Positions 1 through 64,000 of a stretch of 64,000 nucleotides of DNA are shown one piece after another. A model generated the notes under the pieces. That model searched no databases, was not told where the DNA came from, and worked only from the letters and a program-made list of their open reading frames with translations. Position numbers and translations under genes: made by a program. Source of the DNA: Sphingorhabdus profundilacus (GTDB lineage Bacteria > Pseudomonadota > Alphaproteobacteria > Sphingomonadales > Sphingomonadaceae); the NCBI RefSeq assembly GCF_009769755.1, contig NZ_SDWJ01000002.1:62001-126000 (forward strand), in the 5' to 3' direction. How positions within the stretch are numbered: the first letter of the stretch is position 1; the number at the start of each line of letters is the position of its first letter.

Positions 1-195
1 ATGGTAGGCCAGATTTCAGATCTGACCGGAACAATGGTTGACGGCAAACTGGTCGGCAATTTGCGGGTCGGCATCCTGTCATTGATCGCGGTCACACCAA
101 TTGCGGTGACATTGCTCGTCTTTGCCTATCGCCTTGTCCCCAAAGCGGAAGCCAGCATCGTCGAACGCGCGCGTGACGCCGGGGAAGCTATTTAA
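1..195 (+). CDS. C-terminal end of a membrane transporter (MFS-like), partial
   Basis: The reading frame is open at the first base, so the gene starts outside the window and only the last 64 codons are present. The piece holds a loop, one strongly hydrophobic segment (about residues 24-44) and a charged cytoplasmic tail ending in DAGEAI. A single last helix followed by a short polar tail fits a major facilitator or GPH-type transporter, but no diagnostic motif remains and the substrate cannot be judged. The next gene lies 79 bases downstream on the same strand, so co-transcription with the acyl-CoA dehydrogenase is possible. Confidence 0.5.
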   Translation: MVGQISDLTGTMVDGKLVGNLRVGILSLIAVTPIAVTLLVFAYRLVPKAEASIVERARDAGEAI

Positions 196-274
196 TCGCT
201 CGATTAAATTCTACTTGACCCTAACGTCAGCTTGTTGTCTCTAGCTTCATCAAAGATACAATCTGGAGAGTCCC

Positions 275-1429
275 ATGTCGCTCGATACCATCCCGCGTAC
301 TGCCTATAATGAAGACCATGAGGCATTTCGCCAATCGGTCCGTCAGTTCCTTTTAAAGGAAGTAGCCCCGAACGCGAAGCAGTGGCAGGAAGATGGCATA
401 GTTCCCAAATCGATCTGGCCAAAAGCCGGTGAGGTTGGAATGCTCTGCCCCACCGTACCAGCCGAATATGGTGGCCTGGGACTCGATTTCGGGTACAATG
501 CCATTGTTGACGAAGAGTCGGCTTATTATGGCGGCGCTGCGACGGGTTTCTCCCTGCAATCAGACATCGTCGTCAATTATCTGGTCAGCTATGGAAGCGA
601 GGAACAGAAAAAGCACTGGCTACCCAAGATGATATCGGGCGAGGTGATAACCGCCATCGCGATGACCGAGCCGGGCACAGGATCAGACCTGCAAGGCATG
701 AAGGCCACCGCCCGCAAAGATGGCAATCATTATGTCATCAACGGCAGCAAAACCTATATCACCAACGGCCAGAATGCGGACCTCATTCTTGTATGCGTCA
801 AAACCGACACCGAAGTCCAACCTGCGTGGAAGGGCATGTCGATCGTTTTGGTCGAGGCTGACCGCGAAGGTTTCAAACGGGGCCGCAATCTCGACAAAAT
901 CGGCATGGACGAAGCCGATACATCGGAGCTTTTCTTTGAAGATGTCCGTGTGCCGATGACCAATTGCCTTGGCGAAGAAGGCAAGGGTTTCATCTATCTG
1001 ATGAGCGAACTGCCGCAAGAACGGCTTTCCATCGCGGTTTCTGCGATGGCCAGCACGCAAAAGGCGTTTGACGAAACCGTCGCCTTTGCACGCGAACGGA
1101 TCGTGTTCGGCAAACCATTGCTGGATTTCCAGAACACCCGGTTCGTTCTGGCGGACATCAAGTCAAAGCTGCAGGTGGGCTGGGCGCATCTCGATTGGGC
1201 GCTCAACCGCCATTATAAAAAGGAACTGACCGCCGAAGAAGGTGCGGCGGCCAAGCTGTGGCATACCGAATTGCAATGGGAAGTTGTCGATGCCTGCCTG
1301 CAATTGCATGGCGGTGCAGGCTATATGAATGAATACCCCATCGCCCGTATGTGGCGCGGTGCGCGTGTTACACGGATTTTCGGTGGCACAAGCGAGATTA
1401 TGAAGGAGTTGATAGGTCGGGGGCTGTAA
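275..1429 (+). CDS. Acyl-CoA dehydrogenase, long-chain/isovaleryl-type
   Basis: This 384-residue flavoenzyme is of usual family length and should catalyse FAD-dependent alpha,beta-desaturation of an acyl-CoA in the cytoplasm, passing electrons to ETF. The FAD-binding stretch AMTEPGTGSDLQG lies near residues 128-143 and the C-terminal GGTSEIMKELIGR motif matches long-chain acyl-CoA dehydrogenase. The usual medium-chain catalytic Glu near the C-terminus is Gly here, and Glu249 in the LPQERLSIAV helix is the expected base, as in LCAD and isovaleryl-CoA dehydrogenase. A GGAGAG ribosome-binding site precedes the ATG. A thioesterase follows and a crotonase and isomerase lie opposite, which suggests a fatty or branched-chain acyl degradation locus; the exact substrate is unknown. 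Confidence 0.92.
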   Translation: MSLDTIPRTAYNEDHEAFRQSVRQFLLKEVAPNAKQWQEDGIVPKSIWPKAGEVGMLCPTVPAEYGGLGLDFGYNAIVDEESAYYGGAATGFSLQSDIVVNYLVSYGSEEQKKHWLPKMISGEVITAIAMTEPGTGSDLQGMKATARKDGNHYVINGSKTYITNGQNADLILVCVKTDTEVQPAWKGMSIVLVEADREGFKRGRNLDKIGMDEADTSELFFEDVRVPMTNCLGEEGKGFIYLMSELPQERLSIAVSAMASTQKAFDETVAFARERIVFGKPLLDFQNTRFVLADIKSKLQVGWAHLDWALNRHYKKELTAEEGAAAKLWHTELQWEVVDACLQLHGGAGYMNEYPIARMWRGARVTRIFGGTSEIMKELIGRGL

Positions 1430-1455
1430 GTGCGCTCACCCTTCGCTGCCGTTTG

Positions 1456-1520
1456 TATCGAGCGCAGTCGAGACATCCATAGTCCGTGCGCGCCTTATGG
1501 GCCACTCGACTGCGATTGAG
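1456..1520. repeat. Small dyad repeat between acyl-CoA dehydrogenase and thioesterase
   Basis: The arms CGCAGTCGAG (1463-1472) and CTCGACTGCG (1505-1514) are perfect inverted copies separated by 32 bases. Sphingomonad genomes carry many short intergenic repeats of this GAGCGCAGTCGAGA type. It may act as a transcript-end hairpin for the upstream gene, but no U-run follows. Confidence 0.5.
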
Positions 1521-1554
1521 GCGGACGGATATGGACGAATAGAAAGTAATATGA

Positions 1555-1986
1555 ATGCCAAAACCCCAGACATGGCAACTTGATCCATCAAGTTACCCGT
1601 TCAACCACCGAACCGAAACACGATTTGCCGACATGGATGTGCTGGGACATATCAACAATGTGTCGATGGCTGGGCTGTTCGAACATGGCCGCGGTATGTT
1701 CAACCATGCCATCGAAGTGCAACGCAGGGCCGCAGGTCAGCGCTGGTTGATCGTCAGCGTATCGTTGGATTATATCGCTGAGGCGCATTTCCCGGAACAT
1801 GTCGATGTGGCCAGCGGCATATTGAGAATTGGCAGCAGCAGTTGGGACATTGCCTCCGCCGCTTTCCAGGGCGGGGCGTGCAAGGCGACGTGCATTACTA
1901 CGATTGTTTTGACCGACGCCAATGGTCCGACCGCAATCAATCCAGATTTACGCGCGGAATTCGAACGTCTGGCTGTTCGCCGTTAA
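1555..1986 (+). CDS. Acyl-CoA thioesterase, 4HBT hot-dog family
   Basis: The 143-residue protein is the size of a single hot-dog thioesterase. The segment FNHRTETRFADMDVLGHINN carries the characteristic R-x-x-D-x-D-x-x-G-H-(I/V)-N-N signature, whose Asp is the catalytic acid in 4-hydroxybenzoyl-CoA-type enzymes. It should hydrolyse a cytoplasmic acyl-CoA; the acyl group is not determined by sequence. The chosen ATG reads MPKPQTW; another ATG four bases upstream is in a different frame. The gene ends one base before the end of the convergent crotonase gene, so the two share almost no spacer. Confidence 0.88.
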   Translation: MPKPQTWQLDPSSYPFNHRTETRFADMDVLGHINNVSMAGLFEHGRGMFNHAIEVQRRAAGQRWLIVSVSLDYIAEAHFPEHVDVASGILRIGSSSWDIASAAFQGGACKATCITTIVLTDANGPTAINPDLRAEFERLAVRR

Positions 1987-2784
1987 TCATCCCGTGAAAT
2001 TTGCCGCCCGTTTCTGCATCTGCGACATCACGGCCTCGATCTGGTTGGGTGTGCGGATGACGCGGTTCTGGCGAACGCTTTCGGCCATCAATATCCCATC
2101 TTCATCCATATCGGCATATTCATTGAACAGGGCCTTTGCTTCACGCATGGCGTCCGGATTACGGTTGGCAATTTCCCGGGCGATTCCCATCGCACGCGCA
2201 TGCGGATTTTCATCCACATAGGTCGCGAACCCAAGTTGCAACGCATCTGCCCCGGAAAATTCCCGATTGGTGTAGGTCAGTTCGCGCAACACGTCCTCAC
2301 GCGCCAACCCGCGCCACAACGCATAGCCACCCATATCGGGGATCAGTCCCCATTTCATCTCCATCACCGCCATCCGCGCATCGGGGGCGATAACACGGAT
2401 ATCAGCGCCACTGGCAATTTGCAGGCCGCCGCCAAAGCACACGCCGTGGACGGCAGCGATGACAGGCATTGGTAGTTTGCGCCAAAGCATGGCCACCTGC
2501 TGAAAAGTATTTGCATTGCCATGCGTGCGATCGGTCAAACTCTTTATACCGCCGCTCGCGCTGGCACCGCCGCCTGCCATGCTTGCCATATCGAGGCCGG
2601 CACAAAAACTGCGTCCCTCACCAGATAGCACGACCGCACGAACGCCCTGCATCGCCGCAAGTTCTGCACCTGCAGCAATGATCCCTTCAAACATCGCTGG
2701 ATCAAGCGCATTCATCTTGTCGGCCCGTGTAAGCCGCACGTCGGCAATATGGTTTTCGACGGTGATGCTAACGCGATCGTTCAT
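1987..2784 (-). CDS. Enoyl-CoA hydratase/isomerase (crotonase) family protein
   Basis: A 265-residue crotonase fold protein of normal length. The oxyanion-hole segments GEGRSFCAGLD (about 55-65) and GVCFGGGLQIASGADIR (about 116-132) are intact, followed by MKWGLIPDMGG, where family members carry catalytic or substrate-positioning acidic residues. Only one of the two classical hydratase glutamates is evident, so it could be an isomerase or a hydratase of a special substrate. Its start overlaps the stop of the upstream isomerase gene by four bases, which indicates a two-gene minus-strand operon. It points toward and meets the thioesterase end to end. Confidence 0.88.
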   Translation of the reverse strand: MNDRVSITVENHIADVRLTRADKMNALDPAMFEGIIAAGAELAAMQGVRAVVLSGEGRSFCAGLDMASMAGGGASASGGIKSLTDRTHGNANTFQQVAMLWRKLPMPVIAAVHGVCFGGGLQIASGADIRVIAPDARMAVMEMKWGLIPDMGGYALWRGLAREDVLRELTYTNREFSGADALQLGFATYVDENPHARAMGIAREIANRNPDAMREAKALFNEYADMDEDGILMAESVRQNRVIRTPNQIEAVMSQMQKRAANFTG

Positions 2785-3401
2785 GCGAGATTTTCCTTCA
2801 AAGCAAATTCCACCAGCGGCAATTGGTCATTGCCAAAATACATTTTTTTCCCATCGACAAACATCGTCGGTGAACCATAGCCACCGCGCACAATTACCTC
2901 TTCGGTGTTGGAACGCAGCAATGCTTTCACCGCGTCTGACTGCGCCGCGGCCTGTATGGCTGCGCCGTCCAGCCCAGCGGAATTTGCTACGGTGACCAGC
3001 GTTTCTGGATCGTCCAAATTCTCTTGCCGACCAAAATAACTTTCAAACGCCGCCTTGGTGAATTTGGACAAAGCAGGCATGTCATCGGCCAAAGCGCAAG
3101 CCATTCGCATTGCCACAACGCTTTTTGCCGGATGATATTGGCTAGGAAAATGCATTTCGACACCGGCCAATTCCGACCAGTCCTTCATCACTTTCCATGC
3201 ATGGTTCAATTTACGGTTATCGGTCGCTTCGCGCGCCGCATAAACAGATTGGTTAACAGCATTGAAAACACCGCCAACCAATATCGGCCGCAACACAGCT
3301 TCTGCGCCGGTACGTTCCAAAATCGGCTGCAAATTGGTAAAGGCCAAATATGTCCAAGGGCTGGACAGATCATAGAAAAATTCGACCCGCGCATTAGTCA
3401 T
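2781..3401 (-). CDS. DsbA-like 2-hydroxychromene-2-carboxylate isomerase family protein
   Basis: About 206 residues with a thioredoxin/DsbA-like fold of the HCCA isomerase (kappa-GST related) family. The N-terminal VEFFYDLSSPWTYLAF has the Ser-Pro in place of a redox CxxC, typical of these glutathione-dependent isomerases, and the C-terminal VRGGYGSPTMFVDGKKMYFG is the conserved cis-Pro and FxGNDQL region. I choose the ATG at 3401, reading MTNARVEFF, because the longer frame adds nine polar residues not usual in the family. Known members isomerise aromatic degradation intermediates; here the partner crotonase suggests a CoA or aromatic catabolic role, which is inference. Confidence 0.85.
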   Translation of the reverse strand: MTNARVEFFYDLSSPWTYLAFTNLQPILERTGAEAVLRPILVGGVFNAVNQSVYAAREATDNRKLNHAWKVMKDWSELAGVEMHFPSQYHPAKSVVAMRMACALADDMPALSKFTKAAFESYFGRQENLDDPETLVTVANSAGLDGAAIQAAAQSDAVKALLRSNTEEVIVRGGYGSPTMFVDGKKMYFGNDQLPLVEFALKENLA

Positions 3402-3629
3402 CGCCTTCTCCCTTGCCGCTCGATTCATAGCATTCGATCATTTTTAATGAAGCGTTTAAACATGAATTTACGCATTATTTTTATATGTTCACGCGCTTAT
3501 CCGCGAATTTACACATTTGGCCGCATGTATCGTACAAGTTTTCACGTCTTAAATTGACTTTAACCATATCGCGTCACAGGAAACGGGGCATAAAAATCCG
3601 TCCAGTTTGGATAAGGACAAGGGTCGTTG

Positions 3630-5201
3630 ATGTTTGAAGGCAAAGAAATCGGCTTTGCCAGTGCCGGAACAAGGGGCAGCGTCGCTTTGGCGGACGCCAT
3701 GGTTATGCCTTTGCGCCAGACGGCCATCCGATCATGGGTCGACTGGATTTCTGAGATGGATCTTGTTCCAGACCTAGGCGAAGATATTGGTTCGATCCGC
3801 TGGTTTCGCGGCCTTGGGACATTAACCGCGCTGAGCGTATTCGCATTGGCGTTGCTGCCGGATTTCGGACCGGTATATGGCGCGCAACCGCCCATACCAA
3901 CCGAAGCGGAATTTGAAGAAGCGCGCGCGCAGATGATCATGCCCATCGCCTATGGCAGCGATAGTGGCAAGCGGATGGCATCGACAGATGCCGTGGTCGC
4001 CTTGGCCGGAAGCCCTGAACGCCCCCGGATAGAATTGACCGCGACTTTAGGCCGAGGAGACAGCTTTAGCCGTGTGCTGCAACGTGCTGGCGTTGGTGGC
4101 AGCGAAGCGTCCGATGTAACATCAATGGTATCGGCCGTCACGTCATTGTCGGGCATAGAACCTGGCACGCCCATTGATATCATTCTTGGCAAACGAACGT
4201 CCAAAAATCAGGCACGTCCTATCGAATCCGTAGCATTTCGGGCGCGATTTGATCTCAATTTAGCGGTTAACAGGGTTGGCAATGCGCTCCAGCTTAGCCG
4301 TAAACCGATCTTTGTCGATACCACCCCCTTGCGGGTTCGCGGAACGGTTGGCGAAAGCCTCTATCGGTCGGCGCGTGCCGCCGGTGCCCCTGCAAGTGCC
4401 ATTCAAGACTATCTCAAGGTCATTTCGGGCCGGACATCATTGTCTTCGATCCGCTCTGGCGACGAATTTGACATTATTGTCGATTACAAACGCGCTGAAA
4501 CCGGCGAAGTAAAAGTCGGCGGTCTGTTATATGCAGGTGTGGATCGCGATGGAAAATCCGCAATCCAGATGTTGAAATGGACAATGGGGGATAACAGCCA
4601 ATGGTTTGAGGCATCCGGTGTCGGCGAATCCAAAGGCGCATTGAGCCGCCCGGTCAATGGTGCAGTAACTTCAGGCTTCGGCATGCGCCGCCATCCCATT
4701 CTTGGCTATGCGCGAATGCATAGCGGGCTAGATTTCAAGGCCAGTTACGGCATGCCCATTTATGCGGTCACCGACGGTACGGTCGCTTATGTCGGTCGCA
4801 AGGGTGGCTATGGCAATTTTGTACAGATCAATCATGGCGGCGGCCTCGCTTCCGGCTATGGACATATGAGCCGTTTTGCAGTGTCATCGGGAACCCGCGT
4901 CCGGCGGGGCCAGATTATCGGCTATGTCGGGTCGACCGGCCTATCCACCGGTCCGCACCTTCATTATGAATTATATCGCGGTGGCCGAGCGGTAAACCCG
5001 ATGTCGGTCAAATTCACGCAGCGCGCGCAACTGGCAGGCAGCGACCTTACCCGTTTCAAAGGACGGCTTGCAAATCTGAAATCGGTTAAGGCCGGTGCGG
5101 CGCTGGCGCCGTTAAAACCGACCGGACGCGTCATTGAAGAACCGAAGCGCGAAATCGATCGCTTGTCCCAGAATAGCGATGGACGCCCGCCACGCGGATA
5201 A
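3630..5201 (+). CDS. M23-family murein metallopeptidase with N-terminal membrane anchor
   Basis: The 523-residue protein begins with a cytoplasmic segment, one transmembrane helix (about residues 53-72) and a long periplasmic region that contains an OapA/LysM-like middle part with repeated 'RAGV' and 'RAAG' helices. The LytM/M23 zinc domain occupies about residues 338-460: HSGLDF (about 363) and HLHYEL (about 443) supply the zinc ligands and catalytic His. It should cleave peptide cross-links of peptidoglycan during growth or division. The ATG at 3630 is preferred to the TTG one codon earlier because AAGGACAAGG lies upstream at a proper distance. It stands alone, with hemB 39 bases downstream. 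Confidence 0.9.
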   Translation: MFEGKEIGFASAGTRGSVALADAMVMPLRQTAIRSWVDWISEMDLVPDLGEDIGSIRWFRGLGTLTALSVFALALLPDFGPVYGAQPPIPTEAEFEEARAQMIMPIAYGSDSGKRMASTDAVVALAGSPERPRIELTATLGRGDSFSRVLQRAGVGGSEASDVTSMVSAVTSLSGIEPGTPIDIILGKRTSKNQARPIESVAFRARFDLNLAVNRVGNALQLSRKPIFVDTTPLRVRGTVGESLYRSARAAGAPASAIQDYLKVISGRTSLSSIRSGDEFDIIVDYKRAETGEVKVGGLLYAGVDRDGKSAIQMLKWTMGDNSQWFEASGVGESKGALSRPVNGAVTSGFGMRRHPILGYARMHSGLDFKASYGMPIYAVTDGTVAYVGRKGGYGNFVQINHGGGLASGYGHMSRFAVSSGTRVRRGQIIGYVGSTGLSTGPHLHYELYRGGRAVNPMSVKFTQRAQLAGSDLTRFKGRLANLKSVKAGAALAPLKPTGRVIEEPKREIDRLSQNSDGRPPRG

Positions 5202-5240
5202 GCCGTTGAGAATAGCGCAATGCTTCGCTAGACAAATGGC

Positions 5241-6248
5241 ATGACTGACTTTTCCAGCTTTCCCAACACCCGCATGCGGCGCAGTCGCGCAACATCGTGG
5301 AGCCGCAACATGGTGTCCGAAACGATGCTCAGTCCGGCCGATCTTATCTGGCCATTGTTCATTACGGAGGGGACCTCGGTTGAGGAGCCTATCGCTGCCC
5401 TGCCCGGAGTGTCGCGATGGTCAGTCGACCATATCGTCGCCTGCGCAGAAGAAGCAATTTCGCTTGGCATCCCCTGCATCGCGCTGTTTCCCAACACGCA
5501 AGCCGACCGACGCAGCGATGACGGCGCCGAAGCGCTCAACCCCGACAATCTGATGTGCCGTGCCATTCGGGCCATCAAGGCCGCGCATGGTGATGCGATA
5601 GGCGTTCTGACCGATGTCGCCCTCGACCCTTATACCGCCCACGGACAGGACGGTTTGATTGATGAAACCGGCTATGTACTGAATGATGAAACTGTCGCCG
5701 TGCTTGTCGATCAGGCAGTGAATCAGGCGGACGCCGGTGCCGATATCATTGCGCCAAGCGACATGATGGATGGCCGGATCGGTGCAATCCGCAAAGCACT
5801 GGAAATGAACGGACATCCCAATGTCCAGATCATGTCCTATGCCGCCAAATATGCGAGTGCCTTTTATGGCCCGTTCCGTGACGCCGTCGGGTCACGCGGC
5901 TTGTTGAAAGGCGACAAAAAGGGCTATCAGATGGACCCTGCGAACAGCGACGAAGCCTTGCGCGAAGTGGCAATGGATATCGCCGAGGGCGCCGACAGCG
6001 TCATGGTCAAACCAGGCCTGCCCTATCTCGACATCATCCGCCGTGTGAAGGACCGTTTCGACATTCCGGTTTTTGCATATCAGGTGTCGGGCGAATATGC
6101 GATGATTGAGGCCGCCGCCACAGCAGGCGCAGGCGATCGTAACGCCTTGGTTTTGGAAACGCTGATTGCATTCAAGCGGGCGGGCTGTTCTGGTATCCTG
6201 TCCTATCACGCGGCACATGCGGCGCGCTTGCTCCGGTCGGGATCATGA
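5241..6248 (+). CDS. hemB: Delta-aminolevulinic acid dehydratase (porphobilinogen synthase)
   Basis: The 335-residue enzyme condenses two 5-aminolevulinates to porphobilinogen in tetrapyrrole synthesis. Schiff-base lysines are Lys203 (SYAAKYAS) and Lys257 (VMVKPGLPYLD). The metal site reads DVALDPYTAHGQDG (about 125-138), with Ala, Asp and Asp in place of the cysteines of zinc enzymes; this Asp-rich form is known from alphaproteobacterial, magnesium-dependent HemB such as that of Bradyrhizobium. No clear ribosome-binding site precedes the ATG. The stop overlaps the next start (ATGA), so the membrane synthase and carbonic anhydrase downstream are probably cotranscribed. Confidence 0.97.
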   Translation: MTDFSSFPNTRMRRSRATSWSRNMVSETMLSPADLIWPLFITEGTSVEEPIAALPGVSRWSVDHIVACAEEAISLGIPCIALFPNTQADRRSDDGAEALNPDNLMCRAIRAIKAAHGDAIGVLTDVALDPYTAHGQDGLIDETGYVLNDETVAVLVDQAVNQADAGADIIAPSDMMDGRIGAIRKALEMNGHPNVQIMSYAAKYASAFYGPFRDAVGSRGLLKGDKKGYQMDPANSDEALREVAMDIAEGADSVMVKPGLPYLDIIRRVKDRFDIPVFAYQVSGEYAMIEAAATAGAGDRNALVLETLIAFKRAGCSGILSYHAAHAARLLRSGS

Positions 6249-8476
6249 TGAAAGCGGCGGGTAACAGCCGCGCGCTTTTCCTTATCACCATTTTAACCGG
6301 CAGTTTCCTGCTATTTCTGGTGCAGCCCATGATTGCACGCATGGCTCTGCCTCGCCTCGGCGGCGCGCCCGCGGTATGGAACAGCGCCATGCTCGTCTAT
6401 CAGGCATTGCTGCTGGCGGGCTATGCTTATGCCCACCGGTTGACGCAGACGACCGCACGGCGACAGGCGATTATCCACATTGCTCTTTTTCTGGTCGCCC
6501 TGCTTTGGCTGCCCATTGGCCTTGCGAATTTGCAACCCCCTGCGAATGGGTCGCCCATATTCTGGGTGCCGTGGCTATTGACAGCGTCTATCGGCCCCCT
6601 GTTTTTCATGGTCGCCTCACAGGCCCCCTTGATGCAGCGATGGTACGCCTTGTCGGGCAATGAAGGTGAACCCTATGCGCTTTACGCCGCGTCCAATATC
6701 GGCAGTTTCGGTGGTCTGATAGCCTATCCGTTGTTGGTCGAACCCTTCACGACATTGAACAGCCAGAAATGGATCTGGAGCGGCATCTATATCGCTTTGC
6801 TGATACTCGTATGTATCTGCGCGCTTCAGGTCTGGCGAAGCAATGGCGCAGGCAAAGTTCAACAGGAGCAGACCAGCGCGCCTATACCCATCGCGTGGAC
6901 GCGGCGTCTGTACTGGATTGTCCTGGCGGCGGTCCCCTCTGGCTTGATGCTGTCGACAACTTCACATCTCACGACCGACCTGATGGCCATGCCGTTGATC
7001 TGGGTTATTCCGCTGGGCATCTATCTGCTCAGTTTCAGCGTCGCCTTTGCCGATAACCAGAAACCAGCATATTGGATTAGCCGCCTTGCACCCATCGTGC
7101 TCATCATTTCGGGGGCTTTTGTTTTTGTCGTCTGGGGCAAGGCAGCCATCAGCGGTCTTGTGGCAAGCCTGAGCTTGCTGTTTTTTGTCGCCGTTGCGCT
7201 CCACAATGAAATGTACCGCACCCGACCCGCACCGAGCGAATTGACCAGCTTCTACCTTATGATGTCGCTGGGCGGCGTGATCGGCGGGTTTTTCTGTGCC
7301 ATCGTCGCCCCCTTATTGTTTGACTGGACTTGGGAGCATCCGATCCTGATCTTGCTCGCCGCCGCATTGCTGCCAGCGGTGCCATTGCTGCGCGTCGATG
7401 AAAATGACGGGCGTATCCCCGTTGTCATGACAGTCATCGGCATGATCGCCCTTGGCCTGGGGCTTTTTGGCGGCATCACTGAACCTGCTGAGCCCAGCTT
7501 TTTCAAAATAATATGTGCTTCGGTGATTATCCTGTTCGGGCTGGCGGTTGCCGGTTTCCGCCTGCCATTCCTGCTGGCGATGGCAGGACTACTGACGATC
7601 AACGGGGGCTGGTACAGTTTTCAGCAAACGCTCGATGGCGTCCGGATGCGAAGCTATTTTGGCACCTACACTGTGAATTCCACCGAAAGCGGCCGGGTGA
7701 GATGGCTTAACCATGGTACGACCATGCACGGCATGCAGTTGCTCGACGATCCCACGCGCCCGATTAGCTATTATCCTGAAACATCCGGTGTTGGCATTGC
7801 CCTGAAAAAGGCACCGGCGCTTTTTGGACCAAATGCAACGGTCGGAATAGTCGGCCTGGGTACGGGAACGCTGGGCTGTTATAAAAAGCCGGGGCAAAAC
7901 TGGACATTTTTCGAAATCGACCCATTGGTGATCGAAATCGCCCGCGACCGGAAGATATTCTCCTTCCTTGAAAAATGCGCGCCGGATGTAAAGATCACCT
8001 TGGGCGACGCCCGCCTCACGCTGGCGGAGGTTCCAAAGGGCCATTTTGACATTCTTGCGCTTGACGCCTTTTCATCCGATTCTATTCCCCTGCATCTGCT
8101 TACCAAAGAAGCGTTTGCGACATATCGCCGTACATTGAAGCCTGACGGCCTGCTTCTGGTTCACATTTCCAACCGCTATATTGACCTCAATCCGGTTATC
8201 GCAGCCGAAGCAAAGGCCAATGGCTGGTATGCGGCCCTGCGCCATGACAGCCCGACACAGGCGATGATAAACAAGGGAATCAGGGCATCGCAATGGATCG
8301 CGCTCAGCCCCGATCCCGCCAAATTGGCGCAACTTACCGGCCCGGTCGACCGCATTGACAGCCGTTATTATGATTCAGACCAGTGGTTACACCTTGATCC
8401 GCCGGGCGATGTCGCGCCGTGGACCGACGATTATGCCTCTGTCCTGCCGCATCTTTCACTCTGGAAAATTTTATGA
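6245..8476 (+). CDS. Membrane-anchored spermidine-synthase-like protein
   Basis: The 743-residue protein is a fusion. Residues 1 to about 450 hold ten or more hydrophobic helices in an MFS-like arrangement, and residues about 500-730 form a spermidine-synthase-type Rossmann domain: VGIVGLGTGTLGCY binds the nucleotide, FFEIDPLVIEIAR carries the acidic ribose contact, and ILALDAFSSDSIPLHLLT is the gate region. The architecture is recurrent in Proteobacteria and usually named 'fused MFS/spermidine synthase', but no polyamine activity has been generally shown and the reaction is uncertain. The ATG overlaps the hemB stop, and its own stop overlaps the carbonic anhydrase start. Confidence 0.85.
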   Translation: MMKAAGNSRALFLITILTGSFLLFLVQPMIARMALPRLGGAPAVWNSAMLVYQALLLAGYAYAHRLTQTTARRQAIIHIALFLVALLWLPIGLANLQPPANGSPIFWVPWLLTASIGPLFFMVASQAPLMQRWYALSGNEGEPYALYAASNIGSFGGLIAYPLLVEPFTTLNSQKWIWSGIYIALLILVCICALQVWRSNGAGKVQQEQTSAPIPIAWTRRLYWIVLAAVPSGLMLSTTSHLTTDLMAMPLIWVIPLGIYLLSFSVAFADNQKPAYWISRLAPIVLIISGAFVFVVWGKAAISGLVASLSLLFFVAVALHNEMYRTRPAPSELTSFYLMMSLGGVIGGFFCAIVAPLLFDWTWEHPILILLAAALLPAVPLLRVDENDGRIPVVMTVIGMIALGLGLFGGITEPAEPSFFKIICASVIILFGLAVAGFRLPFLLAMAGLLTINGGWYSFQQTLDGVRMRSYFGTYTVNSTESGRVRWLNHGTTMHGMQLLDDPTRPISYYPETSGVGIALKKAPALFGPNATVGIVGLGTGTLGCYKKPGQNWTFFEIDPLVIEIARDRKIFSFLEKCAPDVKITLGDARLTLAEVPKGHFDILALDAFSSDSIPLHLLTKEAFATYRRTLKPDGLLLVHISNRYIDLNPVIAAEAKANGWYAALRHDSPTQAMINKGIRASQWIALSPDPAKLAQLTGPVDRIDSRYYDSDQWLHLDPPGDVAPWTDDYASVLPHLSLWKIL

Positions 8477-9036
8477 CCCTTTCGCGCCCCGACGTCAGCA
8501 TCATATCCCTGAACGGCAAGTCACCCCAGATCGACGACAGCGCCTTCATCGCGCCGGGTTGCCGCATTATCGGTGATGTTGTCATCGGCCCGGAATCCAG
8601 CATCTGGTATAATTGCGTCGTGCGGGCCGAAGTGAACCGCATCGTAATTGGCGCACGAACCAATATCCAGGACGGCAGCGTGGTCCATTGCGACGGCCCT
8701 GCCCCTGGTTATCCCGATGGCTTTCCGACCTTGATCGGCGACGATGTGCTGGTCGGGCATAATGTCTTGCTGCACGGCTGCATATTGCAGGACCGCGCCT
8801 TTGTGGGCCTTTCAGCAACAGTCATGAACGGGGCCGTCATCGAAGGCGACGCCATGCTGGCCGCTGGTGCGATGTTGACCCAAGGCAAGCGGATCGAGAC
8901 CCGTCAGCTTTGGGCCGGATCACCGGCGCGCTTCGTCCGGGATCTGGATGATGCAGCGGTCATGGGCATGCTGATGGGCGTGGCACATTATGTGGAAAAC
9001 GCCAAAGCCCATGCCGCTGCGATCAGGAAGGGCTAA
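8473..9036 (+). CDS. Gamma-carbonic anhydrase family protein
   Basis: The 187-residue left-handed beta-helix protein shows hexapeptide repeats from about residue 20 to 140. The three zinc histidines of gamma-class carbonic anhydrases are present as His72 (VVHCDG), His96 (VGHNV) and His101 (LLHGC). It probably trimerises in the cytoplasm and may hydrate CO2, although many relatives lack measurable activity. The start is the ATG that overlaps the upstream stop by four bases; a longer frame from 8419 lies inside the neighbour and is rejected. Its stop TAA interlocks with the stop of the convergent TonB receptor gene. Confidence 0.9.
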   Translation: MTLSRPDVSIISLNGKSPQIDDSAFIAPGCRIIGDVVIGPESSIWYNCVVRAEVNRIVIGARTNIQDGSVVHCDGPAPGYPDGFPTLIGDDVLVGHNVLLHGCILQDRAFVGLSATVMNGAVIEGDAMLAAGAMLTQGKRIETRQLWAGSPARFVRDLDDAAVMGMLMGVAHYVENAKAHAAAIRKG

Positions 9037-11123
9037 ATTTTCGCCCGTATCGTGAACCGCCCATTGATCGGTGCGCCCGTCGAAATATTGTTATTGTTAT
9101 GCGCGTCCGAGAAATATGTGGTGTCGAATAGATTTTCGATGTTCAGTTGCAACTGCACATTGTCGCTCACATCATAATAGAACGCTGCGTCAACCCGGGT
9201 AAAGGACGGTAACCGTGTCGTCGTCGCACTTGTCCGGATGGCGGCGAACTGGCTGGATTGGTGGATGATCCCAACGCCAGCGGCAAAACGGTCGTTAAAG
9301 TCATAGCGGTTCCACAGGCTGGCCTGATGCTTTGGCACCTGCCCTAGTCGGACGCTATCATTGCCCGCCAACGCTGCATCCTGATAGCTATATCCACCAT
9401 GCACTTGCCATTGCGATGTAATTTGACCAGCGACAGAAAACTCCACCCCTTTGGTCCGTGTTTCACCCACATTTATCGTCACCAGCGGGTTAGCGGGATT
9501 GGGCGTCGTCGCATTGCTGCGGTCAAGTTGAAACAACGCCAAGGTCACATTCAAATTTGGCCTGATATCCCATTTCGCGCCGATTTCGTAATTTGTGAAC
9601 TTTTCCGGTGCCAAATTCTGCTGGGTGACCGACAAGGTCAGAAACTGGTCGCCCGAACGTGGCAGGAACGATTGGCTATAGCTGCTGTAGAGTGAAATAT
9701 TTTCACGCGGTTTGATGATCAATCCGACGCGCGGACTGATTTTGTCATCCTTGCGCGCAAAAGGACGATCCACCACCGGGAAAAGGTCCACGCCTTCGAT
9801 GTCAAATCGGTCATAGCGCAACCCGGCCACGACATCGACATTCTCACCAATGCTGATCTGGTCCTGGACATAGGCCGAGAAAAATTCGACATCTGAAACA
9901 GTGTTGCGGTTCGGCACGTTGAAAGTGACTGTCGGGAAGACCGGGTTGGCCAAATTGAATGTTGATGACGACAATGTGCCATTGACGCGGCTGTTGGTCG
10001 ACTGTTGATCGCCATATTCAATACCGAACAGCAATTTGTGTGCCAACGGGCCGGTCGAGATATCCCAAACCAGATTGCTTTGCGCGATGAAGTTTTTCCG
10101 CGTGGTCGGGTCACTATAGGCGGACAGCGCCACCGTTCCATTTTGCGCGGTCGCTGCACCATTGGCGAACACATTTTCGTAAGTCTTGTCATAATCGCCG
10201 TACAACACGGTTCCACTGAAGCTCAGATTGTCGGCAATCTGTCCATCAAGCCTTAGCTTGGCAATCTGCGCCTCCAGCCAGGTTCGGTTGACCCCGGGAA
10301 CGCCAAAAAATTGGTCGCGAAAACCGCTGATCGGTTTGTTTGGCTGACCCGCAGCGGTCGCAATCGAAGGTACACCGCGGTCGGTGACCCGGTCATCATC
10401 GACATATTCATAAGAAAGCCCAAGCTTCCAATCCTCACCGAGTTTAAATGCGATGTAAGGATTCCAAGCATAGCGCCAGCCGTCAACGAAATCCCGATGG
10501 TTATTTTGCTCTTCATAAACAGCATTCAGTCGCACCGCGATCGCATCATTCAAAGGCGCATTCAGGTCAGCCGATATGTCATAAGCGCCAAAGCTGTTGA
10601 TACTGGCATGCCCTGCATAAAAGGCCTCGGTCTGTGGGGATTTCTGGACACGGTTGATGATACCGCCGCCGCCGCCACGGCCGAAGATCAAGGCATAAGG
10701 GCCTTTCAGGATTTCGACCCGTTCAATATTATACAGGCCACGATAATATTGGACATCGTCGCGGACACCATCGAGGAAAAAGTCGGCGGTTGTGTTTTGG
10801 CCGCGCAAGGTTATCTGGTCCCGATTACCCTCGCCCTGCCCGACGGTAACGCCCGGGACATAATGCAGGACATCGGCTAACGAATAATGCGCCTGATCGT
10901 CCAATTGTTCACGGGTAACAACGCTAATGCTTTGCGGGATATCGAGCAGCGGTGTGTCCGTTTTTGTTGCGGTGATCGAATTGGACGCAACATAACCCTC
11001 GCTGGCACCGGTTACGATAATGGTGCGGCTGTCGTCGTCATATGCCGCGTCTTCGGCAAGGACGGGCTTGCTCGTCAAAATGGCGGCCGTGATGGCGATG
11101 GTAGATGGTATTGAATAACGCAC
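9033..11123 (-). CDS. TonB-dependent siderophore receptor
   Basis: The 696-residue outer-membrane receptor has a signal peptide ending VLA before EDAAYDDD, a plug domain (about 40-190, with LLDIPQSISVVTREQLDDQ and the LKGPYALIFGRGGGGG hinge) and a 22-strand barrel ending in an aromatic-rich terminal strand. It should import a ferric siderophore or similar chelate with TonB energy. The GTG at 11123 is preferred because AAAGGGG sits six bases upstream and translation then begins directly at the signal peptide; the ORF from 11165 would add 14 residues. Fur-like dyads lie upstream, consistent with iron repression. No siderophore synthesis genes are nearby. Confidence 0.93.
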   Translation of the reverse strand: MRYSIPSTIAITAAILTSKPVLAEDAAYDDDSRTIIVTGASEGYVASNSITATKTDTPLLDIPQSISVVTREQLDDQAHYSLADVLHYVPGVTVGQGEGNRDQITLRGQNTTADFFLDGVRDDVQYYRGLYNIERVEILKGPYALIFGRGGGGGIINRVQKSPQTEAFYAGHASINSFGAYDISADLNAPLNDAIAVRLNAVYEEQNNHRDFVDGWRYAWNPYIAFKLGEDWKLGLSYEYVDDDRVTDRGVPSIATAAGQPNKPISGFRDQFFGVPGVNRTWLEAQIAKLRLDGQIADNLSFSGTVLYGDYDKTYENVFANGAATAQNGTVALSAYSDPTTRKNFIAQSNLVWDISTGPLAHKLLFGIEYGDQQSTNSRVNGTLSSSTFNLANPVFPTVTFNVPNRNTVSDVEFFSAYVQDQISIGENVDVVAGLRYDRFDIEGVDLFPVVDRPFARKDDKISPRVGLIIKPRENISLYSSYSQSFLPRSGDQFLTLSVTQQNLAPEKFTNYEIGAKWDIRPNLNVTLALFQLDRSNATTPNPANPLVTINVGETRTKGVEFSVAGQITSQWQVHGGYSYQDAALAGNDSVRLGQVPKHQASLWNRYDFNDRFAAGVGIIHQSSQFAAIRTSATTTRLPSFTRVDAAFYYDVSDNVQLQLNIENLFDTTYFSDAHNNNNISTGAPINGRFTIRAKI

Positions 11124-11146
11124 TGGAACCCCTTTAACTTCTATAA

Positions 11147-11161
11147 TGCGAATGAATCGCA
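11147..11161. promoter_or_regulatory. Fur-like dyad TGCGAATGAATCGCA upstream of the siderophore receptor
   Basis: The 15-base sequence is palindromic except for its central five bases and resembles alphaproteobacterial Fur/Irr-type iron boxes (TGC-GAAT-type arms). It lies 24 bases upstream of the receptor GTG, a position expected to block transcription. Assignment to Fur is inferred from the pattern and the target gene. Confidence 0.55.
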
Positions 11162-11180
11162 ACATATGTCCGTGTCGTTA

Positions 11181-11216
11181 TTGCGAATTGTTATCATATG
11201 CAAATATAATTCGCAC
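11181..11216. promoter_or_regulatory. Second iron-box-like region between the receptor and arsC genes
   Basis: TGCGAATT (11182-11189) and AATTCGCA (11208-11215) are inverted copies, and the interior TGCGAATTGTTATCA read on the other strand as TGATAACAATTCGCA matches the 7-1-7 form of Fur boxes in most positions. With the dyad at 11147 it suggests a multi-site iron operator between two divergent genes. Confidence 0.5.
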
Positions 11217-11295
11217 ATTCCCGTCAAAGTTTTTTGCAACTCACCTGTTCGGGCGATATGCAACAGTCTCCGAAAACAGATTAAAGGCAATTCAC

Positions 11296-11643
11296 ATGTT
11301 GGCGACTATCTGGCACAATCCCAATTGCGGTACCTCGCGCAAAACATTGGAAATTTTGCAATCGGCACCCGATGTCGAATTGACCGTCCACCATTATCTC
11401 GACAAACCTTTTGAACGCGGCAAGCTTGTTCAACTTTTCCATGATGCAGGCCTGACACCCCGCGAAGCATTGCGGACGAGGGGATCGCCTGCCGAAGAAC
11501 TGGGGCTACTCGAAGGGGCCTCTGCCGATGCCATTCTGGATGCCATGGTCTTGCACCCGATCTTGGTCGAGCGGCCATTTGTGGAAACCGAAAAAGGCGT
11601 GCTGCTGTGTCGGCCTCAGGAAAAGATATTTGAAATACTTTAA
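11296..11643 (+). CDS. ArsC-family arsenate reductase-like protein
   Basis: The 115-residue protein is the size of glutaredoxin-coupled ArsC. The N-terminal WHNPNCGTSRKTLEIL carries Cys11 in the C-G-T-S-R context of the active site, and the C-terminal VERPFVETEKGVLLCRP matches the family's substrate-proximal R-P motif. It may reduce arsenate, but no other ars gene is present and many chromosomal ArsC-like proteins are of the YffB/Spx type with unknown role. The ATG at 11296 gives the normal N-terminus; the longer frame crosses the promoter region. The gene is divergent from the iron receptor. Confidence 0.85.
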   Translation: MLATIWHNPNCGTSRKTLEILQSAPDVELTVHHYLDKPFERGKLVQLFHDAGLTPREALRTRGSPAEELGLLEGASADAILDAMVLHPILVERPFVETEKGVLLCRPQEKIFEIL

Positions 11644-11655
11644 CCGGCTTTGGTG

Positions 11656-14007
11656 CTAAGCGACATTGCGCCTTGGGCCTTTGAACAGTTCAAGGCTATC
11701 GGCAAAAACCATGGGTCGCCCGAAATAATAGCCCTGTATTTTCTTGCAGCCCAATTGCTGGATCATGGCCAGCTCGCTCTCGGTTTCAACGCCTTCTGCT
11801 GTTGTGGCGATATTCAGACTGTCGGCAAGGGCAACAACGGCGCGAATGATCGCGAGGCTTTCAGCTTTATTCTTTGCCGCACCCTGCACAAAGCTGCGGT
11901 CGACCTTGATCGTGTCAAACCGGACATTGCGTAAATATCCGAGCGAGGAATATCCCGTTCCAAAATCGTCGAGCGAGAGTTTGATACCCAGTCCGCGCAG
12001 CCGGTCCAGCACTTGCACCGCCAATGTGCCGTCGCGCAGAAATATGCTTTCGGTCACTTCCAGTTCCAGCCGCCATGCGGGCATACCACTATCGTGTAAT
12101 GCAGAAATAACGGTTTCCACAAAATTGGTGCTGGTCAACTGGTCCACCGAAATGTTGACCGCAACCCGTGTTGTTTCGGGCCAGCTCATCGCGTCTTTAC
12201 ATGCACGGCGCAGAACAAAGTCGCCAATAGGGACGATCAACCGCGCATCTTCTGCCACTGGTATGAATTTCGCTGGCGATACATTCCCGAACTTCGGGTT
12301 ATTCCACCGCAGCAGGGCTTCGAAACCAACCAAAATATTGTCACCATCAGCATTGACGACGGGTTGATATTCGACGTGCAGTTGCTCGCGTTCAAGCGCA
12401 TTTCGCAGTTCGAATTCCATCAGCCTGCGCTCTTCGGCATTGGCGTGCAGCTTGTGCTGGTAATTATGGTGCGTGTTTCCACCCTGATCTTTTGACCGGT
12501 ATAAAGCCAGATCGGCGCTCCGCATCAGCAGTTCAACGGTCCGCCCATCCATTGGCCCCAATGCGCTGCCGATGCTCGCCCCAATATACAGGGTGTTTTG
12601 ATCAATCTCATAAGGCCGTGAAAGGCTTTCGATGATACGCCGCGCCAACGCCGACACATATTTGCTATCGGTCGCGTCTTTGATAACCACCGCAAACTCG
12701 TCACCGCCCAGGCGGCCACATAATTCGTTGTCCGACATTATCAATTGCAATCGCCTTGCAACCTGCGCCAGCAAACGGTCGCCGACCGGGTGACCCAATG
12801 TATCATTGACGGCCTTGAACCGATCAAGATCGATCATCATAAAGCCGCAGCGACGGCGCCATTTATCCGCATCAGTCAATGCCTCGGCCAAAGTCTCGGT
12901 CAGTTGCAGCCGGTTGGGCAAGCCCGTCAGGGTATCGAAGCGCGCCAGATGGGAAATCTTGTCCGCCGATTCACGTTGCTCGGTTACGTCCGACCCGACA
13001 CCTCTGAATCCCAGAAAGCTGCCGTCTTCGGCATGGCGCGGCGAGGCTGATAATTCCCACCAACGGGTGATGCCCTTGATAGTGACGGGTACGATCAGGT
13101 TACTAAAGGATTCGCGGCGTTTTAGCCGGTCAGCAAGGCTGTGCAATGCCTCGGGATATTGGCCCTTTTCCCAAGCATCACCGGCAATGAGTTTCAAAAG
13201 CGGTTGCCCTTCGATGATTTTGGCATCTTCGCCCAATGCATAGGCAAATCGGGGCGACACATGAGTGGCGCACCGCGACGTATCTGTCTGCCAAAGCCAA
13301 TCCGCGCCGCTATCTTCAAATTCACGCAGCAAAAGGCTCACCGTTTCCGATTTTTCCTGAACAATGCTGTTGGCCACTTCGAACAATATCTGCGCTCGGG
13401 CGGAACGCAAGCACGCCATAATCAGCAACGCCCCTATGCCGCAGGACGACACGGTCAGATAATAGCCGCCATGATAAATGAAACCGAGACCGGCACACAG
13501 GCTGGTTATACTGATAAAGATGGTCGCCGCCATCGGTGCAGTTGGCAGCAGCAATGAGGCATAGACCATCATCCCGAGCACGATGGACCATAGCCCGAGC
13601 AGTTCCATGATTGAACCGCTGGTTCCAAGAAACCCGAAAGCCGACCCCCACATGACGGCGGTTATGGCCGAATGGGCATTAAGTTTGTTGACATCTTCCC
13701 GGTTCAATTGGGGGCGATCCCACACCCATTTTGTCCCGAACTGGTGAAAAGAATATAGATGAAAGCCGCTAAAAATCACCGCCCATGATGCAGTCGCCCA
13801 AACCGGCGCAACGCCCTTATACAGAAAAATCGCCATGATCGCACAGACCAGATTCAATGCCACGCGCAGGGTTGTGCGTTGGCGCATGGTCCTTGCCTGG
13901 ATACCGCGCATGATGTCGCCATCCATGCCTACTGGCTCGGCAAGGCCCAATAACGCCTTGAACGAAAGCTCGCTTGGCAATTCCAGATACGCGTCTTTTT
14001 TTATCAC
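11656..14007 (-). CDS. Membrane PAS-GGDEF-EAL cyclic-di-GMP enzyme
   Basis: The 783-residue protein has about six membrane helices (50-215), a PAS domain (about 230-350), a GGDEF domain with intact GGDEF in CGRLGGDEFAVVI, and an EAL domain (about 525-775) with EALLRW, DDFGTGYSSL and KVDRSFV. Both catalytic signatures are intact, so it could make or degrade cyclic-di-GMP; in such hybrids one activity often dominates. The inhibitory I-site RxxD is not seen, since the expected place reads SDNE. The start is a GTG with weak ribosome-binding signal, so an internal start is possible. It lies 12 bases from the convergent arsC end. Confidence 0.93.
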   Translation of the reverse strand: MIKKDAYLELPSELSFKALLGLAEPVGMDGDIMRGIQARTMRQRTTLRVALNLVCAIMAIFLYKGVAPVWATASWAVIFSGFHLYSFHQFGTKWVWDRPQLNREDVNKLNAHSAITAVMWGSAFGFLGTSGSIMELLGLWSIVLGMMVYASLLLPTAPMAATIFISITSLCAGLGFIYHGGYYLTVSSCGIGALLIMACLRSARAQILFEVANSIVQEKSETVSLLLREFEDSGADWLWQTDTSRCATHVSPRFAYALGEDAKIIEGQPLLKLIAGDAWEKGQYPEALHSLADRLKRRESFSNLIVPVTIKGITRWWELSASPRHAEDGSFLGFRGVGSDVTEQRESADKISHLARFDTLTGLPNRLQLTETLAEALTDADKWRRRCGFMMIDLDRFKAVNDTLGHPVGDRLLAQVARRLQLIMSDNELCGRLGGDEFAVVIKDATDSKYVSALARRIIESLSRPYEIDQNTLYIGASIGSALGPMDGRTVELLMRSADLALYRSKDQGGNTHHNYQHKLHANAEERRLMEFELRNALEREQLHVEYQPVVNADGDNILVGFEALLRWNNPKFGNVSPAKFIPVAEDARLIVPIGDFVLRRACKDAMSWPETTRVAVNISVDQLTSTNFVETVISALHDSGMPAWRLELEVTESIFLRDGTLAVQVLDRLRGLGIKLSLDDFGTGYSSLGYLRNVRFDTIKVDRSFVQGAAKNKAESLAIIRAVVALADSLNIATTAEGVETESELAMIQQLGCKKIQGYYFGRPMVFADSLELFKGPRRNVA

Positions 14008-14151
14008 CTGTTTCGTTTAGCGCGCGAACCTTACTCAAAGGTAATCATGCACCACGAAATATCGCGTTGGGGTACAATTTTATTGTTGAAAATCAACGGT
14101 TCCTAAACTTTACCGGATATCAACCAATTTACGTAGGGGGAAGCCTTCAGG

Positions 14152-15891
14152 CTATGCTGCAATTGCATAGGGCTGTATCTCTCCGGAAAGATATAGATTA
14201 CGGGCCTTTGCCCGGCTCATTTTGCCGGAACTTGTCCGCGGTAACGTCCGTGGCGGAACCAATTCGACAACGCAGTTCATACCCGTAACTGACCGGACCT
14301 TGTCGCGGATCTGCTCACGGAGCTTGGCGCGTTCATCTTCATCGGTTGTGCGGCATTGGACAAGCACGGCAGGGGTTTCTTCGCCACCGGGTGTCGTGAC
14401 GGAAAAGGCAGCGATATCACCGGCTTTGAACCCGGGGAGCTGTTCCACCGCCCATTCGATATCTTGCGGCCAATGGTTCTTGCCATTGATGATGATCATG
14501 TCCTTGGCGCGGCCAACAATGTAGATATAACCCTTCGACATATAGCCCATATCGCCAGTGTCGAGCCATCCATCGACCAGACAGGCGTCCGTCGATTCCT
14601 TGTCGCGGAAATATTCCTTCATCAAGGACGGCCCGCTGCACCACACTTTACCGATTGTTTTGTCCGCCAGACACGCGCCATTTTCGTCACGGATCTGGAT
14701 GGTCATATCCTTGACCGCCTTGCCGCAATTCACGATAGCGCGATAGCGGATCGGCCGATCCGCAGCGCCCGGATGTCCGGTGAGCTCGGTTTCCTCGACA
14801 AGTTCCACCTGAATGCCTTCGCCCGGTGGCATGATCGACACTGCCAAGGTTGTCTCGGCAAGGCCATAGCTCGGTAAAAAGGACGAAGCCTTGAAACCCG
14901 CATCGCCGAATGCGTCGACAAAAGCCTGCATGACATCTGGACGGATCATGTCTGCCCCGTTTCCGGCAAGCCGCCATTTCGACAGGTCGAACCGGTCGTT
15001 GACATGGCTCTGGCTGGATATCCGGCGCGCGCAAATGTCATAGCCAAAGGTCGGCGAATAGCTGATCACCGTTCCGTCGGCGGCGCTGATGACATCGAGC
15101 CAGGCAAGCGGGCGACGGGCAAAATCCTCGGTTTTCATGTAATCGGTCGACACCTGATTTGCCACCGGCGACAGGAAGCACCCGACCAGGCCCATGTCAT
15201 GATACCATGGCAACCATGATACGCAGCGGTCATTCTCGGTCACTTCCATCCCGTGCGAGTGCGCCGAAAGATTGTTGAGCAAAGCCTTGTGCGTTACCGC
15301 CACGCCATGCGGAAAGCGCGTCGATCCACTGCTATATTGTAAATAGCAGATTTCGTCAGGTGACGCCTGCGGCAATTCGGATTTGAGGGCGATGCGGTCT
15401 GAAAAGCCCTCCCAATCCAGTCCCTCGACGCCGCATGCCATGGCCGCTTCGCCCGCCATTTCGGACAATTCGGCCGGGTAGAGCAAAATCTTGGGATCGC
15501 AACTTTTGAGCTGGACCGACAATTGATCGACATAGCTTTCCTTGCCGCCAAAGGAAGTCGGCAGCGGCAATGGCACCGGCCACGCACCGGCGTAGACGCA
15601 ACCAAAGAACAGCGCGGCAAAATCGGATCCAGTTTCGGCAACCAGCGCGACACGGTCGCCTTTTTCAATGCCGTGGCCGATCAGGCGATAGGCCATTTGC
15701 AGCGCATCGCCGCGCATTTCGCGGTACGGATAGGGCCGCGCTAAGGCCCCGCGCATGTCGTGGAAATTCAATCCGCGATTGCCGGTAGCGGCATAGTCCA
15801 GCGCTTCGCCCAATGTTGCAAAATCCGAAAAACGGCGTGGCAAGCTGTCTTGCGTCGGCGTGCTCGAAAGTTCGCTCATATTGTTTCCCAT
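14152..15891 (-). CDS. Fatty acyl-AMP ligase (FAAL-like, ANL superfamily)
   Basis: The 579-residue adenylating enzyme resembles fatty acyl-AMP ligases that activate fatty acids and hand them to an acyl carrier protein. The P-loop-like A3 motif is CYLQYSSGSTRFPHG (about 177-191), the A5 region is FLPSYGLAETTLAVS, and the A7 motif DTGDMGY is intact near residue 440; the extra segment that bars CoA use in FAALs cannot be verified by eye. No acyl carrier protein, polyketide synthase or NRPS gene is adjacent, so the acceptor is unknown. Two starts are possible: ATG at 15891 or the ATG at 15879, the latter preceded by GGGAA. Confidence 0.88.
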   Translation of the reverse strand: MGNNMSELSSTPTQDSLPRRFSDFATLGEALDYAATGNRGLNFHDMRGALARPYPYREMRGDALQMAYRLIGHGIEKGDRVALVAETGSDFAALFFGCVYAGAWPVPLPLPTSFGGKESYVDQLSVQLKSCDPKILLYPAELSEMAGEAAMACGVEGLDWEGFSDRIALKSELPQASPDEICYLQYSSGSTRFPHGVAVTHKALLNNLSAHSHGMEVTENDRCVSWLPWYHDMGLVGCFLSPVANQVSTDYMKTEDFARRPLAWLDVISAADGTVISYSPTFGYDICARRISSQSHVNDRFDLSKWRLAGNGADMIRPDVMQAFVDAFGDAGFKASSFLPSYGLAETTLAVSIMPPGEGIQVELVEETELTGHPGAADRPIRYRAIVNCGKAVKDMTIQIRDENGACLADKTIGKVWCSGPSLMKEYFRDKESTDACLVDGWLDTGDMGYMSKGYIYIVGRAKDMIIINGKNHWPQDIEWAVEQLPGFKAGDIAAFSVTTPGGEETPAVLVQCRTTDEDERAKLREQIRDKVRSVTGMNCVVELVPPRTLPRTSSGKMSRAKARNLYLSGEIQPYAIAA

Positions 15892-15993
15892 TAATTTCAG
15901 GACCCACGTCCACGTTACAATTTTGTTAAGGTGATGGTTTAGTCACTGATACCAGTTCAAAATTCGACCCGACTGTGGCAAGAATAGGGCGCA

Positions 15994-16524
15994 ATGAGCA
16001 GACACCCCGCCAAAACCCCGCCGCCGCCGTTGAATGCGGAACGGATGCGCGGTTTGGCGCTGCACTATGTCGGTAAATATGCAACAAGCCAGGCAAAGCT
16101 CGCCAGCTATCTTCGGCGAAAGATCAACGAACGGGGTTGGGACGATGCCAGCGGCCCCGATGTCGATGCGCTAACCGAAAGATTATGCGAACTGGGCTAT
16201 ATCAACGACGCACAATTTGCCGAGGCGCGCAGCCGGACACTTGTCCGGCGCGGCTTTGGCAAAAGGCGCCTGGATGATGATCTGCGGGCCGCCGGCATTG
16301 CCGAACAGGACAGGGTTAATGCGCGCGAAGAGGCAGACCGGTCCCGCTTTGCCGCGGCTGAGAATTTTGCCCGGCGCAAACGCATCGGTCCATTCGCCAA
16401 AGAAGCCGCCCCGCCGGAAAAAAGACAAAAGCAATTGCGGGCTTTTCTTCGCGCAGGCCACGCATTTGATTTGGCGAAACGGTTCGTCTATGCGGACCCC
16501 GAAGAAGTTATCGAAGGGCTGTGA
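15994..16524 (+). CDS. recX: RecX-family regulatory protein
   Basis: The 176-residue protein has the three-helix repeats of RecX, which binds RecA filaments and limits recombinase activity. The region RMRGLALHYVGKYATSQAKL leads into YLRRKINERGW and LCELGYINDAQFAEARSRTLVRRGFGKRRL, the most conserved RecX block. It is not linked to recA here. The ATG follows a 100-base spacer shared with the divergent acyl-AMP ligase. A downstream gap of 164 bases separates it from a LuxR-type gene, so it may be monocistronic. Confidence 0.88.
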   Translation: MSRHPAKTPPPPLNAERMRGLALHYVGKYATSQAKLASYLRRKINERGWDDASGPDVDALTERLCELGYINDAQFAEARSRTLVRRGFGKRRLDDDLRAAGIAEQDRVNAREEADRSRFAAAENFARRKRIGPFAKEAAPPEKRQKQLRAFLRAGHAFDLAKRFVYADPEEVIEGL

Positions 16525-16604
16525 CCGGTATCTGTGTCGCGGTGCCAAAGTTCACCCAACTATCCCAATCGGAAATTTGGTAAGGCACTATTGGATAATT
16601 ATGA

Positions 16605-16627
16605 TGGTTTATCACTATCATAAACCA
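16605..16627. promoter_or_regulatory. Inverted repeat TGGTTTAT-N7-ATAAACCA, possible operator
   Basis: Two perfect 8-base arms are separated by seven bases in an AT-rich gap 61 bases upstream of the LuxR-type gene. The spacing fits a dimeric regulator site, possibly autoregulatory; no binding protein can be named. Confidence 0.4.
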
Positions 16628-16688
16628 AATTGACAAATTTTATCCGAAAATTGTCGAAATCGACTGTAAAATCGTTTAACAATGTGGC

Positions 16689-17165
16689 GTGGGCATCGAA
16701 CAGGGACATCCAGTCACTCGTCTTAGCGCCGTTCAAATCGAAACGTTGCGCTTTGTCTACGCACATAAAAACTCGAAGGAAATCGCCCGGATCATGGGCG
16801 TGTCGTCCCACACGGTGGACGAGCGGATTCGCACTGCCATTCGGAAACTGGGCGTCGATTCCCGAACCAAGGCGGCCATCCTTGTCGCTGAACATCTCGA
16901 TCCCAACACCTATCAACCATTGAGTTATCAACCGTCCGTTATTGGTATCAAAGGAGAATTCGGTCACCCCTTAGGGCCTCAGCAGGAAGAATGGCAGCCG
17001 ACACCGATGTGGATGCGACCGCCCTTCCCCACCGAAAGGAGGCCACATAATACCGATTCATTTGGAGAGCGTTTGCTGTGGCCGGTGCTGATAGCCATGG
17101 GAACAATAATGGCTTTTGCCGCTCTCTATGCCGTAATGCTCGGACTGGGGGCAATGTTATCCTGA
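16689..17165 (+). CDS. LuxR-type HTH regulator with C-terminal membrane helix
   Basis: The 158-residue protein starts with a GerE/LuxR-type helix-turn-helix (about 10-65: LSAVQIETLRFVYAHKNSKEI then SSHTVDERIRTAIRKLG) and ends with one strong hydrophobic segment (about 130-155), with a polar linker between. It is therefore probably a membrane-tethered DNA-binding protein without a receiver or ligand domain. Similar small HTH proteins with a membrane tail recur in sphingomonads, with no known target. The start GTG has little ribosome-binding support. Three small genes follow closely on the same strand and may form an operon with it. Confidence 0.75.
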   Translation: MGIEQGHPVTRLSAVQIETLRFVYAHKNSKEIARIMGVSSHTVDERIRTAIRKLGVDSRTKAAILVAEHLDPNTYQPLSYQPSVIGIKGEFGHPLGPQQEEWQPTPMWMRPPFPTERRPHNTDSFGERLLWPVLIAMGTIMAFAALYAVMLGLGAMLS

Positions 17166-17233
17166 CCGAGCTTTCTCTCAAAAGAATCGAACACGGAACA
17201 GATCGTCGTTCGATTGGCTAAGGATACTGGACC

Positions 17234-17617
17234 ATGTTGAAACAAAGAGTAGTAGCTGCCGAAAAAATCGCTGCTGAACTTCACGAAGCTGAGGACGCCA
17301 TCGATCAAGCAATCATCAAACTCGCCAAATTGGCAGGAACCCTTCCGGTCGCACGGTTCGAAACAAACATGTCCGCCATCGTCGGCCAGGATGCAGTTAC
17401 AAAAGTAACGCAAGCTATCGCCGCCGCGGGCCAGGTGCGCCAAATGGTCACCGATGCCCACCATGCCCTAAGCGAAACCCAACGCCAGGTCGGCCTTGGT
17501 GCCCGCATGTTTGGTGCAGGCACAGACAAACCAAGATCGCCAGGTGCAACGGGGGATCGCAATGCAGCAAATGAAGCGGCCGATGAGGTCGTAATTCAAC
17601 CAAGAGCTGTCGCTTGA
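17234..17617 (+). CDS. Conserved hypothetical helical protein
   Basis: I do not recognise a named family. The 127 residues are mostly helical and alanine-rich (residues 1-95), with heptad-like spacing in EKIAAELHEAEDAIDQAIIK, then a disordered Pro/Gly/Ala tail. There is no signal peptide or membrane helix. The gene sits 68 bases behind the membrane-tethered HTH gene and four bases before a membrane protein gene, so the three are probably expressed together. The helical form would suit a small cytoplasmic structural or partner protein, which is only inference. Confidence 0.65.
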   Translation: MLKQRVVAAEKIAAELHEAEDAIDQAIIKLAKLAGTLPVARFETNMSAIVGQDAVTKVTQAIAAAGQVRQMVTDAHHALSETQRQVGLGARMFGAGTDKPRSPGATGDRNAANEAADEVVIQPRAVA

Positions 17618-17621
17618 GTTA

Positions 17622-18053
17622 ATGGAACCGCATGTCGCGACCTATTATGCCGTCCTGCTGGCTACAATAATCGCCGCCCATTGGCGCGGTGAATCTTGTG
17701 AAAAGGCGGGTGCGTGGATAGCGTTCTTCGGGTCTGTGGTGTCAAGCGCCGTGACCTGGGGTGGCATATGGGGAGCGTTTGCGGTTCCAATTTTCATCAT
17801 TGATCTTTTGGTTTTGGCGGGGTTCTGGTCCCTTGCGTTATTCAGTAGCCGTTTTTGGCCCTATTGGGCGACAGGATGGCAGTTGGTGGGGTTGCTGATT
17901 CATATACAGCGGTTGATGTTCGACGACATTTTGGAGAAGCCTTACGGGCTTTTGTCGATGTACATTGCCTATCCGATTTTGCTGGTCATTTTACTGTCGT
18001 CTTTACATTCGAAAACAGGTGCACATAACCATGGAAGGCTGAGCCACCGCTAA
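17622..18053 (+). CDS. Small four-helix membrane protein, unknown function
   Basis: The 143-residue product has about four hydrophobic helices (roughly 5-20, 28-72 as two helices, 80-100, 115-135) and a histidine-containing polar tail. No family motif is recognised. It begins only four bases behind the previous hypothetical gene and ends 12 bases before the winged-helix gene, which supports an operon of HTH regulator, helical protein, membrane protein and winged-helix protein. Confidence 0.65.
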   Translation: MEPHVATYYAVLLATIIAAHWRGESCEKAGAWIAFFGSVVSSAVTWGGIWGAFAVPIFIIDLLVLAGFWSLALFSSRFWPYWATGWQLVGLLIHIQRLMFDDILEKPYGLLSMYIAYPILLVILLSSLHSKTGAHNHGRLSHR

Positions 18054-18065
18054 AAAGGGGGCGGT

Positions 18066-18536
18066 ATGGGGATAAATCAGATAATAGATGAGCTGTCGGC
18101 TATCAAATCTAATATTGCTGAAATTTCCGAGAAGGTCGAAAATGAGATTAGAAGCGAAATCTTTGAAAGTAGCGATGACAGATATTTGAGCGATTTCGTT
18201 CAGAAATATCTGGAAAATAGAAATCTGCGTAACAAGATGATCCACAAGGATCTGTTTTCTGATCCTTGCTGGGATATTTTGATCGACGTGTTTTCCGCCA
18301 GACTGAATGGGAAAAATATTTCTGTAAGCGCGGTCGCAACTGCCGGAAATATGCCACATACTACAGGGCTTCGTTACATAGATACGCTCGAAAAAATTGG
18401 ATATATCTACCGCGAGCGGGATGATTGGGATGGTCGCCGGATTTTTGTCAAAATCTCGGATACAACTTTCCTGATGATGAAGGAATATTTTCTGAGGGTT
18501 TTGCAAAAATCCAAGGATTATAGATTCGCAGTATAA
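18066..18536 (+). CDS. Winged-helix (MarR-like) DNA-binding protein
   Basis: The 156-residue protein has an N-terminal coiled-coil-like segment (about 1-50) and a C-terminal winged helix (about 65-150): DPCWDILIDVFSARLNGKNI, then a recognition helix near NMPHTTGLRYIDTLEKIGYI and the wing RERDDWDGRRIFVKIS. The DxRR wing motif is typical of MarR-type regulators. Sphingomonads carry several paralogues of this type, mostly with unknown targets. The gene is AT-richer than its neighbours, which could indicate a different history. A strong hairpin terminator follows 15 bases after the stop. Confidence 0.75.
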   Translation: MGINQIIDELSAIKSNIAEISEKVENEIRSEIFESSDDRYLSDFVQKYLENRNLRNKMIHKDLFSDPCWDILIDVFSARLNGKNISVSAVATAGNMPHTTGLRYIDTLEKIGYIYRERDDWDGRRIFVKISDTTFLMMKEYFLRVLQKSKDYRFAV

Positions 18537-18551
18537 TAGCAGGAACATAAC

Positions 18552-18590
18552 GACAAAAAGGGGCAGCCTATGCGGCGGCCCCTTTTTGTC
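18552..18590. terminator. Bidirectional intrinsic terminator
   Basis: GACAAAAAGGGGC and GCCCCTTTTTGTC are perfect 13-base inverted arms around a 13-base loop. The arms carry A and T runs on both strands, so the hairpin can end both the winged-helix transcript and the convergent rsh transcript. Confidence 0.88.
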
Positions 18591-18670
18591 ACTTTTGCGT
18601 GATCGCAAAGCGCAAAAAACGCGCCAAGCCAAAGGGTAATAGCCCTATCTTATGCCGCAAATTCCCGGCG

Positions 18671-20764
18671 CTATTCATACACCCGGTCTGCAGTTGCCAC
18701 TGATTCAGAGGCCCGCAGGGCCGATATGATCCGCATCAGATGCGGCAAGTCATGGACCTCGAGGTCGATTTCAAAGCTATGAAACTCCACATCGCGTGCA
18801 GACATTCGCAGGTTCATGATATTCGCCTTATGATATCCGAATATCCCCGCAATTTCGCCCAATGTACCGGGACGATTATGGATCACCACGCGAAGCCGTG
18901 CCGAGGCCCCGTCACTGCCCTTACCCCAACTTAAGTCAACCCAGTCCGCATCGACACCCGACGCCAGCCGGTCACAATCGATGGTGTGCACCTCAACAGG
19001 CTGCCCAGGCAAGCGCAGGCCAACGATACGGTCGCCGGGAATAGGGTGGCAACAATCCCCCAGATGATAGCCGACACCAGGGGTAAGTCCCCTGATCGAA
19101 ATCGCCCGTTCCTGATTGGGAAAATCAAGCTGCGCCCCGTCTGCGTCGAAACCGGGCACAAGAATTTCCATCAATGTGCGATCATTGATCTTGCCGGCAC
19201 CGATACGGTGCATCAATTCCTCTTCGCTTTCCAGTTTCAACCGTTCAACGGCGGCGCTCAGCGCTTTCTTGCCAATTTTGCCCGGTAACCGTTCGGCGAT
19301 TTCTTCATATAGTTTGCGGCCAATGGCAACCAGTTCATCCCTTTCGCGGTGCCGGACATGGCGGCGAATGGCGGCGCGGGCCTTGCCGGTTGTCACGAAG
19401 TTAAGCCAGGTTGACTGCGGTTCCTGCGCTTTTGATTTCAGGATTTCGACCATGTCACCATTGTTAAGCTGTGTACGTAGCGGCACATGGCGCCCGTTAA
19501 CCTTTGCGCCGACCGTCTTGTCCCCCAAATCAGTATGAACCGCATAGGCAAAATCAACGGCGGTCGACCCCTTGGGCAATTGGTGCAAAGCGCCTTTGGG
19601 GGTAAAGGCGAATATCCGGTCCTGATACATCGCCATGCGCGTGTTTTCGAGAATATCCTCCGCATCCTGGCTGGTTTCCAGAATTTCGATAAGGTCGCGC
19701 AACCATCCGGCCTGCCCGTCAGGCTTGTCGGATTGTTTATAGGCCCAATGCGCGGCAAACCCATATTCAGAGGCGCGATGCATCTCCTGACTTCTGATCT
19801 GGACCTCCACCCGCATATTTTTGGCAAACATGATTGTGGTGTGGATTGATTTATAGCCGTTGCGTTTCGGCGTCGAAATGAAATCCTTGAACCTGCCCGG
19901 GACCATTTGCCACCGCCGGTGCAGGACGCCCAAGGCCCGATAACAATCCTCTTCGCTTTCCGCGATGACGCGAAATGCATTAATGTCGGTCAATTGTTCG
20001 AACGCGACATGGCGTTCCTGCATCTTCTTCCAGATCGAATAGGGATGCTTTTCCCGACCCGAAATCCTTATTTTAAGTCCGGCCTGTTCCATTTCCCAGG
20101 CAATGGTCTGGTTAATCTGGTCAATTTCGACATCCGCCTTTTCCCGGATTTGTTTCAGTCGGCCAGTGATGGTTTCATAGGCTTCGGGCTCGAGTTGCTG
20201 AAATGCAAGCAACTGCATTTCGCGCATATATTCATACATGCCAATGCGCTCAGCCAGCGGCGCATATATGTCCATTGTTTCCTTGGCGATGCGGCGCCGC
20301 TTTTCCGGGCTTTTGATAAAGTGCAACGTCCGCATGTTATGCAGCCGGTCGGCCAATTTGACCAAAAGGACGCGGATATCGTCCGAAATAGCGAGCAGGA
20401 ATTTGCGTAAGTTTTCGGCAGCGCGCTCATCTTCGGTCTGCGCCTCGATTTTCGACAGCTTTGTGACGCCATCGACCAGCCGGGCGACTTCGGGGCCAAA
20501 TTTGCTTTCAATATCCTCTATCGAGGTCAGCGTATCTTCCACCGTATCGTGGAGCAGCGCAGTTATAATGGTGTCCTCATCCATTTTGAGGTCGGTCATC
20601 AAACCGGCAACTTCGACCGGATGGCTGAAATAAGGATCACCGCTGGCCCGTTTTTGCGCGCCGTGCATTTGCACCGTGAACACATAAGCCCGGTTAAGCC
20701 GATCTTCATCGACGTCCGGGTCATAAGCACGCACCCGCTCAACCAGTTCATATTGCCGCATCAT
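18671..20764 (-). CDS. rsh: Bifunctional (p)ppGpp synthetase/hydrolase, RelA/SpoT family
   Basis: The 697-residue protein has the full Rsh order: HD hydrolase (about 15-190, with LLHDTVEDT and KLADRLHNMRTL), synthetase (about 230-340, GRFKDFISTPKRNGYKSIHT), TGS (about 385-445), conserved-cysteine zinc-finger region around GDCCHPIPGDRI, and a C-terminal ACT domain. The RFKD sequence in the synthetase is the form of bifunctional enzymes, so both synthesis and breakdown of the alarmone are expected. I choose the ATG reading MMRQYELVERVRAY because homologues begin there; the longer frame adds an unconserved 13 residues. The upstream leader holds a strong hairpin with a T-run. Confidence 0.96.
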   Translation of the reverse strand: MMRQYELVERVRAYDPDVDEDRLNRAYVFTVQMHGAQKRASGDPYFSHPVEVAGLMTDLKMDEDTIITALLHDTVEDTLTSIEDIESKFGPEVARLVDGVTKLSKIEAQTEDERAAENLRKFLLAISDDIRVLLVKLADRLHNMRTLHFIKSPEKRRRIAKETMDIYAPLAERIGMYEYMREMQLLAFQQLEPEAYETITGRLKQIREKADVEIDQINQTIAWEMEQAGLKIRISGREKHPYSIWKKMQERHVAFEQLTDINAFRVIAESEEDCYRALGVLHRRWQMVPGRFKDFISTPKRNGYKSIHTTIMFAKNMRVEVQIRSQEMHRASEYGFAAHWAYKQSDKPDGQAGWLRDLIEILETSQDAEDILENTRMAMYQDRIFAFTPKGALHQLPKGSTAVDFAYAVHTDLGDKTVGAKVNGRHVPLRTQLNNGDMVEILKSKAQEPQSTWLNFVTTGKARAAIRRHVRHRERDELVAIGRKLYEEIAERLPGKIGKKALSAAVERLKLESEEELMHRIGAGKINDRTLMEILVPGFDADGAQLDFPNQERAISIRGLTPGVGYHLGDCCHPIPGDRIVGLRLPGQPVEVHTIDCDRLASGVDADWVDLSWGKGSDGASARLRVVIHNRPGTLGEIAGIFGYHKANIMNLRMSARDVEFHSFEIDLEVHDLPHLMRIISALRASESVATADRVYE

Positions 20765-20800
20765 AGGGTAACACGTTGGGTTATTGCTTTGAGCATGCAA

Positions 20801-20852
20801 CAAAAAAATGCACCGGTCGCGCAGCGATGGTGAAATTTCTCCATCGTTGCGC
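20801..20852 (-). terminator. Hairpin and T-run in front of rsh
   Basis: On the minus strand a 12-base stem (20841-20852 with 20819-20830, one G-U pair) is followed after ten bases by seven T residues. It probably ends the transcript of the CC_3452-type gene, or attenuates read-through into rsh. The gap between stem and T-run is longer than usual, so function is uncertain. Confidence 0.45.
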
Positions 20853-20943
20853 TCCGGCGCAAGGGTTTTCGGCTCTCAGTTTACCAGCCATTGGCTGGCA
20901 AAGGGGGGGGTAAGAAGGAGAGAGGAGCCGAAAAATCCGGGAT

Positions 20944-21300
20944 TTAGTTTTTCGCAATCACTTCTTTTTGATTGCCGTTGCATGCAGCGATTTCTTCTGC
21001 CGTGAAAACGCGGTCGCCAGCGCTAAAAGCGGAAACCTGACCAAATTCGCGGGAGATGCTGATGCACATATTCTTAGGCGCGGTCGACGCCATTGGCGCG
21101 CGGCAGGCCGTACCTTCACACTTTACGAATACGCTGCGGAGCAATTCCTGCTTGGACGCGGCGGGCTGGGCCAGTTCAACCTTGTAATAAGGACCGCTCG
21201 ATGCGGCATGTGCTTGAGGCGCTACAAACAACAAAGTGGCGCTGATGACGGAAGCGGCGGCGAGGGCGCCGATGCGCGAAGAAACTTGGGAGAGAGTCAT
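20944..21300 (-). CDS. Secreted CC_3452-type family protein
   Basis: The 118-residue protein has a cleavable signal peptide (hydrophobic core LAAASVISATLLFVA, cleavage after AHA) and a small mature domain with four cysteines. The block KCEGTACRAP and SREFGQVSAFSAGDRVFTAEEIAACN match my recollection of the CC_3452 family of sphingomonad and Caulobacter periplasmic proteins, whose role is unknown. The ATG at 21300 follows AAAGGAATTGAAT, a good ribosome-binding site; the TTG two codons upstream is less likely. It diverges from an HxlR regulator gene with a perfect palindrome between. Confidence 0.8.
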   Translation of the reverse strand: MTLSQVSSRIGALAAASVISATLLFVAPQAHAASSGPYYKVELAQPAASKQELLRSVFVKCEGTACRAPMASTAPKNMCISISREFGQVSAFSAGDRVFTAEEIAACNGNQKEVIAKN

Positions 21301-21402
21301 ATTCAATTCCTTTTAGCTTTGCAAATCAGCAGAGCGCCCACCCGAACTTTATATTCTTTAAGTTTGCGTTCCGCGCCTCTGGAAAACCAGTTGCGAATCA
21401 CT

Positions 21403-21418
21403 ACCTAATATATTAGGT
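21403..21418. promoter_or_regulatory. 16-base perfect palindrome, likely HxlR operator
   Basis: ACCTAATATATTAGGT is a perfect palindrome in the 196-base divergent region between the secreted-protein gene and the HxlR regulator gene. Its size and position fit a dimeric winged-helix regulator controlling itself or its neighbour; HxlR-type regulators bind such dyads. The link is inference. Confidence 0.6.
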
Positions 21419-21496
21419 TTTTAGTTGCAACTTAAAACTGATTATCTGTTGCATTTTTTTGGAAGGCGGCACAGGCTCTGTGCCAGAGGATGGATT

Positions 21497-22015
21497 ATGG
21501 GTGAATTAAGAGAATCGCTGCACGACATTTTGGAATGTGGTCTACCAACGGCGCTAGAAGCGATGGGCGAGCGGTGGTCATTCATGATCCTGCGCGCCGC
21601 ATTCAACGGTATCCGGCATTTTGAAGAATTCCTGTCGGAAATCAGCATCGCGCGCAACATACTTGCGAACCGGCTGACACGGCTGACGGAAAGCGGCATT
21701 CTGCATCGTACGCCCTGCCCCGATGACCGGCGTAAAGTCGAATATCGGCTGACAGAAAAGGGGTTGGACCTGCTGCCGACCATGATTGCCCTGCGCCAAT
21801 GGGGCGAAAAATGGGGGACCGGCGTGCCTTCCAATCCGGTGTTGGTCGATGAACAGGACCGGCAGCCCATTTTACCCGTTTCGATCCGCAGCCATGATGA
21901 TCGCGTTCTGGCCCATATGGATCTATGCTGGATGAATTCGGCCGATATCAAACCGATCAGCACGGATGACCATAGTGAAGATAATGACCGGGTCAGAAGG
22001 TTGAGCGCTATTTAA
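21497..22015 (+). CDS. HxlR-family winged-helix transcriptional regulator
   Basis: The 172-residue regulator has the HxlR winged helix at about residues 12-105: the region from CGLPTALEAMGERWSFMILR through FNGIRHFEEFLSEI to ILANRLTRLTESGIL and wing DDRRKVEYRLTEKGLDL. HxlR proteins act as redox, aldehyde or quinone sensors, often through a conserved cysteine; Cys14 here could serve. The start at 21497 follows AGAGGA and gives MGELRESL; the longer frame is unconserved. The stop codon TAA lies inside a sequence matching the end of the MITE-like element at 56227, so the tail of the protein may be altered by insertion. Confidence 0.88.
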   Translation: MGELRESLHDILECGLPTALEAMGERWSFMILRAAFNGIRHFEEFLSEISIARNILANRLTRLTESGILHRTPCPDDRRKVEYRLTEKGLDLLPTMIALRQWGEKWGTGVPSNPVLVDEQDRQPILPVSIRSHDDRVLAHMDLCWMNSADIKPISTDDHSEDNDRVRRLSAI

Positions 22016-22030
22016 GTGGCTCTGACCCTA
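22011..22030. repeat. Solitary end of the 56-kb MITE-like element
   Basis: TTTAAGTGGCTCTGACCCTA matches 18 of 20 bases of the perfect terminal repeat at 56474-56493. No opposite end is found nearby, so this is a remnant or a single repeat unit. It overlaps the stop codon of the HxlR gene. The rest of the 22016-22259 gap holds the carD promoter and leader. Confidence 0.6.
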
Positions 22031-22080
22031 GGTTCACCATCGACGAGAAGGGTCTTATTGACACCTCTGTAAAGCAGGCA

Positions 22081-22109
22081 TTGAAAATTTATTGCGAATC
22101 TGTTACACT
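22081..22109 (+). promoter_or_regulatory. Candidate sigma-70 promoter for carD
   Basis: TTGAAA (22081-22086) and TACACT (22104-22109) are separated by 17 bases. Transcription would start near 22116 and give a 140-base leader containing the small hairpin GGTAAC-TTGAT-GTTACC (22201-22217). The frame 22081-22263 in this leader is not thought to be translated. Confidence 0.45.
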
Positions 22110-22259
22110 GCGTGACAGCAGGCCGAAAACGGTCAGGAATTGCACGGACTATCGGGTCTGGCAGACGACAAGCGCAAGGGATGAACAGATAAGTCTTATG
22201 GGTAACTTGATGTTACCGGACAAGCCAATTTATCCCGAAAAATCAGAAAGGGTCCGAAC

Positions 22260-22787
22260 ATGACGTCCAACGCGGCGATATTTGATGTAGGTGATTATGT
22301 AGTTTATCCAAAGCACGGCGTAGGCCGCGTGATCGAACTGCAAGACTCCGAAATCGCAGGGATGCAACTTCAACTTTACGTTCTGCGGTTCGAAAAAGAA
22401 AAAATGACCCTTCGCGTTCCTTTTAACAAGGCCGAAGGCGTCGGAATGCGGAAACTTTCATCGGACAAGACGCTGAAGGAAGCGATGTTCACGCTGACCG
22501 GCAAGCCAAAGGTAAAGCGCACCATGTGGTCGCGCCGCGCACAGGAATATGAAGCGAAGATCAATTCCGGCGATCTGGTGTCGATTGCCGAAGTAACGCG
22601 CGACCTGTTCCGCCCGGACGATCAGCCCGAGCAAAGCTATTCCGAGCGCCAGATTTTCGAAGCGGCATCAAGCCGTCTGGCCCGCGAACTGGCTGCGATG
22701 GAAAAGACCGACGAGAAAGCCGCACTGCAAAAAATCCTCGCCGTTCTGAACGAGGCAGCACCACAATATTACGAAAAAGCGGATTAA
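22260..22787 (+). CDS. carD: CarD-family RNA polymerase-interacting regulator
   Basis: The 175-residue protein has the CarD/CdnL fold: an N-terminal RNA-polymerase interaction domain (DVGDYVVYPKHGVGRVIELQ, about 6-65) and a helical C-terminal domain with KPKVKRTMWSRRAQEYEAKI (about 80-100) and a downstream helix set that contacts promoter DNA in relatives. CarD/CdnL stabilises open complexes, chiefly at ribosomal RNA and growth promoters. AGAAAGGG lies eight bases before the ATG. A strong intrinsic terminator follows, so it is probably monocistronic. Confidence 0.93.
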   Translation: MTSNAAIFDVGDYVVYPKHGVGRVIELQDSEIAGMQLQLYVLRFEKEKMTLRVPFNKAEGVGMRKLSSDKTLKEAMFTLTGKPKVKRTMWSRRAQEYEAKINSGDLVSIAEVTRDLFRPDDQPEQSYSERQIFEAASSRLARELAAMEKTDEKAALQKILAVLNEAAPQYYEKAD

Positions 22788-22809
22788 GAATTTCCTTACC
22801 GGAAATCTA

Positions 22810-22839
22810 AAGGGTGCTAAAAACGGCACCCTTTTTTTT
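22810..22839 (+). terminator. Intrinsic terminator of carD
   Basis: AAGGGTGC (22810-22817) pairs perfectly with GCACCCTT (22826-22833) around an 8-base loop, and the stem runs into eight or more T residues. This is a standard Rho-independent terminator. Confidence 0.92.
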
Positions 22840-22893
22840 GTTGATTTCCAGCCATTTTAGTGTATTATTGATGCAATACAGACGGAGTGAGCC

Positions 22894-23643
22894 ATGAAAA
22901 CAAAATACCTGATTGTAGCTTCAGCCGCGTTAACAGTTTCAGCCTGCGGCTATTCCGTGATGGACGCAGCGGAGGATATTTCCGGCTCCGATAATGGTCT
23001 TGCCAACGGAACCAAGATTGAAACGACCGCTGCAAAAATAGGCTCGTTTACCGAAATCGAAGGTGCCGGACCAGATAACATCATCTACGTCGTCGGCGAC
23101 ACATTCAGTATCAAGGCCGAGGGGAGTGCCGAAGCCCTGGCTACCTTACGCTATAAATTGGATGATGGTTCGCTTCGCATTGGTCGCACCAAGGGCAAAT
23201 GGTTTGGCGATAGCGCGCAGGCAGCCACCATTACTGTTACCGCCCCGTTCATCGACAAAGCCGCATTGGCAGGGTCGGGTGACTTTACTGCAGACAAAAT
23301 GACGTCCGATGACCTCGACCTGTCTATTGCCGGCTCGGGCAACATGACAATCGGCGCACTTACCGGTAAAAAACTCGACATCAGCATCGCCGGGTCGGGC
23401 GAAGCAAAGCTGGGCGGAAAAGTGGACAGCGCAAAATATTCCATTGCCGGTGCAGGTACCGTCGATGCTGTCAAGCTGGCGACCACCGACGCCGAAGTGT
23501 CCATCGCCGGATCAGGTGACCTGAAGCTGAATGCCTCGGGCAAAGTGGATGTCAGCATTGCAGGTAGCGGCGATGTCGAGGTGACAGGTGGTGCAAGATG
23601 CACGACCTCAAAAATGGGGTCGGGCAACGTCACTTGTTCATGA
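22894..23643 (+). CDS. GIN-domain (DUF2807) lipoprotein
   Basis: The 249-residue protein has a lipoprotein signal (lipobox VSAC, Cys18) and a head-type GIN beta-helix domain. Short turns of the form SIAGSG recur about every 20 residues (around 144, 163, 182, 202, 216), which is the visible repeat of this right-handed helix. It should sit in the periplasm, tethered to a membrane. Function in the family is unknown; an adhesive or envelope-sensing role has been suggested for some. The stop overlaps the start of the methyltransferase gene (ATGA), and a second GIN-domain gene follows. Confidence 0.85.
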   Translation: MKTKYLIVASAALTVSACGYSVMDAAEDISGSDNGLANGTKIETTAAKIGSFTEIEGAGPDNIIYVVGDTFSIKAEGSAEALATLRYKLDDGSLRIGRTKGKWFGDSAQAATITVTAPFIDKAALAGSGDFTADKMTSDDLDLSIAGSGNMTIGALTGKKLDISIAGSGEAKLGGKVDSAKYSIAGAGTVDAVKLATTDAEVSIAGSGDLKLNASGKVDVSIAGSGDVEVTGGARCTTSKMGSGNVTCS

Positions 23644-24266
23644 GCGGTTTTTGGGACAGGCATGTTGTACCCGGGTTGATCGGCTGCGCCTGTCGGCAAC
23701 CGGGCATCATGAAAAGCCGCGCCAGAATAATTCCCCAAGCTTCGGGCGATGTTCTGGAACTGGGCTGTGGCGGCGCGGCCAATCTGCAATTTTATGACTG
23801 GTATAAGGTTCGCAGTCTTTCCGGTATCGATCCATCCGCAGAATTGCTGGAACGTGCGAAAACTGAATTGATGCAGCAGGGGCGTCGGGCAGATTTCATC
23901 ACTGGCATCGCCGAGGCCCTGCCGTACGCAAAAGAGAGTTTTGACACGATAGTCACAACTTTCACACTGTGTTCGGTGCAAGACCCCGATGCCGCTCTGG
24001 CAGAGGCAAAGCGGGTCCTTAAACCCGGCGGCAGGCTGCTATTTGCTGAACATGGCCTGGCGCCCGACCCAGCTCCTGCCAAATGGCAGGGACGGATTGA
24101 ACCGCTATGGAAACATGTCGCAGGCGGTTGCCATTTGACCCGACCTGTAACACGCGCCATATCGGCAGCAGGCTTTGCGACCGATGCGGCGCAGGGCCAT
24201 TATATGAAAAGGACACCGCGATGGCTGGGCTGGGTCGAATGGGGCGAAGCGCGATTGGCTTCTTAA
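23640..24266 (+). CDS. Class I SAM-dependent methyltransferase
   Basis: The 208-residue enzyme has the UbiE/Methyltransf_11 core: motif I DVLELGCGGAANLQFY (about 36-51), acidic motif SGIDPSAELLERAK, TIVTTFTLCSVQDPDAAL and RVLKPGGRLLFAEHGLA. The substrate is not evident; such proteins often act on small quinone or lipid-like molecules. The ATG at 23640 overlaps the upstream stop, whereas the longer frame lies inside the GIN gene. Its last 46 bases overlap the next GIN-domain gene in another frame. Confidence 0.87.
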   Translation: MSGFWDRHVVPGLIGCACRQPGIMKSRARIIPQASGDVLELGCGGAANLQFYDWYKVRSLSGIDPSAELLERAKTELMQQGRRADFITGIAEALPYAKESFDTIVTTFTLCSVQDPDAALAEAKRVLKPGGRLLFAEHGLAPDPAPAKWQGRIEPLWKHVAGGCHLTRPVTRAISAAGFATDAAQGHYMKRTPRWLGWVEWGEARLAS

Positions 24267-24979
24267 TAGCCATAATGATGTTCAGCGGCGCATCCGGGGC
24301 GCAAGTCAACAAGCCGGTTGAACGCAAATTATTGGTCGCAAGTTTTGAAAACATCGTGGTGATCGGCGACATCAACGTCACCATCCTTACCGGAAAATCG
24401 CCCTCTGCTATCGCCAGCGGCGATAAGCGGGTGCTTGACTCGTTAAAGCTGGAGCGGGTCGGCACTACATTGCGGGTGCGGTTGCAGGATATCATCAACA
24501 ACAATCGTGGTGTCCCGATCGTCGCGCCATTGCGCGTCGTTCTGACAACGCAGGATATCAAAGACATCACCCTAAGCGGAAATGGCGTCCTGACCATAAC
24601 AGAGGTGCGACAACAAAACCTTGCCCGGATATTACTTGCCGGAAATGGCACGATCGATATCGGTAAGCTGGTCTCCAACCAGTTTACCGCGACGATCAAC
24701 GGTAATGGAAAAATCCTTGTGGGTGGCGGCAGAATTACCGATGCACGCGTTACCATCGAGGGGGCCGGATCCTTCAGGTCCGAGGCAGCTTCAATAAGAA
24801 AGCTGCGCCTGGAACATATTGGTAATGCAGTTTCGACTGCAACTGTGGACGAAGGGGCCGAGATATTTAATCGCGGTTCGGGCAATATTAGCATTGGTGG
24901 AAAGGGGACTTGCTTTATAAAGCAGGCTGGCGCGGCGGCGATAAGCTGTGCAAAAATCGAAACTGATTCCAAAAAATGA
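24221..24979 (+). CDS. Second GIN-domain (DUF2807) secreted protein
   Basis: The 252-residue protein has an N-terminal signal or anchor helix (SAIGFLIAIMMFSGASGAQ) and a GIN domain with repeated short turns such as LSGNGVLTI, LAGNGTIDI, INGNGKILV and IEGAGSFRS, spaced about 20 residues. No lipobox Cys is present, unlike the paralogue two genes upstream. AAAAGGACACCGCG before the ATG supports this start, inside the methyltransferase end. The two GIN proteins are probably exported envelope proteins of the same cluster; their function is unknown. Confidence 0.82.
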   Translation: MAGLGRMGRSAIGFLIAIMMFSGASGAQVNKPVERKLLVASFENIVVIGDINVTILTGKSPSAIASGDKRVLDSLKLERVGTTLRVRLQDIINNNRGVPIVAPLRVVLTTQDIKDITLSGNGVLTITEVRQQNLARILLAGNGTIDIGKLVSNQFTATINGNGKILVGGGRITDARVTIEGAGSFRSEAASIRKLRLEHIGNAVSTATVDEGAEIFNRGSGNISIGGKGTCFIKQAGAAAISCAKIETDSKK

Positions 24980-25488
24980 AGTGCGAACTATTTATGAAGT
25001 TTGGATGCATTATTCTGACTCTGGCGGCGGCGGCGTGCACATTGCCAGCCAATGGAGGCAGTGAGGCAAATGCCTGCGCGACCAACACTCAGCTGGAGCA
25101 ATCCGTCGCCGGACTTGCCCAGGCAAAATTATGTATTTTCAGCGGTGCCAAAAAGCGATCGTTTACCGTCGAAATTGCGCGCAATTCCATGGAACAGGCC
25201 AAAGGCCTGATGTTCCGGACCGAATTGGCGGATGATACAGGAATGATTTTCCCCTTTCCCGAACCAAAGATCGCAAGTTTCTGGATGAAGAATACGGTCA
25301 TTCCACTCGACATCATCTTCATCCGCGAAAATGGAACAATTGAGAGTATTGCCGAAAACACCGTGCCCTATTCGACCGAGCCAGTAAGTTCGGGGGAGCC
25401 TGTTGCATCGGTTCTCGAATTGAGGGGTGGGTTGACCTCCGAACTCGGAATTGCGGCGGGGGACAAGGTCGTTTGGCAGTCCAAATAG
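24976..25488 (+). CDS. DUF192-domain lipoprotein
   Basis: The 170-residue protein starts with a lipoprotein signal (LTLAAAACTLP, lipobox Cys near 21) and continues with a DUF192 domain: FTVEIARNSMEQAKGLMFRTELADD, then MIFPFPEPKIASFWMKNTVIPLDIIFI. The domain forms a small barrel of unknown function in bacteria and archaea. It overlaps the preceding GIN-domain stop by four bases, so it belongs to the same envelope operon. The next gene follows after 40 bases. Confidence 0.87.
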   Translation: MKCELFMKFGCIILTLAAAACTLPANGGSEANACATNTQLEQSVAGLAQAKLCIFSGAKKRSFTVEIARNSMEQAKGLMFRTELADDTGMIFPFPEPKIASFWMKNTVIPLDIIFIRENGTIESIAENTVPYSTEPVSSGEPVASVLELRGGLTSELGIAAGDKVVWQSK

Positions 25489-25528
25489 GGATTGCACCGG
25501 CGCCCGCTTGGCCCTAATCGCACAGACT

Positions 25529-25915
25529 ATGGGAATTTTAGGAAAAATCTTCACTTGGTGGGACGGAGCCACCATCGGCACGGCCATCTTTAACTGGCGC
25601 AAAGGCATGCCGGTCGGTCAAGACGAAACCGGCAACAGCTATTATCAATCTGCCGACGGCAAGCGTCGCTGGGTTATCTATAATGGCGCAAATGACGCAA
25701 GCCGTGTTTCGCCGGACTGGCATGGCTGGCTGCACGGAACACATGACGGTGACCCTGAAAGCTATCTTCCTCCCGCACGCGGTTTCGAAACGGCCCCAAT
25801 TCCTAATCTGACGGGTACCACAAATGCCTATCGCCCCGCCGGGTCCATTGAGCATGGGGGCCATCGCGCCCGCGCCACCGGAGATTATGAGGCGTGGAGT
25901 CCCGACGCATCATGA
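25529..25915 (+). CDS. NADH:ubiquinone oxidoreductase subunit NDUFA12-like
   Basis: The 128-residue protein is the bacterial homologue of the accessory complex I subunit B17.2/NDUFA12, found in alphaproteobacteria. The start MGILGKIFTWWDGATIGTAI and the block RRWVIYNGANDASRVSPDWHGWLHGT are characteristic. It should bind the peripheral arm of complex I on the cytoplasmic side. In other alphaproteobacteria it also stands next to DUF2155 and aat, as here. The ATG overlaps no upstream gene; the stop overlaps the start of the DUF2155 gene. Confidence 0.92.
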   Translation: MGILGKIFTWWDGATIGTAIFNWRKGMPVGQDETGNSYYQSADGKRRWVIYNGANDASRVSPDWHGWLHGTHDGDPESYLPPARGFETAPIPNLTGTTNAYRPAGSIEHGGHRARATGDYEAWSPDAS

Positions 25916-26547
25916 CATTTTCGCGCGGATTGATGCTGATGCCATTTTTGGCAATGCTGGCCGCATGCGGATCACCAAACGAGAATGAGACTGCGTTGGC
26001 CCCTGCAAAATCCGGGAAGGCGCAGGCAACTAACGACAAGATTACAATCTCGGCCGGCAAGACATTGGGCACACCAATGGCCGAGCGTGTAGCCGTTCTT
26101 GGAATGCTGAACAAACGCAACGGCCAGACCCGCGATATCGAGTTAAAGCCGGGTGAAGCCATCAGATTTGGCAAAGTTGTTGTGCGGGTGCGCGCCTGCG
26201 AAAAAACAGCGCCTTGGGAAACCCGCCCCGATGAAGGAGCGTTCGTCCAGCTCATCATCAACGAACGTCCACCCGGATCCACGCAGGCCGAACGGTGGCG
26301 TCAGGTTTTTTCAGGCTGGCTGTTCAAAGAAAATCCCGCTGCCAATGTGGTTGAACACCCCATTTATGATATTTGGGTCAAAGCCTGCAAGATGAGCTTC
26401 CCGGGCGAGGAAGAGGCTGCGGAAGAAAAATCATCCGGCGCCGGAACCGCCCCTGCGGCCAAAAAGCCATCGAGCGCACCCCAATCACCTGCGCCAGACG
26501 CACCAACCGTTGAAGCGGGCGATGCGGAAAATACGACTGACACCTGA
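25912..26547 (+). CDS. DUF2155-domain lipoprotein
   Basis: The 211-residue protein has a lipoprotein signal (LAMLAACGS) and a DUF2155 domain that ends near [25 protein letters not shown], followed by an acidic, Ala/Pro-rich tail of about 45 residues. Function is unknown; the family is conserved in alphaproteobacteria near NDUFA12. The ATG at 25912 overlaps the NDUFA12 stop. The final 184 bases lie antisense to the end of aat, including the conserved end of the domain. Confidence 0.85.
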   Translation: MTFSRGLMLMPFLAMLAACGSPNENETALAPAKSGKAQATNDKITISAGKTLGTPMAERVAVLGMLNKRNGQTRDIELKPGEAIRFGKVVVRVRACEKTAPWETRPDEGAFVQLIINERPPGSTQAERWRQVFSGWLFKENPAANVVEHPIYDIWVKACKMSFPGEEEAAEEKSSGAGTAPAAKKPSSAPQSPAPDAPTVEAGDAENTTDT

Positions 26548-27125
26548 TAATTGCGTCCAAGCGCGGCTTCCAAAAGCCGCAGATAATCCGCTTGGCTAAT
26601 TTCGATTGCGCCCAGACTTTGTAAATGGTCGGTCATAAATTGGCAGTCGAGCAGAGAGAAGCCGCCTGTTTTTAGGCGCGCAACAAGCCAGGCAAGTGCG
26701 ACTTTCGAGGCGTCGGTCGCACGCGAAAACATACTTTCACCAAAAAATGCGCCGCCCATGGCCAAACCGTAAAGACCACCGACCAATTCGTCACCGGCCC
26801 AGCATTCAATGCTATGGGCATGGCCACGCCGGTGCAATTCACAAAATGCGTCTTCGATATCGGGGTTGATCCATGTGTCGCGCCGGTCCGCCCTTGATTC
26901 GGCGCAGGTTGCGATCACACGCGCAAACGCGCGATCCGCCGTGACGACAAATCGTTGCTGCCTGATTGTCTTGGCCAGGGATTTTGACAGTTTGAACGCA
27001 TCTAGCGGCAAAATCGCTCGCAGTTCCGGCTCAATCCAGAATGTGTCGGGATCATCCCTGGCGTCGGACATCGGAAATATCCCGCTTGCATAGGCGCGCA
27101 TCAGCAAATCTAGGTCGATGGACAA
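26364..27125 (-). CDS. aat: Leucyl/phenylalanyl-tRNA--protein transferase
   Basis: The 253-residue enzyme attaches Leu or Phe to N-terminal Arg or Lys for the N-end degradation pathway. Conserved blocks are [10 protein letters not shown] (12-21), [12 protein letters not shown] (29-40), [39 protein letters not shown] (115-134) and [25 protein letters not shown]. The start is a TTG supported by AAAGGA seven bases upstream, which also places it properly in the family alignment. The C-terminal 61 codons run antisense to the DUF2155 gene, ending LTQIS. The divergent purC lies upstream. Confidence 0.93.
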
Positions 27126-27300
27126 AAAGCGATCCTTTGATGACTGGCAAATATTTTACGTTTCCGGCCTATCATCCTATCTCGAATTGCACCTGCGCTT
27201 GCAATGGATTATAGCATCCCGATTGGCCCCGGCTGCGTTGAGTCCAAGAAGGACCTTCGTTGCCGGGGCATATCATTTCAAGATAAGTCAGGGACCATAT

Positions 27301-28080
27301 ATGACCCGCCGTCGCAAAATCTATGAAGGCAAGGCCAAGATCCTTTATGAAGGTCCTGAACCAGGCACGCTCATCCAATATTTCAAGGACGATGCGACTG
27401 CATTTAATGCCCAGAAAAAGGGAACGATTTCGGGCAAAGGTGTCATTAACAATCGGGTTTCCGAACATGTTTTTACCCGGCTTTCGCACATCGGCATCCC
27501 GACCCATTTCATCCGTCGCCTGAATATGCGCGAACAACTGGTGCGTCAGGTCGAGATCGTTCCCATTGAGGTCATTGTTCGGAATGTGGCAGCAGGTTCA
27601 TTGTCGAAGCGGCTCGGCATTGAAGAAGGCACACCACTGCCCCATACCCTGCTGGAATATTGCTATAAAGACGACAGTTTAGGTGACCCTTTGGTCGCCG
27701 AAGAGCATATTGCCTGTTTCGGTTGGGCCACGCAGGAAGAAATGCAGGACATCAGTTCGATGGCCATCCGCATTAACGATTTCATGTGCGGCATGTTTGC
27801 CGCCATCGGAATTCGTCTTGTTGATTTCAAATTAGAATTCGGCCGATTGTTCGATGGCGATTTTTCGCGGATCATTCTGGCGGACGAAATCAGTCCCGAT
27901 GGCTGCCGTTTGTGGGACATTGAAACCGGTGAAAAGCTGGATAAGGATCGGTTCCGTCGTGATTTGGGCGGCGAAGCCGAAGCCTATCAGGAGGTTGCGC
28001 GCCGTTTGGGGCTTATGCCCGACGAAAATGAAGGTGCGGTTCTCGACATGGTTAGCCACCGTCTTCGCAAGGGAAAATAG
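27301..28080 (+). CDS. purC: Phosphoribosylaminoimidazole-succinocarboxamide synthase
   Basis: The 259-residue enzyme makes SAICAR from CAIR and aspartate in purine synthesis. It begins [17 protein letters not shown], where the KAK loop binds ATP, and contains [33 protein letters not shown] and [14 protein letters not shown]. The ATG at 27301 follows the family start; the longer frame from 27118 would add 61 unconserved residues and cross the promoter shared with aat. A 176-base spacer separates the two divergent genes. The M16 peptidase gene follows after six bases, and purS and purQ lie further downstream. Confidence 0.96.
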
Positions 28081-28086
28081 TCAGGA

Positions 28087-30975
28087 GTGCTAAAACAGGG
28101 CGTTACGCGATTAGCGGCATCGGTGCTTTTGCTGTTTGCTGTTCCAGTCATTGCTGCTTCGGACAGAGCCCCTGTTGGGGCCGAGCGTACCGCGCCCTGG
28201 AATGCAGAGACTAGCGATCTCGAGCCTGACAAAAGCATTGTATACGGCATGCTGCCCAATGGGCTCCGCTATGCCATCCGGCACAACCAGCGGCCTCAGA
28301 ATCAGGTCATTGTGCGGATGGCGGTCGATTTTGGGTCGGCGGCGGAAAGTGATGATGAGCAAGGCCTTGCCCATTTTATCGAACATATGGCCTTTAATGG
28401 AACAACCCACGTTCCCGAAGGGGAAATGGTCAAAATGCTCGAACGGTTGGGCTTGTCATTTGGCGCGGATACCAACGCGTCGACTGGCTATACCCAAACC
28501 CAGTATAAACTCGACTTGCCGCGTGCGGACGCCGCGTTAATCGAGCGCGCACTTTTTCTGATGCGCGAAACAGCCAGCGAGGTCCTGTTTGATCCAAAAT
28601 CTGTCGATGATGAACGCGGAATTGTGATTGCCGAAAAACGGGAACGTGAAAATTTCGGCTTTCAAAGTGCGCGGGCCGCCAATGACCTGTTCTATCCCGG
28701 TACTTTTTACGCCAAGCGCTACCCCATCGGCCAACAGAATATTCTGGAAACTGCACCATCGGAACGGATGCGTGCGCTCTACAAAAAATGGTACCGCCCT
28801 GACAGGACGAAAATCATCATCGTCGGCCCCGTCGATGTCGCTGCAATTGAACAGGAAATTGTCCGTAAATTCGCCGACTGGAAAAGCGACGGTCCCGCAT
28901 TGGCCGATTTCGACACGTGCACTATTGATACAAAAAGGGGCGCTTCCTCCGGATATTTTGTCCATCCCAAGATAGGCGAGGCGATTAGCATACAGCAATT
29001 CATTCCGGATCGACGACGTCCTGATACAATTGAACGGGCCTTGATAGAACTGAAAATGCAGATTGCATCCTCGATCATTGGTCAACGAATGAGCCGCAGA
29101 TCACGCGAGAATGACGTGGCTTTCCTAGGCGGTGGAACCAGTTTTGAAATTGGGTTTTGCGACCAATATGCACGTATCGGCTTTGGTGCGTCTGGTAAGG
29201 ATGGAAGCTGGCGCGAGTTATTGCCCTTTGCAGAGCAAATCGTCCGCCAGGCATCACAATATGGCTTTAGCGACGCCGAAATTGCCGAGCAGGTGAAACG
29301 GCTCGATTCGGCTTATGATAATGCTGCGAAAGGCGAGACCACCAAAGCCAGCGTTGCTTTTGCGAACGAACTGGCAGGACTGGATGACGATGTGTTGAAT
29401 TCCGCAGTCTATCGCCGGTTACTATGGCTGCAACTGCGCCCATTCATGACAAAAGCGTCAATCACTGAAGCTTTTTCCCATTGGTTTGGCCAGCTCGACC
29501 GGCCTATCATATATTACACGACAAAAAAGGATGAGGGCTTGACGTCCGAACAGCTGCTCACTCAATTTGCATCCAGCCGCAGCGTCCCGGTCTCTCCACC
29601 GGCGGAACGGCGGGAACAGGCATTTGCCTATACCGACTTTGGGCCTGCCGGTGCGGTGGTCAGCGATCACATTATCGCAGACCTTGGGATCCGCACCATC
29701 CGCTTTGCAAATGGTGTGATGCTCAACATCAAAAGAACAGATTATGAAGATAACAGGTTGCGCTATTCGCTGCGTATCGACGGCGGCGAGTTGTATTTTG
29801 GAAAAGATCACGCGCCGCTGGCCGCGCTGATGTCCGGTGCCTATGTGTCAGGCGGGCTCGTGGCCCATGATATTGAGGATTTACGTACATTATTGGCGGG
29901 CACAACGGTGTCAGCAACGTTCAGCGTCGCCGATGAATATTTTGGCGGTTCAGGCTCGATTGCGCCGGAGGATCTCGAGCGCCAGTTGCAGGTGATGGCT
30001 GCTTTCACAAAATACCCGGGTTATTCAGAAAATGCGCTGCGCCTGTTCCGGCGGCCGTTGCCTGAATTTTATGCCAGACTCGATGCGACGCCCAATTCGG
30101 CCATGGGCGTTTCTGCGATCAAAATCATGACCGACAGCGACCCCCGTTTCACAATTGCCCCGCTTGAAACGATGCAAGAAATTGATTTTTCATTGCTTAA
30201 ATCCATTTTGGGAGATGCACTGCTAAAAAACCGGCTGGAAATCGCTGTGGTGGGTGACATTGATGAGGACGCCACAATTGCAGCTGTTGCCCGCACATTT
30301 GGCGCTCTTCCACCGCGTAATCCAGACGAAAACCGCTTGGACGACCAGCGTAGAACGGCGTGGAGCAAGGCCAGCGGAAGTTTCGACATCCCGCATATGG
30401 GGGAAGCCAACCAAATGGGATGGCGCAGAATATGGACGACAACTGACGATAGCGACCAGAAAACAAGTCAAGGACTCGATCTTCTGGCGCGGGTCATCAC
30501 TTTACGTCTGACCGATGAACTGCGCGAAAAACTGGGCGCTACCTATGGAGGTGGGGCCAGTTCCTTTATGTCGAGCGTCTATCCCGGTAGGGGTACGTTC
30601 ACGATAAACACCAATGGCGACCCGAAAGACCTGCAGGCAATTGAGGCAACCGTCGATGCCATCATCGCAGAAATTAGAGCAAAGCCTGTTGAGGCAGACC
30701 TTTTTGAGCGGGCACGCAAACCAGTCCTGGAAAGCTATACCGACTGGAAAAAGCAAAATGGCACATGGATTGGCGTTGCTTCTGTCGCGCAGAGCAAGCC
30801 TGAAAGATTAGAGCGTTTTCGAAAAAGCGAAGGACTCTTCAAGGCGATAACGCCCGACGATATATGGCAATTGGCAAAAATCTGGATTGGAAAGCCTGCC
30901 CAATTTACGTTTCGGGCTTTGCCTGATGAATTGACCAGCAAGAACGAGGTGCCACAGGCAGCAACGCGAAAATAG
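28087..30975 (+). CDS. Periplasmic M16-family zinc metallopeptidase
   Basis: The 962-residue protein has a signal peptide (LLLFAVPVIAASD) and two M16 halves. The first contains the inverted zinc motif HFIEH (His96, Glu99, His100) and the distal ligand region DERGIVIAEKRERENFG; the second lacks the zinc site, as is usual in pitrilysin/insulinase pairs. It probably degrades peptides in the periplasm. GTG at 28087 is the only plausible start, with AAGGGAAAATAG upstream. It lies between purC and purSQ, where most relatives have purC next to purS, so it is an insertion in the purine cluster. Confidence 0.92.
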   Translation: MLKQGVTRLAASVLLLFAVPVIAASDRAPVGAERTAPWNAETSDLEPDKSIVYGMLPNGLRYAIRHNQRPQNQVIVRMAVDFGSAAESDDEQGLAHFIEHMAFNGTTHVPEGEMVKMLERLGLSFGADTNASTGYTQTQYKLDLPRADAALIERALFLMRETASEVLFDPKSVDDERGIVIAEKRERENFGFQSARAANDLFYPGTFYAKRYPIGQQNILETAPSERMRALYKKWYRPDRTKIIIVGPVDVAAIEQEIVRKFADWKSDGPALADFDTCTIDTKRGASSGYFVHPKIGEAISIQQFIPDRRRPDTIERALIELKMQIASSIIGQRMSRRSRENDVAFLGGGTSFEIGFCDQYARIGFGASGKDGSWRELLPFAEQIVRQASQYGFSDAEIAEQVKRLDSAYDNAAKGETTKASVAFANELAGLDDDVLNSAVYRRLLWLQLRPFMTKASITEAFSHWFGQLDRPIIYYTTKKDEGLTSEQLLTQFASSRSVPVSPPAERREQAFAYTDFGPAGAVVSDHIIADLGIRTIRFANGVMLNIKRTDYEDNRLRYSLRIDGGELYFGKDHAPLAALMSGAYVSGGLVAHDIEDLRTLLAGTTVSATFSVADEYFGGSGSIAPEDLERQLQVMAAFTKYPGYSENALRLFRRPLPEFYARLDATPNSAMGVSAIKIMTDSDPRFTIAPLETMQEIDFSLLKSILGDALLKNRLEIAVVGDIDEDATIAAVARTFGALPPRNPDENRLDDQRRTAWSKASGSFDIPHMGEANQMGWRRIWTTTDDSDQKTSQGLDLLARVITLRLTDELREKLGATYGGGASSFMSSVYPGRGTFTINTNGDPKDLQAIEATVDAIIAEIRAKPVEADLFERARKPVLESYTDWKKQNGTWIGVASVAQSKPERLERFRKSEGLFKAITPDDIWQLAKIWIGKPAQFTFRALPDELTSKNEVPQAATRK

Positions 30976-30998
30976 CGCGCGATTTTATAGACGGGAAG

Positions 30999-31151
30999 TT
31001 ATCCTTTGGTTTTGTAACCGCACACGATTCCAAGAATGAATGCGATAAACAATCCCAGCTGAACCTCGTCATTGGGCGTACCGCTCCAGCCGAGCATTTC
31101 ATGCCCGAAAGCGAAAAGTCCGATAAACATCGCAGTTGCCAATCCAACCAT
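30999..31151 (-). CDS. Small 50-residue membrane protein
   Basis: GGAGGAACCT in front of the ATG is a strong ribosome-binding site. The product has two hydrophobic helices (about 1-17 and 31-46) with a GHEMLGWSGTPNDEVQLG turn between, and ends GYKTKG. It is too short for most gene finders and lies opposite the purC-M16-purSQ run. The reading frame upstream to 31394 is a shadow and is not used. Function is unknown. Confidence 0.7.
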   Translation of the reverse strand: MVGLATAMFIGLFAFGHEMLGWSGTPNDEVQLGLFIAFILGIVCGYKTKG

Positions 31152-31332
31152 AGGTTCCTCCGAACAGCGCAATTGCCTCCACGAACCAATTGTGGAGCAT
31201 GCACTTACACCAATTACCCTCAATACAGCATTGCCCTTCTTGGTTAAATTCTGGTTATCATGCACCTGCCCCCTTGCTTCAAATTGCGCGCAATCTATAG
31301 GAAGCGGACGGCAAGCTACACAGGTGAGTTCC

Positions 31333-31566
31333 ATGAAAACCCGCGTCTTCGTTACCTTGAAAAATGGCGTGCTTGATCCGCAAGGCAAAGCCATTCATCA
31401 CGCCATTGAAAGCCTCGGTTTTTCAGGCATACATGATGTGCGCGCAGGTCGACTCATTGAAATTGAACATGAGCCGGGGCTGTCCCGAACGGACCTTGAG
31501 TCTATGTGCAGCAAATTGCTGGCCAATTTGGTTATCGAGAATTTTGAAATCGAACAGGCCGCCTGA
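31333..31566 (+). CDS. purS: Phosphoribosylformylglycinamidine synthase subunit PurS
   Basis: The 77-residue PurS is the small bridging subunit of the three-part FGAM synthase. The sequence [20 protein letters not shown] is characteristic, as are [21 protein letters not shown] and the terminal IENFEIE. The ATG is preceded by CAGGTGAG. The stop shares a base with the purQ start (TGATG), indicating translational coupling. The catalytic purL is not in the window. Confidence 0.93.
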
Positions 31567-32231
31567 TGCACGCGGCGGTCATCCAGTTTCCCGGCTCCAA
31601 TTGCGATCGAGATATGGCCGTTGCTGTTCAGCAGATTATGGGCGCGCGCACCAGCCTGATATGGCACGGCGAAGCAGAGCTTCCCGATAACCTTGATTTA
31701 ATCGCGATACCCGGCGGGTTTTCCTATGGCGATTATCTCCGGTCCGGCGCGATGGCGGCGCGATCTCCGGTTATGCAGTCGGTTATAGCGGCGGCTTCGC
31801 GTGGGGTGCCGGTGCTGGGTGTGTGTAATGGGTTCCAGATTTTAACGGAAGCAGGACTGCTACCGGGCGCCCTGATGCGGAATGCGGGCATTCGTTTTGT
31901 TTGCCGAACGGTTCAGTTGAAAGTCGAAAACAGCCAATCGATTTTTACCAGTCAATATGAAAATGGGGAACAGATTGCCATTCCCGTTGCCCACCATGAC
32001 GGCAATTATTTCGCCGATTCCGAAACACTTGATCGCCTTGAAGGTGAGGGCCGCGTGGCATTTCGCTATGCAGAATCTGTAAATGGTTCGGCGCGCGATA
32101 TCGCGGGCATTTTGAACAATGCAGGTAATGTGCTTGGCATGATGCCCCATCCCGAACGCATGATCGAACCTTTGCAAGGCGGATCAGACGGGCGCCGGCT
32201 CTTTGAAGCTCTCATTCGCGAGATCGCTTGA
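31566..32231 (+). CDS. purQ: Phosphoribosylformylglycinamidine synthase subunit PurQ
   Basis: The 221-residue glutaminase provides ammonia to PurL. Class I amidotransferase residues are Cys87 in [11 protein letters not shown] and His in [11 protein letters not shown] near 195; [16 protein letters not shown] is also typical. It is translationally coupled to purS. Its end overlaps the convergent membrane-protein gene by 48 bases. Confidence 0.96.
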
Positions 32232-32588
32232 ATCGGCTGGCCTGTTTTTGTCTTTTTTAGGCTGCGGCGGAAACAGAAACCGACCCAGCACCATGATAAT
32301 CGTCGGCCAGAACATGGTATTATAAAGATCATGAACAGCCGCATCGATGGTTGATTCACCAGGAGCAACCCCGTGAAAATCGGCATATTCATTAAACAAT
32401 TCGGCGATTAACACGATCAGCCAGCACCATGGACTATCGGGTCGTCGACGCAATATGATGGCCGATACGAACAAAATCAAAATCGACCCGTGAATATGCA
32501 TCGCGTCGTTGGTCAGACCAACAAAATCGATGAGCGAGATTTTAAATACGATCCATTGATCGGCCAATTTCTGGAGAATTTCTAGCAT
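32184..32588 (-). CDS. Hypothetical membrane protein beside the queuosine transporter
   Basis: The 134-residue protein has about three hydrophobic segments (around 30-45, 53-65 and 95-110) and a polar C-terminus. I do not recognise a family. The ATG overlaps the stop of the queuosine precursor transporter (TGATG), so it is cotranslated with it. Its C-terminal 48 bases overlap purQ antisense. The coupling suggests a membrane accessory role, but nothing in the sequence defines it. Confidence 0.72.
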
Positions 32589-33319
32589 CACACTTTCGTT
32601 TTGAACGGGGAGAAATCAGTGTTCTCGTCAAAAATATCGACGCCTTCCTTATGTTTTAGCCAGCCGACAACAATATAGGTTAGCGGCGTCAGCACCACTT
32701 CCCAACCCACTTTTAACAGCCAGTTGGTTATCATGACAATAAACACCTGCTCGTTGGTCCACGCGCCCCAAAAGGCGAGCGGGTAGAAAATCAAGCTGTC
32801 CACGCCTTGACCAACGATTGTAGAGCCAATGGTTCGTGTCCACAAATGCTTGCCTGCGGTCCATATCTTCATCCGCGCCATCACATAGCTGTTGACGAAT
32901 TCACCGGCCCAAAATGCGATGATCGAGGCAGCTACAATGCGCCAGACCTGTCCGAACACAGCTTCATATGCCGCCTGCCCTTCCCAGCCGGGGGCAGGTG
33001 GTAAAGCGACAACGACCCAGCTCATAAATGCCATGAATACCAGACCGGCAAAGCCCGCCCAGATCACGCGGCGCGCACGGGCAAAGCCGTAAACTTCTGT
33101 CAATACATCGCCGATGACATAGCCAAGCGGGAAAAACAGAATCCCTGCGCCAAAAACCCACTGCTCCCCACCTATGGAAAGCACGGCAGGTTTGGCTGCA
33201 CCAATGACATTGGATAGCAGCAACACCGCGACAAAGGCGGCCATGACAAAATCATAATAGCGAAAATGTCGCCCGCTGACTGCGTTGGCGCTTTCGGTCA
33301 AAATCGGTGTGTCTTGCAT
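32588..33319 (-). CDS. Queuosine precursor transporter (YhhQ/QPTR family)
   Basis: The 243-residue membrane protein has six or so helices and the family segments FRYYDFVMAAFVAVLLLSNVIG, FPLGYVIGDVLTEVYGFARARRVIW and VGQGVDSLIFYPLAFWGAWTN. YhhQ proteins take up preQ0/preQ1 for tRNA queuosine. No other queuosine gene is seen nearby. The start ATG lies 60 bases from the tRNA-Arg gene on the opposite strand. The stop overlaps the next gene. Confidence 0.93.
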   Translation of the reverse strand: MQDTPILTESANAVSGRHFRYYDFVMAAFVAVLLLSNVIGAAKPAVLSIGGEQWVFGAGILFFPLGYVIGDVLTEVYGFARARRVIWAGFAGLVFMAFMSWVVVALPPAPGWEGQAAYEAVFGQVWRIVAASIIAFWAGEFVNSYVMARMKIWTAGKHLWTRTIGSTIVGQGVDSLIFYPLAFWGAWTNEQVFIVMITNWLLKVGWEVVLTPLTYIVVGWLKHKEGVDIFDENTDFSPFKTKV

Positions 33320-33379
33320 GATAGTGCCATAAGCCGCTTTGCAGGCGCACGCAAAGTGGTTATTGCGCTACACAGCGCG

Positions 33380-33455
33380 CGCCCTTAGCTCAGCTGGATA
33401 GAGCGCGAGACTTCTAATCTTGAGGCCACAGGTTCGACTCCTGTAGGGCGCGCCA
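33380..33455 (+). tRNA. tRNA-Arg (anticodon TCT)
   Basis: The 76-base gene folds as acceptor GCGCCCT with AGGGCGC, D-stem GCTC/GAGC, anticodon stem CGAGA/TCTTG around loop CTTCTAA, and T-arm CACAG GTTCGAC CTGT-type. The anticodon is TCT, decoding AGA/AGG. CCA is encoded at the 3' end. A common integration target type, but no integrase or duplicated 3' end is seen beside it. Confidence 0.96.
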
Positions 33456-33521
33456 ATTTTTTGCTTTTGGCTGATATAGTCACTGCCGCATAAAGTTGCT
33501 GCACTGACACGAATTCCAGTC

Positions 33522-34460
33522 TTAGCGGGAATGGCGCGACGCAAATTGCTCAAGCAAAAAATGCGGAACCGTCAGGGTGGAAATCAAAACAAAGGCCGCG
33601 CGGATGACGCCTTCCTCTATTGAAAGCGGGTCATGTGCAACAAATAGCAGGACACCGAGCCCAATAGAAAGTGCGAACACTATCAAAATTATCATCGCCT
33701 TTTTGGGTGGCGCAATCATACCGGTTTCGCGCATGGCATCGGCCATATGCCGTGGTGAATGTAAACCGCAGAAAAAAATGGCAAATGCGATCAGGGGCGG
33801 CAGGAATAGTGCTGCGATCAAGCAAGTGGCAACATCGACCGCTATTTTTTTATCCCCATGAAGATAGGACCAGTGAGCAAAAACGATACTGCCCAATGCA
33901 GCTGGAATTGACGAGCACGCCAAAAGCGCAGCAATTATCCCGCCCCCTTCATTGCCGGTCAGCACTTCAAATATCGACGCGACGGCTTGTGGATGGGACA
34001 AGGCGGGCAATGCCACCAGCGCCCATCCAACCATCAACGCCAAAAAGGGTTCAGACCGACCGCGCCAGTCCAAACTGAAATGCACGACCGATATCACCAG
34101 AAATGAAATTAGGGCGAGACTTGGAAGCTGAAACCACAACAGCACCATAGACAAGGCGCAGGTTCCGTAGATCGCGACAATCAATGCCCTCCCTGCAAAG
34201 CTGGCCTGTCCGAACCGCAATGCCGCGATTTCGACGTCAAGTGTGCCGTGCGGTATACCGGCCAAGACGATCATAGCGGCTGCTATCGCCGTCATATGTT
34301 CGCTGTCCAAACCAATCCATATTATATTGGCTAAGATCAAAAGGCAGGTCAGAATTGGTAAAGCCCAGAAACGCAGCGCAGGAATAAGCGTTGCGTTTCT
34401 GGATCTCGTAAGGTGCATCAACGGCATGATGAACGGGTGATCATCAAAGCCGTCTGCCAT
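33522..34460 (-). CDS. blh: Beta-carotene 15,15'-dioxygenase, Brp/Blh family
   Basis: The 312-residue polytopic membrane protein has about eight helices and the Brp/Blh signature histidines in GIPHGTLDVEIAALRFG (near 70), VISVVHFSLDWRG, HWSYLHGDKKIA, CGLHSPRHMADAM and TVPHFLLEQF. Blh cleaves beta-carotene to two retinals. The gene begins six bases after the rhodopsin stop, so chromophore synthesis and opsin are cotranscribed. The start at ATG 34460 is the first; the ATG at 34427 (MPLMHLTRS) is an alternative as no good ribosome-binding site is evident for either. Beta-carotene synthesis genes are not in this window. Confidence 0.94.
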   Translation of the reverse strand: MADGFDDHPFIMPLMHLTRSRNATLIPALRFWALPILTCLLILANIIWIGLDSEHMTAIAAAMIVLAGIPHGTLDVEIAALRFGQASFAGRALIVAIYGTCALSMVLLWFQLPSLALISFLVISVVHFSLDWRGRSEPFLALMVGWALVALPALSHPQAVASIFEVLTGNEGGGIIAALLACSSIPAALGSIVFAHWSYLHGDKKIAVDVATCLIAALFLPPLIAFAIFFCGLHSPRHMADAMRETGMIAPPKKAMIILIVFALSIGLGVLLFVAHDPLSIEEGVIRAAFVLISTLTVPHFLLEQFASRHSR

Positions 34461-34466
34461 GGCCGG

Positions 34467-35228
34467 TCATGCGTGGGCCGGATCGCCATATTCGACTTGC
34501 GACTTGCGCGTGGCGATCATGTAAATCAAAATACCGACGCCTGCCTTGGCAATCACATCGGCAATAGTATAGCCCACCTGAACACCGACAATGACATTGG
34601 ACCCGCTTAAACTGGTATACGGGATCATGTACACAATCGGGTAAAAACCCCAAGATGCAAATGTCAGCAAACGGGCTTTTTTGACCAATTCACGCACGCT
34701 TTCCGGTTGGCTGTTAATGGAAGCACCAAGACCGGCGAATAGCTGCCACATAATGTAGACAAAGGGTATGGCCGACAAGGTTCCCCACAATATCCGGGTC
34801 GGTATATCGGTCGCGATTTCACCGGGATAACCAAGGACAATCATCAATGCCGCAGCCGCGCCCAATTTGGTCGCCTTTGAAACGGTTTCTTCTGCGCTAA
34901 GGCGCATGACCAGAATAAGTTCAATCAGCAGCAGCGGGACGGTTAGCAACCAGTCAACGTAGCGATAGGCATCATTAAAGGCATAGCCTGATGCAACAAC
35001 GACACCGTTCTTGATGTCATATGCGCTCTGCCAGCTTTCGAAAATACGGAAATAATGATAAGCGGCAATGGCGCACACAAGCCCCGATATGGTCAACGCC
35101 GTCTTGTAGGCGTGGCCTACCTGCGAACGGCCGAACCACAAGAATAATGTTGCGGCTGCCATAGTGGCAAATGTGAACGAAAATGCGTTATAGACCAGCG
35201 AATATTGGCCAAATGATAATTCCTGCAT
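34467..35228 (-). CDS. Proton-pumping rhodopsin, xanthorhodopsin-like
   Basis: The 253-residue seven-helix protein carries the proton-pump triad as Asp92, Thr96 and Glu103 in RYVDWLLTVPLLLIELILVM (equivalent to Asp97, Thr101, Glu108 of proteorhodopsin) and the retinal lysine Lys228 (ADVIAKAG). His58 in YHYFRIF matches the counterion-coupled His75. Leu100 at the tuning position 105 predicts green absorption. Trp148-Gly149 at the place of bacteriorhodopsin Trp137-Trp138 leaves the fenestration used by carotenoid antennae in xanthorhodopsin. GGAAAGGGGAAATATA precedes the ATG. It should pump protons outward in light. blh follows directly; a LOV-HTH gene is divergent. Confidence 0.96.
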   Translation of the reverse strand: MQELSFGQYSLVYNAFSFTFATMAAATLFLWFGRSQVGHAYKTALTISGLVCAIAAYHYFRIFESWQSAYDIKNGVVVASGYAFNDAYRYVDWLLTVPLLLIELILVMRLSAEETVSKATKLGAAAALMIVLGYPGEIATDIPTRILWGTLSAIPFVYIMWQLFAGLGASINSQPESVRELVKKARLLTFASWGFYPIVYMIPYTSLSGSNVIVGVQVGYTIADVIAKAGVGILIYMIATRKSQVEYGDPAHA

Positions 35229-35286
35229 TATATTTCCCCTTTCCTGTCCCAGGCTGTAACCTTGGGTGGCGGGAGGGTACGCCTCG

Positions 35287-35317
35287 TCCTCAATCGGACA
35301 ACCTACACCTTATACCA
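35287..35317 (-). promoter_or_regulatory. Rhodopsin promoter region with GTCC-N6-GGAC dyad
   Basis: On the minus strand TATAAG (in GGTATAAG, 35310-35317) is a candidate -10 box. Just downstream lies the dyad GTCC-TCAATC-GGAC (35287-35300), well placed for a regulator. The divergent LOV-HTH protein is an obvious candidate to bind, but that is inference. A CCCAAGG/CCTGGG imperfect hairpin follows in the leader. Confidence 0.4.
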
Positions 35318-35420
35318 TGTTTTACCGATATTGGAGCGACTCGATAAAGAGAGCAGACCATTAATATAATGAGGCGTCTCGACGCATTTTGCGGTGCCTT
35401 AAAAATGGGAGACAGCAGCA

Positions 35421-36035
35421 ATGGTCGTTACAGGCCGTGCCAAAAAGCGTCTTGATGCAATGATCGCTCACAGCCCGATTGCGTCGGTAATCAGCAATCC
35501 GAGATTGAAAGATAACCCGATAATTGCATGCAATAGCGCTTTTATTGAATTGACCGGATATTCAGCGGACGAGATTATTGGTCGCAATTGTCGCTTTTTG
35601 GCGGGTCCTGCAACCGAGCCTTGGCTCACAGAAACAATTCGCAGCGGCGTTCGGCGGCATTCTTCGGTTCTGGTTGAAATCTTAAATTACAAACGCAACG
35701 GTACGCCTTTTCGAAATGCCGTTCTGGTCGCACCGACATTTGACGAAGATGGAGAGTTGGAGTTTTTCTTGGGCTCGCAGGTCGAATTGGTCCCCGATGC
35801 GCCGACCACTTATGCAAACCGCCGAATGGCTGCAGCATTGGCCGTAAAGAGGTTATCGCGCCGCCAGCGCGAGGTTTTGGCAGAAATGGCGATTGGGCAT
35901 TTGAACAAGCAAATCGCCCATAGCCTCAGCCTGAGTGAGCAGACTGTGAAAATGCACCGGGCGCTACTTATGACCCGACTCGGTGCGGCAACAACTGCGG
36001 ACGCGATTCGGATCGCGGTCGAAGCAGGGCTTTAG
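35421..36035 (+). CDS. LOV-HTH blue-light photoreceptor transcription factor (EL222-like)
   Basis: The 204-residue protein joins a LOV domain (about 12-125) to a LuxR-type HTH (about 140-200). The flavin-adduct motif is GRNCRFL with Cys57; flavin contacts Asn89 and Asn99 and the signalling glutamine Gln120 (GSQVEL) are also present. The HTH reads [20 protein letters not shown] and [18 protein letters not shown]222 of Erythrobacter, the same architecture, dimerises and binds DNA in blue light. GGGAGACAGCAGC lies before the ATG. The gene diverges from rhodopsin-blh, so it probably controls light-dependent expression of that pair; unknown otherwise. Confidence 0.94.
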
Positions 36036-36036
36036 G

Positions 36037-36113
36037 TAATATCAGATTCCGTGCAGATTACATTCGGTGGGGCGATTGGAGTGCCTGCACTTGCCTCGAA
36101 ATATCTGATATTA
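36037..36113 (+). other. Long-range stem directly behind the LOV-HTH stop codon
   Basis: TAATATCAGAT (36037-36047) and ATCTGATATTA (36103-36113) are perfect 11-base inverted arms. Inside them GTGCAG (36051-36056) and CTGCAC (36085-36090) form a second stem. The structure starts one base after the LOV-HTH stop. There is no U-run behind it, so it is not a classical terminator; it may stabilise the 3' end of the mRNA or be a structured RNA element. Confidence 0.55.
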
Positions 36114-36197
36114 TTTACTTAATATTGATCGCAGAATTACCCGCATTGCACCAATCGCGTCAAAACCTTCAGGTGTGCGTCAACTGCATTTTCCATC

Positions 36198-36226
36198 TTT
36201 ACATACATAGTATTACTACTTATAAA
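36198..36226 (+). promoter_or_regulatory. Near-consensus promoter in front of a candidate small RNA
   Basis: TTTACA (36198-36203) and TATAAA (36221-36226) are separated by exactly 17 bases, differing from the sigma-70 consensus in only one base per hexamer apart from the final T. No reading frame starts downstream on this strand before the terminator at 36390, which suggests an RNA gene. Start of transcription is expected near 36233. Confidence 0.6.
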
Positions 36227-36232
36227 GAGCGC

Positions 36233-36430
36233 AGACAGATTTGGTGTCAATAGTTCTGAATAAGCTTTGCTGATTTGGGAATGTTGGTGCCAATCCAGCC
36301 CGCTATGGTTCCCCATTAATTCCATGGCGGGCTGGTCGATCCGAATGGGCGCAAGCCCATTCACCTTCCTAGTGGTCGTAACATTACTTGGATGGCACGA
36401 TATCTCCGGATATCTGCCATCCATTTTTTT
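36233..36430 (+). ncRNA. Candidate structured small RNA downstream of the LOV-HTH gene
   Basis: The approximately 198-base interval has no convincing coding frame. It begins at a near-consensus promoter and contains three hairpins in order: 36295-36335 (14-base stem with one G-U, 13-base loop), 36343-36362 (8-base stem capped by GCAA, a GNRA tetraloop) and 36390-36422 (14-base stem with one bulge, capped by TCCG, a UNCG-type tetraloop) ending in seven T residues. Between the second and third lies CACCTTCCTAGTG, which can expose a CUUCCU loop able to pair with ribosome-binding sites. I know no Rfam family with this order. It may be a trans-acting light-locus RNA; unproven. Confidence 0.6.
36390..36430 (+). 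terminator. Intrinsic terminator of the candidate small RNA
   Basis: GGATGGCA-C-GATATC and GATATC-TGCCATCC pair around TCCG to give a 14-base-pair stem with a single bulged C; seven T residues follow one base later (36424-36430). This is a strong Rho-independent signal on the plus strand only. Confidence 0.85.
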
Positions 36431-36503
36431 GTAAAATGAAAATTCCAGCTAGCCTTTTTTAAGTGATCGCTCCTGATATGAAAAACTTAAATCGGATTTG
36501 TTC

Positions 36504-36869
36504 ATGCGGTTAAGTCTGGATCTTGTCCTTATGATGGGGGCGTTGCTGAATGGCTTTGGCGCGGTCAAACTGTTTGCCTCGTCATTTCCCAAAGTGGACA
36601 CGCAGCATAGACCGGACGATTATTGGCAACTGCGACTATTTGTCGCTGGAACCGCGATGGTTTTCGGGTTGACGTATATATATCTCTATTACAATCCTGT
36701 ATTTGTCTGGCCGTTTTTACTCTTCGGTGCGGCACTAAAGAGCTGGGCCTTCTTTCTCAGCCTTTATCTGCTGATTTTTGGTCGCCTATCAAAAAAGGCT
36801 TTTATCGAGTTCGGACTGACAAACGGCGTCGTTGCAACCGCATTCTGGATATTTCTGTCGACATTATAG
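36504..36869 (+). CDS. Small four-helix membrane protein, unknown function
   Basis: The 121-residue product has four hydrophobic helices (about 5-25, 44-63, 70-92, 102-120). No family is recognised. The ATG at 36504 is two codons inside the longest frame, which starts at a TTG. It lies after the candidate small RNA and before the degenerate repeat at 36948. It may belong to the light locus by position only. Confidence 0.65.
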   Translation: MRLSLDLVLMMGALLNGFGAVKLFASSFPKVDTQHRPDDYWQLRLFVAGTAMVFGLTYIYLYYNPVFVWPFLLFGAALKSWAFFLSLYLLIFGRLSKKAFIEFGLTNGVVATAFWIFLSTL

Positions 36870-36947
36870 AGGTGCGAAACGGCCCAATGTCCGTTGTCGT
36901 TTGAAGCCGAACCAGGACCACAGATGGCTATGTTGAGCCATAAACAC

Positions 36948-37003
36948 ATAGATATCATCGTCGAGGCGTCAAAATGGCTTCAAAGCTCGACGACAATATC
37001 TAT
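36948..37003. repeat. Degenerate dyad related to the MITE-like element
   Basis: ATAGATATCATCGTCGAG (36948-36965) pairs with CTCGACGACAATATCTAT (36986-37003) at 16 of 18 positions. The centre holds CGAGGCGTCAAAATGGC, 17 bases identical to the inner part of the element at 56227-56493. It may be a fragment or internal relative of that element, and it can also form a hairpin at the end of the flanking transcripts. Confidence 0.6.
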
Positions 37004-37014
37004 GCGTTCATATC

Positions 37015-38151
37015 CTAGCTTATCGGGGGAAGGCTACTACCTTCCCAGGTCAGGAAATTCATAATCTCAGGTGACGTTGGGCTAAGTGCCATAGGACATG
37101 CTATCCCTGGTAATATTTCAACATCGTATAACTCGGCCACCGCACCGTCGATGCGGAACCATTCTACGCAAGTGCCCCGTTTTATATCGATGATTTGAAT
37201 TCCGCACCAAGGCTCACTGTCCGCCGCCTTCAGCTTTTCATCGAGCGGTAAACCTTCAAAGCGTTCATAGCGGGGTTTGGAAAGGCCTACAAAAGCAAGA
37301 TCACCGTGGAATGCCAATCCACGGGCAAAGCCTGGGCAGAAAACACGTGGGACGAATTTGCCTTTCCCGCTCGCCGCACCTTCAATGACGCCCAATTCCC
37401 CGGTCCCGGAATTAAGCACCCAAAGTTCACCATTATGGACGCGCGGCGAATGCGGCATTGATAACCCGTTGCAAATCACCTTGTTCTTTTTAACGTCAAT
37501 GACGATGCCGCCATCTGATCGGCGATCACGCCAGCCGTCGATAGTGTCCGATTTGCTTACCGCGGTGACATAGACAGGTTCGCCATTTTCCATAGCCAAC
37601 CCGTTGAGGTGGCAGCGGTCTTCCTTCACCAAAGCGGAAACAAAATCGGGCTTCCACAACATTCTAAAGCTGTGCTTGGGATCAGTTGTCGCTAGGCAAT
37701 TAAATTGGGTGTTTACAAAAATAAGGTCACCATTGGACGCCACACCGACATCATGCGCGTCCAGTTGACCTGTGACATGCACATCACGCGGGACGAAGCA
37801 GGCATCAAAAAGGGTATTCACACGTTCATGCGCTGCCAAAGGGTTGTGGAACGTCATCAATTGATAACCCGATGACAAGGACAGCGTTCCGTTGGCGTCA
37901 AAGGAAAGGCCCATTGGCTTGGGAATACCTGTCTGGTGCAAATGTGCGCCCTGGTTGTTCCGACCCAACATATAAAGCAGACCAGACTGATAGGATGTGA
38001 ACGCGACCGAAATATTGAGCCGGGCCAATAGAGCGACCAGCCCGCCGGACTGCGAATATTTCACGCTATTGGTCGACGGCGACGAACTTTCAGATGTCAC
38101 CGGCTGAGGTGCGGTCTCTTTCTGGACTTTAATCTTCGATTTGCTAACCAT
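37015..38151 (-). CDS. TIGR03032-family (DUF4915) beta-propeller-like protein
   Basis: The 378-residue protein has a low-complexity N-terminus (1-35) and then the TIGR03032 core: LARLNISVAFTSYQSGLLYMLG, DAHDVGVASNGDLIFVNTQFNCLA, CHLNGLAMENGEPVYVTAVSKSD, NGELWVLNSGTGELGVIE, FCPGFARGLAFHGDLAFVGLSKPR. The repeated blade-like blocks suggest a beta-propeller. Function is unknown; relatives often stand beside very large repetitive surface proteins. Here it lies downstream of the giant autotransporter in the same direction, 172 bases apart with a hairpin between. No signal peptide is seen, so it is probably cytoplasmic. Confidence 0.85.
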   Translation of the reverse strand: MVSKSKIKVQKETAPQPVTSESSSPSTNSVKYSQSGGLVALLARLNISVAFTSYQSGLLYMLGRNNQGAHLHQTGIPKPMGLSFDANGTLSLSSGYQLMTFHNPLAAHERVNTLFDACFVPRDVHVTGQLDAHDVGVASNGDLIFVNTQFNCLATTDPKHSFRMLWKPDFVSALVKEDRCHLNGLAMENGEPVYVTAVSKSDTIDGWRDRRSDGGIVIDVKKNKVICNGLSMPHSPRVHNGELWVLNSGTGELGVIEGAASGKGKFVPRVFCPGFARGLAFHGDLAFVGLSKPRYERFEGLPLDEKLKAADSEPWCGIQIIDIKRGTCVEWFRIDGAVAELYDVEILPGIACPMALSPTSPEIMNFLTWEGSSLPPIS

Positions 38152-38280
38152 TGGGAATCTCCAGCTTGTTTAATATTCGTCTGGCAACGGCCATAACGAG
38201 GGTCGAAACACAACCGGACGAACCGCGTCCTCTTCAGGAACACAGGCCGCCCCGCCGCATAAATATTTCAAAGTCTGAAA

Positions 38281-38314
38281 TGTGGCGCGGTGCGATATGC
38301 TAACCCGCGCCACA
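38281..38314 (-). terminator. Hairpin behind the autotransporter gene
   Basis: TGTGGCGCGG (38281-38290) and CCGCGCCACA (38305-38314) form a perfect 10-base stem with a 14-base loop. On the minus strand only ATTTC follows, so it is a weak terminator that may allow partial read-through into the TIGR03032 gene. Confidence 0.6.
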
Positions 38315-38323
38315 ATATCAAAA

Positions 38324-41300
38324 TTACCAGTTAAAACGCAGACCGACCTTGCCGGTTCCAGCTGTGGTTTTCTGGTCTATGCCGAATTCAACATCTGCAT
38401 CGACGAAAATTTCGGTCTGTTTTGCTACCGTCAGCGTCGTACCAAAGCCGATATCGACCCAGGTTTTCTTCGGCTCGAGTTTACCAATAGACTGGCCTGC
38501 GATGGTTGATGAAACATCCGCCCCTAATAAATTGTGCCACAAATTGGTCTTCAGATAACCACTGAATAGGCCACCTTCGGTGCTGTATTTCTCATCCTTA
38601 GTCGTTTTCAAACGGAAACCTACACGACCGATAATGCTGTCTTCGATAGCGACTTTGTTCAAAATCTCGTCGCTGTCGATCGCTCCATCAAACTTGTTGT
38701 TGCCGTAAATGACTTGCAATTGAGGTTCAAAAGCCAAGCGTCCGCCCAGTTTTAGTGACTTGCCCATTTCAAGCGAGCCCAAGAAAGTGCGCCCTTCTGT
38801 TTTGAGCTTTGTACCATTTGCCGCATTTGCTGCAGCGTCAAGGAAACTCGCTTGTACCACAGCATTTGCGTACCATCCGGTTGAGCCATAATAAGTACCA
38901 TAAAGACCGGTTAACCAACCTTTGCTTTTCGAACCTCCGGAACGACGAGCTACATCTTGGAATATATTTGTGTCGGAAGAACTGCCGTCGGCATAACCAG
39001 CGTAAACTCCGGCGAAGGCCGCCGACCCGTTGCCGCTAATTTTGCGGACAAAATCCAGACCCATTTGCATTCCCGTGATGGAACCGTTCGATTTGACCTC
39101 GCCCAGCTCTTTCGATGCCAAGCGATCACGGAAGCCCTTGCCTATGAATCTGCCCCAAAGCCCGCTTACTCCGCCACTTTGATAGTCACGTTTGGCAATA
39201 TGTTCCTGCTCACCTACACGCTCTTGCAAAGTGCCAAGAAAGGTCATCGAGATGTCATCACTCAACCGTGCGAGTGACAGGGTGGTCGCAGCAATGTCGC
39301 TGAGACCAACTGTACGCAGATACCAATCTTGATCATTCGGATCGGCAATACCACCGAGGAAAAGATCGTAACGGAAACCGCCAACTTGCAGGTCACCGCC
39401 TGCTAATTGTAGAGCATCAGCGCTGGACGTTCCACCCACTTGCACGAGTTTAATGCCGTCACCGACTGTCAAGCCGCCTACACCGCCAACATTGTTGATC
39501 GCTACAAGACCGGTGCCGCTAACATTCCCGCCGATGATTAACAAGTCGGTCGGGGAGTTATCTGCGCCGATTACTGTATCGATAGTTGTTTGACCACCGG
39601 CATTGGTAAAGTTGCCGCTGACATTCAGCCTGTCTCCAGCCTTTCCTGCAGCGCCACTCAAATTGACCAGACCAGCATTGGAGAGGTTACCGATAATACT
39701 TACATTTGCATTTCCGGCGGCATTTCCAACGAGCAATGTTCCACCTTTGGCGACTACCATATTGGCCGTAATCGCTAAGTTGTTCGATGAATCGAGCGTT
39801 CCGCCATTACTAGTTGTTATCGCCCCTGCTGTGATTGCCGCATCGCTAAACCTGACCCGGCCAGCATTGATATTGACCGCTTCCCAATTTGTTACACGGG
39901 CGCCGACCAGATCATAGGTTCCGGCACCGTTCAGGTTGAGCGTATCGACAAAACCATCTGCAGCCGAGATATTGTCACCGCCATCTAAAGCAGTGATCGT
40001 TGCGAAAGCCGCCGTATTATCTATCAGGAAATTTGCGGTATCACTGCCATTGCCGAGCCGGATTGTACCGTTAATCAGCGTTCCCTTGGCAACATTGAGA
40101 ACGCTATCGCTTTCGTTATTCGAAATCGCAGCACCCGAAGCAGCAGAAACCTCCGCAGTTGCAGCAAGGCTAATCGTTGTCAGCTTGCCCGCGTTGCCAA
40201 AGGTCGCAATACCCGCACCTGTGCCGCCGATGATCTTGCCGGTAACAGACAGGGTGGAGGCGCCGGTCCCCTTATTATCAGCCAATATGCCGTTAATCGC
40301 GCCCTTTGCATCCTTGGCAGCAACCGAAAGTGTCGTTGCCGATGCTCCATTGAGCACGGCGATACCGTTCGCGGTCGCGCCGTTAACGGAACCGATTGAT
40401 GTAACGGAGGATGCACCATTACCATTGTTGGTCGCAATGATACCGTCGATTGCGCCGGTAACATTGGCAGCCTCTATGGTGAGGTTTGTAGTGCCTGCGG
40501 TGTTGTTGGCGAAGATACCCGCCAATGTAGTTCCTGTTACATCGCCTTTGGCCTTAATTGTCGTTGAGGCCGGAGCAGCCGCAGATCCGACACCATTGTT
40601 GGTAACAAAAATACCGAAGTCATCGCCCCGCACAACATTGGCATCGACCAGGATAGCAGTGCCTTCGGCATCGTTCACAACCGAGATGCCATCTGCCGTG
40701 GTGCCCGTCACTGTGCCCTTGGCCGTGACGGAAGTAACACCTGAACCATTGTTGACCGCATCAATGCCGGAGAGCGAACCGGTAACAGTGCCTGTGCCCG
40801 AACTCGCGTCGATTGTGAGCGAGCCTGCTGTCGCGGCGTTGAAGGCGTTGATGCCGTCGCCTGCGCCGCCGGTTACATTACCCTTGGCAAGGACCGAAGT
40901 CGCGCCATTTCCGTTGTTTACTGCAATGATACCGAAGCCACCGGTACCGGTAGCATTGGTTGCATCAACCGACACCGCACCGCCAATAGCGGTGTTCGAA
41001 ACCACAATGCCGTTCAAAGCACCAGTGACTGTGCCTTTTGACGTCACGCTCGTATCACCAGTACCGTTGTTGCGGGCAAATATGCCATCAACTCCGCCCG
41101 TGACATTATTCGCACTAACCGTCAGTGCGCCTGCGGTTGCAGCATTTGACGCGTAGATGCCATAAGTTGTACCGGTCACATCGCCTGACGCGCGAACCGA
41201 CGTTGCACCATCGCCATTGTTCACCGCTACGACCCCAATGCCATTGGAACCGGTGACAGTGACCGCATCGACCAAAAGTGCACCGCCGGCAGTGGTGTTG

Positions 41301-44300
41301 AATACAGCGATACCGTTAGACGCACCGATGACAGTACCCTTTGACGTTACACTGGTGTCGCCATTGCCGCTATTGCTTGCCGAAATACCATTGCCGCCAC
41401 CACCGGTGACATTGACCACATCGATGGTGAGGTTATCGGTATTTGCCGCGTTACTGGCAAGAATACCGGTTTGCGTGGTTCCGGTGACATCGCCCCTCGC
41501 CTTGATTGTGGTCGATGCAGGAGTACCAGCTGATCCGGTGCCATTATTTGTGACGACGATACCGAATTGTTCACCCTTAACCACATTGGCGTCAACCAGA
41601 ATGTCAGTGCCCAAGGCGGTGTTGACGATAGAGATACCGTCTACGCCCTGACCGGTCACTGTGCCGTCAGCCTTTACCGAGGCCGCGCCTGCTCCATTAT
41701 GGATAACACTTATACCAAAACCGGAACCCGTTACATTATTCGCACTGACCGTCAGTGCGCCAGCGGTGGCCGCGTTGTTTGCATAGATGCCGTCACCTGC
41801 GCCGCCGGTCACATCGCCCTTGGCCACGATCGAAGTCGCGCCATCGCCGTTGTTCACCGCGATAATTCCAAAACCAGCGGTGCCTGTGACATTGTTTGCG
41901 TCAACCGACACTGCACCGCCATTGGTGGTGTTTGAAATCACGATGCCGTTCAACGCACCTTTGACTGTTGTGGTAGTGCCTGAAGATTTCACGCTTGTGT
42001 CGCCATTGCCGGTGTTACGGGCAAATATGCCATCGAGGCCACCGGTCACATTGGCAACATCAATCAAGAGATTGTCGGTGTTCGTGCCGTTCAACGCAAA
42101 AATACCAGCCTGGTTGGTTCCGGTAACGTCGCCCTTTGCCTTGATGGTCGTCGATGCAGGCGTCGCCGCCGATCCGGTGCCGTTATTTGTGACGACGATA
42201 CCAAACTCGTCCCCCTTCACAATATTGGCATCGACCAGAATATCGGTACCCTCGGCATCGTTGACGACCGAGATACCGTCGGTGTCCGTGCCGGTCACTG
42301 TGCCGGTCGACGTGACCGAAGTCGCGCCTGCACCATTGTTCACCGCGCTGATGCCCGAGTTGGAACCGGTCACATTTTTTACGCTGATGTTGAGCGCACC
42401 GGCCAGTTCATCATTGAGCGCATAAATACCGTCGCCTGCACCGCCGGTCACATCACCGGAGGCCAAAATCGTGGTAATACCCGCACCATAATTTGTCACC
42501 AGAAGGCCATAGCCGTCCAAGCCGGTCACATTGGCAACATCAACCGTCACCCCGTTACCGGCGTCGGTGTTGGCCGCAAATATCCCGTTGTTCCCGCCTG
42601 TTACCGTGCCGGTGGACTTCACATTGGTATAGCCACTGCCGTTGTTGATCGCGCCAATGCCGTCAAGCGCGCCCGTTACATTCACCGCCTCAATTTTGAG
42701 ATTGGCAGAATTACCACCGCCGACCACCGCAATACCAAAGGCAGTTTCGCCCGTCACATTGCCCTTTGCTATCACAACCGTGTTACCGGAACCAATATTC
42801 GTCGCAAGGATGCCGGTCGTCTTGCCGGTGACCGCCGCAACGTCAATCGTCAGGTCATTCGCATCCAGAAGATTGAGCGCGTTGATGCCATCATCGGTAC
42901 CGCCGTTGACCAGACCATCGGATGTAATGGTCGTGTCGCCGGTGCCAAAGTTGATCGTGTTGATCCCCTGATAGCCGCCACTGACATTTTTGACATTAAC
43001 CGTCAGGTCGGTCTGCTCCGTCCCGTTGCGCGCCAATATGCCATAAGTGCCGCCGCTTACCGTACCCGATGACGACACCGTCGTCGAACCCACTTCCGCG
43101 CTATAGTTGAACGCGGTTACGCCGTTCACGCTGCCCGACACATCGGCAACGGTAATCGTCAGATCCTGGGCACTGCGGCCATTGGCTGCAAAGATACCGT
43201 CGCCGGCCTTGGCCGTGATAACACCGTCCGATGAAATGATGGTATCGCCCGCGCCATAATTGATCGCAAAGATACCGTTGCCGACCGCGCCGGCCACCGC
43301 AGGGTCACCCACGGTGATGTTCTTAGCAACAATGGTCAGGCCCTTTGCGGTGTCGTAATTATACGCCTCGATCCCGTCATTATTGGCCGTAATCGTGCCA
43401 CTAACGGTGATCGTGGTAAAGCCGGACCCGCGGTTTTCCGCATCAATACCGTCCGCAGCCGCCTTCACATCAACCGCCGTCACCTCAAGATTGATCGCAG
43501 AGGAATCATTATAGGCGCTGATGCCGTCACTCGCCAGTGATTCCACCAATCCGGTCGAGACCACTTTGGTCGAGCCTGTGCCATAATTGGCGGCAAAAAT
43601 ACCTTGATAGGTCGTCCCCTTGGCATTTTTGGCCGTAACCGACACGTCCGTTCCGGTACCATAGACGCTGTTGAACGCAGCAATACCAACCTGTCCGCCA
43701 ACAACATCGCCCCTGGCGATCACATCGGTTACGCCGCCGCCATTGTTGAACGCCAATATACCGACGCCGCCCACGCCGCCGGTCGCATTGTTGGCATCGA
43801 TGAACAACCCGCCCAAGGAAGACACATCATTATACGCATTGATGCCGGTAACCCCGCCGGTCACCGTACCAGTGGAGGTGACGCGCGTTACGCCCGTGCC
43901 GTCATTGCCGACCAATATACCATTGGCCGCCGTGCCGGTGATATTGTTGACATTAATTGTCACGTCCGACCCGACATCGGTATTAAACGCGACAAGGCCA
44001 TTGGCCCCGCCGGTGATTGTTCCGGTACCCGTTACCGTGGTCGTGCCGGTGCCGAGATTACGGGCCGAAATGCCGTTAAAGCCACCTGTCACATCGCCCG
44101 AGCTGACCGACAGATTGACCGTACCCAGACCGTTCGAAGCAAAAATACCGTTTAAATCCCCGCTCACCTTGCCTGAAGACACAAGCGTGGCCGATCCGCC
44201 CGCATCATTGACAAAGTTGACGCCGTTCACCGCGCCCTTCACCTCGCCGGTGCCGGTTACATTGACCGAGCCGGTCAAATCGCCGGTCGCGGCGCCCTTG

Positions 44301-46825
44301 GTCAGGTTCACCCCGTGCAAGCCGCCCTGCACCAGGCCGGTCACGGTCACATCAATAACACCATTACCTTCATTAACCGCATTGATCCCGTTGATCGCGC
44401 CGGTCACATTATTGGCATTGATCGTCACATTCTTCGCCGTCGCGCCATTGAACACTTCGACGCCATTGCCGGTCTTGCCCACAACTGTGCCGGTACTTTC
44501 TAGAAGAGTATTTCCCACACCTTGATTGTCGACAAAAATACCATCATCGCCGCCGGTTACGGAGGCAACATTTAAGGCCGCGCCTAAGGTTTTTTCACCA
44601 TTGTACACAAAAATACCGTCGCCGTTGACGCCTTCCACTGCGCCGGCGATGACGAGCGTTGTCGAACCCGCACCGTAGTTTTGAGCATAAATACCGCTGT
44701 TCCCGCCCGTGATAGTCGGCACAGCGACGCCACCCACAACTTCCGACACTTTGGTCGAAGTGATGGTCAAGCCAGTTCCTGCCGTATCACCCGATGCGGC
44801 CGTGCCGCCTGTATTTTCCCCATTATAGGCCAGAATACCATTATAGAGGCCCGTGGCATAGCCAGCACCGCCAGCGACCACACCGCTAACCGTGATGTTC
44901 GTAATACCCCCTGCGCCTTGATTATCCACTTCGATCCCGTTAAGCGCGCCGGTTACATTATTGGCATTGACCGTCATATTCTTCGCGGTCGCACCATTGT
45001 ACACATCAATGCCATTGCCGGTCGTGCCAACGACGGTGCCGGTGCCCGATACGATTGTGTTGCCCGTGCCCACATTGTTCGCGTCGATACCGTTCACACC
45101 GCCAGTGACATCACCGCCCGAAACAATGACGTCGGTTCCGACTGCACTGTTGATGGCAAAAATACCAGTGGTGCCGCCGCTAACCTTGCCGGTCGAAACC
45201 AGATTGATCGCACTCGCGCCATTGTTGTTGATAGCAGAAATGCCGTTAACTGTTCCCGTTACAGACCCACCATCTACAACCGTCACCACGCCGTTCACAT
45301 CTGCTGTGTTCAATCCGTTGATGAAGCTTACACCGGTAACACCTGAAATGTCGCCATTCACCGTTACGCTTGCGGTCCCGCTGCCCAAGGACACGGCAGA
45401 AATAGCCGTCGTCGCTGCCGTGATATCACCGTTGAGAGTGAGCTTCGCATTCCCAGTGCCGCCATTCTCAAGATTTATAGCACTATTTGCTCCCGTGACA
45501 TTACCGCCAACAGCCAGCGTCACTGTCGCATCAAGATTTGCATCCGTGTCGCCATTGGACAGGTTTATACCATGATCGCCGCCCGCGATGAGGCCGTTTA
45601 CGGCGATGTTAGTCAATCCACTGCCGCCATTTAGAATGTTTATAGCATTTTCACCCGCAGACACATCCTTTACAGAAACCGAAACGCCCTGCGTATTCTC
45701 TCTGGCATCGACATAAACACCATTGAACGCGCCTGTAACCAACCCGGTCGAGGTAACCGTAGTCACGCCCGTGCCACCGTTGATTGCACGAATACCGATA
45801 TTTGCGCCCGTGACATTGGCTACATCAATCGTAAGGTCGGTCGTGTTCGGGTTTGCGTTCAACGCATCAATGCCGATAGAGCCACCATCAGTTGCTGTGA
45901 CATCTCCAGTCGCAGTGATCGATGTCTTGCCGCCACCCGCACCTCTATTCGAAACAACGATACCAAAATCGTCACCTGTAACGCTATTGGCCACAATCAA
46001 AAGATCGGTCGCGCTGGAGCCATTTAAGTTCGTGGCCGCAATGCCAGCGCCGGCGGTTGAGCTGACTGCACCACTTGCATTGATAACCGTCGAGCCCGCC
46101 CCACCATTCTGCACATTTATAGCATCACTAAAATTAGCCGTACCTGTCGCAGACACATCCTTTACAGAAACCGAAACGCCCTGCGTATTCTCTCTGGCAT
46201 CGACATAAACACCATTGAACGCGCCTGTAACCAACCCGGTCGAGGTAACCGTAGTCACGCCCGTGCCACCGTTGATTGCACGAATACCGATATTTGCGCC
46301 CGTGACATTGGCTACATCAATCGTAAGGTCGGTCGTGTTCGGTCCATTCTGTGCATCAATGCCAACACCGGCTAAACCCGTAACCGCCTGCGTGGCAGTA
46401 ATGGACGTAGCACCTTTTCCGCCATTATTTGCGAGGATGCCATTATTTGCGCCGATTGCAGCCGTAATGTCGATATTCAAATCCGTTGCATCAGGGCCAT
46501 TTGTTGCTTCAACCGCTGCATTATCGCCGACGATGCCGACGCTCGCCTCAATATTCAGCGCCCCTGTCCCGTTGTTCACATGCTTCACGCTGTCGAACGG
46601 TGGCGGAGTATCAATCACCACATTCACATCCTGCGCCATCGCCTCCGAAGGCACCGCCATCGCGCCACCAAAGGCGAGTGCGGCGGCCATCGCGGCGACC
46701 GAAACAGACTGCAAATGACCGACTTGCGGCGCGTAGCTGGCGACCTGACCCTTCCATTTTGTCATGCGACCTCCGCGAAGCATGATGGAGGTGAAGCCGG
46801 CGCGCGCTTTTGATTCGATATTCAT
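38324..46825 (-). CDS. Giant autotransporter with beta-helix passenger (2833 residues)
   Basis: The protein has an extended signal region (about 1-65, ending EAMAQ), a passenger of about 2400 residues and a C-terminal barrel (about 2500-2833) whose last residue after VGLRFN is Trp, as in AIDA-type autotransporters. The passenger consists of many near-repeats of about 35-40 residues built around N-G-G-T-G, G-T-V-T-G and N-V-T-G turns (for example GIFAINYGAGDT), typical of a right-handed beta-helix. It is a surface adhesin or biofilm-type protein. The ATG at 46825 starts the long frame; the ATG at 46765 (MTKWKGQVA) has GGAGG four bases before it and may be the real start. The sequence is extremely repetitive and could contain assembly errors. 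Confidence 0.93.
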   Translation of the reverse strand: MNIESKARAGFTSIMLRGGRMTKWKGQVASYAPQVGHLQSVSVAAMAAALAFGGAMAVPSEAMAQDVNVVIDTPPPFDSVKHVNNGTGALNIEASVGIVGDNAAVEATNGPDATDLNIDITAAIGANNGILANNGGKGATSITATQAVTGLAGVGIDAQNGPNTTDLTIDVANVTGANIGIRAINGGTGVTTVTSTGLVTGAFNGVYVDARENTQGVSVSVKDVSATGTANFSDAINVQNGGAGSTVINASGAVSSTAGAGIAATNLNGSSATDLLIVANSVTGDDFGIVVSNRGAGGGKTSITATGDVTATDGGSIGIDALNANPNTTDLTIDVANVTGANIGIRAINGGTGVTTVTSTGLVTGAFNGVYVDARENTQGVSVSVKDVSAGENAINILNGGSGLTNIAVNGLIAGGDHGINLSNGDTDANLDATVTLAVGGNVTGANSAINLENGGTGNAKLTLNGDITAATTAISAVSLGSGTASVTVNGDISGVTGVSFINGLNTADVNGVVTVVDGGSVTGTVNGISAINNNGASAINLVSTGKVSGGTTGIFAINSAVGTDVIVSGGDVTGGVNGIDANNVGTGNTIVSGTGTVVGTTGNGIDVYNGATAKNMTVNANNVTGALNGIEVDNQGAGGITNITVSGVVAGGAGYATGLYNGILAYNGENTGGTAASGDTAGTGLTITSTKVSEVVGGVAVPTITGGNSGIYAQNYGAGSTTLVIAGAVEGVNGDGIFVYNGEKTLGAALNVASVTGGDDGIFVDNQGVGNTLLESTGTVVGKTGNGVEVFNGATAKNVTINANNVTGAINGINAVNEGNGVIDVTVTGLVQGGLHGVNLTKGAATGDLTGSVNVTGTGEVKGAVNGVNFVNDAGGSATLVSSGKVSGDLNGIFASNGLGTVNLSVSSGDVTGGFNGISARNLGTGTTTVTGTGTITGGANGLVAFNTDVGSDVTINVNNITGTAANGILVGNDGTGVTRVTSTGTVTGGVTGINAYNDVSSLGGLFIDANNATGGVGGVGILAFNNGGGVTDVIARGDVVGGQVGIAAFNSVYGTGTDVSVTAKNAKGTTYQGIFAANYGTGSTKVVSTGLVESLASDGISAYNDSSAINLEVTAVDVKAAADGIDAENRGSGFTTITVSGTITANNDGIEAYNYDTAKGLTIVAKNITVGDPAVAGAVGNGIFAINYGAGDTIISSDGVITAKAGDGIFAANGRSAQDLTITVADVSGSVNGVTAFNYSAEVGSTTVSSSGTVSGGTYGILARNGTEQTDLTVNVKNVSGGYQGINTINFGTGDTTITSDGLVNGGTDDGINALNLLDANDLTIDVAAVTGKTTGILATNIGSGNTVVIAKGNVTGETAFGIAVVGGGNSANLKIEAVNVTGALDGIGAINNGSGYTNVKSTGTVTGGNNGIFAANTDAGNGVTVDVANVTGLDGYGLLVTNYGAGITTILASGDVTGGAGDGIYALNDELAGALNISVKNVTGSNSGISAVNNGAGATSVTSTGTVTGTDTDGISVVNDAEGTDILVDANIVKGDEFGIVVTNNGTGSAATPASTTIKAKGDVTGTNQAGIFALNGTNTDNLLIDVANVTGGLDGIFARNTGNGDTSVKSSGTTTTVKGALNGIVISNTTNGGAVSVDANNVTGTAGFGIIAVNNGDGATSIVAKGDVTGGAGDGIYANNAATAGALTVSANNVTGSGFGISVIHNGAGAASVKADGTVTGQGVDGISIVNTALGTDILVDANVVKGEQFGIVVTNNGTGSAGTPASTTIKARGDVTGTTQTGILASNAANTDNLTIDVVNVTGGGGNGISASNSGNGDTSVTSKGTVIGASNGIAVFNTTAGGALLVDAVTVTGSNGIGVVAVNNGDGATSVRASGDVTGTTYGIYASNAATAGALTVSANNVTGGVDGIFARNNGTGDTSVTSKGTVTGALNGIVVSNTAIGGAVSVDATNATGTGGFGIIAVNNGNGATSVLAKGNVTGGAGDGINAFNAATAGSLTIDASSGTGTVTGSLSGIDAVNNGSGVTSVTAKGTVTGTTADGISVVNDAEGTAILVDANVVRGDDFGIFVTNNGVGSAAAPASTTIKAKGDVTGTTLAGIFANNTAGTTNLTIEAANVTGAIDGIIATNNGNGASSVTSIGSVNGATANGIAVLNGASATTLSVAAKDAKGAINGILADNKGTGASTLSVTGKIIGGTGAGIATFGNAGKLTTISLAATAEVSAASGAAISNNESDSVLNVAKGTLINGTIRLGNGSDTANFLIDNTAAFATITALDGGDNISAADGFVDTLNLNGAGTYDLVGARVTNWEAVNINAGRVRFSDAAITAGAITTSNGGTLDSSNNLAITANMVVAKGGTLLVGNAAGNANVSIIGNLSNAGLVNLSGAAGKAGDRLNVSGNFTNAGGQTTIDTVIGADNSPTDLLIIGGNVSGTGLVAINNVGGVGGLTVGDGIKLVQVGGTSSADALQLAGGDLQVGGFRYDLFLGGIADPNDQDWYLRTVGLSDIAATTLSLARLSDDISMTFLGTLQERVGEQEHIAKRDYQSGGVSGLWGRFIGKGFRDRLASKELGEVKSNGSITGMQMGLDFVRKISGNGSAAFAGVYAGYADGSSSDTNIFQDVARRSGGSKSKGWLTGLYGTYYGSTGWYANAVVQASFLDAAANAANGTKLKTEGRTFLGSLEMGKSLKLGGRLAFEPQLQVIYGNNKFDGAIDSDEILNKVAIEDSIIGRVGFRLKTTKDEKYSTEGGLFSGYLKTNLWHNLLGADVSSTIAGQSIGKLEPKKTWVDIGFGTTLTVAKQTEIFVDADVEFGIDQKTTAGTGKVGLRFNW
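45656..45850. repeat. 195-bp exact direct repeat in the autotransporter, copy 1
   Basis: This 195-base stretch is identical to 46148-46342, 492 bases (164 codons, in frame) away. It encodes the passenger segment around VTGANIGIRAINGGTGVTT and VSVKDVSA. Identity at synonymous sites shows a very recent duplication or gene conversion, or collapsed/expanded assembly. Confidence 0.92.
46148..46342. repeat. 195-bp exact direct repeat in the autotransporter, copy 2
   Basis: This is the second exact copy of the sequence at 45656-45850. The 297 bases between the copies are not identical to the flanks and code for further beta-helix turns. Confidence 0.92.
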
Positions 46826-46887
46826 TTGCTTTTCTTTTCCTGACTTTGGCGTCGAAATGACACGGATTTTTGATAGTGATGCTATGG

Positions 46888-46916
46888 TTATTAAATAGCA
46901 TAACTATGTATGTCAA
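46888..46916 (-). promoter_or_regulatory. Strong promoter of the autotransporter with operator-like dyad
   Basis: On the minus strand TTGACA (46911-46916) and TAATAA (46888-46893) are separated by 17 bases. The dyad ATGCTAT (46879-46885) with ATAGCAT (46895-46901) overlaps the -10 box and start site, an ideal repressor position. A 55-base leader with CAGGAAAAG precedes the ATG at 46825. Confidence 0.65.
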
Positions 46917-47012
46917 CTTGGCGCGTTTAGGAAATCACCGGCAAAGGGGCGCGTGGGTGGTTGTCTTTGATAGAAAGATGAATTTTTTGGGAGGTTCGGC
47001 GACCATGCGCCT

Positions 47013-47125
47013 TACTCCCCCTCCCGCTTGCGGGAGGGGCTGGGGGAGGGTGTGTCGGCGAGGCCCACAAGGCGGACCTGCGGCCCGCCCCCTCCCCTAA
47101 CCCCTCCCGCAAGCGGGAGGGGGAA
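47013..47125. repeat. Intergenic repeat with CCCTCCCGC(TT/AA)GCGGGAGGG ends
   Basis: Two self-complementary blocks, CCCTCCCGCTTGCGGGAGGG and CCCTCCCGCAAGCGGGAGGG, are inverted copies of each other with GC-rich sequence between. Such units occur many times in sphingomonad genomes as interspersed intergenic repeats. The region 46926-47478 has no gene; it contains this unit, two further stems and short GC-rich stretches. Confidence 0.75.
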
Positions 47126-47306
47126 AGGCCCCTATTTTTCGTCCTAAGGAAAAAGGGAATAAGGAGGAAAGGGATTGGGTTCGCGCGAAGGCGCGAAGGC
47201 TTTATTCTAATTTCTCCGCGAACTCCGCGGAGAGAGTTTTAAAACACCGTCACCCTTGAGCCGAAGGCGTGCGGAGCACAATTTATTTCACCTCCGGTGA
47301 CTGCGT

Positions 47307-47370
47307 TTCAGGGTCTTATTTTTCAACGTCGAAGTACTAAGACCCTGAAACAAGTTCAGGGTGACGGGGT
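47307..47370. repeat. Intergenic repeat TTTCAGGGTCTTA ... TAAGACCCTGAAA
   Basis: The 13-base arms 47307-47319 and 47339-47351 are perfect inverted copies, followed by CAAGTTCAGGGTGACG. This is the same repeat family as at 50459-50537, where both ends are more complete. Other copies of the GTGACGGGG end occur at about 47412. Confidence 0.75.
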
Positions 47371-47478
47371 TGGGGGTTCAGGTTAACGGGGGATTGGGGA
47401 ATTGGGGTTCAGGGTGACGGGGTGGGTGCGGGTTTAGTAGATTTCTCCCTCCCCGTAGTCGGGAGGGTATTTTGGCCC

Positions 47479-48945
47479 TCAGCCGTATTTCCGCAAATCT
47501 TGCCGCTCGACCCAATGGGCGTGGGTGCCGCTTGATATCTTATGCGGCAAAGCGATGCGGCAGACGGGGCCTTCGGAAAACCGTTTGCAGTCGATCAGGA
47601 TACATTCCGACGTGCCGCGGTTTTCGTCGATCACGAAACTGACCAGATAACCGTCATCCTCTTGCTTGGCATTGGTGCGCGGGGCGAAGGGGGCTTCGCT
47701 GCCGTAACGCCCTTCGTCCAGCATCACCTGTTCGGATGCACCGGTTTCCAGATCATGCTTCACAAAACCATTGAAGAGGAACCAGCCCGGCTTCGACGTG
47801 GTGCTATAGGCATAGCGGTATGGAAGGCCCAGATAGCGCTGGTTCATCATGCCGAATTCGAGGATGCGGTCATCAAGCCGTTCCTCTTTCGTGGTCCCGT
47901 CCGCCAGATTGAAACGCCAGCGGTGCAGCTTGGGTTTGAAGCTATGCTCATCCACATAGGCCATCATATGGGCATATTCGCCCGCGCTTTCGATGGGCGG
48001 CGGATAGGGGTCTTCTTCGAAATAGCCGTCGAGGATGACTTCGTCGCCCTCTTCATAGGCGTTGATGAAATGCAGGACGAATGTGGGGTCGGCTTCGAAC
48101 CAGCGAATGTCTTCGGGCTGGCCATAGCGCGGGATCAGCGCAAAGCGGGACGGCAGTCCGTCATGCAGGCGCGTGACGTGCACATCGCGCTTCAACAATT
48201 CTTCGTCCCAGAACAGCGGGAAGTCGCACAGGATCGACCAGTTCGGTGTGAACATCATATCGTGCGGAAGGCGCGGTCCCGGCAATGGAACAGGAACATA
48301 ATGCGCCAGCTTTCCATCAGGACCGACGACGCCATAATGCATATAGGGCGCATGTTTCGAATAGTTGAAGAACAGCAATTCGCCCGTGCGCTCATCCACC
48401 TTGGGATGGGCCGATATGCCATCGAGCGGAACCCAGGATGCGACACCCGACTGGTCCAGCGTTTCGGGGTCGAGAACATACCCCTCCCCACATTGGTAGA
48501 AGGTCGACACGGCCTTTCCTGCATGGACGATGATGTCGGTGCTGGATGAATCCTTGAGCCCGCCATGCGCCCCAAAGCCGGGGCGCTTGGATGTGCCGGT
48601 GCGGTCCATCAGCCCACCCCAAAGCGAGCCGCCTGCGTCCTGCTCCGCCGCGAAGCAGCGGGTGCGGACGAAACGGTTGCGGTAACTTGCCTTGCCGCCC
48701 GAAAAATCGATCTGGTGGATCATGCCATCACCATCAAAGGGGTGATAACGGCCGAGTGGCTGATGCAACTGGTTTTCGGTGTTGCGTAAATAGATGCCGC
48801 CAATATCGTCCGGAATGGCCCCTTCGATCACGTCGAGGTCGAACGCGGTCACCTCCTCATGCTGCGGGGTCCATGCCCCGTTCAGATAAGGGTGGTTGCT
48901 GGGCTGCAGCGTGGCGTTGATGGGCGGCAATTTTTCGACGAGCAT
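47479..48945 (-). CDS. Carotenoid oxygenase (RPE65/lignostilbene dioxygenase family)
   Basis: The 488-residue enzyme has the four iron histidines of the family: His180 (ISAHPKVD), His228 (LPHDMMFT), His292 (FVLHFINAYEEGDEV) and His475 (THAHWV). It should oxidatively cleave a carotenoid, apocarotenoid or stilbene double bond in a seven-bladed propeller. Sequence alone does not separate the substrates; sphingomonads have both lignostilbene and carotenoid-acting members. The gene lies directly downstream of the ALDH7-type gene by four bases of spacing (ALDH stop at 48950), so both are probably on one transcript. It is far from blh and not needed for retinal supply. Confidence 0.93.
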   Translation of the reverse strand: MLVEKLPPINATLQPSNHPYLNGAWTPQHEEVTAFDLDVIEGAIPDDIGGIYLRNTENQLHQPLGRYHPFDGDGMIHQIDFSGGKASYRNRFVRTRCFAAEQDAGGSLWGGLMDRTGTSKRPGFGAHGGLKDSSSTDIIVHAGKAVSTFYQCGEGYVLDPETLDQSGVASWVPLDGISAHPKVDERTGELLFFNYSKHAPYMHYGVVGPDGKLAHYVPVPLPGPRLPHDMMFTPNWSILCDFPLFWDEELLKRDVHVTRLHDGLPSRFALIPRYGQPEDIRWFEADPTFVLHFINAYEEGDEVILDGYFEEDPYPPPIESAGEYAHMMAYVDEHSFKPKLHRWRFNLADGTTKEERLDDRILEFGMMNQRYLGLPYRYAYSTTSKPGWFLFNGFVKHDLETGASEQVMLDEGRYGSEAPFAPRTNAKQEDDGYLVSFVIDENRGTSECILIDCKRFSEGPVCRIALPHKISSGTHAHWVERQDLRKYG

Positions 48946-48949
48946 AGGG

Positions 48950-50464
48950 CTAGCCTAGGTCAAAAGTCACCCCTTGTGCAAGCGGCAGTTCGTTTGAATA
49001 ATTGATCGTGTTGGTGGCCCGGCGCATATAGGCTTTCCAAGCGTCCGACCCGGACTCGCGCCCGCCGCCAGTTTCCTTTTCACCGCCGAAGGCACCGCCA
49101 ATTTCCGCGCCCGATGTGCCGATGTTGACATTGGCAATGCCGCAGTCACTGCCCGCAGCAGACAGGAAGCGTTCGCATTCGCGCACATCGGTCGAGAAAA
49201 TCGCAGAGGACAGGCCCGCGCCGACGGCATTTTGCAAGGCGATTGCCGCGTCCAGATCGGTGTAGCGCATCACGTAGAGGATAGGCGCGAATGTTTCGCG
49301 CAGCACCGGGCCCTCCTGTGCGGTCATCTCCACAACCGCCGGGCGAACATAGACACCCGGCCCCGGCAGGCGTTCCCCGCCGGATATGATGCCGCCGAGC
49401 GCTCGTGCTTCCTCTAATGCCTGTTGCATCCCGGTAAAGGCTGCCTCGTCAATCAACGGTCCGGCAAGATGTGCGCTGTCCAGCGGGTCGCCAATCGGCA
49501 TTGAAGCCGCAGCCGCCTTCAGCGCGGGGACGACGCTATCGTAAAGGCTGTCATGCACAAAGAGCCGCCGCAAACTGGTGCAGCGCTGTCCCGTTGTGCC
49601 AAAGGCCGAAAACAGCACACCGCGCAGGGCAAGCGCCACATCGGCCTTGTCGCTGATGATTGCGGCGTTGTTGCCGCCGAGTTCGAGGATGGACCGGGCA
49701 AAGCGGCCGGCTGCCACCTGCCCCACACTGCGTCCCATTGCCGTGCTGCCTGTCGCGGAAATGAGCGCGATGCGCGGGTCGGCGACAAGCATGGCCCCGA
49801 CATCGCGTCCGCCCTGCACCACTTGGGAAAGATGCTCCGGCGCATCGCCAAAGGCGCGCACGGCTTGTTCAAAAATGGCCTGAACGGCGACAGCGGTCAG
49901 CGGGGTTTTTTCCGACGGTTTCCAGATAACGCTATTGCCGCAGACCAGTGCGAGAGCGGCATTCCATGCCCAGACCGCAACGGGGAAGTTGAACGCCGAG
50001 ATAACGAGCGTCGGTCCAAGCGGATGCCATTGCTCCATCATCCGGTGGCCGGGACGTTCGCTGGCGATGGTCAGCCCATGCAACTGCCGCGAAAGACCGA
50101 CGGCGAAGTCGCAAATGTCGATCATCTCCTGCACTTCGCCCAGGCCTTCGGACAGGGGCTTGCCGCAATCGATGGTGACAAGGCGCGCAAGGCTGTCCTT
50201 ATGGTCGCGCAACGCATTGCCGAAAAGGCGTACCAATTCGCCCCGGCGCGGCGCGGGTACCGTGCGCCATTCGAGGAAAACGTCGTGCGACGCGGCGATA
50301 GAGGATTCAATGTCGGCTGACGAGGCAGTCGGCACAGAGCCGATCTGGCTGCCGTCTATTGGGGTGTGGACGGCAAGGTCACCACATACTGACACGCCCA
50401 GGCGTTTCAGCAATCCTTCAACTTCCTTCTTTACCAATGTCACACCCGTTCTCACCTTCGTCAC
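48950..50464 (-). CDS. Aldehyde dehydrogenase of the ALDH7/piperideine-6-carboxylate type
   Basis: The frame of 504 residues is an NAD(P)-dependent aldehyde dehydrogenase with ASERPGHRMMEQWHPLG, VISAFNFPVAVWAWN, ELGGNNAAI (Glu261) and TTGQRCTSLRRL (Cys295). The first block is typical of antiquitin (ALDH7), which oxidises alpha-aminoadipate semialdehyde in lysine breakdown. The divergent glutaryl-CoA dehydrogenase supports this pathway. The far start lies in an interspersed repeat; the GTG at 50443, preceded by AAGGTGAG, is more likely, giving about 497 residues. The carotenoid oxygenase follows four bases later. Confidence 0.88.
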   Translation of the reverse strand: MTKVRTGVTLVKKEVEGLLKRLGVSVCGDLAVHTPIDGSQIGSVPTASSADIESSIAASHDVFLEWRTVPAPRRGELVRLFGNALRDHKDSLARLVTIDCGKPLSEGLGEVQEMIDICDFAVGLSRQLHGLTIASERPGHRMMEQWHPLGPTLVISAFNFPVAVWAWNAALALVCGNSVIWKPSEKTPLTAVAVQAIFEQAVRAFGDAPEHLSQVVQGGRDVGAMLVADPRIALISATGSTAMGRSVGQVAAGRFARSILELGGNNAAIISDKADVALALRGVLFSAFGTTGQRCTSLRRLFVHDSLYDSVVPALKAAAASMPIGDPLDSAHLAGPLIDEAAFTGMQQALEEARALGGIISGGERLPGPGVYVRPAVVEMTAQEGPVLRETFAPILYVMRYTDLDAAIALQNAVGAGLSSAIFSTDVRECERFLSAAGSDCGIANVNIGTSGAEIGGAFGGEKETGGGRESGSDAWKAYMRRATNTINYSNELPLAQGVTFDLG

Positions 50465-50537
50465 CCTGAACTTGTTTCAGGGTCTTAGTTCGATGCCAAG
50501 CAAAAAAGTAAGATGCTGAAACAAGTTCAGCATGACG
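50459..50537. repeat. Interspersed repeat between the divergent lysine genes
   Basis: CGTCACCCTGAACTTGTTTC begins the left arm (50459) and TGAAACAAGTTCAGCATGACG ends the right arm (50537), so the unit is a long imperfect hairpin. The same family appears at 47307. It fills the region from which both flanking genes should be transcribed and so may affect their promoters. Confidence 0.8.
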
Positions 50538-50605
50538 GCGCTAAGTGGAACTTGTCTAGTGATTTGGAAAAGTCTAGCGAACAGCCGACGAAATGGAGAA
50601 TATAT

Positions 50606-51790
50606 ATGGTCGAAATGGCAGCTTTTAACTGGTCCGATCCGTTCAATCTCGACGCACAGTTGACCGAGGACGAACGGATGATCCGCGACACGGCCCACGC
50701 CTTTGCCCAAAATGAGTTACAACCGCGTGTGATCGAAGCCTATCGCAGCGAGCGCGATGCGCCCGAATTGTTTCCCCTGATGGGTCAAACCGGCCTTCTC
50801 GGCGCGACAATTCCGGAAGAATATGGCGGCGTTGGCGCATCCTATGTCGCCTATGGCCTGATCGCGCGCGAAATCGAGCGCGTCGATTCAGGCTATCGGT
50901 CGATGGCTTCGGTGCAGTCCTCGCTCGTGATGCACCCTATCTACGCATATGGCTCCGAAGAACAGCGCCGCAAATATCTTCCGGGTCTGGCAGCGGGCAC
51001 GCTGATCGGCTGCTTTGGCCTGACCGAACCCGATGCAGGTTCCGACCCTGCCGGGATGCGTACTTTCGCCAAAAAGGTGGATGGCGGCTATGTGCTGAAC
51101 GGCACGAAGACATGGATTTCCAACGCACCGTTCGCAGATGTGTTCGTCGTCTGGGCAAAGTCCGAAGCGCATGGCGGCGGTATTCGCGGCTTTGTGCTGG
51201 AAAAGGGAATGAAGGGCCTGTCCGCACCCAAGATCGAAGGCAAGCTCTCGCTGCGTGCGTCGACCACCGGCATGATTGTCATGGACAATGTTGAAATCGG
51301 CGAAGATGCCCTGCTCCCCGAAGTACAGGGTTTGAAGGGACCTTTTGGCTGCCTGAACCGCGCCCGTTACGGGATCAGCTGGGGGGCGCTGGGTGCTGCC
51401 GAGTTTTGCATGCACGCCGCGCGGCAATATGGCCTTGACCGGCACCAGTTCGGCAAACCGCTTGCCGCTAACCAGCTGTACCAGAAGAAGCTGGCGGATA
51501 TGATGACCGATATCGCGCTTGGCTTGCAGGCCAGCCTGCGCGTCGGCCGTCTCATGGACGAAGGCCAGTTTGCGCCGGACATGATCTCCATCGTCAAGCG
51601 CAACAATGTCGGCAAAGCGCTCGACGTTGCGCGTGCCGCGCGGGATATGCATGGCGGCAACGGGATCAGCGACGAATATCAGGTCATGCGCCACATGGTG
51701 AACCTCGAAACGGTCAACACCTATGAAGGGGCACATGACGTCCATGCGCTGATATTGGGCCGCGCCATCACGGGTATTGCGGCTTTTTGA
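50606..51790 (+). CDS. gcdH: Glutaryl-CoA dehydrogenase
   Basis: The 394-residue FAD enzyme converts glutaryl-CoA to crotonyl-CoA and CO2 in lysine and tryptophan breakdown. [17 protein letters not shown] carries the substrate-binding Arg (Arg near 94), [16 protein letters not shown] and [16 protein letters not shown] bind FAD, and the catalytic Glu374 is in [16 protein letters not shown], the hallmark of this subgroup. The ATG at 50606 follows GGAGAATATAT; the longer frame starts in the repeat. The divergent ALDH7-type gene supplies the same pathway. Confidence 0.95.
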
Positions 51791-51799
51791 ATAAAATAA

Positions 51800-51890
51800 G
51801 GACCGCTGGCATATTGTGCGAGCGGTCCGAGGCAGAGGCTATCGAGCCTGCTAGGGAGGAAAGCGTATCTGAAAAGATACATGTCCTAGC
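51800..51890. terminator. Terminator and hairpin cluster between gcdH and the DUF3617-like gene
   Basis: GGACCGCT (51800-51807) pairs with AGCGGTCC (51821-51828); on the minus strand the stem is followed by TTATTTTATT and should end the DUF3617-like transcript. Two further stems lie behind it: 51832-51851 (loop ATCG) and 51850-51890, in which GTATCT-GAAA-AGATAC sits inside GCTAGG/CCTAGC. The minus-strand internal loop reads CTTTCCTCCCTAG, like an anti-ribosome-binding site. Confidence 0.65.
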
Positions 51891-51945
51891 TAAGAATAAA
51901 TGGTAAATATCTGTTTAACGCTATCGCGGTAATTTGGGTCAGGAC

Positions 51946-52362
51946 CTAGCACGCTCCTGTGTAACGACCCTCTACCGCAAATGAAAAGGGCGAATTGTTG
52001 CGAATGCCTTGTGACTGGATATGGATCAACTTGCCTGATTCCTTGCGGATCGTCGTCAGTCCCTGCCCCGCGCCCTTGCAACTATAGCTGACGGTTACCG
52101 CAGTCGGGCTTGAGCGGACGACATAATGTTCACACAGGGCCGTTCCGTGCTGAATCTGCGTCAGCTTTATGGGGTCGCCCACGCAAATCTGATTGACCGA
52201 TGCGCCTGAAGGTCCGCCGCCTACTGCGCGCAATTGCCACATTCCGCGATCAATGGATTGCAAAAGCGACAGGTCGCCCCCTTGCGCCCATGCCATCGCA
52301 GCCGTTCCGGCGCATAGCAATAAAACGCCGGTCATGGCCTTATAAACAATATTCATTTTCAT
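51946..52362 (-). CDS. Secreted DUF3617-like protein
   Basis: The 138-residue product has a signal peptide (VYKAMTGVLLLCAGTAAMA, cleavage after AWA or nearby) and a mature domain with four cysteines, with C-terminal VEGRYTGAC. The pattern of Cys and GRYTGxC fits the DUF3617 family of secreted proteins in sphingomonads; I am moderately sure. The ATG at 52362 follows AAAGAAGCTT; the longer frame is unconserved. A hairpin cluster follows the stop. Function is unknown. Confidence 0.75.
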   Translation of the reverse strand: MKMNIVYKAMTGVLLLCAGTAAMAWAQGGDLSLLQSIDRGMWQLRAVGGGPSGASVNQICVGDPIKLTQIQHGTALCEHYVVRSSPTAVTVSYSCKGAGQGLTTIRKESGKLIHIQSQGIRNNSPFSFAVEGRYTGAC

Positions 52363-52506
52363 AAGCTTCTTTAACGTAAACCCTAGACAGTTATAGCGAA
52401 GCGGCCCCGTTATTGCCTGCGTAATAGCAGAAGTTGTTACAAATAGCACGATAGAATGTGGTATATGAACGATGAATGACTGATATTTTGCGACAAAGGT
52501 CGCATT

Positions 52507-53427
52507 TCAGTTATTGAAGCTTGTCAGACTGACCGGAAAGCGGCGTGAACAAAACTCGCAATCGACAACGATATCACCTGATTCATCCGCCATTTCAGCC
52601 CGGTCCTCAGCGGGAAATTTTGCAATAACGTCTCTGATATGCACCGGGTCGCAGCGACACCCTTTAGTCAGTATACCAGCCTGTTCAACCCGAACCTCAT
52701 CCTCTTCATGGAATAGACGCCAGACGATTTCCTCCAGCGGAAGTGCGGGGTCAGCCAATTCTTCGGGCAATACCGTAAAGGCAAGCATTCCGACATGTTC
52801 CCATTCGGGATGGTCGAGCCGCACGTGCAAACGCTCCCGCCCTTCTTCGCCTTCGGGCAGGTGCTGAACCAATATGCCGCCTGCGACACAACGACCGTCA
52901 ACATGGTCGACCGCAGTGCGGATGAATGTCGGGATCTGTTCGGATTGCACAAAATAATTTTGCGCGGCCTCTGACAAGCAAGAGCCTTCCAGCGGCACGA
53001 TCCCCTGATATCGCCCGCCACCTTCTGATGCAGGCCTGACGCGGTCGAAAGTGATGGCAAGATAGCCTGTTCCGAAAATTCCGAATAACGTCGAATCTGA
53101 AGGCAAAGCGGCGACGGTGTCAGCATCAAATTGGGCATATCCCCGCAATGCGCCGTCTTTATAGTCACATACCAAAAGGCGAATGGCACCCTTTTCGGTG
53201 TGCACCTGCATCGTCAATTGGCTGCCCTGATCTTTGAGCGATGCCCCAAGCATCGCTGTCAGGACCAAGGCTTCGGCCAGAGTTTTCTCGATCAACGGCG
53301 GATAGGCATGAGCTGCCAATATCTCGTTCAAGACAGCATCCAACCGCACCAATCGTCCGCGCGCATCTCGCACGGGGATGGAAAAGCGCAAAGGCTGGTC
53401 ACCAAAGGTTTCGGGTTGGGATGCCAT
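52507..53427 (-). CDS. hslO: Hsp33 redox-regulated chaperone
   Basis: The 306-residue cytoplasmic chaperone is activated by oxidation through zinc-binding cysteines at the C-terminus: CRCDPVHIRDV and CEFCSRRFP, together CxC and CxxC. The N-terminal domain (QPLRFSIPVRDARGRLVRLD) is typical. The ATG at 53427 gives MASQPETFG and fits homologues; the longer frame overlaps argF. It lies 25 bases behind argF, so it is cotranscribed with argD and argF, a common alphaproteobacterial order. Confidence 0.94.
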   Translation of the reverse strand: MASQPETFGDQPLRFSIPVRDARGRLVRLDAVLNEILAAHAYPPLIEKTLAEALVLTAMLGASLKDQGSQLTMQVHTEKGAIRLLVCDYKDGALRGYAQFDADTVAALPSDSTLFGIFGTGYLAITFDRVRPASEGGGRYQGIVPLEGSCLSEAAQNYFVQSEQIPTFIRTAVDHVDGRCVAGGILVQHLPEGEEGRERLHVRLDHPEWEHVGMLAFTVLPEELADPALPLEEIVWRLFHEEDEVRVEQAGILTKGCRCDPVHIRDVIAKFPAEDRAEMADESGDIVVDCEFCSRRFPVSLTSFNN

Positions 53428-53452
53428 CAACGCGCAACACTTTCCTGCATTT

Positions 53453-54382
53453 TCATGCCAATAATCCAAAGCACCAAAGCAGAATGGATTTCTGGCCATG
53501 CAGCCGGTTTTCTGCCTCGTCCCAAATGATCGACTGCGGTCCATCCAAAACGGCGTCGGTCACTTCTTCGCCCCGGTGCGCCGGAAGGCAATGTAGAAAC
53601 TTGGCATCCGGCTTTGCACCCGCCATCAACCGTTCGTTGACCTGATAAGGCATCATGGCGGCGATCTTATCATGGGCATGGTCCTGCCCCATCGACACCC
53701 AGGTGTCCGTGACCACAACATCCGCGCCAGCCACGGCCTCTGCCGCGTCGCGGGTCAGCGTGATCGTCGCGCCGGCAGCCTGCGCCGCTGTAATGAACAG
53801 GCTGTCGCTTTCATAACCCTGCGGTACGGCAATCCGGACGTTGAATTTGAAAATTCCCGCCGCCTCGACAATCGAGTTCAGCACATTATTCCCGTCGCCC
53901 AACCAGGCCACTTCCAGTCCTGGCAAAGCCTTGCCTTGTTCGGCTATGGTCAGCAAATCCGCCACAATCTGGCAGGGATGCGACAGGTTGGTGAGACCGT
54001 TGATAACCGGAACGCTGGCATATTTCGCCAGTTCCTCAATCTTCGCATGGTCGTCAGTGCGGATCATGATGGCGTCGACATAACGTGACAGCACCCGGGC
54101 CGTATCGGCAATACTCTCGCCCCGTCCGAGCTGCATCTGGCCGGACGCCATGAAAATACTGTCCCCGCCCAGTTGCTTCATCGCCATTTCAAACGATGTG
54201 CGTGTTCGGGTCGAATTTTTCTCGAAGATCATGCCCAGCGTATGCCCCGCCAGCGGCGCATCGCTATCGGCCTTGCCCTTGGTCCAGCCGGTCCGAACGG
54301 CTTTTCTATCCATGGCATCGGCAAGCATTACCGCAATGGCATCCCCCCCTGCATCCGACAGGTTCAGGAAATGTCGCGTCAT
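53453..54382 (-). CDS. argF: Ornithine carbamoyltransferase
   Basis: The 309-residue enzyme makes citrulline from ornithine and carbamoyl phosphate. Signature residues are STRTRTSFE (57-65, carbamoyl phosphate), HPCQ (135-138) and HCLP (264-267). The start overlaps the argD stop by four bases and the end is followed by hslO, giving an argD-argF-hslO operon. No regulatory site is clear. Confidence 0.97.
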
Positions 54383-55566
54383 GCAGCCGCCGGCATCTGA
54401 TAGCTCGCGGCCCCTGCCGACAGTTTTTCCATGAATGTCGTGATGTGGCTGTCGTCAATGTTCAGCGGCGGCAATACGCGGAATGTATTGTCCCCTGCTG
54501 CCACCGTCAGCAAGCCATGATTGTCGCGCAAATGGGCCACAAATGCCCGCGCTTCATGCGTCATCATAACGCCGAGCATCAGGCCCTTGCCCCGCACGCC
54601 GATGAAAAGATCGGGATAATTGCCGATAAACTGTTCCAATGCCGCGCGCAGCTTGTCACCTGTCGACCGCACTTGCGCCAGAAACTCTTCATTCGCCACG
54701 ACATCCCAGACCGCCTGACACGCGGCCATCGCAAAAGGATTGCCGCCATAGGTCGACCCATGCGTACCCACAACCATACCGCGCGCCGCTTTTTCGGTGG
54801 CAAGGCACGCGCCCACGGGGAATCCGCCGCCCAAGCCTTTGGCACTCGCCATGATATCGGGTTCGATGCCATATTGTTCATAGCAATAGAGCGTGCCGGA
54901 CCGCGCCACACCGCACTGCACTTCGTCAAGGATGAGCATCAGGCCATGTTCGTCGGCCAGCGCGCGCAGACCCTTCATAAAGGCATCCGAAGCAGGGCGC
55001 ACACCGCCCTCACCCTGAATGGGTTCGACCAGAAACGCCGCGGTCTTCGGACCGATTGCGGCCTTTGCACCTTCAAGGTCGTCGAAGTCGACATATTTGA
55101 AACCTTCGAGCAGCGGCAGGAAGCCCTTGTGCATTTTTTCCTGATTGCTCGCCGAAATCGTCGCCATCGTGCGGCCGTGAAAGGCATTTTTGAAGGTGAT
55201 GATTTCGTACCGGTCGCTGCCCTGGCTCTGGTGGTAGGCGCGGGCGGTTTTGATCGAACATTCGACAGCTTCCGCGCCCGAATTGGTGAAAAATACCGTA
55301 TCGGCAAAGGTCGTGTCAACCAACCGTTGGGCGAAGGCCTCGCCCTGCGGGCTGCCATATAGGTTGGACACGTGCATCAGCGTTGCCGCCTGATCCTGTA
55401 TCGCCTTGGTCAGATGCGGATGGCCATGGCCGAGAAGGTTCACCGCGATACCCGCAGCAAAATCCAGAGCGCGGCTGCCATCTTCGGAAATCAGCCAAGC
55501 GCCCTCGCCACGTACCGGCCGGAACCCACACCGCGGATAGACTGGCATTAAAGGCGTAATCGACAT
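54379..55566 (-). CDS. argD: Acetylornithine/succinyldiaminopimelate-type aminotransferase
   Basis: The 395-residue class III PLP aminotransferase acts in arginine (and possibly lysine) synthesis. The pyridoxal lysine is in [18 protein letters not shown], with [17 protein letters not shown] before it and [14 protein letters not shown] after. GGAAGGAAATAGCC precedes the ATG at 55566; the longer frame is the terminator region. It opens the argD-argF-hslO operon, and a hairpin terminator separates it from the OsmC gene upstream. Confidence 0.95.
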
Positions 55567-55593
55567 GGCTATTTCCTTCCCATAGGACCAAAA

Positions 55594-55622
55594 GGCAAAA
55601 AGCGGCCCCACGGGACCGCTTG
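55594..55622 (-). terminator. Intrinsic terminator between the OsmC gene and argD
   Basis: On the minus strand AAGCGGTCCC-GTG-GGGCCGCTT forms a near-perfect stem followed by TTTTT. It ends the OsmC transcript 28 bases before the argD start, so argD needs a promoter within the terminator region or reads through. Confidence 0.75.
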
Positions 55623-55683
55623 CTTCTAAAGAGCCGCTATAAACCTGCAAAAAGGGCAAATCAACCCACAGGCTGGACTCACA

Positions 55684-56103
55684 TTACCCCAGAAGCGTGT
55701 TGATCGTGATCTGGTTGGTAAGGGTGCGATGAATCGGGCATTTTTCGGCAATTTCGATCAACTTCGCCCGTTGATCTTCATCCAAAGGCCCCTCCAGTCG
55801 GACGATCCGGTCGATCATATCAACCGGCTTGCCGTCATTTTCACCGGGCCGTTCTTCCTTGGAATGCTCGAGCATGACATGCACTTTCTCCAGCGGCCAT
55901 CCTTTGCGCGCCGCATACATTTCCAGCGTGATCGAGGTACAGGCACCCAGCGCCGACAGCAGCAATTCATATGGTGTCGGACCATTGTCCGTTCCCCCCA
56001 TTTCAACCGGCTCACCGGCGGCCCATTCATGCAGCCTGGCCTTGATAAGCTGAGCATATTTTCCATCAGCGCTTTCAACTATGGCATTGGGATTTTCGGT
56101 CAT
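55684..56103 (-). CDS. OsmC-family peroxiredoxin-like protein
   Basis: The 139-residue protein has the two family cysteines at Cys55 (SALGACTSITLEMYA) and Cys122 (EIAEKCPIHRTLTN), which reduce organic hydroperoxides in active members. It is cytoplasmic. The start overlaps the stop of a 40-codon membrane-protein gene. A terminator follows. It is of the YhfA/OsmC general type, and the peroxide substrate is unknown. Confidence 0.92.
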   Translation of the reverse strand: MTENPNAIVESADGKYAQLIKARLHEWAAGEPVEMGGTDNGPTPYELLLSALGACTSITLEMYAARKGWPLEKVHVMLEHSKEERPGENDGKPVDMIDRIVRLEGPLDEDQRAKLIEIAEKCPIHRTLTNQITINTLLG

Positions 56104-56222
56104 ATTTCCTTGTCCTTCTCACGCTTCGCAGCCGCAATCCGGCGGCGAAGATAACCAAAGAGCAGCAGATGAAACGCCAGCGAGAGCAGGACAATGATAG
56201 CTATGATTTTAGCAGCGCTCAT
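56100..56222 (-). CDS. 40-residue single-pass membrane protein (smORF)
   Basis: The product MSAAKIIAIIVLLSLAFHLL (first 20) continues into a basic tail with LRRRIAAAKREKDKEI. It has one hydrophobic helix (about 6-23) followed by positive charges. The stop overlaps the OsmC start (ATGA), which suggests translational coupling. The start lies only five bases from the end of the MITE-like element, which appears to have replaced the original promoter. No ribosome-binding site is clear, so translation is uncertain. Confidence 0.6.
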   Translation of the reverse strand: MSAAKIIAIIVLLSLAFHLLLFGYLRRRIAAAKREKDKEI

Positions 56223-56226
56223 AATC

Positions 56227-56493
56227 TAGGGTCAGGACCACTTAAATGCACTTGCGCGGTTTGAGGCCATTTTACACAGGGCAAGGAAGGAAGCCGCAGG
56301 GATATAGATACATCTCAAGGCTTTCTGACGCAGCGATGGGCAAAATGGGTCAAATCCTTCGGACGTCAAAATGGCTTTGATATCGAACCAAAATACGCTT
56401 GCAGGCAGAGTGACTGTCTGACGGCGCGCATTTTGGTCCGATATCTTCGCCATTTTGACGCCTCGCAAGTGGTTTTAAGTGGTCCTGACCCTA
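56227..56493. mobile_element. 267-bp MITE-like element with perfect 20-bp terminal inverted repeats
   Basis: TAGGGTCAGGACCACTTAAA at 56227-56246 and its exact inverse at 56474-56493 bound a non-coding unit. Outer TA/TA bases fit a two-base target duplication as in IS630/Tc1 elements, which is inference. The subterminal regions are further imperfect inverted repeats with the core GCGTCAAAATGGC twice (56368 and 56457 on opposite strands). A single end occurs at 22011 and an internal relative at 36948. No transposase is coded; gene-free region 56223-56544 contains only this. Confidence 0.75.
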
Positions 56494-56544
56494 AGTATAA
56501 CGCCGCATATTGAGACCGCAATGTCGTGCAACTAGGATGGGGAC

Positions 56545-57231
56545 CTAGTTCAGACCCGAATTCAGCGATATGTGGGGCGGGCATTCGGCAATATCGGCGT
56601 GATCAGCTTGGCGTCCGCACAAGGCACTGGCCATAAAATGGTTCATGTCCCGGTGATGCGCTTCGTCCGCCCGAATGATCAGGATCACGTCACGCAAGGT
56701 CGTGCCTTCCGGCAAGTTCCAGTATCGGAGCGCTACGGCAGGTGCAGGCGGATTGGTATGTCGGCCAGAATCAATTTCTTCGAGGTAGAGCGTGTAGCTC
56801 AAGACAGCCTCTTCCTCGAAATAGCCCACCAGACGGTGCGCCGTGCGATCGGAAATCAGATACAGAAAGAAAAAGCCGACATAGAAAAACCATTGCACGG
56901 TTAATATGATCATCCGCTCGAACCAGGACGGTTGGGCAATCTCGATGAAGGTCATCAAATGCATCCGCTCATTTTCGGCCTCGTCCATCAGGGTCCGGAT
57001 CCATCCGTTGTCATCCTGCATCAACCGCAATGCACGCAGATGGGTCAATGTAGCACCGACCATTCCTGGCACTGCGGCAACAGTCTCCAGAACGATGGCG
57101 CGATTTCCATAGCGCTTGGCAAAGAAGGTGTCCGCACCCCAGCGCAACAGTTTCGTCACGCCGAGCGCGAAACGGTCGGATAGGCCTTGTGCTTGATAGT
57201 GGCTGGAAGGTCTCTCAATTATATTTGTCAT
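56545..57231 (-). CDS. aox: Alternative oxidase (cyanide-insensitive ubiquinol oxidase)
   Basis: The 228-residue di-iron membrane protein carries all ligands: Glu49 (VLETVA), Glu88 and His91 (ENERMH), Glu140 (FEEEAV), Glu190 and His193 (ADEAHH). It oxidises ubiquinol and reduces oxygen to water without pumping protons. Bacterial AOX is known in Novosphingobium and relatives. GGAAATCACC lies before the ATG. The gene is next to the MITE-like element and downstream of the MipZ-type gene in the same orientation, separated by 119 bases. Confidence 0.95.
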   Translation of the reverse strand: MTNIIERPSSHYQAQGLSDRFALGVTKLLRWGADTFFAKRYGNRAIVLETVAAVPGMVGATLTHLRALRLMQDDNGWIRTLMDEAENERMHLMTFIEIAQPSWFERMIILTVQWFFYVGFFFLYLISDRTAHRLVGYFEEEAVLSYTLYLEEIDSGRHTNPPAPAVALRYWNLPEGTTLRDVILIIRADEAHHRDMNHFMASALCGRQADHADIAECPPHISLNSGLN

Positions 57232-57350
57232 GGTGATTTCCCTAGTGGAATGGACCGACAAAGCGCCATATTACATCACAGAGCAAATTGAATTCGAACG
57301 CAGCAAATTTACTTTTTTGCAACTGCGGCCCATGGGCCCGACAATATGTT

Positions 57351-58325
57351 TTATTCCGGCTGCGCGTCCGGCACCGCAATTGCCCGCTTCAACGCCGCGC
57401 TAGGCAGATTGAGCGCGCGCAGCATGGCCCAAATCTCCTCGCGGGCATTAGGCTGGGCTTTCCCGAGATCCGGTAGCGTATCCAGATCGAACAAGGTCAG
57501 CCCAAGGGGAAACAGCTCGCGATAGGTGACGCGCTCACGTAGGCCCGGCACGATCCGGAAGCCCGCAGCAGGCGCAATCTTGTCCAGCGCGTCGCGCACC
57601 TTGCGTTCATTATTGGTGGCAAGGCTACGCGACCGGTTCTGCATCACGACCCAGTCAAGGGCCGTGGCGCGCAGCGCAATGCCAGGGTCCTTGAGATGTT
57701 CGACCAGCCTTGCGAAATTGCCAAGGGTTTTGAAATCGCCCGTGCGCGGGTCGATATGGCCGAGCATGTCGAGGTCGATGAAACTGTCGTTCACCGGCGT
57801 CACGATTGTATCGGCCATGAAGATGGCTTTTCGCGCAATGGGCGAGTCATGTCCGCCGACGTCGATCACGATGAAACTGTTGTGAATGCGCGCCATACGG
57901 AGCTTTTCAGCCAACTCATTCTCGTTCTGCTGCGCGAGCATGATCTGTTCGGGGCCGGGAAGCTTCACACCATATTCGCGCTCACTCTCCTGCCGTGCCC
58001 ACAAGGCGCGGTGCAACGTGAGTTGGCGCAGATCGACATCGAGCGCGGCCACCCGCTCGCCCGCATTACACAGCGCGATGCAGGTATGGAAAGCCGATGT
58101 CGATTTGCCGACCCCGCCCTTTTCATTGGCAAAAACAATGATATGCCCCTTGGGAGTGGACACCGGATATTTCATCCATGACGGCTGTACCGGTTCGGAC
58201 GGGATCGCGAAATTCTCGAAATCCGGCATCGTCGCCACCGGTGGCGGCGGCCAAGGCTGCGCGGGTGCAGACGACGGCAATGCCGACCCCGCCTTTCGCC
58301 GTTTGAAGCGATCAAATAATCCCAA
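57351..58325 (-). CDS. mipZ: MipZ-like division-plane positioning ATPase (ParA family)
   Basis: The ParA-type Walker A motif is ANEKGGVGKSTSAFH (near residue 47-61), with VAALDVDLRQLTLHRAL and IVIDVGGHDSPIARKAIFMAD. The last is the MipZ form. In Caulobacter MipZ gradients keep FtsZ at midcell by inhibiting polymerisation. The start is a TTG at 58325 with GGAGG upstream, giving MGLFDRFKRRK; the long frame from 58361 is less likely. About 324 residues, slightly longer than Caulobacter MipZ. It lies beside MazF and AOX with no parB in the window. Confidence 0.88.
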   Translation of the reverse strand: MGLFDRFKRRKAGSALPSSAPAQPWPPPPVATMPDFENFAIPSEPVQPSWMKYPVSTPKGHIIVFANEKGGVGKSTSAFHTCIALCNAGERVAALDVDLRQLTLHRALWARQESEREYGVKLPGPEQIMLAQQNENELAEKLRMARIHNSFIVIDVGGHDSPIARKAIFMADTIVTPVNDSFIDLDMLGHIDPRTGDFKTLGNFARLVEHLKDPGIALRATALDWVVMQNRSRSLATNNERKVRDALDKIAPAAGFRIVPGLRERVTYRELFPLGLTLFDLDTLPDLGKAQPNAREEIWAMLRALNLPSAALKRAIAVPDAQPE

Positions 58326-58440
58326 CTGGCCTTGCCTCCGATTGCGCCGGTGATGGCCCAAGGTGGCTGGGGTTTCAAGGGGTTTGGCCGATAGAGGGTT
58401 AAAGTCGGGTCTTACCGATCAGTTCTAGAACGCGGCCCCA

Positions 58441-58770
58441 TCAAATTTCAAACAATGTTGCCACCCTTGCAAGTACATCTTCCAGTTGCGCCTCAGGCAA
58501 ACTGTCTACCTTGCGACCGCCTCTTTCGGCGATATCCAACACGCGAGGCTGATCGCACCGCACGACTCCAGTGGTCTTGATACCGCTAATTTCGACGGCG
58601 AAACCGAGACGGCGCGCAAAGTCACCGCCGTTTGTAATAGGCAGAACAACCGGCAACTGGGTTGCAGCATTGAACTCGGTCGGCGACACAATCAGAACGG
58701 GACGATGCCCCTGTTGCTCTCGGCCTAGTGTCGGATTGAGCGAAACCATAAAAATGTCGCCGCGATTCAC
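58441..58770 (-). CDS. mazF: MazF/PemK-family mRNA interferase toxin
   Basis: The 109-residue toxin begins MNRGDIFMVSLNPTLGREQQ and contains HRPVLIVSP and VRCDQPRVLDI, the MazF substrate-binding Arg and Asp regions. It should cut RNA at short single-strand sequences; the target is not predictable. The gene overlaps the antitoxin stop by four bases (ATGA), the normal arrangement with antitoxin first. Confidence 0.92.
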   Translation of the reverse strand: MNRGDIFMVSLNPTLGREQQGHRPVLIVSPTEFNAATQLPVVLPITNGGDFARRLGFAVEISGIKTTGVVRCDQPRVLDIAERGGRKVDSLPEAQLEDVLARVATLFEI

Positions 58771-59024
58771 ATCAATTCCTTGCCCACGGCAGCCGCATCA
58801 AGCCACTCACGATCATCGGAAATAGCAGCGGCGGTATAATCCGACGCTGCAAGCAATTCCGCCATGGTGTAGTGCGGCTTTGGTGACGCCTCGACCACCA
58901 AGCGATCACCGTCTACAGCTAAGCCGACAGACGCACCCGGTTTTAAATGGAGAAGATCGAGCAATGCAGGCGGTACAGCCAACATGACCGATCCGCCAAC
59001 CTTGCGAAGATTTGTGATGTGCAT
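58767..59024 (-). CDS. mazE: MazE-like AbrB-type antitoxin
   Basis: The 85-residue protein has an N-terminal AbrB/SpoVT swapped-hairpin DNA-binding domain (NLRKVGGSVMLAVPPALLDLL) and a C-terminal toxin-neutralising tail. AAGGG lies eight bases before the ATG. A 7-base dyad lies just upstream, fitting autoregulation by the MazE-MazF complex. It precedes and overlaps mazF. Confidence 0.88.
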   Translation of the reverse strand: MHITNLRKVGGSVMLAVPPALLDLLHLKPGASVGLAVDGDRLVVEASPKPHYTMAELLAASDYTAAAISDDREWLDAAAVGKELM

Positions 59025-59040
59025 ATCGAACCCTTATTGA

Positions 59041-59058
59041 GTTATATTTTTATATAAC
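59041..59058. promoter_or_regulatory. Dyad GTTATAT-TTTT-ATATAAC, mazEF operator
   Basis: The perfect 7-base arms lie 17 bases upstream of mazE, include a possible -10 (TATAAC or TATATT), and fit the autoregulatory site of AbrB-type antitoxins. Confidence 0.65.
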
Positions 59059-59094
59059 ATCTTACTTTGATACCGTCAATTAGACAGATAGACT

Positions 59095-60918
59095 CTACTC
59101 CACCGTCACCGATTTCGCCAAATTCCTTGGCTGGTCGACATCGGTGCCCTTGGCGCAGGCGACGTGGTAGGCGAGGAGTTGCACCGGCACCGCATAGACC
59201 AACGGCGCAATCAGCGGATGGACTGACGGCATTTCGATGGTGGCAAGGCAGCCTTCGCCGGCTTCCTCAATCCCTTCGGCGTCGGAGATCAGCACAACCT
59301 TGCCGCCGCGGGCGCGGACTTCTTGCATGTTGCTGACGGTTTTTTCAAACAGCGGGCCCGACGGGGCGAGGACGATGACCGGTACGGCTTCGTCGATGAG
59401 CGCGATGGGGCCGTGCTTCATTTCGCCCGATGCGTAACCTTCGGCGTGGATGTAGCTGATTTCCTTGAGTTTCAGCGCACCCTCCATCGCCAACGGATAG
59501 TCGGGGCCACGGCCAAGATAGAGCACATCGCGCGCAGGTGCGATGAGATGCGCCATCGCTGCAATATCCTCATCATGGGCGAGCGCGGCATTGAGCGCGG
59601 CGGGTGCCTCGATCAGGTGGCGGACGATTTCGCGTTCTTGTTCCGCCGACAGCTTGCCTTTCACCAGCGCCAGATGCGCGGCCAGCGCGGCGAGAACGGC
59701 GAGCTGGCACGTGAAGGCCTTGGTCGACGCCACGCCGATTTCGGGGCCAGCGTGGGTCGGCAATAACAGGTCGGCTTCGCGCGCCATGCTTGATGTGGGC
59801 ACGTTGACGACCACCGCAATGGTCTGCCCATGTTCCTTGCAATGGCGCAGCGCCGCGAGTGTGTCAGCGGTCTCGCCCGATTGGGATATGAACAGCGCCA
59901 GACCGCCTTCTTCCAACACGGGATCGCGATAACGGAATTCAGATGCGACATCGATGTCGACGGGAACGCGGGCAAAGGTTTCGAACCAATATTTGGCGAC
60001 CATGCCTGCATAATAGCTGGTACCGCAGGCGACGATGGTGATGCGCTTTACCCCCGCAAGATCGAAATCCATTTGCGGTAGGGCGACCGTCTGTTCGAGC
60101 GGACGGATGTAGCTGGAAAGAGTCTGGGCGACCACGGTGGGCTGCTCAAAAATCTCCTTCTGCATATAATGGCGGTAATTGCCCTTTTCGATCGAGGCCG
60201 CAGACACGCCTGAAGTGGTGATTTCGCGTTCGACGGGATTATTGTCCTTGTCGAAAATCTGCGCGCCTTCGCGGGCGATGACGACCCAGTCGCCTTCCTC
60301 CAGATAGGCAATCTGCTGCGTTAACGGCGCGAGCGCCAGCGCATCGGACCCCAGATAGGTTTCCCCGTCGCCATAGCCCACGACCAGCGGGCTGCCGAGA
60401 CGCGCGCCTATGAGGAAATCGGGGAATTGCCGAAAGGCGATGGCCAACGCGAACGCACCGCGCAAACGCGGGAGCACAGTCTTTACTGCATCCGCGGGAG
60501 AATGCCCGGCCTCGACCTGTTCGGACACCAGATGCGCGACCACCTCGGTATCGGTTTCGCTTTCAAAAGTCCGGCCGCGGGCGGTCAGTTCATCGCGTAA
60601 CTGCTTGAAATTTTCGATGATGCCATTGTGGACCAGGGCCACTTCCTGCGTCGCGTGCGGGTGGGCGTTGCTGGTGGTCGGCGCGCCATGCGTGGCCCAG
60701 CGGGTGTGGGCGATACCGATATTGCCCGGCGCATCGTCGGATTTCAGGACCTGCACCAGATTGGCCAATTTGCCCTCGGCGCGGCGGCGGACCAGTTGTC
60801 CGTCATGCACGGTGCAGACACCGGCGGAGTCATATCCGCGATACTCCATCCGCTTCAGCCCATCGACCAGACGGTCAGAAACTGCTTCTTTACCTACAAT
60901 GCCAATAATGCCGCACAT
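59095..60918 (-). CDS. glmS: Glutamine--fructose-6-phosphate aminotransferase
   Basis: The 607-residue enzyme makes glucosamine-6-phosphate. Cys2 (MCGIIGIVGK) is the glutaminase nucleophile, and the two SIS domains carry ACGTSYYAGMVAKYW, ISQSGETADTLAAL and the terminal KSVTVE. The start overlaps the VapC stop by one base. No glmS ribozyme is present; only 176 bases of gene-free sequence, none upstream, are available. Together with glmU it supplies UDP-GlcNAc. Confidence 0.97.
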   Translation of the reverse strand: MCGIIGIVGKEAVSDRLVDGLKRMEYRGYDSAGVCTVHDGQLVRRRAEGKLANLVQVLKSDDAPGNIGIAHTRWATHGAPTTSNAHPHATQEVALVHNGIIENFKQLRDELTARGRTFESETDTEVVAHLVSEQVEAGHSPADAVKTVLPRLRGAFALAIAFRQFPDFLIGARLGSPLVVGYGDGETYLGSDALALAPLTQQIAYLEEGDWVVIAREGAQIFDKDNNPVEREITTSGVSAASIEKGNYRHYMQKEIFEQPTVVAQTLSSYIRPLEQTVALPQMDFDLAGVKRITIVACGTSYYAGMVAKYWFETFARVPVDIDVASEFRYRDPVLEEGGLALFISQSGETADTLAALRHCKEHGQTIAVVVNVPTSSMAREADLLLPTHAGPEIGVASTKAFTCQLAVLAALAAHLALVKGKLSAEQEREIVRHLIEAPAALNAALAHDEDIAAMAHLIAPARDVLYLGRGPDYPLAMEGALKLKEISYIHAEGYASGEMKHGPIALIDEAVPVIVLAPSGPLFEKTVSNMQEVRARGGKVVLISDAEGIEEAGEGCLATIEMPSVHPLIAPLVYAVPVQLLAYHVACAKGTDVDQPRNLAKSVTVE

Positions 60919-61304
60919 TAAAGTTCATCCAATTTATAAGGGATACGAATGCCGGGCATCTCTGCCGGAAAATCTTTAGTATTTCGTGTGACCAGCACGC
61001 GCCCACGAAGCATTGCCGTCGCGAGGATCACCGCGTCAGGGGATTTCAGACGCGTCCGTTCTCGGCGAAGCGCGGCTGCCCGTTCAGCAATTTCCGAGTC
61101 AACCTCATCAATGCCAAAGCCGGACAGAAGCATCTCGGCGCGCCGCAATCCTTCGCCTTCGCCTTTGGACATGACTTCAATCCAGACCATCCGGCTCACC
61201 CAGACTCGCCCCCGCTGAACCGCACGCTCCAGTTCCGCACGTCCCTTTGGGATGCCGCGTAACGTGTCGATCAATATGTTGCTGTCAAACGTAAAGCCAC
61301 TCAC
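60918..61304 (-). CDS. vapC: VapC-type PIN-domain toxin
   Basis: The 128-residue PIN-domain protein has acidic residues Asp7 (FTFDSNILIDTLRG), a middle Glu in VWIEVMSK and Asp in LKSPDAVILATAMLRG, which coordinate magnesium for RNA cutting. It should be a site-specific RNase, often on tRNA. It overlaps the antitoxin stop by four bases and its own stop overlaps the glmS start by one base, so the toxin and an essential gene may be translationally coupled. Confidence 0.9.
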   Translation of the reverse strand: MSGFTFDSNILIDTLRGIPKGRAELERAVQRGRVWVSRMVWIEVMSKGEGEGLRRAEMLLSGFGIDEVDSEIAERAAALRRERTRLKSPDAVILATAMLRGRVLVTRNTKDFPAEMPGIRIPYKLDEL

Positions 61305-61732
61305 TTGAAAGCGCGCTTCTTTTTTACATGCTCCGGCTTGTCCGCGAAGATGTCCGATGCCTCGTCCGACGCCAAATATCCATCGCCCGGCTTTTTCCCG
61401 TGTTTGGCTTGCCAGGCTTTATGAAACTCAAATTCGCGGTCATCATCTTCATCGAAAAGATCAGGGAATTCGGCGCGAACTTCGGCGTAGTCGACATCCC
61501 AAGGGCGTGTCCACGACGCACGTTCACGCCGTTGCCATTCCACCGCATCGCCGATATCCGTGCGGTCTTTCCAAGCACCAAAGCCGGCTTCAATCCAATC
61601 GAGCGGCGATTGCGGCTTATATGCCGCCACCGCCTCCCGCAAAACAGCAGCACGCGACTTGCCCTGCTCGGCCGCTATTTGGTCGAGCCATTTGATATCC
61701 TCATCGGGCAGATCAGCAAGAATGCGAGTCAT
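61301..61732 (-). CDS. Ribbon-helix-helix antitoxin with long C-terminal extension
   Basis: Residues 1-45 (MTRILADLPDEDIKWLDQIA, then REAVAAYK) form a ribbon-helix-helix domain. The rest (to 143) is longer than usual for RHH antitoxins of about 80 residues; it includes GFGAWKDRTDIGDAVEWQRRE, the normal toxin-binding region, then an acidic-basic tail (EFPDLFDEDDDREF onward) of unknown role. It lies immediately upstream of VapC, with operator-like dyads before the start. The tail may be an extra domain or a frame fusion. Confidence 0.8.
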   Translation of the reverse strand: MTRILADLPDEDIKWLDQIAAEQGKSRAAVLREAVAAYKPQSPLDWIEAGFGAWKDRTDIGDAVEWQRRERASWTRPWDVDYAEVRAEFPDLFDEDDDREFEFHKAWQAKHGKKPGDGYLASDEASDIFADKPEHVKKKRAFK

Positions 61733-61762
61733 GATATACTGATATCATATCATGATATCATG
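61730..61762. promoter_or_regulatory. Tandem ATGATAT/ATATCAT dyads before the antitoxin gene
   Basis: CATGATATACTGATATCATATCATGATATCATG (in pieces: arms ATGATAT and ATATCAT repeated) forms several overlapping dyads in 33 bases, including the antitoxin start codon. Ribbon-helix-helix antitoxins bind such clustered half-sites, so this should be the autorepression operator. Confidence 0.65.
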
Positions 61763-62089
61763 TCAAGCCGGTAGATGTCTCCGCATCTTTTCCTTCAGAA
61801 TTTTAATCAAGGCATCATCCATAAATTCATACTCGTCCGCTATGTCCAAAACCACGATCCGTTTCGATTTTAATGCCGATTTGAACCGCTGCTGCACCTT
61901 GTTGCGATGCTGCTTCTCCATGACGACGATGATATCAGCCCACTCGACTTGTTCGGCATCGAGCGGATTCTCTGAGTCATGGTTCGTGCCAGCCGAACTG
62001 ACCTCTATGTCGTCCCTTACGGAAAATATCTGTTCGGCGGTCGGGCTTCTGAGCTTGTTCTGGCTACAGACAAATAAAAACCGCTTCAT
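61763..62089 (-). CDS. Low-molecular-weight protein tyrosine phosphatase-like protein
   Basis: The 108-residue protein has the phosphatase loop as CSQNKLRS with Cys8 and Arg14 (CX5R), and a late IADEYEFMD region as general-acid motif. It is about 40 residues shorter than classical LMW-PTPs, so it belongs to a compact group often found in accessory islands. The reaction may be protein-phosphotyrosine or arsenate-like; uncertain. It stands between DUF3224 and the RHH antitoxin genes. Confidence 0.8.
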   Translation of the reverse strand: MKRFLFVCSQNKLRSPTAEQIFSVRDDIEVSSAGTNHDSENPLDAEQVEWADIIVVMEKQHRNKVQQRFKSALKSKRIVVLDIADEYEFMDDALIKILKEKMRRHLPA

Positions 62090-62113
62090 AATCGACGCCT
62101 ACTGCAGCGGCCT

Positions 62114-62593
62114 TCACCCCGGCAGTGCATAATCCAGCACGTAGGAGTGCGCGCCTTTTTCGATTATGATGTCCAGAGTCCCGCTGATCCCGGTGAGGCC
62201 TTCGGTTCCGGAGTCGGGCACGATTTCGATACGCAAATGCTGCTGCCCGCGGTTCATGGTGCCGAAGTGCTGCAGGGCGAAGCTGCCTTTTTTGCTGTCT
62301 AAGGTGCCCGTGACGCGCTCCATCGCGACATAGCCTGCTGACCCTTCGGTCGGCGTACGGACGGCGATCATTTGGCCGATGCTGCTCGCTTCCAGATCGC
62401 CATAGTACGTCTTGTCCAGCGTCATGCGGCCTACATCGGCGGTGTCGTCGGCTTGCGGCGCCATTCTGACATCGAATGTGCCCTTGGCCTGATGCTGCGA
62501 CATATGCTGTTCCTCTCGATCCGTGGGGGCTACCCCGGCGGCGGGGGCCGAGAGCAATGCTAGGGCCAGAAATGTCCCGCGCAAAGGCTTCAC
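62114..62593 (-). CDS. DUF3224-domain protein
   Basis: The 159-residue protein has a possible signal peptide (LALLSAPAAGVA) and a DUF3224 domain: HQAKGTFDVRMAPQADDTAD, AVRTPTEGSAGYVAMERVTG and QHFGTMNRGQQHLRIEIVPDSGT. The domain resembles lipocalin-like barrels; function is unknown. The start overlaps the glmU stop by four bases. An alternative start (MSQHQAKGTF, 62503) would give a cytoplasmic form without signal. Confidence 0.85.
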   Translation of the reverse strand: MKPLRGTFLALALLSAPAAGVAPTDREEQHMSQHQAKGTFDVRMAPQADDTADVGRMTLDKTYYGDLEASSIGQMIAVRTPTEGSAGYVAMERVTGTLDSKKGSFALQHFGTMNRGQQHLRIEIVPDSGTEGLTGISGTLDIIIEKGAHSYVLDYALPG

Positions 62594-63936
62594 TTCTTCT
62601 CCGCCTTCTTTTTCCGCATCGCATCGTGGAACCGGTCCGCCCAGCCGGGCTTCACCAATTGTTCGGCGCGCACCATGCGTAGGTCGCCATCGGCGACGTC
62701 GCGGCTGACCGCGCTTCCCGCAGCAACAATCGCGTCGCGACCAATCTTAACCGGCGCGATCAGCGCGCTGTTGCTGCCAATGAAGGCACCTTCGCCGATG
62801 ACTGTCTGATATTTGAAATAGCCGTCATAGTTGCAGGTGATGGTGCCAGCGCCAATATTCACTTTTGCTCCAACATCGGCATCACCGATATAGCTGAGAT
62901 GATTGGCCTTCGCGCCTGCGCCAAAACGCGCCTTTTTAACTTCGACAAAATTGCCTATCTTGGCTTTTTCCTCAAGTAAGGTGCCGGGGCGGAGCCTTGC
63001 AAAGGGACCGACTTCGCAACCCGAACCGATGGTCGCGCCCTCAATATGGCAGTTGGCGCGGATTTTTACATTGTCGGCGACCGTCACGCCGGGACCGAAA
63101 AAGACATTGGGCTCAATCAGCACATCGCGGCCCAGCTTGGTATCCCAGGAAAACCAGACCGTCTCGGGTGCGATCAGGCTCGCGCCATCCACCATCGCCT
63201 GCACACGCCGCCGTGCCTGCCACTCGCCCTCCATCGCGGCGAGCTCACCCCGACTGTTGATGCCGGTCACATCATAGGGGTCGGTCTTGACGACATAGCA
63301 ATGCCGCCCGTCCTGCGTGGCGATGTTGACGATATCGACCAGATAATATTCACCCGCCGCATTCTCGTTGCCGACGCGCGCCAGCAGCGGGAACAGGTCT
63401 TTTGCCTTCACCGCCATCAGGCCGCTGTTGCACAGCTTTGTTGCCCGCTGCGCTTCGGTCGCATCCTTGTGCTCGACCATCCATTCAATCCGGTCGTTCT
63501 GCGTGACGATCCGGCCATAGGCTTGCGTATCTTCCGGTTCGAAGCCCAGAACGACGACGGCGGGATTGTCGTCGGCGTTCAGCCGGTCAATCATCGTCTG
63601 CATCGTCGATGTGGGGACAAAGGGCACATCGCCATAGAGAATCAGGACGTCGCCTTCGAAACCGGCCAATGCCGCTTCGGCCTGCTGGACCGCATGGCCG
63701 GTGCCATGTTGCGGTTCCTGCACGGCCAGTTCTGCCGATCCTGCCAGCGCAGCTTCCAACTGTTCTTTGCCGCTGCCGACCACCACGACCTTCTTCGCCG
63801 GATTCAATGCGTCGACCGCGTCCATAAGGTGCATCAGCATGGGGCGGCCCGCGATCGGGTGCAGCACCTTGTGCAGGTCGGATTTCATGCGGGTGCCTTT
63901 GCCCGCGGCGAGAATGATGGCGGCGATCTGTGTCAT
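62590..63936 (-). CDS. glmU: Bifunctional N-acetylglucosamine-1-phosphate uridyltransferase/acetyltransferase
   Basis: The 448-residue enzyme makes UDP-GlcNAc. The N-terminal pyrophosphorylase has LAAGKGTRMKSDLHKVLHPI, and the C-terminal left-handed beta-helix (about 245-435) has ARLRPGTLLEEKAKIGNFVE and GVNIGAGTITCNYDG-type turns (here VNIGAGTITCNYDGYFKYQT). The ATG at 63936 follows GAGGCGG and starts MTQIAAII; the longer frame is rejected. Its stop overlaps DUF3224. The 64 bases at the window edge hold no further gene that can be seen. Confidence 0.97.
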   Translation of the reverse strand: MTQIAAIILAAGKGTRMKSDLHKVLHPIAGRPMLMHLMDAVDALNPAKKVVVVGSGKEQLEAALAGSAELAVQEPQHGTGHAVQQAEAALAGFEGDVLILYGDVPFVPTSTMQTMIDRLNADDNPAVVVLGFEPEDTQAYGRIVTQNDRIEWMVEHKDATEAQRATKLCNSGLMAVKAKDLFPLLARVGNENAAGEYYLVDIVNIATQDGRHCYVVKTDPYDVTGINSRGELAAMEGEWQARRRVQAMVDGASLIAPETVWFSWDTKLGRDVLIEPNVFFGPGVTVADNVKIRANCHIEGATIGSGCEVGPFARLRPGTLLEEKAKIGNFVEVKKARFGAGAKANHLSYIGDADVGAKVNIGAGTITCNYDGYFKYQTVIGEGAFIGSNSALIAPVKIGRDAIVAAGSAVSRDVADGDLRMVRAEQLVKPGWADRFHDAMRKKKAEKK

Positions 63937-64000
63937 GCGCCGCCTCATGCCAGCAAATTGTTGCGGTTTCCAGAACAACGCTCCATTCACCTGAACATAT

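Follow-up and report, generated by a model that had tools for sequence, protein, structure and literature searches.

A conserved, structured RNA is encoded at 36233-36430 (plus strand) of the window, the stretch of 64,000 nucleotides of Sphingorhabdus profundilacus DNA analysed here, and it probably belongs to a regulon of surface adhesins under TetR control rather than to the light-sensing genes that it adjoins. In three genomes, sequence comparison finds the same arrangement of promoter with an operator-like palindrome, predicted hairpins and predicted terminator, always directly before a gene for a small membrane protein with four hydrophobic segments (the 4-TM gene) and near the gene of a giant autotransporter. 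We tentatively read the RNA as the operator-controlled, structured leader of the 4-TM gene within a surface-adhesion regulon, and place this proposal a little below an even chance.

Results

A stable RNA bounded by a promoter and a terminator

The initial annotation had described a new small RNA gene with a near-consensus promoter, three hairpins carrying GNRA and UNCG-type tetraloops, and a terminator. Direct reading of the sequence bears out the sigma70-like promoter, TTTACA-N17-TATAAA (36198-36226, plus strand), with its -35 element at 36198-36203, its -10 element at 36221-36226 and a spacer of 17 nt; counterparts with 17-nt spacing precede the RNA in both relatives that carry it, G003 and G004. 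A simple promoter and terminator scan missed this promoter, as its rule demanded T at the last -10 position, and also missed the terminator of the RNA. Because the scan listed neither, both calls are independent of it.

The RNA of about 198 nt, whose 5' end we infer from the promoter, is delimited by folding, homologues and a consensus fold. Its minimum free energy, calculated for 198 nt from 36233, is -87.9 kcal/mol compared with -54.8 +/- 4.4 kcal/mol in 200 dinucleotide shuffles (z = -7.52), none of which was equally stable, and the sequences of the relatives also fold better than their shuffles (z = -5.60 for G003 and -5.32 for G004). Across 426 tiled segments of 200 nt (plus strand only, six shuffles each), a single one, a palindromic stretch at 46951, surpassed the RNA in excess stability.

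Hairpin H1 (36241-36293, plus strand, as are all parts of the RNA) has a basal stem, UUGGYR/UGYCAA, that is kept in the relatives, and a variable upper part. Hairpin H2 (36295-36335) consists of 14 bp and a 13-nt loop, UUCCCCAUUAAUU, which is conserved (36309-36321). The consensus fold then draws an outer stem (36337-36378) around hairpin H3 (36343-36362) and the conserved sequence CCUUCCUA (36364-36371); this stem has 5 bp (36337-36341/36374-36378) and leaves CCUUCCUA unpaired, while the single-sequence minimum-energy fold of the window has a 3-bp stem in its place. Folding and alignment place the intrinsic terminator at 36389-36430, with a stem of 15 pairs and one bulge (36389-36423), the loop cUCCGg in the window and a U7 tract (T7 at 36424-36430). 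The three hairpins and the terminator with T7 are thus upheld by folding. The tetraloops are present in the window (GCAA in H3, UCCG in the terminator) but not conserved, given that the H3 loop reads GCAG in G004 and UUAU in G003, and the terminator loop UCGC and CCCG, respectively. What is conserved are H2 including its loop, the sequence CCUUCCUAGUG.UCGUA and the terminator arms, and hardly any variation is seen in two C-rich stretches, UUCCCCAUUA(A/U)UU of the H2 loop and CCUUCCUA next to H3.

At gathering score the RNA has no Rfam family, the single match in the whole window being a tRNA, and at a loose E-value it has seven weak matches, all far under their gathering scores. No riboswitch class of Rfam matches it.

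A conserved island in three genomes

Blastn locates the RNA in three of 45 same-genus genomes, namely its own (G000), G003 and G004. A model built on the 3' 144 nt of the RNA (R1) recovers the same three strong matches over 41 genus genomes, together with three more at E 0.24 to 2.8 that we take as chance. Over 397 genomes of the family, a sample without G003 and G004, it matches its own genome only, and so narrow a distribution would be unusual for a riboswitch. Plasmids and phages hold no match to the RNA at E 1e-5, and viral contigs none to the 4-TM protein; we have accordingly set aside a mobile element as an explanation.

G003 and G004 retain the basal H1 stem, H2, the H3 domain and the terminator of the RNA, but its 5' third is longer and different there. 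Across 141-143 aligned nt, the RNA is 85.8-90.2% identical among the window, G003 and G004. The adjoining third codon positions reach 37-41% identity in the 4-TM gene and 41-44% in the neighbouring DUF4915 gene, and the 150 nt upstream of the promoter 38-55% over aligned positions. Comparison of the window with G004 shows how high the genome background is: five syntenic genes past the autotransporter are 77-94% identical (51-88% at third positions), the region upstream of the autotransporter is 87% identical, and other intergenic stretches are 63-98% identical, one of which (53545-54378) looks coding. Conservation of the RNA beyond relatedness is thereby weakened, since its 86% identity between the window and G004 is no higher than this background, and therefore only the contrast with its immediate, diverged neighbours stands. 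By sequence comparison, the RNA stands out as an island of conservation with diverged sequence on both sides, a pattern for which selection on the RNA would be the simple reading and a recombination mosaic a possible one.

In the alignment of the three sequences, 125 of 125 stem cells are paired and four of 42 pairs are changed on both sides; when the partners are slid by 1-3 columns as a register control, pairing falls to 29-43%. The covariation values are equalled by 37 of 500 shuffles, which, together with the small number of sequences (three), makes covariation supportive only. The comparison of stems among relatives, which the initial annotation had put forward as a check, is favourable though thin, as stem changes preserve pairing in three sequences.

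The substitutions also agree with the earlier statement that the stretch holds no convincing reading frame: the pattern is non-coding in all six frames, with nonsynonymous changes equalling or exceeding synonymous ones in every frame over 99 columns. It is extremely improbable that the stretch codes for a short protein or extends the 4-TM protein at its N terminus. A frame of 55 aa does start at TTG 36267 in the window and is open in G004 too, and in G003 up to a 1-nt deletion, but this deletion changes the frame in G003, each pair of genomes differs in the open frame by 6 to 10 nonsynonymous codon changes and no synonymous one (99 columns), and the changes in the stems preserve pairing. A small protein was rejected on this substitution pattern. 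Likewise, the 4-TM frame extends upstream without a stop across the 3' part of the RNA in G003 (an ORF of 175 aa) and as far as just within the terminator in G004, but in the window a stop lies between the RNA and the 4-TM gene.

The promoter carries a putative operator of a proposed adhesin regulon

The spacer of the RNA promoter contains a putative TetR-type operator, TACATAGTATTACTACTTA (36204-36222, plus strand), with one mismatch to TANATAGNNNNNCTATNTA. The RNA promoter, TTTACATACATAGTATTACTACTTA, resembles TTGACATACATAGTNATGCTATNTA, which the autotransporter promoter contains in all three genomes. In the window, the same operator lies in the autotransporter promoter at 46892-46910 (minus strand), with a second exact core site at 46873-46885. 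This core, ATAGTNATGCTAT, has four exact sites in the genome of S. profundilacus; the autotransporter promoter accounts for two of them, a third separates two divergent TetR genes, and the fourth precedes a gene for an EAL phosphodiesterase.

A pattern combining promoter and palindrome (at most one mismatch) occurs at 17 sites in four of the 45 genus genomes (four in G000, six in G003, five in G004 and two in G019), and the reversed-pattern control at none in the 45. Sixteen of the 17 sites precede genes for the autotransporter (three), EAL proteins (four), YadA-type adhesins (four), GMC oxidoreductases (two) or the RNA (three), and the remaining site, in G019, precedes a gene without assigned identity; these assignments rest on Pfam for one YadA-type, one EAL, one GMC and two TetR proteins and on sequence likeness for the others. 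The GMC oxidoreductase gene with the operator sits beside the TetR pair. A weaker site precedes a secreted, beta-helix-like protein (named by eye) in three genomes, and at two to three mismatches sites are no commoner than in the control. As these same genomes supplied the pattern, absence of the operator elsewhere is weaker evidence than its presence.

Exactly the four of 45 genomes that have the operator also encode an orthologue, at least 71% identical, of the TetR protein whose gene adjoins the operator, and the best TetR match in the other genomes is 38% identical at most. A second TetR gene lies beside the first in all four operator genomes, and the operator palindrome separates the two TetR genes in each of the three genomes looked at (G000, G003 and G004). 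G019 has the TetR protein and the operator without the RNA. Since a single clade may comprise all four genomes, this co-occurrence is consistent with the TetR protein being the regulator and is no proof of it. The RNA is probably under TetR-type control, judging by its promoter. We propose that the TetR-family pair, encoded elsewhere in the genome, would repress the RNA together with the autotransporter, the YadA-type adhesins, the EAL phosphodiesterase and the GMC oxidoreductase, a step suggested by promoter architecture and co-occurrence.

Adjacency to the light locus

The left flank of the RNA in the window is a cluster of LOV-HTH, rhodopsin and carotene-dioxygenase genes (Pfam), and the initial annotation had assigned the RNA to this light locus as a possible light-responsive regulator. 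Regulation by the neighbouring LOV-HTH photoreceptor has in its favour that the RNA adjoins the LOV-HTH gene in this one genome, but we consider it very improbable. None of 80 LOV-HTH loci contains the RNA (blastn, with flanks of up to 3 kb, some cut by contig ends), the three matches obtained being 18-25 nt long at E 0.36, and in G003 and G004 the RNA occurs without a light locus beside it; the best LOV-HTH proteins of these two genomes, at most 53% identical, are encoded far from the RNA. The sequence TACCATGT is common to all ten rhodopsin/LOV intergenic regions examined (the window and nine of the 80 loci, hand-picked for a complete rhodopsin flank) and is absent from 36036-36440. Moreover, the promoter of the RNA fits another regulon, as it shares its element with adhesin genes. 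Light control was discarded on these tests of synteny and motif, and the case illustrates how the neighbourhood in a single genome can mislead about function.

As a separate observation, the rhodopsin/LOV-HTH intergenic region of the window (35229-35420) carries TACCATGT, which makes it a candidate site for a light regulator; a known binding site of EL222 was not found in the literature searched.

The 4-TM gene and the surface module

The 4-TM gene (36504-36869, plus strand) encodes a protein that has four hydrophobic segments and no Pfam or NCBIfam match and is 121 aa long, or 123 aa if translation begins at TTG 36498. It is the next neighbour of the RNA on the same strand in all three genomes, and its ATG follows the T-run by 73 nt in the window, 39 nt in G004 and 23 nt in G003. 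The protein is found in the same three of 45 genomes as the RNA, and an alignment search of the 397 family genomes returned its own genome only. Two further members of the module follow on the minus strand, the gene of the DUF4915/TIGR03032 protein (37015-38151) and that of the giant autotransporter (38324-46825; 2833 aa), and the RNA and these three genes remain together in G003 and G004. Beyond the autotransporter, synteny with the window covers the next gene in G003, where the fetched stretch ends, and several genes in G004. On the other side of the RNA, both relatives have genes for a TetR protein, a glyoxalase-like protein and an FAD-oxygenase-like protein (named by eye).

Three features of the module deserve mention in their own right. 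The genes at 36504-46825 (4-TM, DUF4915 and autotransporter) differ between species far more than do the syntenic genes to their right, as if, judging from these comparisons, the surface module were fast-evolving or exchanged. A long inverted repeat at 36946-37010, perhaps a two-way terminator, lies where the 4-TM and DUF4915 genes converge, and its sequence GGCGTCAAAATGGC resembles, by eye, a sequence near position 57448 of contig C2 of G000. Finally, the region upstream of the autotransporter (46951-47150) forms a very stable palindrome of inverted GCGGGAGGGG units with an excess stability of -37 kcal/mol, of which G004 has a shorter form and the G003 stretch none that we could see.

Leader or trans-acting RNA

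The spacing that follows the terminator in G003 is too short for a promoter, and the 4-TM gene would therefore be reached only by overriding the terminator, unless a promoter lies inside the RNA, as it may. As a leader, the RNA might work as follows. By default, transcription would halt at the terminator and yield an RNA of about 200 nt; if the terminator were overridden, the 4-TM gene would be expressed. Override could come about when UGYCAAUCC, which comprises the 3' strand of H1 and extends into H2, takes the terminator arm (GGAUGGCA) as its alternative partner, perhaps helped by a hypothetical ligand or protein. This pairing (8 pairs with one bulge) can form in all three sequences and is the minimum-energy fold in none of them; in transcripts truncated ahead of the 3' terminator arm, it costs 5.4, 6.9 and 7.2 kcal/mol relative to unconstrained folding. 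In these folding models it is possibly an antiterminator that needs help, or possibly chance, since H1, H2 and the terminator also constrain both strands.

Alternatively, the transcript of about 200 nt could belong to the adhesin regulon as a small RNA that acts in trans, its C-rich stretches, UUCCCCAUUA and CCUUCCUA, pairing with mRNAs and damping their translation, with read-through into the 4-TM gene being incidental. We regard this as a serious possibility, although a less probable one. The RNA has its own promoter and a strong terminator, and the two C-rich stretches are nearly invariant whereas the tetraloops vary; by analogy, they could pair with Shine-Dalgarno-like runs, and comparable stretches act in other alphaproteobacterial small RNAs (PMC10746234, PMC3927594, PMC12559287). 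However, a duplex test that covered 25 start regions, taken from genes of the regulon, the module and the light locus, found no consistent target and no z below -1.7, and the tight coupling to one downstream gene would need another reason. With the alternative pairing possible at 5.4-7.2 kcal/mol in all three sequences, we slightly favour a leader of the 4-TM gene. Of the proposed small RNA gene, the structured, non-coding RNA bounded by promoter and terminator has held, and it may be either a free-standing small RNA or a leader.

Discussion

The RNA described here constitutes a family without an Rfam match, and its flanks on both sides are less conserved than the RNA itself. One putative operator connects it, in environmental bacteria, with giant adhesins, YadA-type adhesins and a c-di-GMP phosphodiesterase, and both the TetR pair and the RNA offer starting points for experiments on how these bacteria choose between an attached and a free life.

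A second leader, of about 150 nt, lies before the EAL phosphodiesterase gene at 442166-442319 of contig C2 of G000 (1284-1437 of locus L133, minus strand; also in L131, L129 and L158), with the same operator upstream. It has 94% mean column identity in four genomes and a strong consensus fold in which no pair is changed on both sides. The three loci scanned (L133, L131 and L129) have no Rfam match, and a model of the leader gives a weak match of 29.9 bits in a genome of another genus (G336). The EAL leader is possibly related to c-di-GMP, and a model search indicates no homology between it and the RNA before the 4-TM gene. That the regulon of the TetR pair has an RNA layer of its own, composed of two unrelated structured leaders (4-TM and EAL) each representing a new sensing class, is an unlikely but conceivable extension. 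By eye, the C-rich loops of the RNA (UUCCCC and CCUUCC) could pair with the GGGGGAAGG arm of a hairpin in the EAL leader; if true, this RNA-RNA contact would link adhesin expression to the breakdown of c-di-GMP.

Several known systems invite comparison. Small RNAs of the alpha-r14/NfeR1 and SisA-D types in Alphaproteobacteria consist of hairpins with unpaired, C-rich stretches resembling anti-Shine-Dalgarno sequences, and the alpha-r14/NfeR1 type is defined by CCUCCUCCC in each hairpin (PMC10746234, PMC3927594, PMC12559287). The RNA likewise has several hairpins and C-rich stretches of this kind, but it differs in lacking an Rfam match and CCUCCUCCC, which was not found in the hairpins of the window or of the relatives' sequences, and in having a TetR-type palindrome in its promoter and preceding a membrane-protein gene. 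Among the open-licence titles listed for small RNAs of Sphingorhabdus or of sphingomonads, or for DUF4915/TIGR03032, none concerns the RNA or its regulon.

Like attenuator and riboswitch leaders, the RNA is structured and ends in an intrinsic terminator, which lies 23-73 nt ahead of a start codon, and in all three sequences the terminator arm may have an alternative partner. It is unlike them in having no Rfam class and a distribution of three genomes of one genus only, and in that its alternative pairing is 5-7 kcal/mol less stable than its own free fold and spans two hairpins.

Regulons of TetR-family repressors typically have a palindrome between the -35 and -10 elements of their target promoters and between divergent TetR genes, and both positions are occupied here as well. 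Among the matches listed in the open-licence literature, none describes the gene set of this TetR/adhesin regulon, and it is this set that distinguishes the system from its counterparts: a giant autotransporter, YadA-type adhesins, an EAL phosphodiesterase, a GMC oxidoreductase and a structured RNA.
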